Shown here one piece after another: positions 1 through 47,465 of a stretch of DNA of 47,465 bases. Made by a program: the position numbers and the translations under genes. Source of the stretch: Clostridia bacterium. GTDB taxonomy: Bacteria; Bacillota; Clostridia; TANB77; CAG-465. The stretch spans positions 1 through 47,465 of the forward strand of contig JAFXHJ010000005.1 in assembly GCA_017536445.1 (NCBI GenBank). The letters are read 5' to 3'. How positions within the stretch are numbered: position 1 is the stretch's first letter; the number at the start of each line of letters is the position of its first letter. The notes beneath the pieces are model-generated. The model searched no databases and was not told the origin of the DNA. It was given only the letters and a program-made list of their open reading frames with translations.

Positions 1-27
1 AATAGGGGGTCGCCAATTTTTATATAT

Positions 28-103
28 TCCTCAATAGCTCAGTCGGTAGAGCGCTCGGCTGTTAACCGATAGGTCGTTGGTTCGAGTCCAACTTGAGGAG
101 CCA
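28..103 (+). tRNA. tRNA-Asn (anticodon GTT)
   Basis: Complete cloverleaf. The acceptor arm TCCTCAA (28-34) pairs with TTGAGGA (93-99), the discriminator is G100, and an encoded CCA follows at 101-103. The anticodon GTT is at 61-63 in the loop CTGTTAA. The T-arm contains GTTCGAGTCC and the D-arm AGCTCAGTCGGTAGAGC. The outermost pair of the anticodon stem is a C/T mismatch; the other four pairs are intact. A terminator hairpin follows directly. No promoter is visible in the 27 bases before it, so it may be the last gene of a tRNA cluster outside the window. Confidence 0.97.
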
Positions 104-107
104 AATT

Positions 108-131
108 AGCAGGTAGAGATACCTGCTTTTT
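108..131 (+). terminator. Rho-independent terminator of the tRNA-Asn unit
   Basis: Perfect 8-bp stem AGCAGGTA / TACCTGCT with a GAGA loop, followed by TTTT. It lies 4 bases after the encoded CCA. Confidence 0.85.
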
Positions 132-150
132 GTTGTGTTTAATATATCGT

Positions 151-179
151 TTGAAAATTTATGTTAAGTGTGATATAAT
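151..179 (+). promoter_or_regulatory. Sigma-A promoter for the gene at 252
   Basis: TTGAAA (151-156), 17-bp spacer, perfect TATAAT (174-179). The leader to the start codon is about 65 nt. Confidence 0.85.
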
Positions 180-251
180 ATATGCAGTGTGTTATAGAGG
201 TTCTTTGAGATTTTAGAGACACAAAAATTTTAATAAACATAGGAGAAAAAC

Positions 252-590
252 ATGGATATTCAAAACGATTACTTGAAAAACAGATTTACGGCTCGGTACA
301 ACAAAGCAGTTAATGGAGTCCGGCTTTTCAAAGCATGTATAGATATGCTAGAAGGCATTACGGAAGATGAAAATGCGGAGAGTATAGTAGAGGAATTTCT
401 TAAGAATGTGCCTTCTTATGAGGTTGGTGAAGAAGAAAAAGAAGAAACAAAACAAATTCTTAATGAATTCACATCAAAGCAAATGTCTAAAAATGAAACT
501 GTTGCATATTTCAATTATCTTCATGACACTGAATATTCCAAGGCACACAATATGTTGGTGATTCAAGATATATTCAAATGCTATTTTTAA
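252..590 (+). CDS. Small acidic protein of unknown function (112 aa)
   Basis: Not recognised. The ATG is preceded by AGGAGAAA at suitable spacing and by a strong promoter, and a perfect hairpin follows, so it is a self-contained transcription unit. The product is soluble-looking, helical and rich in Glu (an EEEKEE stretch near residue 61), with no signal peptide or membrane segment. The gene mixes CGG/CGC-type codons with AT-rich ones, unlike the neighbouring housekeeping genes, a trait shared with several other lone genes in this window. It faces a lone RelB-type antitoxin, but its acidic composition argues against it being the partner toxin. Confidence 0.75.
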   Translation: MDIQNDYLKNRFTARYNKAVNGVRLFKACIDMLEGITEDENAESIVEEFLKNVPSYEVGEEEKEETKQILNEFTSKQMSKNETVAYFNYLHDTEYSKAHNMLVIQDIFKCYF

Positions 591-604
591 TTACAACATA
601 ATTA

Positions 605-632
605 AACCACATTAGTTTTTACTAATGTGGTT
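605..632. terminator. Bidirectional terminator between convergent small genes
   Basis: Perfect 12-bp stem AACCACATTAGT / ACTAATGTGGTT with a TTTT loop. It sits between the unknown gene ending at 590 (+) and the antitoxin gene ending at 653 (-). The T-tract is modest on both sides. Confidence 0.7.
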
Positions 633-652
633 GTGCTTTTAAGGGTACATAA

Positions 653-823
653 TTATTTCTTTACTTTTACATCAAAAGGAATAGCTTGTTCGCTAATTAC
701 TTTTTTCACAAAGATGTTTAACGCGTCAGATGCAGAAAGTCCCATCGCTTCACAAGTTTTTTCAAACTGCTTCTTAACATCTTCATTGATGCGAAAACTA
801 AGAGTAGTAGTTTTGTTGCTCAT
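653..823 (-). CDS. RelB/DinJ-family antitoxin without an adjacent toxin (56 aa)
   Basis: The product begins MSNKTTTLSFRINEDVKK and has the RelB/DinJ ribbon-helix-helix pattern: a short beta strand (TTTLSFRI, residues 4-12), then two helices including GLSASDALNIFVKKV. This family binds DNA as a dimer to autorepress its operon and neutralises a RelE/YafQ-type mRNA nuclease. The start is fixed by AGGAGAA just upstream and by a promoter at 876-904. At 56 residues it is shorter than DinJ (86 aa) and lacks most of the C-terminal toxin-binding tail. No toxin gene follows: downstream is a terminator and then a convergent gene. It may be a remnant or an independent regulator. Confidence 0.85.
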   Translation of the reverse strand: MSNKTTTLSFRINEDVKKQFEKTCEAMGLSASDALNIFVKKVISEQAIPFDVKVKK

Positions 824-875
824 TTTTTTCTCCTTATTAATTATATTGTGGCATACCGTGTTAAATTACGCTAAT

Positions 876-904
876 ATTATACCATATGTTTACATAAAAC
901 ACAA
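876..904 (-). promoter_or_regulatory. Sigma-A promoter for the relB-like gene
   Basis: Read on the minus strand: TTGTGT (899-904), 17-bp spacer, TATAAT (876-881). Confidence 0.75.
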
Positions 905-932
905 GTTGGATTCTGTCTGACTTTTTTTGACA

Positions 933-961
933 TTGCAAATAGTAGATGTTTGGTATATAAT
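933..961 (+). promoter_or_regulatory. Sigma-A promoter for the gene at 1012
   Basis: TTGCAA (933-938), 17-bp spacer, TATAAT (956-961). A nearby TTGACA at 927 is 23 bp from the same -10 and is too far away. Confidence 0.75.
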
Positions 962-1011
962 GATGAAAAAGATAGGATAGCCAAAATAAATTTATGTAAG
1001 GAGAGAGCACT

Positions 1012-1524
1012 ATGAAAAAACTTGTTATCATGTGCGTAAAAGATGCTAGGATTAGCATAGAACTTGTACGGGGGTTACTTTCAAATCTAAAGGAGGCAAC
1101 GCATCTTAAACAATATACTACAGACAAAGATGCAAGCGAAATTTTCGAAATTGTACCAAGCAGCACCTTTTTTGATATGGTCGAAGAATGTAGGTTCTTA
1201 GAGTATCACGATGAAGTCGGAGTATTCTATGGAACTCCATATGATCGTTCTAAAAATGATGAAGGCATTACACTTATGCTTAACAGCGTTGATGTTGCTT
1301 TGAAAATCAAAAAGTATAATACCAAAGCTATGACGTTTTATGTTTTGCCGAGTGCGGAAAGAGATGAGTTTCTTAACACGAAACTTAAATGGAATGATCC
1401 TAGAACCAAAAACAAGCTTTTAGATTTTCTTGTAACGTATGACACAGTAGACGAGGCGGTAGAAAAAATTACAAATATCGTTGAGTTTATGATTGAGAAT
1501 GCAATTTTCGCTAACATGACTTAA
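1012..1524 (+). CDS. Guanylate-kinase-like protein lacking the P-loop (170 aa)
   Basis: From about residue 52 the protein follows the guanylate kinase fold: FFDMVEECRFLEY, then GVFYGTP, DVALKIKKYNTKAMTFYVLP, and a C-terminal LLDFLVTYDTVDEAVEKI that matches the family's ending (VVNDDLEEAV..I). The N-terminus (MKKLVIMCVKDARISIELV) sits where kinases carry GPSGAGKS, but no Gly-rich loop is present, and the Arg-rich lid segment is also absent. ATP-dependent GMP phosphorylation is therefore unlikely; a binding or regulatory role is possible. The RBS AAGGAGAG precedes the ATG. The gene has its own promoter and terminator. A homologue with a P-loop is at 5574. The family assignment comes from motif pattern only. 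Confidence 0.7.
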   Translation: MKKLVIMCVKDARISIELVRGLLSNLKEATHLKQYTTDKDASEIFEIVPSSTFFDMVEECRFLEYHDEVGVFYGTPYDRSKNDEGITLMLNSVDVALKIKKYNTKAMTFYVLPSAERDEFLNTKLKWNDPRTKNKLLDFLVTYDTVDEAVEKITNIVEFMIENAIFANMT

Positions 1525-1530
1525 TTTGCG

Positions 1531-1560
1531 AGCACGGAACAATTTGTTCCGTGCTTTTGC
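1531..1560 (+). terminator. Rho-independent terminator after the guanylate-kinase-like gene
   Basis: Perfect 10-bp stem AGCACGGAAC / GTTCCGTGCT, loop AATTT, then TTTGC. The outer AGCAC...GTGCTTTTGC frame recurs at 15646. Confidence 0.85.
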
Positions 1561-1584
1561 TTGTCATTTTTTAATAGATATAAT
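1557..1584 (+). promoter_or_regulatory. Possible promoter of the helicase operon
   Basis: Perfect TATAAT (1579-1584) with a weak TTGCTT (1557-1562) 16 bp upstream, overlapping the preceding terminator tail. The -35 is poor, so regulation or another factor is possible. Confidence 0.4.
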
Positions 1585-1616
1585 ATACTGAATATATATA
1601 ATTTTAAGAGGGAAAT

Positions 1617-4370
1617 ATGTTTGATACAAGTATAAAATTTAAATACTCATGGAGACCTTACCAAGCAAAAGTTCTAGAAAAAGCAGATAGGTTTCTAAAA
1701 GATGGAAGAATAAATATAGTTGCAGCACCTGGTTCTGGTAAAACAGTACTAGGGCTTGAACTTGCGCGCAGATTAAATAATCCAGTGTTAATATTGTCAC
1801 CAACAGTAACTATAAAGAATCAATGGATAGATAGATTTGTAACATTATTTATGAAAGAAGGAAGTACAACTCCAGAATGGATAAGTGATAATATCTATTC
1901 ACTAAACAAGTTTACATCTGTAACTTACCAAGGACTCCATTATGCGTATAAACGTACTAAAATGACTAACAGAAGGGACCTTGAAGAAACAGATGATGAT
2001 ATAGAATTTGAAAAACAAGAAACTACAATAGATATTAAGGCTTATGATATAGTAGCAGAAATAAAGAAAAATAACATTAAAACAATAGTACTTGATGAAG
2101 CTCACCACTTAAAAACAGAATGGTGGCAAAGTTTAACTAACATATTATCTGAACTTAAAGATGTAAAAATTGTATCACTAACTGCAACTCCGCCTTATGA
2201 CACAGATTATGTAGAATGGCAAAGATATGTTAAGCTTTGTGGAGATATAGACATGGAGATATCTGTACCAGAACTTGTACAAGCTAAGAATCTATGTCCT
2301 CATCAAGACTTTGTATACTTTAGTTATCCAACAAAAGACGAAAGAGATAAGATACAAGCACATAAAGATAATATTAACAAAGTAGTAGAAGAAATTAAGC
2401 TTAATAAAGCATTTGCACAAATGTTACTAGAACATCCATACATAGATGTAACTGCTAGATATTTATCCGATGTTTTAGACAATGCAGAATTTTATAGCAG
2501 TATGCTAGTTTTCTTAAATTCCGTTAATGCCCCAATAAAGAAAGAAAAAGTAGAAATATTAGGGCATAACAAACAAATACCAACGCTTGACCTTAAATGG
2601 ATGGAAAGACTGTTACAATATATTTTGTTTGGAGAAATGCCATATTTTGCACAGGATAAATGCATAGAGATAGTAAAAGAAATAGAAGCTAAATTAAACA
2701 AAATAGGTGTTATAGAAAAGAAAAAGGTAATCCTTACCAATAGTGAAAGTATTAAGAAATACTTTACCACAAGTGTTAGTAAATTAGATAGTATAAACCA
2801 AATCGTAAAAGGTGAATATGCAAACTTAGGACATAATCTAAGAATGGTAATACTTACAGACTTCTTAAGAAAAGAGTATCTTTTTGAAGATAATATTGAG
2901 CAAAAGAAGATTGGTGTTTTCCCAATTTTATTAAATCTAATAGAGCAAAATGCAACTATGAGTATGGCTGTTTTAACAGGAAGTATATTTATGATACCTA
3001 GAAGCAAAATTGAATTGCTTGTTAAAGATTTAGAACAAAGAGGAATAACTAAAGAAGATGTTTCTTTTGTAGATGTTAATAAAACACCAGACTATGTTAT
3101 AGTAAAGCCAGCTGGTAAATTTAGAAGTGTTACAATGAAAGGTATTTCTAAGTTATTTGCAGATGGTGAAATTAATATAATAATTGGTACTAAATCTTTA
3201 CTTGGCGAAGGTTGGGATGAACCTAGTATAAATAGCTTAATACTTGCAAGCTTTGTTGGCTCATTTGTATTATCTAACCAAATGAGAGGTAGAGCAATTA
3301 GAACAAATGATAACCCAAGAAAAACAGCTAATATATGGCATTTAGTATCTGTTTTAGATGCACCAATACTTACAACGGAAGGTATAGATGATACAGACAA
3401 TCCGGATTTCAAAATGCTACAAAGAAGATTTGATTCTTTTGTAGGAATAGGACAAACATTAAATATTATAGAAAGTGGAATAGATAGATTAGATATTCTT
3501 CCAAAGAGATTTTCTAAACCGGATATAGATAGGCATAATAAAGAGGCGTTAAGAATAAGTAACGATAGAGAAAGAATGTATGATAGATGGTTTGAATTGG
3601 GAGATAGATTTGGTGGCTCTAATATGCGTATGGTAACAAAGGTTACTACAAAGCGTAAATTTATGGTACGCAAATTTAGTTCAATAGATTATGTAGCTAT
3701 AGCAAAAATGTTAGCTGTATTTTTAGTTCTTATGATGGCTGCAGTTGTAGTAGACTTCTTCTTTGATACCGAAAAATTAGTATATAATCTAACAGGACTT
3801 AAACTAACAGAATCATTTATACGTTATACAGTAGTAATATTACTTACAGCAATATTGCAATTTAGAACAATTAGGAGTTTATTTAGAGCATTATATATGC
3901 ATATGCCTAGAAACCAATTAAAAATTGCAGCGGTAGTTGTTGTAAATTCATTGTGTGAAGCAAATATAGTTAAAACGCCAAGAAATAAAATAGTAATAAA
4001 AACAGAAGAAGATGATGAAGAAGAAACAATTACATTAACAATAAAAGGTGTTACTCTTCAAGAAAACAACGAGATAATAAAAGCAGTTACCGAAATATTT
4101 GATGATGTGCGCAATCAAAAATATATAATTGAATGTAAAAATAGCGTGTTCCCAGTATATTATTCAGCGCCAGAAATTCTTTCTGTAAATAAAACATTAT
4201 GTTCTAACTTTTTTAAGCATTGGAAGATGTATGTTGGAAATAGTAAGTTAATATCTACTAGATCTGAAGCTGGACGAAGAAAGTTACTAGAAGCAAGGAA
4301 ACAAACATTTAATTATGAGAGCCCAAGTAAATTCAAAACTAAAAAGAAACCAATTTCAGATTGGCAGTAA
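1617..4370 (+). CDS. Superfamily 2 DEAH-box helicase with C-terminal membrane segments (917 aa)
   Basis: The N-terminal half has the full SF2 helicase set: a Q-like motif WRPYQ (12-16), Walker A APGSGKT (37-43), DEAH (160-163), motif III-like SLTATPP (187-193), and in the second RecA lobe GEGWDEP and motif VI QMRGRAIR (555-562). It resembles the DEAD/DEAH 'type III restriction-like' group; no nuclease or methylase is adjacent. After the helicase core come two hydrophobic stretches (about 692-716 and 734-749) and then a soluble tail of about 165 residues. This predicts a helicase core tethered to the cytoplasmic membrane, which is unusual. The RBS is GAGGG just before the ATG. A prepilin-like gene follows 15 nt downstream, so the two are probably cotranscribed. 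Substrate and role are unknown. Confidence 0.85.
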   Translation: MFDTSIKFKYSWRPYQAKVLEKADRFLKDGRINIVAAPGSGKTVLGLELARRLNNPVLILSPTVTIKNQWIDRFVTLFMKEGSTTPEWISDNIYSLNKFTSVTYQGLHYAYKRTKMTNRRDLEETDDDIEFEKQETTIDIKAYDIVAEIKKNNIKTIVLDEAHHLKTEWWQSLTNILSELKDVKIVSLTATPPYDTDYVEWQRYVKLCGDIDMEISVPELVQAKNLCPHQDFVYFSYPTKDERDKIQAHKDNINKVVEEIKLNKAFAQMLLEHPYIDVTARYLSDVLDNAEFYSSMLVFLNSVNAPIKKEKVEILGHNKQIPTLDLKWMERLLQYILFGEMPYFAQDKCIEIVKEIEAKLNKIGVIEKKKVILTNSESIKKYFTTSVSKLDSINQIVKGEYANLGHNLRMVILTDFLRKEYLFEDNIEQKKIGVFPILLNLIEQNATMSMAVLTGSIFMIPRSKIELLVKDLEQRGITKEDVSFVDVNKTPDYVIVKPAGKFRSVTMKGISKLFADGEINIIIGTKSLLGEGWDEPSINSLILASFVGSFVLSNQMRGRAIRTNDNPRKTANIWHLVSVLDAPILTTEGIDDTDNPDFKMLQRRFDSFVGIGQTLNIIESGIDRLDILPKRFSKPDIDRHNKEALRISNDRERMYDRWFELGDRFGGSNMRMVTKVTTKRKFMVRKFSSIDYVAIAKMLAVFLVLMMAAVVVDFFFDTEKLVYNLTGLKLTESFIRYTVVILLTAILQFRTIRSLFRALYMHMPRNQLKIAAVVVVNSLCEANIVKTPRNKIVIKTEEDDEEETITLTIKGVTLQENNEIIKAVTEIFDDVRNQKYIIECKNSVFPVYYSAPEILSVNKTLCSNFFKHWKMYVGNSKLISTRSEAGRRKLLEARKQTFNYESPSKFKTKKKPISDWQ

Positions 4371-4385
4371 TAAAGGAGAAAGCAA

Positions 4386-5474
4386 ATGAAAAAGAATGGA
4401 ATCTCTTTAATAGTATTAGTAATCACAATAATAGTAATGATAATTTTAGCAGCAAGTGTAGTAATAACATTAAGTAATACAGGCGTAATAGATAAGGCGA
4501 ATGATGCAGTAAATTCAACGAATGATCAACAAATTCAGGAGTTAGCTGCTATGGTATGGGCTGAGTCATATATGGAAGGCTTAAGAGGGCAAGAATTAAT
4601 AGATGATGTTACAGAAAAATTGAATACTCAAAAGATAACAACAACTGATTGGTATATAAAAGTAACAGATAAAGGTGTAACTGTAAAGGAGAAAAACAAC
4701 TTAACATTAGGTGATTTAATAATAAGCGCATTAGATTATGGGAAAACAATAAATTATGTGTCAGATAATGGCGTGACTGATTGGAAAGTATTTTACCACA
4801 CAGATGATTATGTATATTTAATAGCGAGTGAAAAGATAGCTAAAGATAAGATACCAACCAACATCCCTGGTACTGTAGTAGCAGAGGATGGTATATTAAA
4901 AGAAACCGGTAATATAGGCTGGAACGGGAAAGAAGAAAACGGAAAAGGAACAATACAAAATCCTTCAATGTGGATGGCGGAGTGGAGTGATTACACAAAA
5001 AATAAAAATGCCATATGGGCGTCATTCTTAATAGACGAAAAGTATTGGGAAATATTTAAAAATACAACTGCAGAATATAGTAGATACATAGAAGGAGCGA
5101 TAGGCACACCAACGTTGGAATTGTTTGTAGCAAGCTGGAATGCAAAAAGATTACAAGAAACAAATACAAATAAAATAGAATTAACATTCTCAGCGAATGG
5201 AACCAATGGATATTATTTAAATAGTTCAACAAGTGTAAAGCTAGCTACATCAGATGATTTGTATACATGGAAAGCGGTGTTAAATGGAACTTCTATATGG
5301 TTGGCAGCTCCTTTTGGTCTTGGAACAGAGTGTGTGTTTGTAATATACGGGAATGGGACAGTCGGTAATAGAGGATATAGTCATGCATCTGATGGACTTC
5401 GACCAGTTGTATGTTTAAAATCAGATATACCAGCAAAATTAGGAACCGCAGAAACCACCGACTATGTAATATAA
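4386..5474 (+). CDS. Prepilin-like surface protein with type IV pilin N-terminus, copy 1 (362 aa)
   Basis: The N-terminus MKKNGISLIVLVITIIVMII is a short basic leader followed by a long hydrophobic helix, as in type IV/type II pseudopilins, although the usual GFTLIE cleavage motif reads NGISLIVL and lacks the +5 Glu. A following AlVWAESY-like helical stretch and then a globular domain (about 118-362) contain YGKTINY, DWKVFYHTDDYVYLIAS, GAIGTPTLELF and a terminal GLRPVVCL, a beta-rich surface domain found in many similar clostridial proteins. A clear paralogue is at 30069 and a third N-terminus is at 47088. No prepilin peptidase or pilus ATPase is in the window. RBS AAGGAGAA; it follows the helicase by 15 nt. 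Confidence 0.8.
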   Translation: MKKNGISLIVLVITIIVMIILAASVVITLSNTGVIDKANDAVNSTNDQQIQELAAMVWAESYMEGLRGQELIDDVTEKLNTQKITTTDWYIKVTDKGVTVKEKNNLTLGDLIISALDYGKTINYVSDNGVTDWKVFYHTDDYVYLIASEKIAKDKIPTNIPGTVVAEDGILKETGNIGWNGKEENGKGTIQNPSMWMAEWSDYTKNKNAIWASFLIDEKYWEIFKNTTAEYSRYIEGAIGTPTLELFVASWNAKRLQETNTNKIELTFSANGTNGYYLNSSTSVKLATSDDLYTWKAVLNGTSIWLAAPFGLGTECVFVIYGNGTVGNRGYSHASDGLRPVVCLKSDIPAKLGTAETTDYVI

Positions 5475-5492
5475 CGATTACTTTACATAATA

Positions 5493-5521
5493 TTGAAATT
5501 AGTTCTAATGTGTAGTATAAT
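5493..5521 (+). promoter_or_regulatory. Promoter for the guanylate kinase homologue, inside a terminator
   Basis: TTGAAA (5493-5498), 17 bp, TATAAT (5516-5521). The -10 lies in the loop of the terminator hairpin at 5501-5544 that ends the preceding operon. Confidence 0.8.
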
Positions 5522-5544
5522 ATATACACATTGGAACTTTTTCT
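5501..5544 (+). terminator. Terminator of the helicase/prepilin operon with a promoter in its loop
   Basis: A 13-bp stem, GTTCTAATGTGTA (5502-5514) with TACACATTGGAAC (5525-5537), contains one T-G wobble. The loop is 10 nt and a TTTTTCT tract follows. The loop holds the next gene's TATAAT. The same layout recurs at 29077. Confidence 0.75.
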
Positions 5545-5573
5545 ATTAATAATTATTAAAAGGAGATAGCACT

Positions 5574-6164
5574 ATGAATGGTATGATGGTAATTTTATCT
5601 GGTCCTAGTGGAGCAGGAAAAGGCAGAATTGGAGACGAACTTGTTAAGCGGATGAACATGCGTAAGGTGTTGTCTGTTACAACAAGACCAAAGAGAGAAG
5701 AGGATAAGATAAAAAACAATTACACATTCCTTACAGAAGAAGCTTTTCTCGAGCTCAAGGAACATGGCAAGTTTTTTGAAACAAACAACTATGACGGACA
5801 TTGGTATGGGACGCTTAGAATTCCTCAAGAGGAGCTTTTTATTCGTGATCTTCTCTTTGATAAGGATGTAAATGGAGCTCTTGCAATCAAAGCAGTATAT
5901 CCTTTTGCACTTACTTTTTATATTATGCCAAAGGATAAGGAAACACTCCTTGAGCGTAGAGGTAATCGTGGTGAGGGGAGAAAAGCTATAGCACTTGAAG
6001 AAGTGCCTAAAGCCAAGGAACTTGACTTTCTCATCGTAAACGATGACCTTGAAGAAGCGGTTGGAGAAATCATGGACATTATTGAATGTATGAGGAAGTG
6101 TTCTATGAGAAATCCAAAAGCTCAAGAGTTCATGGATGAGTTTTATAGGGAAGGTAGAGAATAA
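5574..6164 (+). CDS. Guanylate kinase homologue (196 aa)
   Basis: The family phosphorylates GMP to GDP with ATP. The P-loop SGPSGAGKG is at residues 9-17, followed by SVTTRPKREED (GMP-binding Arg region), FFETN and WYGT (GMP-binding Glu/Tyr positions), DKDVNGALAIK (equivalent of the D.DVQGA motif), a lid with RRGNRGEGR, and FLIVNDDLEEAV near the C-terminus. The length matches Gmk, but the sequence is divergent (GPSGAGKG with Gly instead of Ser/Thr at the end of the P-loop; EEVPKAKELDF in place of a typical Arg-rich segment). Gmk normally sits with rpoZ or yicC; here it is a lone gene with atypical codons (CGT, CTC), so it may be a second, acquired copy. The RBS AAGGAGATAG precedes the ATG. 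Confidence 0.85.
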   Translation: MNGMMVILSGPSGAGKGRIGDELVKRMNMRKVLSVTTRPKREEDKIKNNYTFLTEEAFLELKEHGKFFETNNYDGHWYGTLRIPQEELFIRDLLFDKDVNGALAIKAVYPFALTFYIMPKDKETLLERRGNRGEGRKAIALEEVPKAKELDFLIVNDDLEEAVGEIMDIIECMRKCSMRNPKAQEFMDEFYREGRE

Positions 6165-6178
6165 CCTTTTAACAAAGG

Positions 6179-6210
6179 ACGCGTAAGATTAAAATCTTGC
6201 GCGTTTTTGT
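6179..6210 (+). terminator. Rho-independent terminator after the guanylate kinase homologue
   Basis: Stem ACGCGTAAGAT / ATCTTGCGCGT with one T-G wobble, followed by TTTTTG. Confidence 0.85.
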
Positions 6211-6231
6211 GCTTTTATTGTTCTTTTTGTA

Positions 6232-6260
6232 TTGCACTATTTTTTACTATTTGATATACT
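6232..6260 (+). promoter_or_regulatory. Promoter of the NRPS-histidine kinase operon
   Basis: TTGCAC (6232-6237), 17 bp, TATACT (6255-6260), about 35 nt before the NRPS start. Confidence 0.7.
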
Positions 6261-6294
6261 TAAACTGTATAATTGTAGGAGTAGATGAAGAATA

Positions 6295-9200
6295 ATGGAG
6301 AAATTTGAACTAACATATCCAGAAAGAAATATTTGGCTTGTTGAAACGTTTTATGACAAGCAATTAATTAATATTATATCTGGCTCTTTTGTAATTAAAA
6401 GAGACTTTAATCTGGATTTAGCAGAAAAAATGGTAAACAAATACGTAGAACTAAATGATGCTATGAGACTTAGAATAAATTTAGAAGGCGGCATACCAAA
6501 ACAGTATGTTAGTTCTTATGCGCCTTTTGTATCAGATAAAGTAAATGCACAGGGAAAATCTGAAGAAGAAATAGAAGATATAAAAGACGAATACATTAAA
6601 AAACAAATATATGTATTAGAAGATCCATTGGCATCGTTTTTATTAATAGATAGAGGAAACGGTTTAGGTGAAGTGTTTGTTAAAGTACACCATTTAGTAG
6701 GCGATGCTTGGACAATATCTAAAATGGGAACTATATTCTCTGAAATATATGAAGCATTACTAAGAGGTGAAGAATACACTAAGGAATTCCCAAGCTACGT
6801 GGATTTTATTAAAGCTGAACAAGAATATTTACTAGACGATAGATACGCGTCAGATAGTGAGTTCTGGAAAGAATATTTAACTGGTTTAGAAGAACCGGTT
6901 GGACTTAAAGATAGCGGAATAATTAAAGATACTAGAGCTAAGAGATATACAGTAGTTCTAGATGATAATTATCAAGCAATGTTAGATAATTATTGTAAAA
7001 CAAATAGAATGTCTCCATATACAGTATTTTTAACAGCACTTGCTGTGTATATGGAAAGAACAACTGGCAAACAAGATTTTGTAATTGGAACACCAGTACT
7101 TAATAGATCGAACTTCAAAGAGAAGAATATGGCAGGTATGTTTATATCTACTATGCCAGTAAGATTTAACATAGATGAATCAAAAACGTTCTTAGATATG
7201 TGTAAAGAAGCTGGAAGTGATTCTTTAACACTATTTAGACATCAAAAACATCCATATGTAAAAATATCTGAAATATACAAAAAGTTATCAGGTGTTACAG
7301 ATAATATGTACAAAGTGATGTTGTCTTACCAAAATGCAAGAGCATCTGTTGCGGTAGAAGACAAATATGAACTAAAATGGAGATTTAGTGGTCATATACA
7401 AGATGAACTTGAAATACATATTTCAGACCTTAATGCCACAGGAAATTTAGAAGTACATTTAGATTATCTAACAACTCTATTTGAAGATATAGAAATCAAA
7501 TACTTAGCTACTAGATTACTAGAAATAATTAAAGATGGAATAGAAAATAATAGTACAGTAGAAACTATTAAAATAATGACAGATGATGAAAGAAACAAAA
7601 TACTAGGAGAGTTCAATAATACTACAAGGTCCTATCCAAAGGATAAAACAGTTATAGAACTATTTGATGAACAAGTAAACGCTTATCCAAATAATATAGC
7701 ACTCAAGTTAGAAGATAAGTCTATGACATATAAAGAATTAGATATAGCTTCTAATAAGTTAGCAAATATGCTAAAAGCTAAAGGCGTAGTAATAGGTGAT
7801 GCTATAGGTATAGATATAGATAAGTCATTTGAACTTATAATAGCTATACTTGCAGTTCTTAAGACAGGAGCATATTACTTACCAGTAGAAATAAACATCG
7901 CTCATGATAAAAAAGAGTATATGTTTAAGGATGCAAACGTAAAATTTGTTTTAGAAGATCACATAGAAAATTATGAAGATATACAAGAAATATTCATAGA
8001 AGAATTAGATTATAGTAAATTACAAGATGCTAAAGTGACTTTAGATAAAGATTATACATCTTTAAGTCCAGCGTGTATATTATATACATCTGGAACTACA
8101 GGAAATCCTAAAGGTGCATTAATTACAAATATGAATATTGTAAAACTAGTTAAAAATCCAGACTATATGGAGCTTAAAGCTAGCGACACAATAATTCAAG
8201 CAGCATCAACAAGCTTTGATGTATCGTTATTTGAGTTCTTCGGAACGCTTCTAAATGGAGGTACTTGCGCATTAATAACCAAAGAAAATCTTTTAGATTT
8301 CGAGTATCTAAATAAATATATAAAAGAAGCAGGTGTTACAATTGCTTGGATTACATCAGCGTTATTTAACCAAATAATAGACGCTAAGATAGAAGTTTTT
8401 GAAACTTTACATACCGTTTTAAGTGGTGGAGATGTAATGTCTCTAAAACATGTAAACAAGTTAAGAGAAACATATAAAGACTTAACAATAATAAACTGCT
8501 ATGGACCAACAGAATGTGTAACATTTACTAATACATTTAGAGTAGATGAAACTCGTACTGTTAAAGTTCCACTTGGAAGAGCAATATCTAATACATATGG
8601 TTATGTAATAGATAAAAAGTTTAGATTACTTCCGTTATATGTAGAAGGCGAATATATAATAGGTGGAGATAGTGTAGGACTTAAATATATAAACAATGAA
8701 ACATTAACAAAAGAAAGATTTGTTGAAGATAAAATAACAAACAAAGGCAGAATGTACAAAACAGGTGATGTTGTACGTATGCTTGAAGGTGGTTATATAG
8801 ACTTTGTAGGAAGAAGAGATAACCAAGTTAAAGTTAGAGGGTATAGAATTGAGCTTGATGAAATAAAACATGCTATATACTCTTCTAAGAAGGTAGAAGA
8901 CCTATCAGTGTTTATATATGAGGATCATAATAAAACTAAGAAGATAGCAGCTATCTATACAACAAACGAAGATTTCTTGCCACAAGATATGAAGATATTC
9001 TTAAAAGATAAACTAACTTCATACAAGATACCTTCATATATAGAAAGAATGGACAAGTTACCATTAAATCAAAATGGTAAAGTTAATGTTAAAGAGTTAA
9101 TTAAACATATTCTAGAAGAATCTAAAGACATAGATGAAGAATTTGTTCCAGAATATGAAGGAATTACAAAAACAATTTATGATATGTTTAGAGATGTTTT

Positions 9201-10635
9201 GGGCCGTGAGGATATACATCCAGAAGACAGCTTCTTTGAAATAGGAGGAGATTCACTTCTTGCTATTAGACTTACAACAGAAGCGTTGGAGCATAATATA
9301 AAGATTACATTTGCGGATTTATATAAATATCCTTCTATTAAGGAACTTACAGAGTTACTTACATTAGACAATAAAAAAGCATCAATATCTGAACCATTAA
9401 AGACAAGAAGTTTTGATGAAATACACAAGCTTTTAGAAACAAATAAAATAACAGATGACATTGTTAAAGAGGATGTTAAAGAAGGTTCTATACTTCTTGC
9501 AGGAGCAACAGGATTTTTAGGATCACATATTTTAGAAGAATTATTAGTTAATACAGATAGTACAATATATTGTTTAATTAGAAAAATTAAGAATAGTGAT
9601 AAAACTCCTAAAGATAGACTTAAAGAAAAAGTTAATTTCTTCTTTGAAAATAAATATGATGATATTTTAGATACTAGAGTTAAATGCATAGAAGGCGATA
9701 TCATACTAGATAATTTAATAGTAAATGATTTAGATAGAGAAGAAGTAATTAAAAATGTTTCTATGATAATCAACTCAGCAGCGCATGTAAAACATTATGG
9801 AGATATCAATCTATTTACTAAGATTAATGCAAAAGGCGTAGAAAATCTAGCTAAGTTTGCATTAGAAAATAATATGAGATTAATCCATATTTCTACACTA
9901 AGTGTATCTGGAAACATATTAGAAGTTGGACAGCTTGATCAAGTAGACATAGAAAAAGGAACTATATATAACGAAACAAATTTATATATAGGTCAAAACT
10001 TAGACAATGTATATGCGTACACTAAATTCTTAGGGGAAGAGGTTGTATATAATTATATATTAAAAGGACTTGATGCTAAGGTTATGAGAATGGGTAATTT
10101 AACAAGCAGAATGTCTGATGGTAAATTCCAACCAAATGTAGAAGAAAACGCATTTGCAAATAGACTTAAAACGTTTGTGGATATTGGAATAATGCCTAGT
10201 AATTTAATGGACTTTAATGTTGAGTTTACACCAATAGATTTAGCAGCTAAAGCAATTAGAATATTAGCAAATACAGATAAAAAATATAATACTTATCACA
10301 TATTTAATGATAATCATATTGTAATGCATAGGTTAGATGAGATATTATATAAATTAGGATATGAATTAAAACATATTACAAAAGAACAAATGACAGAACT
10401 TATTGAATTTTATTCTAAACAAGACAATGGTTATGAAAGAATACAAGGAATAGTACAAGATGTAAATAGGAATAAAGAAATAGATTATAATCCTAACACG
10501 GTTATTAAATCAGATTTTACTAAAGACACTTTATCTAAATTTGGATTTGATTGGCCTGAAATTGATGAAGAATATATAACTAAATATATAGAATATTTAG
10601 AGAAAATAGGTTTCTTAAAAGGAGATAACAAATGA
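6295..10635 (+). CDS. Single-module nonribosomal peptide synthetase, C-A-T-thioester reductase (1446 aa)
   Basis: Domain order: condensation (about 1-430; HHLVGDAW with active His133 and Asp137), adenylation (about 445-940; LYTSGTTGNPKG, YGPTE, YKTGD, VKVRGYRIE and Lys929 in PLNQNGK), thiolation (GGDSLL, phosphopantetheine Ser987), and a terminal reductase (about 1063-1440; GATGFLG at 1070-1076, Y1240-x3-K1244). The reductase should release the product as an aldehyde or alcohol. The specificity residues read by alignment to GrsA are D-V-F-W-L-G-C-T-F-K, close to the known valine code DAFWIGGTFK, so valine or another small aliphatic residue is predicted. With only one module and an N-terminal C domain, an acylated amino aldehyde is a plausible product; the acyl donor is unknown. 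RBS AGGAG 13 nt upstream. The gene overlaps the histidine kinase by 4 nt. No phosphopantetheinyl transferase is in the window. Confidence 0.95.
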   Translation: MEKFELTYPERNIWLVETFYDKQLINIISGSFVIKRDFNLDLAEKMVNKYVELNDAMRLRINLEGGIPKQYVSSYAPFVSDKVNAQGKSEEEIEDIKDEYIKKQIYVLEDPLASFLLIDRGNGLGEVFVKVHHLVGDAWTISKMGTIFSEIYEALLRGEEYTKEFPSYVDFIKAEQEYLLDDRYASDSEFWKEYLTGLEEPVGLKDSGIIKDTRAKRYTVVLDDNYQAMLDNYCKTNRMSPYTVFLTALAVYMERTTGKQDFVIGTPVLNRSNFKEKNMAGMFISTMPVRFNIDESKTFLDMCKEAGSDSLTLFRHQKHPYVKISEIYKKLSGVTDNMYKVMLSYQNARASVAVEDKYELKWRFSGHIQDELEIHISDLNATGNLEVHLDYLTTLFEDIEIKYLATRLLEIIKDGIENNSTVETIKIMTDDERNKILGEFNNTTRSYPKDKTVIELFDEQVNAYPNNIALKLEDKSMTYKELDIASNKLANMLKAKGVVIGDAIGIDIDKSFELIIAILAVLKTGAYYLPVEINIAHDKKEYMFKDANVKFVLEDHIENYEDIQEIFIEELDYSKLQDAKVTLDKDYTSLSPACILYTSGTTGNPKGALITNMNIVKLVKNPDYMELKASDTIIQAASTSFDVSLFEFFGTLLNGGTCALITKENLLDFEYLNKYIKEAGVTIAWITSALFNQIIDAKIEVFETLHTVLSGGDVMSLKHVNKLRETYKDLTIINCYGPTECVTFTNTFRVDETRTVKVPLGRAISNTYGYVIDKKFRLLPLYVEGEYIIGGDSVGLKYINNETLTKERFVEDKITNKGRMYKTGDVVRMLEGGYIDFVGRRDNQVKVRGYRIELDEIKHAIYSSKKVEDLSVFIYEDHNKTKKIAAIYTTNEDFLPQDMKIFLKDKLTSYKIPSYIERMDKLPLNQNGKVNVKELIKHILEESKDIDEEFVPEYEGITKTIYDMFRDVLGREDIHPEDSFFEIGGDSLLAIRLTTEALEHNIKITFADLYKYPSIKELTELLTLDNKKASISEPLKTRSFDEIHKLLETNKITDDIVKEDVKEGSILLAGATGFLGSHILEELLVNTDSTIYCLIRKIKNSDKTPKDRLKEKVNFFFENKYDDILDTRVKCIEGDIILDNLIVNDLDREEVIKNVSMIINSAAHVKHYGDINLFTKINAKGVENLAKFALENNMRLIHISTLSVSGNILEVGQLDQVDIEKGTIYNETNLYIGQNLDNVYAYTKFLGEEVVYNYILKGLDAKVMRMGNLTSRMSDGKFQPNVEENAFANRLKTFVDIGIMPSNLMDFNVEFTPIDLAAKAIRILANTDKKYNTYHIFNDNHIVMHRLDEILYKLGYELKHITKEQMTELIEFYSKQDNGYERIQGIVQDVNRNKEIDYNPNTVIKSDFTKDTLSKFGFDWPEIDEEYITKYIEYLEKIGFLKGDNK

Positions 10636-12362
10636 CATCAACATATACAGTATTTTTAGTCTTACTCGGAGCATTCGTAATGCTAATGGCACTTATGGAT
10701 TCTTTAGTTAAGATAAAAAATAAAACAAATTTACATAAACACTTTGTAACATTAGTATCTTTATTTAGTATACATATATTAGGATTGCTATTACAAATAC
10801 TAATGTCGGGTACAAGTATCAAACCAATATATTTTGAGTATATAACATATATTGGCGCAATGTACTTTGGAGTAGAGATATTCTTAATAAGTGTTTTATA
10901 TAAAGATAAGAACAAAGATATAACTAAACTTAAATGGTTGTATATAATACCAACAATATTGCTTGGCATTTTATGGACAAATGATTGGCATAGTCTGTTC
11001 TATGTGAAATATTCTACAGAATTTGCAGATACAGTATTTGGTCCAGCACTATATGTATTTATGGTATATTCTTATGGATTAATAATTACATCATTTATAT
11101 CAATGGTAAGAGTATCAATAAAGCAATCAGGATTCTTCTCGCCACAATCAGCATTAATTATACTTGGAGCCTTAGTTCCGCTTATATCTAATGCAATGGG
11201 AGCTTTAAGAATAGTAGAGAGCAATGTTTATGTTATGCCAATCACATTCTCGGTAACAGCAATGTTATATTACATAGCAATATTCCATCTTAAAGCTTTG
11301 AATATGATACCTGTATCATTTAAGACAATAGTGGACAGTATGTCAGATTCGTTCGTTGTTGTTAGCGATGATGGTACTATAGTAGACTTAAACAAAACAT
11401 TTATAGATAACTTTAAGAAGTTTGGTGAAGTTCATGATAAAGATAATCTTTATGAATGGATGAAACAAAAAGGATTTGTAGATTTGAAATCTGTAAAAAA
11501 AGATATAGCTGAAGCAAGAAAAACTAGAGATGTAATTACAAAGGAATATCATATAAAGCAAGATGAATACGATAAATACTTTGAAGTAGAATATCAACCG
11601 ATAAAAGCAAAACACAGTAATGAATTTGTTGCCACACTTATACTTTTAAGAGATGTAACAACTCTTAAAAAAGATACAGAGATAATGCTTAAAAATGAGT
11701 CTTTAGTAATGCTAGGAGAACTAGCAGGAGGAGTTGCGCATGATATAAATACTCCAATATCTGCCATAAAGAGTGGCCTTTTAATGTTAAAAGAAACTGT
11801 TAAGAGTGAAGATGAAAAAATGCTTGTAGAAAGAATGGATAGTTGTGCTACAAAGATAGTTACTCTTACAAATAGCTTAAGAAACCAAATTAGAAATATT
11901 GGTAGTGATGAAGTTATGGATGTAAATGTGACAACAGTTATAAATGATATGGCTACAATTATTCACAATGATTTAACTAAACATAGAGTTAAATTAAATT
12001 TAGATATTAAAGAGGATATAATAGTAAAAGGAAATCCAGCCAAATTATCTCAAGTAGTTACAAACATAGTTGTAAATGCTATACAAGCATATGAAGATAA
12101 AGGCGGAGAAATAAACCTTAAGGTATATAAAAATGCTAAAGAGGTTGTTATATCAGTAGAAGATTTTGCTGGAGGTATTCCAGAACATATACGTGAAAGT
12201 ATAGGAAAGAACATCCTTACTACAAAAGGAGTTTCTGGAACTGGTTTTGGACTTTATCTTGCATATTCAGTAATTAAAGGTGCTTTTGGCGGCGAAATTA
12301 GATTTGATACGGAAGTTGGAAAAGGAACAACATTCTATATTACAATACCAAATGGAAAATAA
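10632..12362 (+). CDS. 7TM-PAS sensor histidine kinase coupled to the NRPS (576 aa)
   Basis: The first ~235 residues are a series of about seven hydrophobic helices, matching the histidine-kinase N-terminal 7TM sensor type. Next come a PAS domain (about 240-350, DSMSDSFVVVSDDGTIVDLN), a HisKA domain with phospho-accepting His370 in GGVAHDINTPI, and a HATPase domain with the N-box NIVVNAIQAY, a G1 box read as EDFAGGIPEHI (Asp present, one Gly altered) and the G2 box GTGFGLYLA. The start ATG overlaps the NRPS stop (ATGA), which indicates translational coupling. A strong bidirectional terminator closes the operon. No response regulator is adjacent, so the partner is elsewhere. Context suggests it senses the NRPS product or its inducing condition; this is inference. 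Confidence 0.92.
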   Translation: MTSTYTVFLVLLGAFVMLMALMDSLVKIKNKTNLHKHFVTLVSLFSIHILGLLLQILMSGTSIKPIYFEYITYIGAMYFGVEIFLISVLYKDKNKDITKLKWLYIIPTILLGILWTNDWHSLFYVKYSTEFADTVFGPALYVFMVYSYGLIITSFISMVRVSIKQSGFFSPQSALIILGALVPLISNAMGALRIVESNVYVMPITFSVTAMLYYIAIFHLKALNMIPVSFKTIVDSMSDSFVVVSDDGTIVDLNKTFIDNFKKFGEVHDKDNLYEWMKQKGFVDLKSVKKDIAEARKTRDVITKEYHIKQDEYDKYFEVEYQPIKAKHSNEFVATLILLRDVTTLKKDTEIMLKNESLVMLGELAGGVAHDINTPISAIKSGLLMLKETVKSEDEKMLVERMDSCATKIVTLTNSLRNQIRNIGSDEVMDVNVTTVINDMATIIHNDLTKHRVKLNLDIKEDIIVKGNPAKLSQVVTNIVVNAIQAYEDKGGEINLKVYKNAKEVVISVEDFAGGIPEHIRESIGKNILTTKGVSGTGFGLYLAYSVIKGAFGGEIRFDTEVGKGTTFYITIPNGK

Positions 12363-12382
12363 AAAGAAATTGTATAAAATAG

Positions 12383-12412
12383 AAGAGAGATAAGCTTATG
12401 CTTATCTCTCTT
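12383..12412. terminator. Bidirectional terminator between the NRPS operon and a convergent gene
   Basis: Perfect 13-bp stem AAGAGAGATAAGC / GCTTATCTCTCTT with a TTAT loop. A short T-rich run follows on both strands. Confidence 0.8.
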
Positions 12413-12429
12413 AAGTTTTGATAGATTGT

Positions 12430-13329
12430 TTAATTTTCGTTAAAATCTGGTTCCATGGAATACTCAACATTGTGAGCTTTTTTAAGAACCTCGTTATAAG
12501 ACATCTCAATGACATATCTTTTATTGCGAAGTTTGAACTTTCCTGGACCTACAAAGACGACTTCAAAATCATGAATATACATCTTGTTTCCACGAATAAC
12601 CAGCTGTACGGGATTATAGCCGCCAAGCATTCCACGATGAGTAAGATATAAATCGTGAATTTCGTCTACAGAGTGTACCATCCAAGATTTGTCTTCCATT
12701 TTCTTCTTACGAAGCTCTTCGTCAAAAATGAGAGAGTAGATGGGCTCGTTGTGTGCATTTGCTTTTGCAACGATAGAAGCATCATCAAGTGGCAAGAAGT
12801 TTTCTCTTGTAAGGCAGATAGCTTCTTTGCTATGACGAACATATTTCATACCACTTTGCCAATCCAAAATACACTTTGCATCTGCTTCGGAAATGGTCAG
12901 GTCATAAAGGAACCGTTCAAGGTCTTCTTTGGACATAATTTCTTCGATTTCGTCATCACTCTTGAAATCTGAGTACCTAAATTCTGCACAGAGTGCTTCG
13001 CCGTTTTCTGTTCTAACGAAGTAGAGGAAGGTTAAGGTGTGGCAGTCTTCCATAGAGTAACCTCTACCCATATTGCGGTAGCTGGTAAATTTTGCGTACA
13101 GTTTGTCGTACTCGAAAAGATGAGTAGCGTGGTCTTTAGATGACGGCATATTTTTATACGGCATCTTTTTTCTGATAGGATCAGCAAGGTAGCGGTGGAT
13201 GGTAGTGTCTCCATCGCGCAGATAGATGAAACCGTCAGAAGACAGAATCACTTGCGAAGGCGCGTTAGAGAACATTATTTGGACTTTACCGTCTACACAG
13301 TACTTTTTCCGGATTCTTGTAATTTCCAT
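12430..13329 (-). CDS. Protein of unknown function (299 aa), atypical composition
   Basis: Not recognised. The start is well supported: AAGGAGATATATAAT precedes the ATG on the minus strand and a TTGAAA/TATAAT promoter lies upstream. The product is soluble, with alternating basic and acidic stretches and no signal peptide or membrane helix. The N-terminal part contains an apparent beta-rich section (about 1-50), and SKEDLERFLYDLTISEAD suggests a helical centre. Codon use (GCG, CGC, CTC) departs strongly from the adjacent NRPS and asparagine-synthetase-like genes. It has its own promoter, embedded in the end of the upstream gene, and shares a terminator with the NRPS operon. Confidence 0.75.
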   Translation of the reverse strand: MEITRIRKKYCVDGKVQIMFSNAPSQVILSSDGFIYLRDGDTTIHRYLADPIRKKMPYKNMPSSKDHATHLFEYDKLYAKFTSYRNMGRGYSMEDCHTLTFLYFVRTENGEALCAEFRYSDFKSDDEIEEIMSKEDLERFLYDLTISEADAKCILDWQSGMKYVRHSKEAICLTRENFLPLDDASIVAKANAHNEPIYSLIFDEELRKKKMEDKSWMVHSVDEIHDLYLTHRGMLGGYNPVQLVIRGNKMYIHDFEVVFVGPGKFKLRNKRYVIEMSYNEVLKKAHNVEYSMEPDFNEN

Positions 13330-13380
13330 ATTATATATCTCCTTTAAATTATTATTTAGATTTATGAAAAAACTGTATGT

Positions 13381-13409
13381 ATTATATCATAAATGTAGTT
13401 AGATTTCAA
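13381..13409 (-). promoter_or_regulatory. Promoter for the unknown gene at 12430-13329
   Basis: Minus strand: TTGAAA (13404-13409), 17 bp, TATAAT (13381-13386). It overlaps the last codons of the asparagine-synthetase-like gene. Confidence 0.8.
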
Positions 13410-15069
13410 TTTTTATGTCAAACTCTATTAACCACATATTTACTTGTATTAGGTACGCTAAAGTTTGTGGGTATGTCATAAGTTGGCCGAACCAATTTTC
13501 TTTAATGTTAGTACCATGAGATTCTAATAAATTGTATAGAAATTCTACATTAATTATTTTTAGTAATGGAGAAGTAGAATTATCAAGGATATTTTTAATT
13601 TCTTTTTCTAATAATTCTAAATACTTAGGGTCATAGGTTTTAGGGAATGGAGATTTCTTTCTATATACAATACTTTCTGGCAAATCTTTTTCAAAAGCCT
13701 TACGAAGAATATATTTTTCTACAGGTGTATTATTTGATTCTAATCCAAGTTTTCTTTTAGCAGATATATTATATATATATTCAAAAAGCTTATAATCCGC
13801 AAAAGGCGTTCTTACATCTATTCCAACATAATTCGCCATACGTTCAGTCCTTTCTATAAGACACATCATAAACCATTTAATAGTGTTAGAACAGTTATAT
13901 GAAAAGACATTTTCAAAATCTAAATCATCATTAGAAGTAACCTTGTTTTTAATATATTCTTCTAAATATTCTTTAGAAACAATATTTGTATTTAATATAT
14001 TTTCTCTAAGTTCTAAAGATTTAGCCCAAGGAAACGGGTAAGAATGCATTAGATTTTCTTTATAATACCAAGGGTAACCACCAAATATTTCATCAGAGCA
14101 TTCACCAGATAGAATTGTATTTATTCCGTCTTGCTTAATACTTTTTAAAAAGAGAAGAATAGACGAATCTACATCGGCCATACCGGGCATTTCTCTTGCA
14201 AGCATTGCATCTTTAAGGGAATTAAATAAATCTTTAGCAGAAAATGTAAAAGTAGTATGTATTGTATTTAGCTTATCTGCCATAATTTTAACAAAGTCTT
14301 TATCTTGCGTGGGTTGGTAACTAGAGCCTGTAAAGTTTATGTTGTTATTTTCATAATCTATAGAGTAGGTTTTAAGGCTGTTTGTTTCTTTGGCAGCAAG
14401 CATAGTTAGAATACTTGAGTCTAAACCACCAGATAACATTGAAGCACAACCTAAAGAAAAGTCCCTTTTAAAGGCTGAAATTACTAATTCTTTAGACGTA
14501 TTTATATTTTCTTCTATTGTTTCTAGATTTTTATGTTCTTTTAAATCCCAATAACAGAATTCTTTAAATCTGTCTTTGTTAAGTATGGCGTAGTGACCAG
14601 GCTGGATTTTAAATATGTCTTTGAAATATGTTTTACCAGGTGTATGAGCAGGGCCGAACCCAAATATTTCGCATATCTCATCTTTAGATATACATGCCTT
14701 AATAGATGAATTAGAAAGAAGTTCTTGGATGGTATTAGAAAATATAAATTCATCTGGTGTAGAAGAATAATATAATGGCTTTGTACTGAATTTATCCGCT
14801 GCAAGAAATACTTCTTTGTTCTTAAAATCTATTATACCTATAGAGAAACTACCATCAATATGGTTTAAGAAGTCTTCACCGAAGGTGGTGTATAAATTTA
14901 ATATGGTTTTAGCAGTCTCAGACTCAATTAGATGCATTTTTTTATTACAAACGCTAAATAATCTCCCGGAAAAGAAAACTATATAGTTTTCTGTTTTAAC
15001 CGCTTGACCTGCAAAGTTAATATTACTAGGTGTAATATTATATTCTAAAATATGACCAAAATATTTCAT
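13399..15069 (-). CDS. Asparagine-synthetase-like protein without the catalytic N-terminal Cys (556 aa)
   Basis: The C-terminal ATP-pyrophosphatase domain is intact: PP-loop SGGLDSS (213-219) and GECSDEIFGGYPWY (from 322; usually GEGSDE). The N-terminal part resembles the class II glutamine amidotransferase of AsnB (IDGSFSIGIIDFKNKEVFLA, DKFSTKPLYY) but begins MKYFGHILEY, so the required Cys2 is missing. Glutamine hydrolysis is therefore unlikely; ammonia use or another amidation/adenylation chemistry is possible. The start at 15069 is preferred to an ATG 39 nt upstream because GGAGGTACAT sits just before it. Length is near AsnB (about 550-630). It stands alone; AsnB-like proteins of this kind also occur in exopolysaccharide and peptide-tailoring loci. 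Confidence 0.85.
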   Translation of the reverse strand: MKYFGHILEYNITPSNINFAGQAVKTENYIVFFSGRLFSVCNKKMHLIESETAKTILNLYTTFGEDFLNHIDGSFSIGIIDFKNKEVFLAADKFSTKPLYYSSTPDEFIFSNTIQELLSNSSIKACISKDEICEIFGFGPAHTPGKTYFKDIFKIQPGHYAILNKDRFKEFCYWDLKEHKNLETIEENINTSKELVISAFKRDFSLGCASMLSGGLDSSILTMLAAKETNSLKTYSIDYENNNINFTGSSYQPTQDKDFVKIMADKLNTIHTTFTFSAKDLFNSLKDAMLAREMPGMADVDSSILLFLKSIKQDGINTILSGECSDEIFGGYPWYYKENLMHSYPFPWAKSLELRENILNTNIVSKEYLEEYIKNKVTSNDDLDFENVFSYNCSNTIKWFMMCLIERTERMANYVGIDVRTPFADYKLFEYIYNISAKRKLGLESNNTPVEKYILRKAFEKDLPESIVYRKKSPFPKTYDPKYLELLEKEIKNILDNSTSPLLKIINVEFLYNLLESHGTNIKENWFGQLMTYPQTLAYLIQVNMWLIEFDIKIEI

Positions 15070-15148
15070 ATGTACCTCCATAAATATATAATAATATATA
15101 TTTAACAAATGGAGTTAATATTCATAAATGGTTAATATATGTACAAGT

Positions 15149-15177
15149 TTGCATTTTACATAATATTGTGGTATAAT
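15149..15177 (+). promoter_or_regulatory. Promoter for the unknown gene at 15233
   Basis: TTGCAT (15149-15154), 17 bp, TATAAT (15172-15177). Confidence 0.8.
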
Positions 15178-15232
15178 AAATGCGTGCATAGCACAAAAGT
15201 CCTAATTTTAATAAAACAAGGAGAATTAGCAT

Positions 15233-15640
15233 ATGAGTACAACTTTTAAGCTCAAGCCACACCCTATGACAAGCGAAAAGGAAGTTGCTTTCCTTAGACG
15301 CTTTGAAGATATGCGGGAAAAGAATGTTCTCGCAATGGCGTTTACTGATGGCGGTGTAACCGTAGAAGAAATGGAAGCGCTCGGCATTGGAAAAAACGGC
15401 GAACTTTCGCGTAAAGACGAAGCGGCGCTGTTTGCTAGATATCAGTACAAGTGTTCTCACGAAATCGCAAAGCGAATTATGGAACAAAATTTTGATGACA
15501 ACCAGCTGGACACCGTTATGAGCGTCTTGCTTCTTCCGACATTCTGTATCCCTGAAGAAAAACTCTTGGATGAGATTCTCTACGATACGAATAGTATGGA
15601 AGAAATGGTAGAGTGGCTTAACAAGAACAGAATTATTTAA
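15233..15640 (+). CDS. Small protein of unknown function (135 aa), atypical composition
   Basis: Not recognised. AAGGAGAATTAGCAT leads into the ATG. The protein is soluble and mostly helical by composition, with EKEVAFLRRFEDMREKN near the start and a Met/Asp-rich end; no membrane segment. It is the clearest compositional outlier in the window: the 60 bases at 15361-15420 contain 29 G/C, against about 17 in a sampled line of an adjacent operon (19021-19080). Arg codons include CGC, CGG, CGT and CGA. It has its own promoter and terminator, between a divergent asparagine-synthetase-like gene and the aldolase. Confidence 0.75.
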   Translation: MSTTFKLKPHPMTSEKEVAFLRRFEDMREKNVLAMAFTDGGVTVEEMEALGIGKNGELSRKDEAALFARYQYKCSHEIAKRIMEQNFDDNQLDTVMSVLLLPTFCIPEEKLLDEILYDTNSMEEMVEWLNKNRII

Positions 15641-15645
15641 CTTAT

Positions 15646-15673
15646 AGCACCCTGCAAATTGCAGGGTGCTTTT
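15646..15673 (+). terminator. Rho-independent terminator after the gene at 15233
   Basis: Perfect 10-bp stem AGCACCCTGC / GCAGGGTGCT, loop AAATT, then TTTGC. The frame AGCAC...GTGCTTTTGC matches the terminator at 1531. Confidence 0.9.
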
Positions 15674-15692
15674 GCGTATTTGTTTTTTATAC

Positions 15693-15721
15693 TTGCAAAA
15701 AAATATTTCTTGATGTAGTAT
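15693..15721 (+). promoter_or_regulatory. Probable promoter of the aldolase gene
   Basis: TTGCAA (15693-15698), 17 bp, TAGTAT (15716-15721). Confidence 0.55.
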
Positions 15722-15746
15722 ATACGTATATTAGGAGGAAGAAAAT

Positions 15747-16691
15747 ATGGGACTAACAACAAGTAAAGAAATGTTTAAGAAAGCTTATGAAGGTGGATAT
15801 GCCGTAGGAGCTTTTAATGTAAACAATATGGAAATAATACAAGGTATAATGGATGCTGCTGTTGAAGCAAATTCGCCAGTTATATTACAAGTATCTAGTG
15901 GAGCTAGAAAATATGCAAATGCAATATACTTAAGAAAATTAGTAGAAGCAGCAATCGAAGATGCTAAAGCTAAAGGAAAAGATATAGATGTAGTACTTCA
16001 TTTAGATCATGGAGATACTTTTGAACTATGTAAAGATTGTATAGATAGTGGATTTACATCAGTTATGATAGATGGTTCCAAATACTCTTTTGAAGAGAAT
16101 GTAGAACTAACTAAAAAGGTAGTAGAATATGCGCATCCAAGAGGTGTGGTTGTAGAAGCAGAACTTGGTAAACTTGCTGGAATAGAAGATGATGTAAATG
16201 TTAAAGAAGAAGATGCTAAATTTACATCGCCAGATGAAGCAGTAAAATTTGTTGAACTTACAGGTTGCGATTCTTTAGCAATAGCTATTGGTACAAGCCA
16301 TGGAGCATATAAATTTAAAGGTGAACCAAAACTTAGAATAGATATATTAAAAGAAATAACGGATAGATTACCAGGTTATCCATTAGTATTACACGGAGCG
16401 TCATCCGTACCACAAGAATTTGTAGAGATGTGTAACAAATATGGTGGCAATATTCCAGGAGCTAAAGGTGTTCCGGAAGAATTATTAAGAGAAGCAGCTA
16501 AATACGGCGTGTGCAAAATTAACATAGATTCAGACATACGTTTAGCAATGACAGCAAACATTAGAGAATGTTTCACTGAATCACCAGAAGTATTTGATCC
16601 TAGAACTTATCTTGGAAAAGCAAGAACAGCTGTAAAAGATATGGTAAAACATAAAATAGTAAATGTTTTAGGTAGTGAAAACAAAATGTAA
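15747..16691 (+). CDS. fba: Class II fructose-bisphosphate aldolase (314 aa)
   Basis: Zinc-dependent cleavage of fructose 1,6-bisphosphate into the two triose phosphates in glycolysis. Signatures: LHLDHGD (zinc ligand and catalytic Asp region, about residue 92), EAELGKLAGIEDDV (metal-binding Glu region), GTSHGAYKF and LVLHGASSVP (zinc His residues), and the phosphate-binding KINIDSDIR near the C-terminus. The length is normal for the short class II (FbaA/GatY-like) group. RBS AGGAGGAAG before the ATG. It is a single-gene unit closed by a terminator, just ahead of the acetate kinase operon. A tagatose-bisphosphate specificity cannot be ruled out but is less likely. Confidence 0.93.
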   Translation: MGLTTSKEMFKKAYEGGYAVGAFNVNNMEIIQGIMDAAVEANSPVILQVSSGARKYANAIYLRKLVEAAIEDAKAKGKDIDVVLHLDHGDTFELCKDCIDSGFTSVMIDGSKYSFEENVELTKKVVEYAHPRGVVVEAELGKLAGIEDDVNVKEEDAKFTSPDEAVKFVELTGCDSLAIAIGTSHGAYKFKGEPKLRIDILKEITDRLPGYPLVLHGASSVPQEFVEMCNKYGGNIPGAKGVPEELLREAAKYGVCKINIDSDIRLAMTANIRECFTESPEVFDPRTYLGKARTAVKDMVKHKIVNVLGSENKM

Positions 16692-16694
16692 TTA

Positions 16695-16720
16695 AAAGAG
16701 CGTAATTTACGCTCTTTTTT
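16695..16720 (+). terminator. Rho-independent terminator after the aldolase gene
   Basis: Stem AAAGAGCGTA / TACGCTCTTT with a short loop, then a TTT run. Confidence 0.9.
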
Positions 16721-16746
16721 CTAGTCACATATATTTTACTTTTTTC

Positions 16747-16776
16747 TTGAAAAATACTAAATATATGTGATATAAT
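16747..16776 (+). promoter_or_regulatory. Promoter of the ackA1-ackA2-UAP operon
   Basis: TTGAAA (16747-16752), 18 bp, TATAAT (16771-16776), 40 nt before ackA1. Confidence 0.85.
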
Positions 16777-16815
16777 ATGCTCGTAAAATTTATATAATTG
16801 AAGGGAGAATAATAA

Positions 16816-18000
16816 ATGAAAATATTAGTATTAAACTGTGGAAGCTCATCATTTAAATACCAATTAATAAACATGGATAATGATGAAGTTATATGTAAAG
16901 GAAATTATGAAAGAATAGGTATGGAAGGTTCATTCTTAACTCACAAATTTGGTGATGAAAAGAAAGTATATGAACAACCTGCTAAAAACCATGAAGAAGC
17001 TATTAAATTTACAATGTCTAAATTTGTAGAACCAGGTATAGCGGTTATATCATCTTTAGATGAAATAGATGCTATGGGACATAGAATAGTTCATGGTGGT
17101 GAAAGATTTACATCATCAGTAATAATAGATGATAGTGTAATTGAAGGAATAAAGGATGCAGTTAAATTTGCACCACTTCATAACCCAGCACACTTACAAG
17201 GTATAGATGCTTGTATGAAAGCACTTCCTGGTAAACCAAACGTTGCTGTGTTCGATACAGCATTCCATCAAACAATGCCAAAAGAATCATATATGTATCC
17301 AATACCATATGAATATTATGAAAAATATGGTGTAAGAAAATATGGTGCTCATGGTACATCACACAAATATGTAACTGGAAGAATAGCAGAAATAATGGGA
17401 CGTGACGATCTTAAAGTAATAAGCTGTCACATAGGTCAAGGAGCTAGTATTTCAGCAGTTAAAGATGGTAAATGTGTAGACACAAGTATGGGTCTTACAC
17501 CACTTGCAGGAATACCAATGGGATCTCGTTCTGGAGATTTAGACCCATCAGTAGTTACATATATTATGGATAAAGAAAATCTTTCTCCTAAGGAAATGGA
17601 AACTATATTAAATAAAAAATCTGGTCTTTTAGGAATGTCTTGTATATCTGCAGATAATAGAGATATTGAAGCAGCAATACATAATGGAGACGAAAAAGCT
17701 GAACTTGCTATGAAACATTATACATACAAAATAGCAGGATATATAGCTAATATGGCAACTGCAATGAATGGTGCAGATGTAATCGTATTTACAGCTGGTG
17801 TTGGTGAAAGAGGCGAAAAAGAAAGATGGTTAATCTGTGAAAGATTAGGATTTATGGGAGTAGAACTAGATAAAGAATTAAATAAAACAAGAGCAGAAGA
17901 AAAAGAAATATCTAGTGCAAATTCTAAAGTAAAAGTTTGGATAGTTCCAACTGAAGAAGAATTAATGATAGCTCGTGAAACAATGGCTTTAATTAAATAA
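16816..18000 (+). CDS. ackA: Acetate kinase, first of a tandem pair (394 aa)
   Basis: Converts acetyl phosphate and ADP to acetate and ATP, the energy-yielding end of acetate fermentation. The family motifs are present in order: NCGSSSFKYQ (7-16), GHRIVHGGE, FDTAFHQTMP, YGAHGTSHKYV (catalytic His), HIGQGASI, SMGLTPLAGIPMGSRSGDLDP (catalytic Arg), and FTAGVGERGEKER near the C-terminus. The last is slightly altered from the usual FTGGIGEN, and GLLGMSCISADNRD replaces the common GVSG.SSD.RD. The partner pta is in this window at 35917 but not linked. RBS AAGGGAG. The second copy begins 18 nt after its stop. Confidence 0.95.
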   Translation: MKILVLNCGSSSFKYQLINMDNDEVICKGNYERIGMEGSFLTHKFGDEKKVYEQPAKNHEEAIKFTMSKFVEPGIAVISSLDEIDAMGHRIVHGGERFTSSVIIDDSVIEGIKDAVKFAPLHNPAHLQGIDACMKALPGKPNVAVFDTAFHQTMPKESYMYPIPYEYYEKYGVRKYGAHGTSHKYVTGRIAEIMGRDDLKVISCHIGQGASISAVKDGKCVDTSMGLTPLAGIPMGSRSGDLDPSVVTYIMDKENLSPKEMETILNKKSGLLGMSCISADNRDIEAAIHNGDEKAELAMKHYTYKIAGYIANMATAMNGADVIVFTAGVGERGEKERWLICERLGFMGVELDKELNKTRAEEKEISSANSKVKVWIVPTEEELMIARETMALIK

Positions 18001-18018
18001 TTAGGAGGAAATATATAT

Positions 18019-19212
18019 ATGAAGATATTAGTGTTAAATTGTGGTAGTTCATCTTTGAAATACCAATTAATAGATATGGAAACAGTAAATGTTTTAGCAA
18101 AAGGTAATTATGAAAGGATAGGCGAAGACGAAGCCTTTCTTACACATAAAGTAGGAGGAGAAAAGCTCGTAATAAATAAAGGAGTAAAAACTCATGAACA
18201 AGCGCTAAACGAGATTATTTCATGTTTATTAAGTCCACAGTTTAGCACTATTTCTAGTTTAGATGAGATTTCTGGTGTAGGACACAGAATAGTTCATGGT
18301 GGTGAAATATTTAAAGGTTCTGTATTAATAGATGATAAAGTAATAGAAGATATTAAAGCATGTGCAGTATTTGCACCTTTACACAACCCTGCGGCAGTTC
18401 AAGGAATTCTTGCTTGTAAAGAATTAATGCCTAACACTCCAATGGTTGCGACTTTTGATACAGCATTCCACCAAACTATGCCAAAAGAATCGTATATGTA
18501 TCCAATACCTAAAGAATATTATGAAAAATATGGTATAAGAAAATATGGTGCTCACGGAACATCGCATAAGTATGTAGCAAATAGACTTGCAGAATTAATA
18601 GCTAAACCTATAGAAGAATTAAAAATTGTAACTTGTCATTTAGGTCAAGGTGCAAGTATATCTGCAGTAGATGGTGGAAAATGTATAGATACAAGTATGG
18701 GCCTTACTCCGCTAGGTGGTATAGCAATGGTAACTCGTTCTGGAGATTTAGATCCATCAGTAGTTACATATATTATGGATAAAGAAAACATATCCCCTAA
18801 AGATATGGAAAGCATATTAAATAAAAAATCTGGCCTTTCTGGAATGACTGGCCTTGCACCAGACTTTAGATATATAGAATCTGTATCTAATGAAAATACA
18901 GAAGCAGCTTTAGCAGTAGATGTATTCACATCTAAAGTTGCAGAATATGTAGCAAGATATGCAGCTAAAATGTCTGGAATAGATGGCATAGTATTTACAG
19001 GTGGAATTGGTGAAAACCAAATAAATGTACGTACTAAAGTATGTGAAAGATTAGGTTTTATGGGACTTACAATAGACAAAGAATTAAACAATGTTAAGTC
19101 TGAAGAAAGAAAAATATCTACAGAAGAATCTAAAGTATTAGCATATATTATTCCAACAGAAGAAGAGTATATGATAGCTAAAGACACATTAGAATGTATA
19201 AATATTAAATAA
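18019..19212 (+). CDS. ackA: Acetate kinase, second of a tandem pair (397 aa)
   Basis: A full-length homologue of the preceding gene with all main motifs: NCGSSSLKYQ, GHRIVHGGE, FDTAFHQTMP, YGAHGTSHKYV, HLGQGASI, TRSGDLDP and the canonical FTGGIGENQ. It differs at SMGLTPLGGIAMVTRSGD, where the usual GMPMGTR reads GIAMVTR. The AGGAGGAAATATATAT RBS and 18-nt gap place it in the same transcript as copy 1. Two complete, apparently functional copies next to each other imply a recent or maintained duplication. Different acyl specificity (propionate, butyrate) is possible but cannot be read from sequence alone. Confidence 0.94.
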   Translation: MKILVLNCGSSSLKYQLIDMETVNVLAKGNYERIGEDEAFLTHKVGGEKLVINKGVKTHEQALNEIISCLLSPQFSTISSLDEISGVGHRIVHGGEIFKGSVLIDDKVIEDIKACAVFAPLHNPAAVQGILACKELMPNTPMVATFDTAFHQTMPKESYMYPIPKEYYEKYGIRKYGAHGTSHKYVANRLAELIAKPIEELKIVTCHLGQGASISAVDGGKCIDTSMGLTPLGGIAMVTRSGDLDPSVVTYIMDKENISPKDMESILNKKSGLSGMTGLAPDFRYIESVSNENTEAALAVDVFTSKVAEYVARYAAKMSGIDGIVFTGGIGENQINVRTKVCERLGFMGLTIDKELNNVKSEERKISTEESKVLAYIIPTEEEYMIAKDTLECINIK

Positions 19213-19223
19213 GGAGATGAGCC

Positions 19224-20450
19224 ATGACTTACGAACAAGCACATAAATTACTAAAAAAATATAATCAACTACATTTGTTAGTATCATACAACGATTTGAC
19301 AGATGAAGAAAAAAGAGAATTGTTACAAAGTATAGCCGAAATAGATTTTGAACAGGCAATGAGTCTTACAAAGATTTCTAAAGAACAAATAAATCTTGGA
19401 GAGATAACACCAGTTACAAGTGTTACAGATATAGATTTTTCAAGTGAAGAAAAAGAAGAAATAAAAGCTTTAGGTAGAAGTATTATTTGTAATAAAGAAT
19501 ACGCAGTAATAACAATGGCAGGAGGACAAGGAACAAGACTTGGACATTCTGGTCCTAAAGGGACATTTATGTTAAAACTAAATACAGGAGACAAATACAT
19601 ATTTGAACTTTTTGTGGAAAACTTACAAAAGGCGTATGAAAAGTATGGTGTATATATTAACTGGTATGTTATGACAAGTGTTGCAAATCATGAAGAAACA
19701 GTAGAATTCTTTGAGAATCATAATTATTTTGGTTATCCAAAAGATAAAATAACATTCTTTAGTCAAGGCGAACTCCCAATAACAGATACAGAAGGAAATC
19801 TTGTGCTAGAGTCTAAGGAAAAAGTATTCAAGGCGGCAGATGGTAACGGTGGAATATTTAATGCTATGTCTAGACATGGTATAACAGATAAATTAAAAGC
19901 AGATGGTGTTAAATGGGTACTAATTACAGGTGTGGATAATATTCTTGTAAATATGGCAGACGAAATGTATATAGGATTAACTGCTAGAAGCAATACATTT
20001 AACGGAGTTAAAGCTATAGAAAAAACAATACCTGGTGAGAAGGTTGGCGTATTCTGCAAAAGAGGGGGCAAACCTAGCATAGTAGAATACTCTGAAATGG
20101 ACGATGATATGACAAACGCTAGAGCGGATGATGGTAGTTTGTTATATAAAGATGCTAACATAGTTAACCATTTATTAAGCATTGAACTTTTAGAAAAAAT
20201 CCAAAATGAAAGATTACCAATACATAGAGCGCATAAAAGCTTAAATTACATAGATAGAGATGGCAACTTTGTAATAGCAAAAGATCCAAATCTTTTCAAA
20301 TATGAATGCTTCATATTTGATTATTTTAGCATGGTAGATGATGTAATGATATATAGAGTGGATAGAAATAAAGAATTTGCTCCTGTAAAAAATAAGGAAG
20401 GAGCAGATAGCCCTGCTACTGCAACAGCTTTATATAACGCATTACATTAA
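19224..20450 (+). CDS. UAP1-type UDP-sugar pyrophosphorylase, first of a tandem pair (408 aa)
   Basis: UDPGP-family nucleotidyltransferase: forms UDP-N-acetylhexosamine (or UDP-hexose) from UTP and the sugar 1-phosphate. The nucleotide-binding signature MAGGQGTRLGHSGPKG is at about residues 94-109. GVDNILVNMAD, VGVFCKRGGKPSIVEYSEM, NIVNHLLSIELL, LFKYECFIFDYF and EFAPVKNKEGADSPATA follow the eukaryotic UAP1/AGX order closely, which favours an N-acetylhexosamine substrate over glucose. The N-terminal helical segment (about 1-85) is also UAP1-like. RBS AAGGAGATGAGCC, 11 nt after ackA2. A second copy follows. Confidence 0.88.
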   Translation: MTYEQAHKLLKKYNQLHLLVSYNDLTDEEKRELLQSIAEIDFEQAMSLTKISKEQINLGEITPVTSVTDIDFSSEEKEEIKALGRSIICNKEYAVITMAGGQGTRLGHSGPKGTFMLKLNTGDKYIFELFVENLQKAYEKYGVYINWYVMTSVANHEETVEFFENHNYFGYPKDKITFFSQGELPITDTEGNLVLESKEKVFKAADGNGGIFNAMSRHGITDKLKADGVKWVLITGVDNILVNMADEMYIGLTARSNTFNGVKAIEKTIPGEKVGVFCKRGGKPSIVEYSEMDDDMTNARADDGSLLYKDANIVNHLLSIELLEKIQNERLPIHRAHKSLNYIDRDGNFVIAKDPNLFKYECFIFDYFSMVDDVMIYRVDRNKEFAPVKNKEGADSPATATALYNALH

Positions 20451-20483
20451 TACATAAATATACAAAAAAGAAAGAGGTAAAAT

Positions 20484-21719
20484 ATGAGTAAATTAGAAGA
20501 AATTAAAACAAAACTTGCTGCTTATGGTCAAGACCACCTAATAGCTTTTGTAGGTGAATTAAGTGATTCTGAAAGAGAAAGTCTTTTAACAAGACTAGAA
20601 ACTTTAGATCTTGAACTTGCAAAGAAACTTTATGAAGGTAGAAATGATATATCTACAGGAGATGACAAAATAGAACCAATGGCATATGTAGATAGATTAA
20701 AACTATCTGATGAAGAAAATGCTAAATACATAGCTATAGGTGAAGAGATTCTTAAGGCAGGTAAATTTGCAAGTGTTACTATGGCAGGTGGACAAGGAAC
20801 AAGACTTGGACATTCTGGCCCTAAAGGAACATATATGGTAGAGGTTGGAGAAACGAAATCTTTATTTGAAATTACTTGCGAGACATTAAAAAGAGCATAC
20901 GTTAAATATAACGCATATATTCCTTGGTATATTATGACTAGCCGTGAAAATAACGATGATACAGTTAAATTCTTTGAGACTAACAACTATTTTGGCTATC
21001 CAAAAGAGTATGTAGCATTCTTTAAACAAGGCGAACTTCCAATGATAGGCGAGACAGGAAAAATCCTTCTTGAAACTAAATCTATGGTAAGAGAGGCTGC
21101 TGATGGCCATGGTGGAATATTTGAAGCCATGAATAAAAACGACATAGTTAAAGATATGAAGAGCCGTGGAATAGAATGGATATTTATTGGTGGAATAGAT
21201 AACATATTATTAAATATAGTGGATCCATTGTTTATTGGTATGGCTAAGGATGCGGGTGTTAAAGCCGCTTCTAAAACAATAGTTAAAGCAAACCCAGCAG
21301 AAAAGGTTGGTGTGTTCTGTAAGAGAAATGGTAGACCAAGCGTTATAGAATATTCTGAAATATCCGAAGAAATGGCCAACTTAAGAGATGAAAATGGAGA
21401 ACTTTTATATGGAGAATCTCATATACTATGCAACCTATTTAACATAGATGCACTAGAGCTTATAGGACATGAAAAACTTCCTTATCATGCGGCACATAAA
21501 AAGAGTAACTATATAGCAGAAGACGGTTCAGAATTTGTTCCAGAAGCTCCTAACGCATATAAATTTGAAGCGTTCATATTTGATGCATTTAGCAAAGTAG
21601 AAGATATGCTACTTCTAAGAAGCCTAAGAGAACATGAATTTGCTCCAATTAAGAATAAAGAGGGAGTAGACAGCCCAGAAACAGCAGTTGCTTTATATAA
21701 AGCACATTGGAATGTATAA
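20484..21719 (+). CDS. UAP1-type UDP-sugar pyrophosphorylase, second of a tandem pair (411 aa)
   Basis: Full-length homologue of the gene before it. It has MAGGQGTRLGHSGPKGTYMV, GGIDNILLNIVDPLFIG, VGVFCKRNGRPSVIEYSEI, HILCNLFNIDALEL, YKFEAFIFDAF and EFAPIKNKEGVDSPETA. One GVDN/GIDN and an HILCN/NIVNH difference lie near the sugar-binding region, so the two copies may prefer different sugars (GlcNAc versus GalNAc or Glc), but this is a guess. RBS AAAGAGGTAAA, 33 nt after the first copy. A strong hairpin at 21747 ends the operon. The operon thus holds two consecutive duplications. Confidence 0.88.
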   Translation: MSKLEEIKTKLAAYGQDHLIAFVGELSDSERESLLTRLETLDLELAKKLYEGRNDISTGDDKIEPMAYVDRLKLSDEENAKYIAIGEEILKAGKFASVTMAGGQGTRLGHSGPKGTYMVEVGETKSLFEITCETLKRAYVKYNAYIPWYIMTSRENNDDTVKFFETNNYFGYPKEYVAFFKQGELPMIGETGKILLETKSMVREAADGHGGIFEAMNKNDIVKDMKSRGIEWIFIGGIDNILLNIVDPLFIGMAKDAGVKAASKTIVKANPAEKVGVFCKRNGRPSVIEYSEISEEMANLRDENGELLYGESHILCNLFNIDALELIGHEKLPYHAAHKKSNYIAEDGSEFVPEAPNAYKFEAFIFDAFSKVEDMLLLRSLREHEFAPIKNKEGVDSPETAVALYKAHWNV

Positions 21720-21746
21720 CATAAAATAATAAAATATTAATTAAGT

Positions 21747-21776
21747 AACAGCATAACATTAATTTGTTATGCTGTT
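21747..21776. terminator. Bidirectional terminator between convergent units
   Basis: Perfect 12-bp stem AACAGCATAACA / TGTTATGCTGTT, loop TTAATT, then TTTAAT. It overlaps the stop codon of the minus-strand gene at 21759. Confidence 0.8.
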
Positions 21777-22055
21777 TAATGTTATTGTAAGGGTATGAGT
21801 ACAACAATTACAGTTAGGGATACAAAGTTTAATAGGTAGGCCTATATATATCCTTCTTATAATATATATAGTTCCATTGTTAACACTGATTACAACGGAA
21901 TTCGTCTCGACATTTAATATGGTTAAATAATATCCATTTTGAAGAGAGATAAATGAATTATTAGCATTTAATATATCAGTTATCATTTTATTACAAGTTT
22001 TACATTTGCAACAAAGACAATCGTTCGCTGAGATGTTTACATTTGAATTTTCCAT
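21759..22055 (-). CDS. Small Cys-rich beta-type protein of unknown function (98 aa)
   Basis: The start at 22055 is chosen over an ATG 27 nt upstream because AGGAGGGAAT lies just before it. The sequence begins MENSNVNISANDCLCCKCKTC and has a second Cys cluster, CIPNCNCC. The centre (residues about 36-70) is beta-strand rich: FISLQNGYYLTILNV, VVISVNNGTIYII. The Cys pattern could bind metal or form disulphides. It shares a loose pattern (GY..., INN/VNNG, ...LP..., L.I.L) with the gene upstream at 22064, suggesting a diverged pair. No signal peptide is seen. A spore-coat or surface role is conceivable only by analogy. Confidence 0.7.
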   Translation of the reverse strand: MENSNVNISANDCLCCKCKTCNKMITDILNANNSFISLQNGYYLTILNVETNSVVISVNNGTIYIIRRIYIGLPIKLCIPNCNCCTHTLTITLNSITN

Positions 22056-22063
22056 ATTCCCTC

Positions 22064-22372
22064 CTAGGTTAAAGCACAACATCTAGCAGATGCGTAAAGT
22101 ATAACTTTTAATGTTCCGCCATCTAAAGGTAAATCTATAAGAATAGTTTCGCCATTGTTAATGGTAAAGTTTAAAGAAAAATTTAAGGTTTGATTGTTAA
22201 TTAGAATAGCTAATGAGTCGTTGGAAGCACGTGCGACATTAATAGTGTAACCGTAATATAGATCTATTACGGTAGAAGATGAAAGGTTTGTATACACCTT
22301 TTCAGATACGATAGGAACGCCGCTTTGGCAAACTCTAAATTTAACTGCTAAGAAATAACATACATTATCCAT
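22064..22372 (-). CDS. Small beta-rich protein of unknown function (102 aa)
   Basis: The start at 22372 follows AGGTGGTATT on the minus strand and is better than the upstream in-frame ATG. The protein begins MDNVCYFLAVKFRVCQSGVP and ends ASARCCALT, with strands such as SSTVIDLYYGYTINVA, SLAILINNQTLNFSLNF and TLKVILYA between. The mid-region aligns loosely with the protein encoded 8 nt downstream (21759-22055): both have a GY-strand, an INN turn, a G...I.LP turn and a terminal strand. The two genes are a probable operon of paralogues. No family recognised. Confidence 0.7.
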   Translation of the reverse strand: MDNVCYFLAVKFRVCQSGVPIVSEKVYTNLSSSTVIDLYYGYTINVARASNDSLAILINNQTLNFSLNFTINNGETILIDLPLDGGTLKVILYASARCCALT

Positions 22373-22445
22373 AATACCACCTGTTACATTTATATTACAT
22401 TGTATGTAAAATAGCTTATTTAAGTTCAAATTGTTTTAAGAATTG

Positions 22446-22474
22446 TTGCGAAATTACACACTTTATGATACTAT
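22446..22474 (+). promoter_or_regulatory. Promoter of the hydrolase-LRR-LemA-DUF2207 operon
   Basis: TTGCGA (22446-22451), 17 bp, TACTAT (22469-22474). Confidence 0.65.
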
Positions 22475-22498
22475 GACATTAAATTAAAGAGGTGTAAA

Positions 22499-23581
22499 AT
22501 GACTAGAGAATATGTAAATTCAAAGGGAAAGAAATTTATAGGTCATTTGGTGTTAAAGCCTAATAGTAAAAATGCATTGCCATATATATTGGTTGTGCCG
22601 AAAGAATTAGATGATGGTAAAAATGTTGTTCTAGAAAGCGTTAATTATGAGGGAACTAATGATCCTATGAGAATTGCAGATAGAGTAATTGAAGGCTTAA
22701 GAGGAACGGTAGAGATAGTAGACGATGCACCGATTGTAATACCTTTTGTTCCGGATGTAAAAGGTGGAAGACCATATTATCAACAGCTATCAAGAGAGTG
22801 CTTTGAAGGAGAATATCCTATAGATTTTGAACGCGTGGACTTAAAAGTGTTAGAAACACTTAAAGAAGCACGTGAACTAATAGAAGAAGACTACAAAAAA
22901 ACTACTGCGGAAAAAGTTTTCTTAAATGGTTATTCTTCATCTGGAGTATTTGCTCAAAGGTTTGCAATGTTACATCCAGAAGTAGTAGATAGAGCTTTAA
23001 TAGGCGGTGCGGCAGGTTCTATACCAATTCCAAATGATACATTGGAATATCCTTTTGGAACTAAAGACTTTGAAGAGTTATTTGGAAAAGAATTTAATCT
23101 AGAAGCATATAAAAAAATAGAATTTGCGTATTATGTGGCGGAATTAGAAGCAAATAAAGAGGCTTGGGAGTTTGATATAGAAGGAAATGTTGTAAAAAGA
23201 GATGAAAAAGGAAATCAAAAAGATAAATCGCAAGCAATAGCACCAATGCATGATATGTCATATCTAGTTAGAAGTACTGGAGTAAAACAAGGAAGAGCAC
23301 AAAGAGAAATTTGGGGGAGAGAACTAGCAGAAAGATATGAGAATTGTATAAAATATTACGAAGATAATGGATATAGAATAAGTAGCAAGATATATAGAGG
23401 TTCTACACATGGCGGGATATATAGTTCATCTAATCCTTCTAGATTGGGTGTGTTAAGAGATATTATAGGGTTTTATAAACATCATAAGCCGTTAGAACAA
23501 GATGAGTATAGCGCAGAAAGAATTTCTATGGAAAAACAAAGAGAAAGGGAACACTTAGCAAGAATTAATAGGGAAATATAA
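22499..23581 (+). CDS. Alpha/beta-hydrolase-like protein (360 aa)
   Basis: A nucleophile elbow VFLNGYSSSGVFAQRFAMLHP lies at about residues 141-161, with the putative Ser in GYSSSG, followed by RALIGGAAGSIPIP; this is the alpha/beta hydrolase core. A C-terminal GSTHGGIYSSS may supply the His. The N-terminal section (about 1-75) has strands YILVVPKELDDGKN typical of the esterase/PHB-depolymerase-like branch. No signal peptide, so it acts in the cytoplasm. Substrate unknown. RBS AAAGAGGTGTAAA. It heads an operon with an LRR protein (9-nt gap), LemA and DUF2207. Confidence 0.75.
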   Translation: MTREYVNSKGKKFIGHLVLKPNSKNALPYILVVPKELDDGKNVVLESVNYEGTNDPMRIADRVIEGLRGTVEIVDDAPIVIPFVPDVKGGRPYYQQLSRECFEGEYPIDFERVDLKVLETLKEARELIEEDYKKTTAEKVFLNGYSSSGVFAQRFAMLHPEVVDRALIGGAAGSIPIPNDTLEYPFGTKDFEELFGKEFNLEAYKKIEFAYYVAELEANKEAWEFDIEGNVVKRDEKGNQKDKSQAIAPMHDMSYLVRSTGVKQGRAQREIWGRELAERYENCIKYYEDNGYRISSKIYRGSTHGGIYSSSNPSRLGVLRDIIGFYKHHKPLEQDEYSAERISMEKQREREHLARINREI

Positions 23582-23590
23582 GGAGCAGTA

Positions 23591-24715
23591 ATGAGAAAGA
23601 AAATAAGAAAAAGGAACATAAAAAAAATAGCCTTTTTATTTACAACCATATTATTTTTAATAGTACTAGGAGTTACATTAAATAATAATTTAAATAAAAC
23701 TGTAAAAAGCGAATACGATATAAAGTTAGAAAGTGAAACAAAACAATTAAAAACAAAAGTAATAGAAATGGGCCAGTTAGCATTTAAAAGTGGGAAAAAG
23801 ACAGATGAAGAGATACAAGGGTTTATACTAGAAAGGCTTAAAAGCGAGAATGTATATACAGACAATCATTATATTACTGTAATAGATGGAAAAACAAACG
23901 TAGTTTTAAAACATAAAGCGTTTATAGTAGGTGCAGGATATTATAAAGCAGGAAGTAATTTTAACGAGTTGATTGAATCATGGAAAACATTAAACAATAC
24001 AAGGCTTGCAAATGTAGTAGATGGAAAACTTGGATATTTAAAGTATAGTGGCAAAGAAAAACTAGACGTCATAATAGATAATAGTATAGTTGAAATTAAA
24101 GATAAGGTCTTTAATGAAAATGTAAAAATAGATACATTATATATCCCTGAAAGTGTAAAGATTATTTCAAATAAGGCATTTAATAATATTAATTTTGATG
24201 AAGTTATATTTAATGCTAACGTAGATACGCTTTATGATATATTTAAAAATAATGCTACATTAAATAAATTTACATTTACTAAAAAAATAAAATTTATAAA
24301 AGACGAAGCATTTAAAAATACAAATATTAAAGAAATTAACTTTCTAGGAACAATAGAAGATTTAATATCTACTGTATATTTTTCATATTACGATGCCCCA
24401 AATAATAATAGTGAATGTAAATTGTATATTTATGGGTCTCTAATAGATGAAATAAAAATACCAGATGATACAAAAAAGATAAATGAATATATTTTTATGA
24501 ATTATACAAATATAACAAAGGTAAAACTACCAGATACTATAGAAGAAATTGGCAGAGCTGCTTTTATGGGTGGAAGTATAAGAACGATAGAATATGAAGG
24601 CACGAAAGAAATGTGGGAGAAAATCAAAAAAGCAGAAGAATGGTATACTGGCGAAATTGAATGTACTATTTATTGTAAAGATGGAGAAATAATATATAAA
24701 AAGGAGAATAGGTAA
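23591..24715 (+). CDS. Membrane-anchored leucine-rich-repeat (BspA-type) protein (374 aa)
   Basis: The N-terminus is very basic (RKKIRKRNIKK) followed by one hydrophobic helix (about 13-32), giving a signal anchor. From about residue 155 there are BspA/LRR_5-type repeats: DNSIVEIKDKVF, IDTLYIPESVKIISNKAF, KFIKDEAFKNTNIKEINF, IPDDTKKINEYIF, KLPDTIEEIGRAAF, then a terminal EYEGTKEMWEKIKKAEEW commonly seen after such repeats. It is probably exposed outside the membrane and may bind host or cell-surface ligands. RBS AAGGAGCAGTA; the LemA gene starts one base after its stop codon. Confidence 0.82.
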   Translation: MRKKIRKRNIKKIAFLFTTILFLIVLGVTLNNNLNKTVKSEYDIKLESETKQLKTKVIEMGQLAFKSGKKTDEEIQGFILERLKSENVYTDNHYITVIDGKTNVVLKHKAFIVGAGYYKAGSNFNELIESWKTLNNTRLANVVDGKLGYLKYSGKEKLDVIIDNSIVEIKDKVFNENVKIDTLYIPESVKIISNKAFNNINFDEVIFNANVDTLYDIFKNNATLNKFTFTKKIKFIKDEAFKNTNIKEINFLGTIEDLISTVYFSYYDAPNNNSECKLYIYGSLIDEIKIPDDTKKINEYIFMNYTNITKVKLPDTIEEIGRAAFMGGSIRTIEYEGTKEMWEKIKKAEEWYTGEIECTIYCKDGEIIYKKENR

Positions 24716-24716
24716 T

Positions 24717-25259
24717 ATGACAGGGTTAATAATAGCTTTGACAACTACAGGAGTTATAGTTTTTTTAATATATAATAAATTAGTAACTTTAAGAAATATG
24801 GTAGAAGAAGCTTTTTCTACTATGGACGTCTATCTAAAAAAAAGATGGGATTTAATACCTAATTTAGTTGCAATAGTTAAGAATTATGCAAACTTTGAGC
24901 AAGAAGCGCTAGAAAGAGTAGTTAGAGCAAGAGCGCTAACATATTCATCGATGTCAATGAATGATAAGTTAGAAGCAGATAAGAATATGGCCGATGGAGT
25001 TTTAAAACTAGTAGCTCTAGGCGAATCGTATCCTAATCTTACTGCAAACGAGAATTTCATAGAATTAGCAAAAGAATTAGTTAAAGTAGAAGATGAAATA
25101 GCGAAAAGTAGAAAATATTATAATGGATGCGTTAGGGTATATAATACTAAATTGCAGCAATTTCCAAATACATTATTTGCAGAAGCAATGGGATTTAAAA
25201 CATGGGATATGTTTGCTGCAGAGCAAAACGAAAGAAAAAGTATAAAGGTGGAAATTTAA
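24717..25259 (+). CDS. LemA family protein (180 aa)
   Basis: One N-terminal membrane helix (residues about 3-19) followed by a helical bundle: NMVEEAFSTMDVYLKKRWDLIPNLV (the LemA signature region, here partly quoted), then ANFEQEALERVVRAR, YPNLTANENFIEL and KSRKYYNGCVRVYNTKLQQFP. These are family hallmarks. LemA proteins are membrane-attached, with the bundle of uncertain function. It is next to a DUF2207 protein, a well-known gene pair. Start at 24717 with AAGGAGAATAGG upstream, one base after the LRR gene; its stop overlaps the next start. Confidence 0.92.
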   Translation: MTGLIIALTTTGVIVFLIYNKLVTLRNMVEEAFSTMDVYLKKRWDLIPNLVAIVKNYANFEQEALERVVRARALTYSSMSMNDKLEADKNMADGVLKLVALGESYPNLTANENFIELAKELVKVEDEIAKSRKYYNGCVRVYNTKLQQFPNTLFAEAMGFKTWDMFAAEQNERKSIKVEI

Positions 25260-27658
25260 TGTTAAAAAGAATAAATAAAATATGCTATATATTAATATTA
25301 TTAATACTTTATATTTGTAATGTTTTTGCATATGGAGCGGCAGCTAGTACGTCATATAAAGATATTAAAGATACGTCATATATATATTACGGGGATATTT
25401 CGCTTACAAACATTACTTATAAAGAAATATATGCAGATAAAGCATATATAAGAGGAATTATAAGTAATTCTGGTAAAAATGATGCGACATATACAATTAA
25501 AGTAGTTTATTATACTGATTTAAATGAAATTATTGCTACATCTTCGATAAATGGGTTTATTGAAAATGGGGAATATTTAGATTTTTATATTTATACTCCA
25601 GTAAGTGAAATAGATAGAGAATATACACTAAAAGACATTTCAAAATATAAAGTAACCGTTGAACCAAAATTTCAAGGTGAAACAATAGGAGAAATTAATA
25701 GTAATGAAGAGTATACATCAGACGATAGTTTAAAAGGTTATGATTTTATAATAGATAATTATAAAATAGATATGACTATAAATGAGAATAATACTTATGA
25801 AATAACAGAAGTATTAAATGTTACATTTAATGAGTCAAAGCATGGGATATATAGGGATATACCTTTGACTAATAATGTTACAAGATTAGATGGCACAATA
25901 AATTCAAATAGAGCGCAGATAAAAGATATTTATGTTTCGGACAAGTATAGTAAACAAATAGTGGGGACTAATTATAGATTAAAAATCGGAGATGCGAGTA
26001 AGTATGTTTATGGTAAGAAACAATATGTTATAAAATACACATACAATATTGGTAAAGATCCTTTAGAAGGCCTTGATGAAGTGTATTTTAACTTAATAGG
26101 CACAGAATGGGAAGTACCTATAAAGGAAGTTAAGTTTAACATATCTATGCCTAAAGTGTTTGATAAAACAAAAATTGGTTTTTCTAGCGGGAAACGAGGT
26201 AGCGTAGATAATACATTTGTAGATTATATAGTAGAGAATAATACTATTAGAGGAGCGTATAATAACATATTAATGCCAGAAGAAGCTTTAACATTTAGAG
26301 TTGAACTAGATGAAGGATATTTTGTTGGAGCAAAGTTAGAAACTAGTGTTTTTGTATTTATTTCAGCAGGTGGGGCAATACTTTGCCTTTTGGTTGCAAT
26401 AGCATTATGGTTAAAGTATGGAAAAGATGAACAAGTAATAGAAACTGTAGAATTATATCCACCAGACAAAGCAAGTCCATTGGATATTGCTTTTATGTAC
26501 AAAGGATATATTGAAGACGACGATGTAGTTTCATTGCTTTTAACATTAGCAAATAAAGGATATATATCAATAGAAGAAAATAATAAAGGAGGCTCTATTT
26601 TTTCAAGTAGCGACTTTGTAATAAGAAAATTAAAAGAGTATAATGGTTCAAATGACGCTGAAAAAATATTTATGCAAGGATTGTTTGAAAAACGTTCTAA
26701 AATAAATAGTATAAAAACTATAATGAAAGCACTTAAAAGTGGTGAAGAAGTAGAAATTGTAGGAAATACAGATGGTGAAACTGTTACATCGGAAGATTTA
26801 AGATATAGTTTTTACAAAACAGTAGAAAGAATTAAATCTATGATGAATAATAAGAAAAATAAGAGAAAAATATTTGAGACAGTTGCATCAGGAATAAGTA
26901 AATGGCTAATAATTATGGTAATTGGTATTTACTTATTAATAACAGTACCACCTATATTAATGTATAGCGAAATGGGTGCATTTGCATTGCCGTTTGCAAT
27001 ATTATTTCCACTTATTGGAGAAACGATATTCATAGTAATGGTATTTACTCCTGGCAAAAAAGTTATTTATGTAAACGGAATTCCTACTACGTCGAAAATT
27101 GTTTCAATATTATTTGGAGGTTTGTTCGGGGGAATGTTTGGTGGTATGTCGTGGTGTATGATTGTATTACCTTGTTTATTAATAGAAAAGACTTGGCTAA
27201 CAGCGTATGCAATAGGTATTATTAGTATGATGCTAATACTTATAATAAATAAATATATGCCAAAACGTACGAAATTTGGAACGGAAATGTTAGGAAGAAT
27301 AAGAGGATTTAAGAGATTTTTAGAAAATGCAGAAAAACAAGAACTTGAATCTATGGTATATAAAAATCCGGAATATTTTTATGATATACTTCCATATGCG
27401 TATGTCTTAGGAGTATCGGATAAATGGATAAAACAATTTGAAAGTATTACATTAATGCCGCCTAATTGGTATATAGGGTACAATTCGTTTAGCGTACATA
27501 CTTTCGGAGGATTTATGGATTCAACAATGCGCTCCGCTTCTAGTGCTATGACATCTTCACCACCTTCAAGTAGTGGTTCGTCTAGTGGCTTTAGTAGTTC
27601 GTCTGCTGGCGGCTCAAGCGGTGGTGGCTCTGGTGGCGGCGGAGGAGGTTCGTGGTAA
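25259..27658 (+). CDS. DUF2207 membrane protein with Ser/Gly-rich tail (799 aa)
   Basis: An N-terminal signal sequence (KINKICYILILLILYICNVFA-like) is followed by an extracytoplasmic beta domain. DUF2207 hallmarks: YDFIIDNYKIDMTIN, HGIYRDIPLTN, YTYNIG and a PEEALTFRVEL stretch. A membrane helix follows at about 362-385, then a cytoplasmic region with VSLLLTLANKGYISIEE, four further hydrophobic segments (about 547-672), and a terminal Ser/Gly repeat ending GGGGGGSW, typical of the family. The start at 25259 overlaps the LemA stop (TAATG) and has AAGGTGG upstream; an earlier in-frame ATG inside lemA is unlikely. DUF2207/LemA partners are membrane-associated with unproven roles. Confidence 0.9.
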   Translation: MLKRINKICYILILLILYICNVFAYGAAASTSYKDIKDTSYIYYGDISLTNITYKEIYADKAYIRGIISNSGKNDATYTIKVVYYTDLNEIIATSSINGFIENGEYLDFYIYTPVSEIDREYTLKDISKYKVTVEPKFQGETIGEINSNEEYTSDDSLKGYDFIIDNYKIDMTINENNTYEITEVLNVTFNESKHGIYRDIPLTNNVTRLDGTINSNRAQIKDIYVSDKYSKQIVGTNYRLKIGDASKYVYGKKQYVIKYTYNIGKDPLEGLDEVYFNLIGTEWEVPIKEVKFNISMPKVFDKTKIGFSSGKRGSVDNTFVDYIVENNTIRGAYNNILMPEEALTFRVELDEGYFVGAKLETSVFVFISAGGAILCLLVAIALWLKYGKDEQVIETVELYPPDKASPLDIAFMYKGYIEDDDVVSLLLTLANKGYISIEENNKGGSIFSSSDFVIRKLKEYNGSNDAEKIFMQGLFEKRSKINSIKTIMKALKSGEEVEIVGNTDGETVTSEDLRYSFYKTVERIKSMMNNKKNKRKIFETVASGISKWLIIMVIGIYLLITVPPILMYSEMGAFALPFAILFPLIGETIFIVMVFTPGKKVIYVNGIPTTSKIVSILFGGLFGGMFGGMSWCMIVLPCLLIEKTWLTAYAIGIISMMLILIINKYMPKRTKFGTEMLGRIRGFKRFLENAEKQELESMVYKNPEYFYDILPYAYVLGVSDKWIKQFESITLMPPNWYIGYNSFSVHTFGGFMDSTMRSASSAMTSSPPSSSGSSSGFSSSSAGGSSGGGSGGGGGGSW

Positions 27659-27672
27659 TCTCTGAAAACTTG

Positions 27673-27700
27673 TTGACAAAATAAAATTAAAGTATATAAT
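27673..27700 (+). promoter_or_regulatory. Promoter of metK
   Basis: Perfect TTGACA (27673-27678), 16 bp, TATAAT (27695-27700), directly ahead of the riboswitch. Confidence 0.85.
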
Positions 27701-27720
27701 TAATATAGAATTAAATAAAA

Positions 27721-27812
27721 CCTTATTAAGAGTGACTGAGGGACAGGCCCTGTGAAGTCCAGCAACCTATTAGGTTAGGTGCTAAATCCTGCGGTTTAAC
27801 CGGAAGATGAGG
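27721..27812 (+). ncRNA. SAM-I (S-box) riboswitch aptamer
   Basis: The P1 stem CCTTAT (27721-27726) pairs with ATGAGG (27807-27812). Inside are the conserved S-box segments AAGAGTGACTGAGGGACAGG, GCCCTGTGAAG, CAGCAACCT and a GGTGCTAAATCCTGC arm. When SAM is bound, the downstream terminator should form and shut off metK. Confidence 0.93.
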
Positions 27813-27850
27813 AAATAAAACACTCTGGGTTAAACTAGAGTGTTTTATTT
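27813..27850 (+). terminator. SAM-I riboswitch expression-platform terminator
   Basis: Perfect 14-bp stem AAATAAAACACTCT / AGAGTGTTTTATTT with a 10-nt loop; the T-rich half is in the 3' arm. It lies immediately after P1, 33 nt before the metK start. Confidence 0.85.
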
Positions 27851-27883
27851 AGTTATAAATATAAAATAAAGGGAGGAAATATT

Positions 27884-29059
27884 ATGAAATTATTTACATC
27901 AGAATCAGTAACAGAAGGGCATCCAGATAAGGTATGTGATCAGATAAGTGACGCGGTATTAGACGCATATTTTAGTATTGATCCAAATTCCAGAGTCGCT
28001 TGCGAGTGTTCGGTGTCTAATAGAAGGTTATTAATAATGGGTGAAATAACAAGTAAGGCAACTGTGGATATAGAGAAAATAGCAAGAGAAAAAATATTAG
28101 AAATAGGATATGATAAAGATGAATATCTATTTAATGGAAATAACGTAGATATTCTAATAGATGTTCATAATCAAAGCGCAGACATAGCGTTAGGAGTAGA
28201 CAATTCTAAAGAAAGTAAAGAAAACATAATGGAGGATACGTTGGGTGCTGGAGATCAAGGAATGATGTTTGGTTATGCAACCAATGAAATAGAAGATGTA
28301 CTTATGCCGGCTGCGATATATTACGCTCATAAGCTTGCTAAAAGATTAACAGAGGTTAGAAAAGAAGGAATAATAAATTATTTAAGGCCGGATGGAAAAA
28401 CTCAAATTACAGCTAAATATGACGATAATAATAAGTTTGTAGGGATAGATACCATAGTTGTATCGTCACAGCATGATGATAATATTTTACATGAAAAAAT
28501 AGAAAAAGATATTATAGAGCATGTAATAAAAGTTGTTATACCTCAAGAATTGATGGATAACAATACTAAAATCTATGTAAACCCAACAGGCAATTTTGTA
28601 ATAGGAGGTCCGGCAGGGGATAGTGGACTTACTGGTAGAAAAATAATAGTAGATACATATGGAGGATATGCGCCTCACGGCGGAGGTGCCTTTTCCGGTA
28701 AAGACCCAACTAAAGTAGACAGAAGTGCTGCATATTATGCAAGATATGTTGCAAAGCATATAGTCGCATTAGGTTTAGCAGATAAATGCGAAATACAAGT
28801 TGCTTATGCGATAGGCGTTGCAAAACCAGTATCTATAAATGTAAATACATTTGGAACAAATAAAATAGACGAATCTAAAATACTTGAATTAATATATAAC
28901 GTTTTTGATTTTAGACCCGCAAACATAATTAAAGAATTAAATTTAAGAACACCAGTATACGGTAAAACAGCTGCCTATGGTCATTTTGGACATAACGAAT
29001 ATAGCTGGGAAAGATTAAATAAATTAGAAGAATGTGAAAATTATATAAAAGGCATATAA
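27884..29059 (+). CDS. metK: S-adenosylmethionine synthetase (391 aa)
   Basis: Makes S-adenosylmethionine from methionine and ATP. Signatures: [20 protein letters not shown] near the N-terminus (His/Asp for ATP-Mg), [12 protein letters not shown] and [20 protein letters not shown] (the family P-loop and K site), with [17 protein letters not shown] ahead of it. Length is normal. RBS AGGGAGGAAATATT. It is controlled by the SAM-I riboswitch above it and is monocistronic, closed by the terminator at 29077. Confidence 0.97.
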
Positions 29060-29073
29060 ATGTTTACATAATG

Positions 29074-29103
29074 TTGAAAAATAAACTACTCATATGGTAT
29101 AAT
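29074..29103 (+). promoter_or_regulatory. Promoter for the gene at 29151, inside the metK terminator
   Basis: TTGAAA (29074-29079), 18 bp, TATAAT (29098-29103). The -10 is in the loop of the terminator at 29077-29122. Confidence 0.8.
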
Positions 29104-29122
29104 ATAAGAGTAGTTTATTTTT
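29077..29122 (+). terminator. metK terminator with a promoter in its loop
   Basis: Perfect 13-bp stem AAATAAACTACTC (29079-29091) / GAGTAGTTTATTT (29108-29120), extendable by A-T pairs, with a 16-nt loop and trailing T's. The layout copies that at 5501-5544. Confidence 0.8.
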
Positions 29123-29150
29123 AGCACTAAAAATAATTTGGAGGTAGAAT

Positions 29151-29927
29151 ATGAAAAAAAGACGCAAATATATAAAAAGAGACTACACCAGAATGCGTCC
29201 GATGGACGTGTATGATTTGGTACGGACAGGAGAACTTAAAAAGTTTCCCAACAATTACTTGGATAAAGAGACAATAAAAGACATTGTGCGGCATGTGCTA
29301 CTTAAGGAGCTCAAACTCAAAAGAGCAGATATTCTTCTTCTCGATCACAATTTCTTCATGGAATATAGTATGGGTGGATTCAGAAAGTTTTTCGATATGA
29401 AGGACTACTATGTAATAAAATACTGTTTCCCTGAATGGGATATAAGAGCTTGGGAGATGAGAAAAGTAGAACCTAAATTTTGGGAAGACAAAGAAAACCA
29501 AAAAGAATTTCTGCTTTGGGTTATGAAAAAAGAAAATATTAACCCTTACTCAAAAGAATCTTTAAGAAAACTTACAGCTAGAACACTCATTAACTATGGC
29601 GGTTCAAGAATCTTGAAATCGGAAGATGAGATCTATACTTTCTTAGGACCTGTTATTGAATACAGATTTAAAGAATGGGAAATAATGAAAGTAAGAGCAT
29701 GGAAAGAAGAAAAGATTGTTGCAGCAGTAAAGTGGCTTGTGGAAGAAAAGATGCACTATACGATGGAACAGGCTTGCACTCTTAAGGTTAGTGACTTCAA
29801 GAAATATAATCTTGATGGTATGCTTCAAAAGGGCTGCAACCATAGTATACTGTATGCGCTAAATCTTACTTACGGCAACGTTTTTGCTCGTGATGGTATC
29901 AGAGGAATGCGACTTGTAAAAAGCTAA
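29151..29927 (+). CDS. Repeat-containing protein of unknown function (258 aa), possibly DUF4046-like
   Basis: Weakly recalls DUF4046 proteins of Firmicutes: an opening MDVYDLVRTGELKKFPNNYL, then modules with a Gly/Phe-rich loop, a YCFPEWDIRAWEM / YRFKEWEIMKVRAW pattern and a following helix (EFLLWVMKKENI / AAVKWLVEEKM). Two such modules can be aligned at about 70-140 and 150-215, and a third partial one begins near 225. The N-terminus is very basic (KKRRKYIKR). RBS GGAGGTAGA. Own promoter and a strong terminator; mixed, less AT-biased codons than metK. No function is known to me for the family; a nucleic-acid-binding role is only suggested by charge. Confidence 0.7.
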   Translation: MKKRRKYIKRDYTRMRPMDVYDLVRTGELKKFPNNYLDKETIKDIVRHVLLKELKLKRADILLLDHNFFMEYSMGGFRKFFDMKDYYVIKYCFPEWDIRAWEMRKVEPKFWEDKENQKEFLLWVMKKENINPYSKESLRKLTARTLINYGGSRILKSEDEIYTFLGPVIEYRFKEWEIMKVRAWKEEKIVAAVKWLVEEKMHYTMEQACTLKVSDFKKYNLDGMLQKGCNHSILYALNLTYGNVFARDGIRGMRLVKS

Positions 29928-29970
29928 AACAAAAACACCTTTGTATAAATATACAAGGGTGTTTTTGTTT
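29927..29970. terminator. Strong terminator after the gene at 29151
   Basis: A long stem: AAACAAAAACACC (29927-29939) pairs with GGTGTTTTTGTTT (29958-29970), extended inward by a T-G wobble and TTGTAT/ATACAA. It starts at the stop codon. Confidence 0.85.
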
Positions 29971-29977
29971 AGAATGA

Positions 29978-30004
29978 TTGACAATTATTAATGAATATTA
30001 TAAT
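29978..30004 (+). promoter_or_regulatory. Probable promoter of the second prepilin-like gene
   Basis: Perfect TTGACA (29978-29983) and TATAAT (29999-30004) but with only 15 bp between them. The minisatellite that follows supplies further TATGAT/TATAAT hexamers, so the spacing used may vary. Confidence 0.55.
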
Positions 30005-30046
30005 ATGATAAATATGATAAATATGATAAATATAATAAATATAATA
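30002..30046 (+). repeat. 9-bp tandem repeat (minisatellite) in a leader region
   Basis: Five head-to-tail units: AATATGATA three times, then AATATAATA twice, without gaps. It overlaps the last bases of the -10 box and ends about 10 bases before the RBS region (AAAAGGGGAAG) of the prepilin-like gene at 30069. Slipped-strand copy changes would alter the promoter-to-RBS distance. Confidence 0.9.
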
Positions 30047-30068
30047 ATAATAAAAAGGGGAAGAAAAA

Positions 30069-31181
30069 ATGAAAAGGAACAAAGGAATATCATTAATAGT
30101 TTTAGTTATTACAATAATTGTTATGATAATATTAGCAACAAGTGTTGTGCTAATATTGTCTAATGCAAATACGATAGACAAAGCAGGAATTGCAGTTGAT
30201 TTAACTAATGAAAAACAAGTGCAAAATCTATCAGCTATAATATGGTCACGAAACTATGTTGATGGATTAAGAGAAAACGAATTAGTAGAGAAAGTGGAAC
30301 AGGATTTAGCAAATAATGGAATACACAGAAAAGATTGGTTAATGGATATTTCTAATAGAGGAATAGCTGTCAGTTTGAAAGATGAGGAGGTTACGCTGGG
30401 AGAATTAGTAACTAGCGCAAAAGATTATGGGAAAACTATAAATTATAGTGCTAACGGTGTTAGTGAGTGGAAGGTTTTTTATAAAAATGAAGAGTGTATT
30501 TATCTTATAGCGAGTGAAAAATTAGAGGCTAAATTTATACCAAGCCTGCCAGGAGCAACCGTTAAGGAAGTTACTGTAAACATTGATGGTGAAGATAAAG
30601 TGCTAGGCGATGTATATTGGGAAAACGAAACCAAAGTACCATCTAAAGCAGCGAATATATTGAATGCTACAAGATGGATGGCGGAGTGGGGAGAGTATGA
30701 TTCATACGAAACAAATATAAATGGAAGATGTGTATCATATTTTCTAGATGAAACATATTGGACAAATTTTAAAAACAATAAAGATTATGGAGAATATGTA
30801 ATCGGAGCTATAGGAACGCCAACTCTTGAAATGTATGCAAAAAGTTGGAATGAAAAAAGAGATGCTTATGCAGACGAAATATCATACGAGCCGAAACTTA
30901 TTTTAACAAATAATGCTGATGTTGGTTATAGTATAAATGGAGAAGATTCACTAAAATTGAGCCCAAATGACGAGTTGTACATATGGAGTACTCTTAGTGG
31001 CACATCTACAGCATTTGCATCACCTTCTGGGTGTGGAAAGAAACATTTGTTAGGAATTTCTGCGTCTGGAAATATTAGTTTGGGTATATATTATTATATA
31101 TCATATGGTTTAAGACCGGTAATTTGTCTGGATTCAAGAATTCCTGCTGCTAAGGGAATTACAACAGATTTTATTATATAA
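30069..31181 (+). CDS. Prepilin-like surface protein, copy 2 (370 aa)
   Basis: Paralogue of the protein at 4386: MKRNKGISLIVLVITIIVMI leader and hydrophobic helix, then VDLTNEKQVQNLSAIIWSRNY, YGKTINYSANGVSEWKVFY, YLIASEKLEAKFIPSLPG, RWMAEWGEY, GAIGTPTLEM and a terminal GLRPVICL. The conserved part runs through the whole length. It lacks the +5 Glu of classical pilins, like copy 1. The start follows AAAGGGGAAGAAAAA. It is a single-gene unit with a minisatellite leader and a 13-bp terminator. Presumed to be processed at the leader by a prepilin peptidase and displayed at the cell surface; that is family inference. Confidence 0.8.
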   Translation: MKRNKGISLIVLVITIIVMIILATSVVLILSNANTIDKAGIAVDLTNEKQVQNLSAIIWSRNYVDGLRENELVEKVEQDLANNGIHRKDWLMDISNRGIAVSLKDEEVTLGELVTSAKDYGKTINYSANGVSEWKVFYKNEECIYLIASEKLEAKFIPSLPGATVKEVTVNIDGEDKVLGDVYWENETKVPSKAANILNATRWMAEWGEYDSYETNINGRCVSYFLDETYWTNFKNNKDYGEYVIGAIGTPTLEMYAKSWNEKRDAYADEISYEPKLILTNNADVGYSINGEDSLKLSPNDELYIWSTLSGTSTAFASPSGCGKKHLLGISASGNISLGIYYYISYGLRPVICLDSRIPAAKGITTDFII

Positions 31182-31184
31182 ATT

Positions 31185-31219
31185 ATAAGTTCTTGTGCAA
31201 AAACACAAGAACTTATTTG
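31185..31219 (+). terminator. Terminator of the second prepilin-like gene
   Basis: Perfect 13-bp stem ATAAGTTCTTGTG / CACAAGAACTTAT, loop CAAAAA, then TTTG. Confidence 0.8.
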
Positions 31220-31267
31220 TATATTAAAAATATAAACAAATAATATTATTTAAAATGTTAATATTTG

Positions 31268-31296
31268 TTGAAAAAGATATTTTTGAGATGTATAAT
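31268..31296 (+). promoter_or_regulatory. Promoter for the gene at 31320
   Basis: TTGAAA (31268-31273), 17 bp, TATAAT (31291-31296). Confidence 0.85.
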
Positions 31297-31319
31297 ATAG
31301 GAAGTTAGGAGGGGAGAGT

Positions 31320-32399
31320 ATGGAATATTCAGATAAGAATGCAATGTCTAGAAAAGAATATTTAAAAAGTAAAAACAAGAATAAATTTGGGATAAGAACT
31401 GTCAAATATGTATTAATTGTTGTTGTAATAGTACTTTTATCTATTTATCTTTGGAAACAGTTAAATATATATAATAATGTCACAAAGATTGCAAACCAAG
31501 TCATAGAAGAAACTGCATTGGCTAGAACCCTTAAAATGTACTATATATCTGAAGGTTATACCAAAGACGCTCCTGACGCTGTAATGTTATACAAAGCAAC
31601 CGATGAATCTAGGACTAAAATAGAAGGTACGGAAAATTTCAGCAATATTAAACTTATTGAAGATAAACTGTTTGGGTTAGTTAAATATAAATTGTATTCT
31701 ATAAATACACAGACTTTAGAAAAGTTAGATTATTCATTAAGTGATGTTTATGAATACATAGTTAGAGGAAATAAAATATACTATTATTCTGTAAATAAAA
31801 AAACAGAAAAAACAGGCATATATGTCTATGATATAGATACTAAAAAATCATCTCAGTTAATTAATGCTGAAGTAACTCAATTTGTTATGGATGATATGTA
31901 CATATTTGTTGTAACAAAAGGAAAAACAGCTAAAAGTATTGTAAGATACAATATAAATGGAAGCGGTAGAACTGTTTTAACAAATAAAGAAATAGTTTCT
32001 CACATGATGATAAATGGTTCGAATATATATTTTGTTGCAGATGAATTGTTATACAGAATGAACAAGAACGGCAAGGACATAACTAAGCTTACAAATAACA
32101 AAGTATACTTAGATGCCGATGTTAAAGCTGGATATTCATTAGAGAATATGATAGCTGTTAAAAATCATCTAGTATATTATATAAACAAGAACGAAAAGAA
32201 TATATTATACGTAATAGATATGAATAAAAAAGAAGAACAAGCTCTTACTAAAAAGCCTGTAGAAAGTGTAAAAATAGTTGATCACATATTATACTTTAAA
32301 TTGAATTCAGACTTGGCTTTTTATAAAGTAAATTTAGAAACAGGTAAGATGGAACAAATAACAAGTATTCGTGGAAGCGAATATATCTGTATTAATTAA
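31320..32399 (+). CDS. Membrane-anchored DUF5050-like beta-propeller protein (359 aa)
   Basis: One N-terminal helix (about residues 29-46, KYVLIVVVIVLLSIYLW) anchors a long outer domain. From about residue 90 repeated beta units appear: NKIYYYSVNKK, TGIYVYDIDTKKSSQL, DDMYIFVVTKG, SNIYFVADELLYRMNKNG, NHLVYYINKN, HILYFKLNSDLAFYKVNLETG. The repeating '..iYyv......iy.....' pattern is that of DUF5050/YncE-like propellers in clostridial surface proteins. RBS AGGAGGGGAGAGT. Single-gene unit with its own promoter and terminator. Function unknown. Confidence 0.75.
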   Translation: MEYSDKNAMSRKEYLKSKNKNKFGIRTVKYVLIVVVIVLLSIYLWKQLNIYNNVTKIANQVIEETALARTLKMYYISEGYTKDAPDAVMLYKATDESRTKIEGTENFSNIKLIEDKLFGLVKYKLYSINTQTLEKLDYSLSDVYEYIVRGNKIYYYSVNKKTEKTGIYVYDIDTKKSSQLINAEVTQFVMDDMYIFVVTKGKTAKSIVRYNINGSGRTVLTNKEIVSHMMINGSNIYFVADELLYRMNKNGKDITKLTNNKVYLDADVKAGYSLENMIAVKNHLVYYINKNEKNILYVIDMNKKEEQALTKKPVESVKIVDHILYFKLNSDLAFYKVNLETGKMEQITSIRGSEYICIN

Positions 32400-32445
32400 A
32401 TAAAGAAACTAGTGAAAATCATAAAAATCACTAGTTTCTTTATTT
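32398..32445. terminator. Bidirectional terminator between convergent genes
   Basis: Perfect 18-bp stem beginning AAATAAAGAAACTAGTGA (32398-32415), with its complement at 32428-32445. It contains the A/T-rich tails needed on both strands. Confidence 0.88.
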
Positions 32446-32489
32446 GTATGTTAATATTAATTTATTCACAATATTAGTTTTAGTTTACG

Positions 32490-33734
32490 TTAATCATCAA
32501 GATTTAATCTATCACGTTTGGTATATTGTTCAGGCTTTAACCCTATACGTGTTTGCATATAGTTTAGTACTGCAATTAATGCTACGCTAAATACAAATCC
32601 AGACATAGTATAGATAAGTCCAATTGGAAATATATCTAACGGCTTGCTTATTATAAATAATATAATTGCTGAACCGAAGTTTTCGGCTAGATAGTATATA
32701 GACATTAATTTGCTTCTTATTGCTGAAGTAGTGAAGTTACTTACGTAGTTTTTAACAATTATTCTATATGCACCTCTTATGAACATTTGGAACAAATAAA
32801 CTACAATGCCAGTAACTAGTAGAACGTTGTAATTTGTTGTAAGTATTGATATTACACCAATAAACACAAAACTTGCAACGTATGTTAGAGACATAAATGT
32901 AAGCGTTTGATTTCTAAATTTCTTACTGATCTTTTCCTGTACTAATGAGCCGATTGAAGCAGTTATTGACGCAGCTGCAAATATATATCCAAAGGTAGTA
33001 GAATCTACCTCTATTACTGTTAAGAATGTTTTAAAGTATGTTGCTGCGACTGCTAATATTCCATAGAAAAGACAAGCAAAAACTAATAATGCATGTAATC
33101 TTTTAGATTTAAATATAAACTTAAATCCAGAAATTAGTTCGTCTTTCCTTTCTTTAGGGGTTATGTTAGCTGCCTTCAGATTCTTAATAGGAGTAGTAAA
33201 GTAAGCTAGTACAATCGCGATTAGTGCGCATATGCATGAGAAAATAAGTGGTAAATATACATTTACTTTATATAAATAGCCGGCTGCTACACACGCTAGT
33301 GCTTCAACTATAAAATATAGTGAAGAACCTTTACCTTCAACTTTGGAAAATTCCGAAAGATTATTTAACTTCTTAAGTGAAGAATATAGGAATGGTGATT
33401 CGGATGTGCCTTTTAGCGCAAAACCTAATGCTAATAGTAAATCGCCAATTGCTAGCGTTGCAAATGATGGGGCTATTAAATAATCTATACCCCATAGCAA
33501 ACAGAATATATTTCCTAGTATCATCGAATTTCTAAGCCCTATTTTATCGGTAATAAGCGCTGCTGGTATTTGGAAAATAATAGCACAAGTTGCGTATACA
33601 CCATTAAGCACCGCTATTTCAGATAAACTTAATCCTTTAACGCCATTTAAGAATAGTATGGATATTGCGTAATAAAACAGAATATCATACGAAAATAGTT
33701 TATAAAATGGAAATATTTTTTTGTTTTTTTCCAT
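32490..33734 (-). CDS. Major facilitator superfamily transporter (414 aa)
   Basis: About 12 hydrophobic helices. The loop between helices 2 and 3 reads ITDKIGLRNSMILG, a version of the MFS GxxxDRxGRR signature. The N-terminus KNKKIFPFYKLFSYD and the acidic C-terminus are cytoplasmic. The start is supported by AAAGGAGAAAAATC. Closest in style to small drug/sugar-efflux MFS proteins; the substrate cannot be inferred. It stands alone, convergent with the DUF5050-like gene and divergent from der. Confidence 0.88.
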   Translation of the reverse strand: MEKNKKIFPFYKLFSYDILFYYAISILFLNGVKGLSLSEIAVLNGVYATCAIIFQIPAALITDKIGLRNSMILGNIFCLLWGIDYLIAPSFATLAIGDLLLALGFALKGTSESPFLYSSLKKLNNLSEFSKVEGKGSSLYFIVEALACVAAGYLYKVNVYLPLIFSCICALIAIVLAYFTTPIKNLKAANITPKERKDELISGFKFIFKSKRLHALLVFACLFYGILAVAATYFKTFLTVIEVDSTTFGYIFAAASITASIGSLVQEKISKKFRNQTLTFMSLTYVASFVFIGVISILTTNYNVLLVTGIVVYLFQMFIRGAYRIIVKNYVSNFTTSAIRSKLMSIYYLAENFGSAIILFIISKPLDIFPIGLIYTMSGFVFSVALIAVLNYMQTRIGLKPEQYTKRDRLNLDD

Positions 33735-33772
33735 GATTTTTCTCCTTTGTATACATTATAATTTCATATTAT

Positions 33773-33800
33773 ATTATACAACTAACAAAAATAAAAGCAA
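33773..33800 (-). promoter_or_regulatory. Probable promoter of the MFS gene
   Basis: Minus strand: TTGCTT (33795-33800), 16 bp, TATAAT (33773-33778). Confidence 0.5.
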
Positions 33801-33868
33801 TAACATTATGGTTATTTTTAGATTAAAAATATGTTACAAAATTAAATTATAAAAAAGCCCTAAAAAGC

Positions 33869-33897
33869 TTTACTTTGAGCTAGTTTTAAGGTAAAAT
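33869..33897 (+). promoter_or_regulatory. Probable promoter of der-plsY
   Basis: TTTACT (33869-33874), 17 bp, TAAAAT (33892-33897), 24 nt before der. Confidence 0.45.
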
Positions 33898-33921
33898 ATA
33901 TTAGATAAAGAAGGTGTAAAA

Positions 33922-35247
33922 ATGTCTAAAAAAATCGTAGCAATAGTAGGAAGACCAAACGTTGGGAAATCAACGTTTTTTAATGTGTTAGCGGGCGAAG
34001 CATTATCTATAGTGTCAGATATGCCTGGAGTAACACGTGATAGAATATATGCAGACTGTGAATGGAGAGGAACTTCATTCCAAATTATAGATACAGGTGG
34101 AATAGAACCTAAGACGGATGATGTTATATATAAAGGTATGAGAAGACAAGCAGAACTTGCAATGGATATGGCAGATGTAATAGTGTTTGTTGTAGATATA
34201 AGAGCAGGACTTGTAAATCAAGATTTAGAAGTAGCAGAAATGTTAAGAAGAACTAAAAAGCCAGTTATACTTGTATGTAATAAAGTAGATAATGTTGGCG
34301 CACCACCAGAAGATATATACGACTTCTATAATTTAGGTCTAGGTGAACCAATGGCAATATCTGCAAAAGCAAAATTAGGTATAGGAGATGTTTTAGATGC
34401 AATATATGATGCATTTGGAACAATAGGCGAAGTAGAAGAAGATGACGATAGCATTAAAGTTGCAATAATAGGAAAACCTAATGCTGGAAAATCATCGCTT
34501 GTAAATAAAATCCTAAACGAAGAAAGATCTATAGTGAGCGATGTTGCTGGAACAACTCGTGATGCAGTAGATAGTAAATTTAGTAATAAATATGGCAATT
34601 ATGTATTTATAGATACTGCAGGTATAAGAAAGAAAAATAAAGTTTATGATGAAATAGAAAAGTACAGTATAGTTAAAGCAATGGCAGCTATAGATAGAGC
34701 AGATGTTGCAATAATTATGATTGACGCCAAAGAAGGTGTTACAGATCAAGATGAGAAAATAGCAGGATATGCCCATGAAAAAGGTAAGGCTATGATAATA
34801 GCAGTAAACAAGTGGGATTTAATAGACCACGACGAAATGACACCGGCTAAATATGTAAAAGAAGTTAGAAAGAGTTTCAAATTTATGGGATATGCCCCTG
34901 TAATAACTATTTCTGCTTTGACAGGCCAAAGAGTAACAGGACTTTTCGAGATGATAAATAAGGTTAATGCAGCAAACAACTTAAGAGTTTCTACTAGTGT
35001 CCTTAATGAAGTAATTATGGAAGCGGTTGCAATGACACCACCTCCAACGGATAAAGGTAGAAGACTTAAAATATTCTATGGTACAGAAGTAAAGGCGAAA
35101 CCACCTACATTTGTACTTTTTGTAAATGATAAGGAATTAGCACATTTCTCATATTTAAGACATTTAGAGAATGTGTTTAGAAAATATTTTGATTTAGAGG
35201 GAACACCAATAAATATTGTTGTAAGAGAGAGAGGGGAAAAAGAGTAA
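33922..35247 (+). CDS. der: Ribosome biogenesis GTPase Der (EngA), 441 aa
   Basis: Two tandem GTPase domains, unique to Der: GRPNVGKS (10-17) with DMPGVTRDR, DTGG and NKVD, then GKPNAGKS (184-191) with DVAGTTRD, DTAGIRKK and NKWD. A C-terminal KH-like domain follows (about 350-441, FLEGTPI-like end). It assists 50S subunit maturation in the cytoplasm. The RBS is modest (AGAAGGTGTAAAA). plsY starts one base after its stop, a common clostridial order. Confidence 0.97.
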   Translation: MSKKIVAIVGRPNVGKSTFFNVLAGEALSIVSDMPGVTRDRIYADCEWRGTSFQIIDTGGIEPKTDDVIYKGMRRQAELAMDMADVIVFVVDIRAGLVNQDLEVAEMLRRTKKPVILVCNKVDNVGAPPEDIYDFYNLGLGEPMAISAKAKLGIGDVLDAIYDAFGTIGEVEEDDDSIKVAIIGKPNAGKSSLVNKILNEERSIVSDVAGTTRDAVDSKFSNKYGNYVFIDTAGIRKKNKVYDEIEKYSIVKAMAAIDRADVAIIMIDAKEGVTDQDEKIAGYAHEKGKAMIIAVNKWDLIDHDEMTPAKYVKEVRKSFKFMGYAPVITISALTGQRVTGLFEMINKVNAANNLRVSTSVLNEVIMEAVAMTPPPTDKGRRLKIFYGTEVKAKPPTFVLFVNDKELAHFSYLRHLENVFRKYFDLEGTPINIVVRERGEKE

Positions 35248-35248
35248 T

Positions 35249-35854
35249 ATGTTTAGTATATTTAATATATTTGTATTTGTAATTTGTTACTTAGTAGCGG
35301 CGATAAGTCCATCAATAATTTTGTGTAAGAAAATTAAAAATGTAGATATACGTACAGTAGGAAGCGGAAATGCAGGAACAACAAATTCTATAAGAGCTAT
35401 GGGTAAAGGCTGGGGAGCAATTGTGTTTATATTAGATCTTTTAAAGGTAGTCCTTTCTTACGGAATAGTATTTTTAGTAGCAAAAATATTTAAACAAGAA
35501 TTTGGAGATGTTTCAAAATCTTTATATATGTTAGCATCAATAGTAGGACACTCATATCCTATATATTATGGATTTAAAGGTGGAAAAGGAGTTGCGGTCT
35601 TTTTAATGTCCGCGTTAATGGTAGACTATAAAGCGGCATTAGTTTGTATAACTGTTGGTGTAATTACAATAGCTATATCAAGAATGGTTTCTTTAGGTAG
35701 TATGGTAGGTGCAGCGTTACTTGTAATTGTTGTGTTATTTATGGAAACAAATTTTAATATATGGTTAACTATACTTCTTGCAGCAATTATAATATTTAAC
35801 CATAGAGCAAATATCAAAAGAATTATAGATGGAAACGAGAACAAATTATTTTAA
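35249..35854 (+). CDS. plsY: Glycerol-3-phosphate acyltransferase PlsY (201 aa)
   Basis: Membrane enzyme that transfers the acyl group from acyl-phosphate to glycerol 3-phosphate in phospholipid synthesis. The three family motifs are visible: GSGNAGTTNSIRAMGK, GHSYPIYYGFKGGKG and FNHRANIKRI, among about five membrane helices. Length is normal. It is translationally close to der (RBS AGAGGGGAAA inside the der end). gpsA, often next in this order, is absent; pta follows after 62 nt. Confidence 0.95.
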   Translation: MFSIFNIFVFVICYLVAAISPSIILCKKIKNVDIRTVGSGNAGTTNSIRAMGKGWGAIVFILDLLKVVLSYGIVFLVAKIFKQEFGDVSKSLYMLASIVGHSYPIYYGFKGGKGVAVFLMSALMVDYKAALVCITVGVITIAISRMVSLGSMVGAALLVIVVLFMETNFNIWLTILLAAIIIFNHRANIKRIIDGNENKLF

Positions 35855-35916
35855 TAAGAATTAATAATATACAGTATTAATTTTAGTGTAATCAAAAGAA
35901 ATTAGGAGAATAAACA

Positions 35917-36912
35917 ATGGTAAAAATAATAGATGAAATTAAAAGAAGAGCTAAAAGTGATGTAAAAAAGATAGTTCTTCCAGAAGCGCTCGATGTAAGA
36001 GTTTTAATAGCAGCGTCGGAAGCACAAAAAGAAGGAATAGCGAATATAGTTTTGCTTGGAGATATAGATAGAATAGAAGAAATGGCTGCTGAACACGGTT
36101 TGGATATAACAGGAATAGAATTAATAAATCCAGTCAAATCTGTTAGATATAATGAATATGTAAATGGGCTTTACGAATTAAGAAAAGAAAAAGGTATGAC
36201 AATAGAAAAAGCAACAGAACTTGTAAAAGATGAAATACATTTTGGTGTTTTAATGGTTAAATTTGGACATGCTGACGGATTAGTATGCGGAGCAATTCAT
36301 TCTACAGCAGATACCTTAAGACCTGCGCTTCAAATCGTAAAAACAAGACCTGGTGCAAAATGTGTATCGTCATGTGTACTTCTTGAAGTGCCAGATTCAA
36401 GATATGAAAAAGAATATATCTTTGCAGATTGTGGCTTAATACAAAAACCAACAGCAGAAGAACTTTCAGAAATAGCGATGGCGTCAAATGATACATATAA
36501 ACAATTGGTAGGTGAGACGCCTAAGCTTGCAATGTTATCTTATTCTACACATGGAAGTGCTAAAGCAGAAGAAATAGATACAGTAACTGCAGCACTAAAT
36601 TTAGTAAAAGAGAAAAGAAATGATATAATAATAGATGGCGAACTGCAATTAGATGCAGCACTAGACAAAAATGTTGCAAGTCTGAAAGCACCTACGTCTA
36701 AAGTAGCGGGAGAAGCAAACGTATTAATATTCCCTAATTTGGAAGCGGGAAATATTGGATATAAATTAGTTGAAAGATTAGGTAATGGTACAGCTTACGG
36801 GCCAATAACACAAGGGTTAGCAAAACCAATTAATGATTTATCAAGAGGATGCAAGGCTAAAGATATAGTTGGAGCAATTGCAATTACAGCTGTACAAGCA
36901 AGCGGAAAATAA
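35917..36912 (+). CDS. pta: Phosphate acetyltransferase (331 aa)
   Basis: Converts acetyl-CoA and phosphate to acetyl phosphate, the substrate of the acetate kinases encoded at 16816 and 18019. Signatures: IVLPEALDVRVLIAA, GHADGLVCGAIHSTADTLRPALQ, SYSTHGSAK, LDAALDKNVA and NVLIFPNLEAGNIGYK; these are the short single-domain Pta pattern. RBS TAGGAGAATAAACA. Probably read with der-plsY, as no strong promoter lies in the 62-nt gap. Confidence 0.96.
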   Translation: MVKIIDEIKRRAKSDVKKIVLPEALDVRVLIAASEAQKEGIANIVLLGDIDRIEEMAAEHGLDITGIELINPVKSVRYNEYVNGLYELRKEKGMTIEKATELVKDEIHFGVLMVKFGHADGLVCGAIHSTADTLRPALQIVKTRPGAKCVSSCVLLEVPDSRYEKEYIFADCGLIQKPTAEELSEIAMASNDTYKQLVGETPKLAMLSYSTHGSAKAEEIDTVTAALNLVKEKRNDIIIDGELQLDAALDKNVASLKAPTSKVAGEANVLIFPNLEAGNIGYKLVERLGNGTAYGPITQGLAKPINDLSRGCKAKDIVGAIAITAVQASGK

Positions 36913-36924
36913 AGAGATAATAAG

Positions 36925-36953
36925 TTGAAAAAGCATATAGGATATGATACAAT
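36925..36953 (+). promoter_or_regulatory. Promoter of the RsiV-like/cdaA operon
   Basis: TTGAAA (36925-36930), 17 bp, TACAAT (36948-36953). Confidence 0.8.
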
Positions 36954-36987
36954 TATTAGAGTAAATTTTAACAAAGGAGCAAGATAA

Positions 36988-37797
36988 ATGGAATTAATGA
37001 ATTATGAAAGAGGTTCTAGAAAAAAATCTAAAGCAGGATTATTTGGCTTTGTTGTTTTTTCTTGTATAGGAACCGCTTCTGTGTTTTATTTAATGAAAAA
37101 CGAACCAGAACCTACAGTATTAGCAGAGAATTTATATATACCGGTTGGTTCTGTAAATATATATGAAGAACGAGAAGAAAATCCAAATGTGGATATATAT
37201 TCAGAAGAGTATTTGGATGACATCGAATATAAAGTGGAAAAACATACAGATAAAACAACTAAAGGAAATTTTAAAAAAAATATATCTGTTCCAAAAATTA
37301 AAATAAACGATGTATCACTAGATGATGTGAATAAGTTTATACTTAACAAGTTTGCAGAAAGATATGAAGCAGTTAAAGAACAATCAGCGAGCCTAGAAAA
37401 TAAGTTTACCTATAAAGTTACATATAACACTTATGAGAGCAAGATAGAAGGTAAACGTTTATTATCTTTCACTTTTTACGAAAGAATAGTTGATGATATG
37501 GCTGGAAAAGATATGACATATAAACTATATGGTATAACGATAGATCTTGCTAATGGTAAAATTATTACTCAAGAAGATGTAGCACCAATTATTTTGGGAA
37601 ACACATATAAAACTATAATTAAAGATACAGTTAAGGCGTATGCGGTATCTAAAAAATTATTTACAGAAGAAAATTATACGTATGCAATGACGGGCTTAGA
37701 AGAATTTTATGTAAAAGAAGGTACGATGCATATAATGTTCAATCTTAAAGAACTTGGTTCAAATAAAGATTATATAGATATTGAAATAAAGAAATAG
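36988..37797 (+). CDS. Membrane-anchored RsiV/DUF3298-like protein (269 aa)
   Basis: A basic N-terminus (RGSRKKSKAG), one membrane helix (about 17-35) and then an extracytoplasmic domain. From about residue 97: ISVPKIKINDVSLDDVNKFI, then FTYKVTYNTYES, LLSFTFYERIVDD, KLYGITIDLANGKIITQEDV; this order matches DUF4163-DUF3298 (RsiV/PdaC-like) domains, and the C-terminal half is shorter than usual. Such domains bind peptidoglycan-related ligands or lysozyme in known members. RBS AAAGGAGCAAGATAA. It precedes a tiny membrane peptide and cdaA in the same operon. The family call is by pattern only. Confidence 0.65.
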   Translation: MELMNYERGSRKKSKAGLFGFVVFSCIGTASVFYLMKNEPEPTVLAENLYIPVGSVNIYEEREENPNVDIYSEEYLDDIEYKVEKHTDKTTKGNFKKNISVPKIKINDVSLDDVNKFILNKFAERYEAVKEQSASLENKFTYKVTYNTYESKIEGKRLLSFTFYERIVDDMAGKDMTYKLYGITIDLANGKIITQEDVAPIILGNTYKTIIKDTVKAYAVSKKLFTEENYTYAMTGLEEFYVKEGTMHIMFNLKELGSNKDYIDIEIKK

Positions 37798-37844
37798 AGA
37801 TAGAGTTAGTAATATATATATTTAAGTAGAAAAGAGGTTGTAAA

Positions 37845-37943
37845 ATGAATAGAAATAGTTTATGGGTGAAAATACTTGTATGGATTTTAATAGGTGGAAG
37901 TATACTTGGAGTATTTTCAGCATTATTAGCAGCAATGTTGTAG
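37845..37943 (+). CDS. 32-residue single-pass membrane peptide
   Basis: Encodes MNRNSLWVKILVWILIGGSI and a further 12 hydrophobic residues: a short basic/polar start and one membrane helix. AAAGAGGTTGTAAA precedes the ATG, and the stop (TAG) is followed after 9 nt by the cdaA start, whose RBS GGAGGTAG overlaps its end. This resembles DUF4044 or Prli42-type short membrane proteins of Firmicutes; the identification is tentative. The position right before cdaA suggests a role at the same membrane. Confidence 0.75.
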   Translation: MNRNSLWVKILVWILIGGSILGVFSALLAAML

Positions 37944-37952
37944 GAGGTAGAA

Positions 37953-38840
37953 ATGGAAAGTATATCAACTAATTTCATGGAACTCATACGTAAGCTTGAA
38001 CAAGCTTTTGACATATCTAGCCCAGAAAGAGTAATACTTTTAATATTAGATGTAGCAATAGTTGCAGTTATAGCATATTACATATATAGGCTTGTAGTTC
38101 AAACAAGAGCGGGGCAGATATTTAAAGGTTTTTTAATAATACTACTTATACAAGGGTTAGCTAGAATGTTAGATTTACCAATATTAACATTCATATCTGA
38201 AACTTTTGTAATCCATGGAATAACTTTAATTATAGTAGTGTTCCAACCAGAGCTTAGAAGCGCACTTGAGAAGATAGGTAGAAAAAACATATCTCTGCTT
38301 TTTGATTTTGATGATAAATTACGAGATAAACAAGTGGTATCTGAAATAGTTAAAGCGGTAGAAATAATGTCGCTTAAAAAGATAGGGGCTTTAATTGTAA
38401 TAGAACAAAGTACAAAAATTAATGATATTATTCGTGAAGGAGTAGATCTTTCAGCAAAAGTATCATCTGAGTTAATACAAACAATATTCAATCCAAGAAC
38501 ACCGCTTCACGATGGAGCAATAATAATTAAAAATAATGAAATAAAAGCAGCAAAATGTGTACTTCCATTAGCTTCTGAAAACATGGTACCCTCAGATGTA
38601 GGTACAAGACATAGAGCTGCAATAGGGATGAGTGAAGTTTCAGATGCAATAGTAATAGTTGTATCTGAAGAAACAGGAATTATATCTTTTGTTGAGGACG
38701 GAAAAATGAAACGCAATTTAACAGGAGATAAATTAACAAGTATACTTGTTAGAACTTTAGATAATAATAGGGAAAGAGTAAGTGTAGCTAAAGCAAAAGA
38801 AAAACTTAAACTTTCAAGAAAAGATAAACACCAAGAATAG
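37953..38840 (+). CDS. cdaA: Diadenylate cyclase CdaA (295 aa)
   Basis: Makes cyclic di-AMP from two ATP. Three N-terminal membrane helices (about 26-110) precede the DisA_N domain with the catalytic DGA (187-189, in PLHDGAIII) and RHR (219-221, in GTRHRAAIG). Length fits CdaA/DacA. The usual downstream partners cdaR (YbbR) and glmM are absent; an unrelated unknown gene and greA-lysS follow. RBS GGAGGTAGAA. Confidence 0.95.
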   Translation: MESISTNFMELIRKLEQAFDISSPERVILLILDVAIVAVIAYYIYRLVVQTRAGQIFKGFLIILLIQGLARMLDLPILTFISETFVIHGITLIIVVFQPELRSALEKIGRKNISLLFDFDDKLRDKQVVSEIVKAVEIMSLKKIGALIVIEQSTKINDIIREGVDLSAKVSSELIQTIFNPRTPLHDGAIIIKNNEIKAAKCVLPLASENMVPSDVGTRHRAAIGMSEVSDAIVIVVSEETGIISFVEDGKMKRNLTGDKLTSILVRTLDNNRERVSVAKAKEKLKLSRKDKHQE

Positions 38841-38897
38841 TAATATAAAATGTAATATTAAAATTAATTATTCATATATATTATTTAGGTGATATAT

Positions 38898-39719
38898 ATG
38901 AAATTTATTTTGTTTGAAGTAGAAGATGAGAAGAAACTTATAACAACAAACGAATATGAAGTTTTAAAAGAAAAGAAAATAAAAGAAGTTATACTATCAA
39001 AAAACAAATTAAATAAGTTGTCTGAGATTAATTCTAAGCAAAAACAAAATGTGTTTGATAGAATTAAATTGAAGCTTTTTATGTCGAGGTTAAATAAAAT
39101 AGTTAGAGAAAAAGACAATGAAGAAACTAGATACATATTATCAAAAGAGTTAAATATGTCAGAAAAGAGAATAAGGTATTTAATAAGTACATTAGAAACG
39201 TTAGGACTTAAAAAAATAGGCTGTTTAAACGAGATGGATAGAAATATCTTTAAATATGTAGACGAGTATAGTGTAAAAAACAAAATTAACATACAAGATA
39301 TAAGAATGTTATTTGTATATAAGGAGCAGAATAACATTAGTTTAAATGTAATTAGAGAAGCTGTAAGAAATTATAAAAAAGTTAACATATACCTGAAAGG
39401 TAATGTTAATAAAGAACTATTAGAAAAAGTGGATAAAATTAACGACAGCGATGGATGTGTGATAGAGATAATTAAATATAATAAGAAAGCATTTATAGAT
39501 TACGATGTAATATATTATGCAGACGATTATAGATTAAATTATCCAAGAATGAGATTAAATAAGAAAACATGTATAATAGATTTAGAAGATTCTATTATAG
39601 ATAAATATAATTCAAATATAATATTTTTTAACAAAATAGAAAACAAAAAAGATATAATAGGTTATATAGTGAATAGGTATGGATTATTACCATTGGCATA
39701 TGCATTAAGACAAATGTAA
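38898..39719 (+). CDS. Unknown protein with possible helix-turn-helix (273 aa)
   Basis: Not recognised. A GTG nine bases upstream is in frame, but the ATG at 38898 fits AGGTGATAT better. A segment at about residues 71-95 (YILSKELNMSEKRIRYLISTL) looks like a helix-turn-helix; the later part alternates strands and helices (VNIYLKGNV, CVIEIIKYNKKAFIDYDVIYYADD), possibly a Rossmann-like or regulator-type ligand domain. The protein is Lys/Asn-rich and soluble. It follows cdaA by 57 nt and has no promoter of its own that I can see. Confidence 0.6.
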   Translation: MKFILFEVEDEKKLITTNEYEVLKEKKIKEVILSKNKLNKLSEINSKQKQNVFDRIKLKLFMSRLNKIVREKDNEETRYILSKELNMSEKRIRYLISTLETLGLKKIGCLNEMDRNIFKYVDEYSVKNKINIQDIRMLFVYKEQNNISLNVIREAVRNYKKVNIYLKGNVNKELLEKVDKINDSDGCVIEIIKYNKKAFIDYDVIYYADDYRLNYPRMRLNKKTCIIDLEDSIIDKYNSNIIFFNKIENKKDIIGYIVNRYGLLPLAYALRQM

Positions 39720-39727
39720 ACTACTAC

Positions 39728-39756
39728 TTGACAAAACGCCCTATTTAAGGTAAACT
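39728..39756 (+). promoter_or_regulatory. Promoter of greA-lysS
   Basis: Perfect TTGACA (39728-39733), 17 bp, TAAACT (39751-39756). Confidence 0.75.
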
Positions 39757-39784
39757 ATACCAGACATTTAGGAGGAAAAATAAA

Positions 39785-40261
39785 ATGGAAGAAAACAAGG
39801 TACTTCTTACAGAAGAAGGATATAATAAATTACAAGAAGAGCTAGCATATCTAAAAGGACCAAAGAAGATGGAAGTAGCTGCTAAAATAAAAGAAGCAAA
39901 AGAGTTTGGAGACTTATCTGAAAATTCAGAATACGATGAAGCTAAAAATGAGCAAGCATTGTTAGAAGCAAAAATTGCTGAACTAGAAGTAATGGTAAGA
40001 AACGCTGAAATCGTAGACAATATTTCAACTAAAGAAGTTGGTATTGGTACATTAGTTAAACTTTATGATTATGAATTTGAAGAAGAAATAGAATATCATA
40101 TAGTTGGATCTACTGAAATAGATTTAGCAAGTGGAAAAATATCTGTAGAATCACCAGTTGGTAAAGCGTTATTTGGTCATAAAAAAGGTGAGGAAGTAGA
40201 AGTGGCAGTTCCAGATGGAGTTGCTAAATATAAAATATTAGAAATAAGTAAAAGTATGTAG
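39785..40261 (+). CDS. greA: Transcription elongation factor GreA (158 aa)
   Basis: Rescues backtracked RNA polymerase. Signatures: [18 protein letters not shown], an N-terminal coiled coil with [19 protein letters not shown] (the acidic tip residues), and the C-terminal FKBP-like part [18 protein letters not shown] and [18 protein letters not shown]. Length is standard. RBS AGGAGGAAAAATAAA. lysS follows 40 nt later, the common order. Confidence 0.97.
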
Positions 40262-40274
40262 CTTGCTACATACT
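40253..40274 (+). promoter_or_regulatory. Hairpin at the end of greA
   Basis: Near-perfect palindrome AGTATGTAGC / GCTACATACT with a 2-nt centre, spanning the greA stop. No T-tract follows, so it is not an evident terminator; it could stabilise or partly attenuate the transcript before lysS. Confidence 0.4.
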
Positions 40275-40301
40275 GCTTAGTATATTAAGGAGGGTAAAAA
40301 G

Positions 40302-41810
40302 ATGCAAGAAGAAAATGTAAATGAGTCTTTGCAAACAGAAGAAGACATCGACAAGTTAGTTCAAGTGAGAATGGACAAGTTAAAGGAGTTGCAAGAAAAA
40401 GGTAAAAATCCTTTCGAAGTAACAAAATATGATAGAACACATACAAGCAAAGATGTTAAAGAAAATTTTGATGAATTAAACGAAAAAGATGTAGTTGTTG
40501 CTGGTAGAATAATGGGAAAGAGAATAATGGGAAAAGCTTCTTTTTGCCATATTCAAGATATGTATGGAAGACTACAATGCTATATTAGCATAAATGATTT
40601 AGGTGAAGAAGCTTATACAGAATTTAAGACGTATGATATAGGAGATATTATAGGTGTTAAAGGTTTTGTATTTAAAACAAGAACAGAGGAAATCTCTATT
40701 CATGCTAAAGAAGTTAAGCTTTTAACAAAATCTTTAAGACCACTTCCTGAGAAATATCACGGATTAAAAGATGTAGATTTAAGATATAGACAAAGATACG
40801 TGGATATGATAATGAATCCGGAAGTCAAGGATACATTCATAACTAGAAGTGCTATAATTAAAGAATTAAGAAGAATATTAGATGAAAAGGGGTATCTTGA
40901 AGTTGAAACTCCAATACTTACTACAGTAGCTACTGGAGATGCTGCAAGACCATTTATCACTCATCACAACACATTAAATCTAGATATGTACTTAAGAATA
41001 GCTCCAGAATTAAACTTAAAGAGAATAATTGCTGGTGGTATTGAAAAGGTATATGAAATTGGTAGAAACTTTAGAAATGAAGGAATGGATATCAAACACA
41101 ATCCAGAGTTTACTAATATAGAATTATATGCTGCATATGAAGACTATAACGATATGATGGATATTGCAGAAGAAATAATCTCTACAATAGCTAGAAACGT
41201 ATTAGGAACAATGCAAATTAACTACCAAGGTGTAGACATAGATTTAACACCAGGTTGGAAGAGACTTCCTATGATAGAAGCTATCAAAAACGAAACAGGA
41301 ATAGACTTTAATACTATTAAAACAGATGATGAAGCTAGGGCTCTAGCTAAAGAAAAAGGACTTGAAGTTGATCCTATAAAGAATACAAGAGGGCACATTA
41401 TAAACATGTTCTTTGAAGAATTTGTAGAAGATACATTAATTCAACCAACATTTATAATAGACTATCCGGTAGAAGTTTCTCCTTTAACAAAGAGAAAACC
41501 ATCAGATCCTACACTTGTTGAAAGATTTGAATTATTTATTGGTGGACGTGAATACGGTAACGCATATTCAGAATTAAACGACCCAATAGACCAATATGAA
41601 AGATTTGTAAAACAAGCAGAAGCAAAAGCTTTAGGTGATGAAGAAGCTGGTGGAATGGATGAAGATTTCGTAAATTGTTTAGAAATAGGGTTACCACCTA
41701 CAGGTGGTCTAGGAATAGGATTAGATAGACTTATTATGCTACTTACAAACAGCTACTCAATAAGAGATATCTTATTCTTCCCAACAATGAAACCATTAAG
41801 TAAAGATTAA
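40302..41810 (+). CDS. lysS: Lysyl-tRNA synthetase, class II (502 aa)
   Basis: Charges tRNA-Lys. An N-terminal OB-fold anticodon-binding domain (about 50-160) precedes the class II core with motif 2 FRNEGMDIKHNPEFTNIE and motif 3 GLGIGLDRLIMLL near the C-terminus. VRMDKLKELQEKGKNPF near residue 20 is typical. RBS AAGGAGGGTAAAAAG. Length matches the bacterial class II enzyme. Confidence 0.97.
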   Translation: MQEENVNESLQTEEDIDKLVQVRMDKLKELQEKGKNPFEVTKYDRTHTSKDVKENFDELNEKDVVVAGRIMGKRIMGKASFCHIQDMYGRLQCYISINDLGEEAYTEFKTYDIGDIIGVKGFVFKTRTEEISIHAKEVKLLTKSLRPLPEKYHGLKDVDLRYRQRYVDMIMNPEVKDTFITRSAIIKELRRILDEKGYLEVETPILTTVATGDAARPFITHHNTLNLDMYLRIAPELNLKRIIAGGIEKVYEIGRNFRNEGMDIKHNPEFTNIELYAAYEDYNDMMDIAEEIISTIARNVLGTMQINYQGVDIDLTPGWKRLPMIEAIKNETGIDFNTIKTDDEARALAKEKGLEVDPIKNTRGHIINMFFEEFVEDTLIQPTFIIDYPVEVSPLTKRKPSDPTLVERFELFIGGREYGNAYSELNDPIDQYERFVKQAEAKALGDEEAGGMDEDFVNCLEIGLPPTGGLGIGLDRLIMLLTNSYSIRDILFFPTMKPLSKD

Positions 41811-41820
41811 TAATAAAAAA

Positions 41821-41864
41821 ATGTACAAAGAGATCTAATAGAAATATTAGGTCTCTTTGTACAT
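41821..41864 (+). terminator. Long hairpin after lysS
   Basis: ATGTACAAAGAG (41821 on) pairs through a 20-bp stem with its complement ending at 41864; one T-G wobble and a GAAA tetraloop. No clean T-run follows, so termination efficiency is uncertain. Confidence 0.65.
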
Positions 41865-41905
41865 ATAATCTTTAAATTACATTATTATATAAAACACAAA
41901 TTTTC

Positions 41906-41935
41906 TTGACAAATTAGCAAAAAACATAATAGAAT
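41906..41935 (+). promoter_or_regulatory. Promoter for the gene at 41998
   Basis: TTGACA (41906-41911), 18 bp, TAGAAT (41930-41935). Confidence 0.65.
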
Positions 41936-41997
41936 GTATGTGTATAAAAGACGAAACAATATATTAACAAATTTAATATAAAAGAGGGGGAAAACAT

Positions 41998-42390
41998 ATG
42001 AAAGCAAAAAAGGAACGAGAAAATAAAAAAATGAACCCGATATGGGTAATATTGGTATTTGTTATACTGGCAATTGTAGTAGTGTATAAATTAGGTATAA
42101 ATAATGAAAACAACAAGTATAAATTAGAAGCAATATACCAAGAATACAACAACGAAGTGGATTCTGGAACAACTACACTTTTAAATCATCCGGGCTTTGA
42201 GAGGTTAAGTAAAATAGAGCAGGTTTCAGAGATGGGAAAGCTGCTTGCAATGTATGAACAAAAAGGAGTTATAGTAAATCTATATTATTCGGAGGATAGT
42301 TATATGTATACATTCCAATATAACACGGGTAGCATATCTGGAGCATTAGGTGGTGTTTCCTTAAAAGCTTGGGATCCATATATGAATTAG
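41998..42390 (+). CDS. Small membrane-anchored protein of unknown function (130 aa)
   Basis: A lysine-rich start (KAKKERENKKMNP), one membrane helix (about 14-33, IWVILVFVILAIVVVYKLG), then a roughly 95-residue outer domain with EIYQEYN-like and LLNHPGFERLSKIEQVSEMGK sequences and an aromatic tail YSEDSYMYTFQYNTG. No family recognised. RBS AGAGGGGGAAAACAT. The EamA transporter gene begins 26 nt downstream, so the two are probably cotranscribed. Confidence 0.7.
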   Translation: MKAKKERENKKMNPIWVILVFVILAIVVVYKLGINNENNKYKLEAIYQEYNNEVDSGTTTLLNHPGFERLSKIEQVSEMGKLLAMYEQKGVIVNLYYSEDSYMYTFQYNTGSISGALGGVSLKAWDPYMN

Positions 42391-42416
42391 TATAAAATAA
42401 ACACGAGGAAAGACGA

Positions 42417-43265
42417 ATGATAAATTGGATTGTATTAACGGCATTGTATGCAATAATAAATGGTATATTTCAATGCGCAAAGAAAAAGTCCATAGAGAAA
42501 AATACAATATTTGAAGTGTTAGCGGTTTTTTCGTTAATAGCATTTGTTATTTCAGCTATGATGCAACGAGACAGCATAATTATAGACTTTAGATATTTGC
42601 TAGTCATTTTATTTAAATCTGTAATAATAGTAATTGCATGGGTACTAGCGTTAAACGCACTAAAACGAATGGAAATAAGTCTGTATGGAGTAATAAATTT
42701 ATCTAGAATAATTTTTTCTGTGCTACTTAGCATAGTTGTTTTAGGTGAAAGATTAACATTATGGGTAACGGCAGGAATTATACTAGTAATATCAGGGCTG
42801 ATATTAATAAATAAAATAGGTGGTAAGAAAGGCGAAAGTAAAGTAGACACAAAAGCTATATTAATGCTTTTGACTTCCTGTTTTCTAAATGCCACTTCGG
42901 CTATTATAGACAAGGGAATAACTACCAAGGTAACAAGTTCACAACTTCAATTTTACTTTTTATTATTTTTAACGGTAATTTATTGGGTTATATTGTTATT
43001 TAAGCAAAAAAAGATAAACCTTAAATCCATGAACAAAAATTATTGGATTTTAATAGCAGCTTTAAGTTTAGTGTTTGGTGACAGGTTTTTGTTTATAGCT
43101 AATGAAATGCCAGAAAGTAAAGTTGCAGTGATGACGGTTATAAAACAACTTAGTGTAATAGAAGTAATAATTTTAGGTAAGATATTATTTAATGAAAAAA
43201 ATGTAATAAAGAAACTACTATGTTCACTCCTTGTTATACTAGGAATTGTTTTAACATTAATTTAA
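42417..43265 (+). CDS. EamA/DMT-family transporter (282 aa)
   Basis: Ten hydrophobic helices in two EamA repeats. The first repeat ends with GERLTLWVTAGIILVISGLILINK and the second with EKNVIKKLLCSLLVILGIVLTLI, both characteristic (E..t......G..lI..G). Members export or import small metabolites; the substrate is unknown. RBS GAGGAAAGACGA. Closed by the bidirectional hairpin at 43273. Confidence 0.85.
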   Translation: MINWIVLTALYAIINGIFQCAKKKSIEKNTIFEVLAVFSLIAFVISAMMQRDSIIIDFRYLLVILFKSVIIVIAWVLALNALKRMEISLYGVINLSRIIFSVLLSIVVLGERLTLWVTAGIILVISGLILINKIGGKKGESKVDTKAILMLLTSCFLNATSAIIDKGITTKVTSSQLQFYFLLFLTVIYWVILLFKQKKINLKSMNKNYWILIAALSLVFGDRFLFIANEMPESKVAVMTVIKQLSVIEVIILGKILFNEKNVIKKLLCSLLVILGIVLTLI

Positions 43266-43272
43266 AAAGCAA

Positions 43273-43298
43273 ACAGCACCCCAAATATGGGGTGCTGT
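43273..43298. terminator. Bidirectional terminator between convergent genes
   Basis: Perfect 11-bp stem ACAGCACCCCA / TGGGGTGCTGT with an AATA loop; T-rich flank TTATTT follows, and TTTAAA on the other side. Confidence 0.8.
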
Positions 43299-43332
43299 TA
43301 TTTGCAAATTTGTTTAGATTGTAATATGTGAC

Positions 43333-43818
43333 TTATGTCATATAATCCAAAATGTTAGGAACAATAAAATTATTGTTTTCGTCCAAATAGCCTAAAACAT
43401 AGGCTTTAAAGCTCTTTGAGGGATACAAACCTTGATAAATTTCCAATGCATCTTTAGGGCACACAGCTTGAATAAAATCAAGGACATAAAAACTATAGTC
43501 TGTGATTTCGGTTGGAGGGTCAAGCAGTCTGCTCACAAGATGATTGCGCGTACCAGGCTGTGGGGGACGAAGATGTTTTCCAGATTCATACTTCAAGTGA
43601 TAATCCGGAATTATAAGTTGTTCTTTTTCGTCCATAAATCCGATGCACTTGGCCAAAGTTGGACCTAACGTGCGAGAAGATATGGAAGATTCTGTGTGCG
43701 AGTTGTAGATGTCTACAGCCTCTTTTTCAGAATCAGCTTCAATACACTTTGCGTTGGAATAACGGATTTTAAAAGGACCGCCCAACATATTGCCAATACG
43801 TCCTACTACATACTTCAT
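43333..43818 (-). CDS. Unknown protein made of two related repeats (161 aa)
   Basis: Not recognised. Two halves align: KCIEADSEKEAVDIYN ... KCIGFMDEKEQLIIPD (first) and FIQAVCPKDALEIYQ ... YVLGYLDENNNFIVPN (second). Each has a helix with a xxxA(V/L)(D/E)IY core followed by a strand pair ending IxPD/VPN, so this is an internal duplication of roughly 60 residues. No signal peptide or membrane helix. The start is set by AAAGGAAAGACAT; promoter at 43872. Codons are less AT-biased than in the neighbouring transporter and polysaccharide genes. Confidence 0.75.
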   Translation of the reverse strand: MKYVVGRIGNMLGGPFKIRYSNAKCIEADSEKEAVDIYNSHTESSISSRTLGPTLAKCIGFMDEKEQLIIPDYHLKYESGKHLRPPQPGTRNHLVSRLLDPPTEITDYSFYVLDFIQAVCPKDALEIYQGLYPSKSFKAYVLGYLDENNNFIVPNILDYMT

Positions 43819-43832
43819 ATGTCTTTCCTTTC

Positions 43833-43844
43833 TCGTAATTACGA
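43833..43844. repeat. 12-bp perfect palindrome in a leader
   Basis: TCGTAATTACGA, 15 bases upstream of the start codon of the minus-strand gene (ending at 43818) and downstream of its promoter. Could be an operator or a weak RNA hairpin. Confidence 0.45.
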
Positions 43845-43871
43845 TTAAATTTTTGGATATAACGCATCAAG

Positions 43872-43900
43872 ATTATATCACGAAAAAGTACTAAATGCAA
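43872..43900 (-). promoter_or_regulatory. Promoter for the gene at 43333-43818
   Basis: Minus strand: TTGCAT (43895-43900), 17 bp, TATAAT (43872-43877). Confidence 0.8.
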
Positions 43901-43949
43901 ATTTTAACCAAAACGGTAGACATAAAACATATATATTAAGCGCAATATA

Positions 43950-43978
43950 TTGCTAAAAGATATGCAGTTTGGTATAAT
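43950..43978 (+). promoter_or_regulatory. Promoter of the polysaccharide genes
   Basis: TTGCTA (43950-43955), 17 bp, TATAAT (43973-43978). Confidence 0.65.
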
Positions 43979-43995
43979 TAATGAAGGAGATTTTT

Positions 43996-45099
43996 ATGAA
44001 AAATGTAAAGATTTTAACTTTCCATAATGCGGAAAATTATGGAGCGAATCTTCAAGCATATGCATTAAAAGAATTACTAAAAGATATGGACACTACTCCT
44101 TCTTTTATAAACTACCAAGATAAGCATATTCTTAAAGATTACAAATTAATAAAGACCAACTCTCTTAAATCTTTTTTCTCTAGTTTATGGTATATGCCAC
44201 GTAACTTAAAAAGAAAGAAAAGTTTTAAGAGCTTTTGTGATGCACATTTAGACGGTAATACTAAGAAGTATTACAGGATAGAAAATATAGAAAAAGATAT
44301 AACTAATGAGGATATACTTGTAGCAGGGAGTGATCAGATATTCAATCCAGAGCTTACGGGAGGACTTTCAGAGATATATACATTAAATTTTAAAAAAGAA
44401 AATACAAAGAAAATAATATATGGCGCAAGCGTTGGAAACGATGAACTTTTAGAAATAAATAAAGATGATTTTAAAGAAAAACTTAAAGAACTAGAATTTA
44501 TATCTGTAAGAGAAGAAAATGTTGCGAAAAGTTTAGAAAGAATTCTTAACAAAAAAGTAGAGAAGGTGTTAGATCCTACATTACTTCTTGAAAAAGAAAA
44601 ATGGGAAGAGATACTAACTAAAGAAAAAACTTTAAATTTAGATAATACAAAGTACATACTTGTTTATACATTATTTGAAGATCCGGAAATAACTAAAATA
44701 ACGGATTATTTGTCTTGTAAAACAGGACTTAAAGTGATTCATTTTAGAAAATATAATGCATATAAGAATCAATTGATGTCTATGTATACAAAAGGACCTG
44801 CAGACTTTATAAATGCTTTTAAGAACGCAGAATACATTGTAACAAATTCGTTTCATGGCTTAGTATTTAGTATAATTTTTGAAAGGAAGCAATATGTTAT
44901 AATGCCTAAATCTAGAGGAGGAAGATTAAAAGACTTAATTAGTCTAACTGGGCTAGAGAAAAGGGCTGTAAATTCATTAGAAGATGTCGTAGGCAAAGAG
45001 TTAGATGAAGAAATAGATTACGTATCTGTAAAGAATAAATTGAACTATGAAAAAGAAAAATCTATAGAATATTTAAGAGGTGGAATATGCAAAACTTAA
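43996..45099 (+). CDS. Polysaccharide pyruvyl transferase family protein (367 aa)
   Basis: Members add pyruvyl ketals to cell-wall or exported polysaccharides. Signatures: ILTFHNAENYGANLQAYALK at the N-terminus, DILVAGSDQIFNPELTGG, YGASVGN, ISVREENVAKSLERIL, VLDPTLLLEKEKW and NSFHGLVFSIIFERKQYV. The start at 43996 follows AAGGAGATTTTT; an ATG 15 nt upstream lies before the RBS. The next gene begins inside its 3' end (13-nt overlap). Confidence 0.88.
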   Translation: MKNVKILTFHNAENYGANLQAYALKELLKDMDTTPSFINYQDKHILKDYKLIKTNSLKSFFSSLWYMPRNLKRKKSFKSFCDAHLDGNTKKYYRIENIEKDITNEDILVAGSDQIFNPELTGGLSEIYTLNFKKENTKKIIYGASVGNDELLEINKDDFKEKLKELEFISVREENVAKSLERILNKKVEKVLDPTLLLEKEKWEEILTKEKTLNLDNTKYILVYTLFEDPEITKITDYLSCKTGLKVIHFRKYNAYKNQLMSMYTKGPADFINAFKNAEYIVTNSFHGLVFSIIFERKQYVIMPKSRGGRLKDLISLTGLEKRAVNSLEDVVGKELDEEIDYVSVKNKLNYEKEKSIEYLRGGICKT

Positions 45100-45590
45100 A
45101 AGGATTATCCGAAAAAGAACTAGAAGAATTAGTAATTAAGGGTGAAGTTAAAATGCCAGATTTAGTAGATAACGGAATTTGTCCCACTTGTTTTAATAGA
45201 GAACACAATGATTGTTTATATGGTGATAATACAGATAAAATTTTATATGAAGATGAAGACATAGAATGCTTCTTAGTGGGGAATCCAAGGGCTAAGGGAC
45301 ATACAGTAATATCTTCTAAGAAACATTATAAAGATATGATGGATATATCTGATGATTTGTGTAATAAAGTATTTGTATTTGCAAAGAAAATGATGAATAT
45401 ACTAAAAGAAGTATATGGTTCTGAAAGTGTATATTTATGTACTATGTGTGATGGACCAATGAATCATTTTCATATACAATTAATACCAAGATATGATTTT
45501 GAAAAACGTGGTTCTAAAAACTTTGTTAAGGAAAGACAAGAATACGTATATGATGAAAATAAAGTAAAAAGAATAAAAGAAATGATATAA
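45087..45590 (+). CDS. HIT-like nucleotide-binding protein (167 aa)
   Basis: The C-terminal part has NHFHIQLIPRY (126-136), a histidine-triad variant H-x-H-x-Q of the GalT/Ap4A-phosphorylase kind rather than H-x-H-x-H. ECFLVGNPRAKGHTVISSKKHYKDM fits the family's earlier strand-turn region. Near the N-terminus CPTC (32-35) with CLY (42 on) may form a partial metal site. Possible nucleotide-sugar or dinucleotide hydrolase or transferase. It overlaps the pyruvyl transferase gene by 13 nt; RBS GGTGGAAT. Confidence 0.8.
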   Translation: MQNLKGLSEKELEELVIKGEVKMPDLVDNGICPTCFNREHNDCLYGDNTDKILYEDEDIECFLVGNPRAKGHTVISSKKHYKDMMDISDDLCNKVFVFAKKMMNILKEVYGSESVYLCTMCDGPMNHFHIQLIPRYDFEKRGSKNFVKERQEYVYDENKVKRIKEMI

Positions 45591-45616
45591 CAAATAACGA
45601 AAGGAAAATGTAATAA

Positions 45617-47023
45617 ATGTCGAAAGAAAAACAACTTATGAAAAACACAGCTATTATTACAATAGGTAAAGTATGTACGCAGTTTATTAGCTTTCTATTA
45701 TTGCCTCTTTATACCGCAATATTTTCAACGGATGAATATGGCATAGTAGATCTATTTAATACAATAGTAGCATGTGTATTACCAATACTCACATTGCAAA
45801 TAGAACAAGGGTTATTTAGATTTTTAATAGATACTCGCGATGATGAAAATGGTAAAACAAAATTAATAACAAGTACGTTTGTATTATTCTTATTTCAAAC
45901 ATTAATATATGTGGGATTATATAGCGTAATACAAAACTATATACATAATGAATATAAGATATATCTGCTTTTAAATGTAATAGCAAATATGGTATCTGGA
46001 TTGATGTTGCAATTGTCCAGAGGTTTAGGCAAGAACAAAGAATACTCAATAGGTAGCTTTATAGTAGCATCATTTACTGTAATATTAAATGTGCTATTTA
46101 TAGTAGTACTTAAATTTAGGGTAGAAGGAATGTTCCTTGCAACATTTATATCTAATATGTTAGCGGGTGTATATTTATTCTTTGCTTGTAAAACATACAA
46201 ATATATTAAATATGCATCATTTAGATTATCAGCATTAAAAACAATGTTAAAATACTCGCTTGCATTAATACCAAACGCTATATCTTGGTGGGTAATAAAT
46301 GTATCAGATAGAGCGATAATATCAAGTGCATTGAGTATAGGTGCAAATGGTATATATGCGGCAGCAAATAAATTTTCGGGAGTATATATAAATGCATATA
46401 ATATATTTAATATAGCATGGACAGAATCGGCAGCTGTAAATATAGATTCAGAAGATAGGGATGAATATTTTACTAACATTATAAATACAGGATTTAAAGT
46501 ATTTGCATCGATAGCGTTAATTGTAATAGCAATAACACCATTTCTATTTCCATTAATAATAAATGCTAAATTCAAAGATGCATATAACCAAATTCCACTT
46601 CTAATGTTAGCATCATTATTCAATGTAGGGGTAGGTTTAGTTAGTGTTATATATGTGGCTAAAAAACGCTCTTTAGACATATCTAAAACATCGTTTTTGG
46701 CTGCGGTTATTAATATAGTAGTAAATTTATTTTTGATTAAGAAACTGGGATTATATGCGGCGTCAATATCTACAATAATTGCGTATCTTACTATGTTTAT
46801 ATATAGAGCAGTAGATTGCAAAAAGTATGTAGATTTTAAAATTGATGTAAAGATGTTGGCTACATTAGGAATAATGTTTACATTAACATTTGTCGCATTC
46901 TATATAAACAATATAATTACTAACATTTTAATGTTAATGGGTGTAATATTGTTTGCGGTTATATATAATAAGAATGGATTTAAAAAGATAATAGCTATAG
47001 TAAAAAATAGAAAGAAAAAATAA
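45617..47023 (+). CDS. Wzx-type polysaccharide flippase (468 aa)
   Basis: About 12-14 hydrophobic helices. The N-terminus KNTAIITIGKVCTQFISFLLLPLYT and later AIFSTDEYGIVDLFN are typical of the oligosaccharide flippase/MurJ-like (MVF) family, and the C-terminal helices are Lys-tailed (KNRKKK). It probably carries lipid-linked sugar units across the membrane. RBS AAAGGAAAATGTAAT. It shares an operon with a pyruvyl transferase and a HIT-like gene, as in surface-polysaccharide loci. Confidence 0.88.
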   Translation: MSKEKQLMKNTAIITIGKVCTQFISFLLLPLYTAIFSTDEYGIVDLFNTIVACVLPILTLQIEQGLFRFLIDTRDDENGKTKLITSTFVLFLFQTLIYVGLYSVIQNYIHNEYKIYLLLNVIANMVSGLMLQLSRGLGKNKEYSIGSFIVASFTVILNVLFIVVLKFRVEGMFLATFISNMLAGVYLFFACKTYKYIKYASFRLSALKTMLKYSLALIPNAISWWVINVSDRAIISSALSIGANGIYAAANKFSGVYINAYNIFNIAWTESAAVNIDSEDRDEYFTNIINTGFKVFASIALIVIAITPFLFPLIINAKFKDAYNQIPLLMLASLFNVGVGLVSVIYVAKKRSLDISKTSFLAAVINIVVNLFLIKKLGLYAASISTIIAYLTMFIYRAVDCKKYVDFKIDVKMLATLGIMFTLTFVAFYINNIITNILMLMGVILFAVIYNKNGFKKIIAIVKNRKKK

Positions 47024-47087
47024 TATATATTGTAATAATATGATGTTTGTAATAAAATAAATATATAGGAGGGGAATACAAAAGAAT

Positions 47088-47465
47088 ATGGTAAGAAACA
47101 AAAAGGGTGTATCTTTAATAGTTTTAAGTATAACAATACTTGTAATGGCAATACTTGCTGCAACGGCAATAATTGCTTTAGAGGATAGTGGAATAATAGG
47201 AAGATCAAAGAATACGGTAAACAAAGAAAACTATAATAATGAATATCAAAGATTAGTAGTAGTTAAAAATGGAATACTTACAGATAATTTAGGAAGCATA
47301 ACTGTAGATGAATATATTACTGAACTTCAAAATAAAGGGCTAATAGAATCTGGAGTAACGACAAACTCAGATGGAAGTAAAACAGTAACAACAAAGACAG
47401 GCTTTGTAGCTAACGTTATGCAAGATGGAGAATCAAATTTAATAATATCTTTAGGAACATCAAAT
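47088..47465 (+). CDS. Prepilin-like protein, copy 3, cut by the window edge
   Basis: 126 codons are visible with no stop before the edge. It starts MVRNKKGVSLIVLSITILVM, the same short basic leader, G, S-L-I-V-L and hydrophobic helix as at 4386 and 30069, then AILAATAIIALEDSGIIGRS. A less charged +5 again replaces Glu. Later residues differ (VDEYITELQNKGLIESGVTT), so only the N-terminus is shared so far. The RBS AGGAGGGG is 13 nt upstream of the chosen ATG, slightly long, but the shared leader supports it. Confidence 0.75.
   Translation, partial: MVRNKKGVSLIVLSITILVMAILAATAIIALEDSGIIGRSKNTVNKENYNNEYQRLVVVKNGILTDNLGSITVDEYITELQNKGLIESGVTTNSDGSKTVTTKTGFVANVMQDGESNLIISLGTSN

Follow-up and report, generated by a model that had tools for sequence, protein, structure and literature searches.

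In this study, we observed that the A-T-R domains of an NRPS and the membrane sensor of the adjacent histidine kinase were replaced as one block in three lineages. The kinase core firmly follows the species tree, and the C domain of the NRPS follows it less firmly. The gene pair lies in a 47,465-nt stretch of DNA (the window, meaning the whole stretch) from a genome of 1.3 Mb (G000; G numbers denote genomes and L numbers loci). Coupling of the two genes and a functional link between them are well supported, and self-sensing would be the best, albeit unproved, explanation. We consider it fairly probable that a diffusible aldehyde made by the NRPS, or a derivative of it, is sensed by the adjacent kinase, which would act via c-di-GMP-type regulators, the pair forming a make-and-sense module.

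Joint exchange of synthase and sensor parts

Within the window's family, kinases with an alternative sensor were detected in G008, G012 and G013, which represent three lineages. By GyrB, the species relative of G008 is G004 and those of G013 are G018 and G019. The kinase-core tree groups G008 with G004 (100/97), G013 with G018/G019 (92/89) and G012 with G003 (97/89), and the C-domain tree groups G012 with G003 (92/92) and, more weakly, G013 with G018/G019/G027 (81/90). The A domains of G008, G012 and G013 are united with each other (100/100), as are their R domains (100/100). In AU tests, uniting the three kinase cores was rejected (p=2e-4), and so was placing the R domains with their species neighbours (p from 4e-7 downward); uniting the three C domains was not rejected at 5% (p=0.065). 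Between G013 and its species neighbour G018, identity is highest in the kinase core (84-90%), followed by the C domain (48-68%), A-T-R (about 31%) and the sensor (2-20%), and the identity profile breaks sharply near residue 400 in each of the two proteins, NRPS and kinase. The core being conserved, the putative parts for making and for sensing a signal vary together, as in a polymorphic specificity system, the 5' border of the block being weakly shown. From such an exchangeable block, it should be predictable which producers match which listeners.

A comparable signal was found within the 7TM kinases, for which distances were correlated in 12 genomes. Core distance tracks species (r=0.84), whereas A-domain distance does not (r=-0.02). 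Beyond species and core, sensor distance tracks the A domain (r=0.35, p=0.014) and the R domain (r=0.29, p=0.045) in these genomes, but not the C domain. When R distance was also removed, the correlation between sensor and A domain was no longer significant (r=0.21, p=0.12); thus the block co-varies, not the A domain alone. The associations, block exchange and correlations alike, were spotted first and tested afterwards.

Recombination between conserved flanks could swap the sensor and A-T-R without any matching to a ligand, the joint exchange then being a by-product of linkage. The block is indeed contiguous, and its borders lie in more conserved parts (the C domain and DHp/CA). However, sensor type follows the type of assembly line across the order: among the top-ranked matches listed, and with kinship ignored, a multi-module NRPS stands in 0 of 24 alternative-sensor pairs vs 40 of 58 7TM pairs. 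Moreover, the A domains of G008, G012 and G013 read D-L-T-K-I-G-E-V-G(-K), which we take to be the Asn code, and beside Asn-type NRPSs of the window's family no 7TM kinase was seen. We therefore hold the linkage explanation to be quite improbable and prefer matching of the sensor to the product. G031 has an alternative sensor, yet a different A code.

Organization of the operon

Both genes form the two-gene unit that the preliminary description had proposed, with a start/stop overlap and a ribosome-binding-like motif ahead of the kinase start (Table 1). Its terminator at 12383 was recovered as well, and a scan that includes both operon-flanking stems found 8 terminator-like stems vs 1.7 expected. 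The promoter that it placed at 6232 could not be upheld: this site scored below the threshold of the scan, and the region shows no excess of promoter-like sites (35 vs 42 in shuffles). The closest record found, with 98% identity over the kinase, belongs to a sheep-rectum MAG of the Clostridia (L031).

Table 1. Features of the NRPS-kinase operon in the window.
Feature	Position	Strand	Basis or remark
Terminator-like stem-loop	6175..6208	+	15 pairs and T tract; ends upstream transcription unit (guanylate-kinase-like gene)
One-module reductase NRPS, 1446 aa, C-A-T-R	6295..10635	+	ORF list, Pfam, motif check
Condensation domain, residues 11-437	6325..7605	+	PF00668
Adenylation domain, residues 457-929	7663..9081	+	PF00501, PF13193
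Thiolation (carrier) domain with GGDSL	9172..9360	+	PF00550
Thioester reductase domain, residues 1068-1441	9496..10617	+	PF07993
AGGAG, ribosome-binding-like, for kinase	10620..10624	+	Read directly; inside NRPS 3' end
ATGA start/stop overlap (translational coupling)	10632..10635	+	ORF coordinates, sequence
7TM-PAS sensor histidine kinase, 576 aa	10632..12362	+	ORF list, Pfam, hydropathy
7TM sensor region	10659..11312	+	PF16927; half exchanged with NRPS A-T-R in relatives
PAS domain of kinase	11331..11669	+	PF08448, just under gathering score
Kinase core, HisKA and HATPase_c	11712..12353	+	PF00512, PF02518; follows species tree
Bidirectional terminator-like stem closing operon	12383..12412	.	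13 pairs

The C-A-T-R architecture read earlier was confirmed by four Pfam domains (Condensation, AMP-binding, PP-binding and NAD_binding_4) and intact catalytic motifs (HHLVGD, GGDSL, GATGFLG and YAYTK) in one chain, which identify a reductase-terminated NRPS. The reductase domain matches TIGR01746 below the cut-off of that profile, as well as the AusA and 6vtj reductase structures, and the solved chain nearest to the A domain is module 1 of the linear gramicidin synthase LgrA. The A-domain code, read by hand, is D-V-F-W-L-G-C-T-F-K, presumably Val- or aliphatic-like. The NRPS would load one amino acid, tentatively an aliphatic one such as Val. With the C domain N-terminal in the sole module, the donor should be an acyl group, a putative starter role in which this domain would probably N-acylate the loaded amino acid. 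Judged by its domains, the NRPS should release an aldehyde-type molecule; the reductase would yield a small aldehyde, or else an alcohol or condensation product, and the domain order would allow a peptide aldehyde or pyrazinone.

In the kinase, HisKA_7TM (PF16927) scores 103.9 vs a gathering score of 28.6 bits, HisKA and HATPase_c are over their cut-offs, and PAS_4 is just under its gathering score. A hydropathy count gave exactly 7 TM segments, and the HDINTP motif and the N, G1 and G2 boxes are intact, so that the 7TM-PAS sensor kinase of the preliminary description stands. Potentially, its membrane sensor binds the NRPS product or a close derivative, upon which the kinase would autophosphorylate at His370.

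Conservation of the gene pair

A clear relative of the kinase is present in 21 of the 36 family genomes, and the NRPS in 19 of the 36, in addition to one fragment at a contig edge (G032). All 19 full NRPSs are followed directly, on the same strand, by the kinase, and the spacing ranges from -41 to +36 nt in pairs with two complete genes; genes beyond the pair differ among these genomes. The family NRPSs have one module (about 1400-1465 aa) or two (about 2400-2480 aa). Not every operon is intact, as the N-terminal part of the NRPS in L046 (G029) is broken by stops. Two genomes, G020 (L059) and G022 (L057), have the kinase without the NRPS and keep an intact REC protein in trans; possibly, they are listeners that do not produce.

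Across the order, 385 genomes were surveyed (NRPS E<1e-100, kinase E<1e-40), of which 288 gave an NRPS match and 166 a kinase match. Among the matches listed, the kinase adjoins the NRPS at 60 of 61 places in genomes with a listed kinase. The exception is G221 (L195), in which NRPS, alternative-sensor kinase, 7TM kinase and REC-HD-GYP gene stand in a row. When 20 NRPSs without a 7TM kinase match were sampled, all were found to carry a related kinase of 650-680 aa with another membrane sensor; a REC-HD-GYP gene is directly next in 15 of these loci and close by in 1 more. The same NRPS-kinase-REC-HD-GYP order was seen in nine loci examined from other families of the class, and in some of them a thioesterase replaces the reductase of the NRPS. 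No transporter, tailoring or immunity gene is common to the loci, whose shared content is synthase and receptor (and regulator). The product would leave the cell without a dedicated transporter.

The preliminary description had suggested signalling by the pair, to be supported if the two genes are conserved together and coevolve, and refuted if the pair is unique to this genome and homologous NRPSs lack a kinase. The latter outcome did not occur. The former agrees with the adjacency, which is near-universal in the order, with a co-loss in one clade, and with the joint exchange of A-T-R and sensor.

Regulator partner and output

The kinase had been described as an orphan with no response regulator beside it. 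This is correct for the genome studied here, as a REC-HD-GYP gene directly after the kinase is absent in the window; it does not apply to most relatives outside the family, which have one directly downstream (15 of 20 sampled order loci and several class loci). Since a REC-HD-GYP gene usually follows the kinase outside the family, the orphan state is, judged from this distribution, a local loss. The kinase cannot be called an orphan in general: as a rule it is partnered by a REC-HD-GYP protein, and in the genome studied here probably by a REC-pseudokinase in trans.

In most relatives, the phosphate would pass to the operonic REC-HD-GYP protein, which retains both the Asp of REC and the HHExxDGxGYP motif wherever readable. 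The HD-GYP protein of the window's family appears to have moved out of the operon, and its phospho-Asp is lost. This family protein (P0004) has Asn in place of the phosphorylatable Asp of REC in 25 of 25 aligned genomes (L080-L104); on this ground, and since its identity is untied to the kinase, it was rejected as a target in trans. Besides three further kinases that have regulators beside them, G000 encodes several unpaired REC proteins; an orphan Spo0A-like regulator on contig C15 was considered as another candidate partner.

The likely partner of the window's kinase, by sequence comparison, is P0003, a REC-pseudokinase encoded in trans on contig C18. It combines a REC domain with a degenerate kinase-like half that has Glu at the phospho-His position and matches the operon kinases with 95% probability over 157 columns in a profile comparison. 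Strong P0003 orthologues occur in 22 of the 36 family genomes, namely the 21 with the kinase and G032, and the Asp/Lys pocket of the P0003-type REC is kept in 22 of 22 operon genomes. The remaining family genomes encode a protein of similar length and 22-26% identity; in G002, the one neighbourhood read, it adjoins the same undecaprenyl-diphosphatase-like gene. REC Asp, acidic pocket and Lys are lost in 13 of 13 examined genomes without the operon. Those genomes with decayed REC that the GyrB tree includes fall into a single clade, so that this represents one loss event, not thirteen. The kinase core tracks the P0003 REC beyond species (r=0.58, p=0.0002), and in G044 the third operon gene aligns over the full P0003 length (22%) with conserved REC residues. 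A 217-225 aa gene convergent with many kinases was also considered as a regulator and rejected, as it encodes an endonuclease III-like HhH-GPD protein and reflects synteny.

A search of 57 genomes found GGDEF proteins in 54; the one in the genome of the window reads GGDEY. In G701 (L209, 5201-10837), an N-terminal region containing a canonical-looking PilZ domain is fused to a C-A-T-TE NRPS, followed by kinase and REC-HD-GYP genes; in L210 and L216, the kinase and REC-HD-GYP genes occur without an NRPS, preceded by a separate 543 aa protein with homology to this N-terminal region of G701. HD-GYP motifs, GGDEF proteins and the PilZ fusion point to c-di-GMP, whose turnover is probably the output.

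The PilZ domain of G701 could let c-di-GMP act on synthesis. This would suit a kinase that senses another cue (host, envelope or nutrient) and serves as a dedicated switch of the NRPS, the product being a regulated metabolite, e.g., a protease inhibitor, and not a self-sensed signal. Kinases that neighbour biosynthetic clusters frequently act as plain regulators, and the kinase persists alone in G020 and G022. However, there is no reason why the sensor of an outside cue should change along with the A-T-R domains of the NRPS, and no recognised DNA-binding domain was found in the regulator outputs. We regard sensing of another cue as unlikely, and self-sensing as the preferred reading. It is tempting to speculate that the latter extends to clostridial signalling across the class, with reductase NRPS products as autoinducers, exchangeable A-T-R/sensor cassettes that define signalling groups, and a c-di-GMP output; we lean slightly against this wider proposal.

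Comparison with known systems

In agr (AgrBDC/A) and ComQXPA, variation in the signal-synthesis genes is matched by variation in the sensor half of the kinase, while kinase core and regulator are conserved. The putative specificity parts described here likewise co-vary beside a conserved kinase core. However, agr and ComQXPA have ribosomal peptide signals and DNA-binding regulators, as opposed to an NRPS with HD-GYP or pseudokinase regulators. CqsA/CqsS and LqsA/LqsS combine a small-molecule synthase with a multi-TM sensor kinase next to it; CqsA and LqsA are single PLP enzymes that make alpha-hydroxyketones. From their descriptions, they are alike in gene arrangement.

The best NCBIfam profile for the window's NRPS is that of Staphylococcus aureus AusA (aureusimine synthetase), which has a homologous reductase; at 788 vs a cut-off of 2500 bits for the whole protein, the NRPS is not an AusA equivalog (NF047350). 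We take AusA to be dimodular and to begin with an A domain, and we know of no kinase linked to it. Of the small-molecule genes in gut Clostridia, those for reductase NRPSs rank among the best known, and they are mostly discussed as producers of protease inhibitors. The peptide-aldehyde and pyrazinone NRPSs of these bacteria are likewise reductase-terminated; their reports are framed in terms of protease inhibition, whereas the NRPS described here is linked to a kinase. A starting C domain is reportedly found in several of these clusters, in the work of Guo et al. 2017 and, for ruminopeptin, of Schneider and Balskus 2018. If the first target of the product were the receptor of the same operon, these molecules would be bacterial signals, a function that is testable. 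Literature searches for a link of NRPS, kinase and HD-GYP gave nothing relevant, and no earlier description was found in the papers available.

In a review that covers these compounds, dipeptide aldehydes are reported as the active form of reductase NRPS products and as reactive protease inhibitors, and the word "kinase" is absent (0 matches) (PMC12327764). The reactivity of such aldehydes raises the alternative of self-protection or feedback, in which the kinase would respond to a build-up of the aldehyde, or to the damage it causes, by limiting synthesis, and would play no role between cells. Co-expression of synthase and sensor through the overlap would serve this purpose, but no detoxifying or efflux gene stands alongside the pair and the regulator is a c-di-GMP-type enzyme, which makes this explanation very improbable and favours a make-and-sense module. 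An NRPS also contributes to the synthesis of a small autoinducer in the Pvf/ham signalling systems of Proteobacteria (PMC10194917; valdiazen, PMC5878181). The Pvf cluster is reported to include an N-oxygenase and no kinase, and the Pvf receptor to be unknown (PMC10194917).

Flanking genes

Genes with a pilin-like N-terminus (GISLIVLVITIIVM) adjoin the operon at varying places (window, 4386-5474; L044, 11299-13119; L046, 6823-8184; L047, 3080-5266). An Asn-synthase-like gene at 13399-15108 (-) was rejected as a tailoring enzyme, as it lies on the opposite strand and outside the terminator. In L060, a fragment that looks similar to this gene is found at a distance of some 8-10 kb from the NRPS. 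Elsewhere in the window, a SAM riboswitch is present at 27720-27813 (+) (Rfam RF00162, 77.2 bits).
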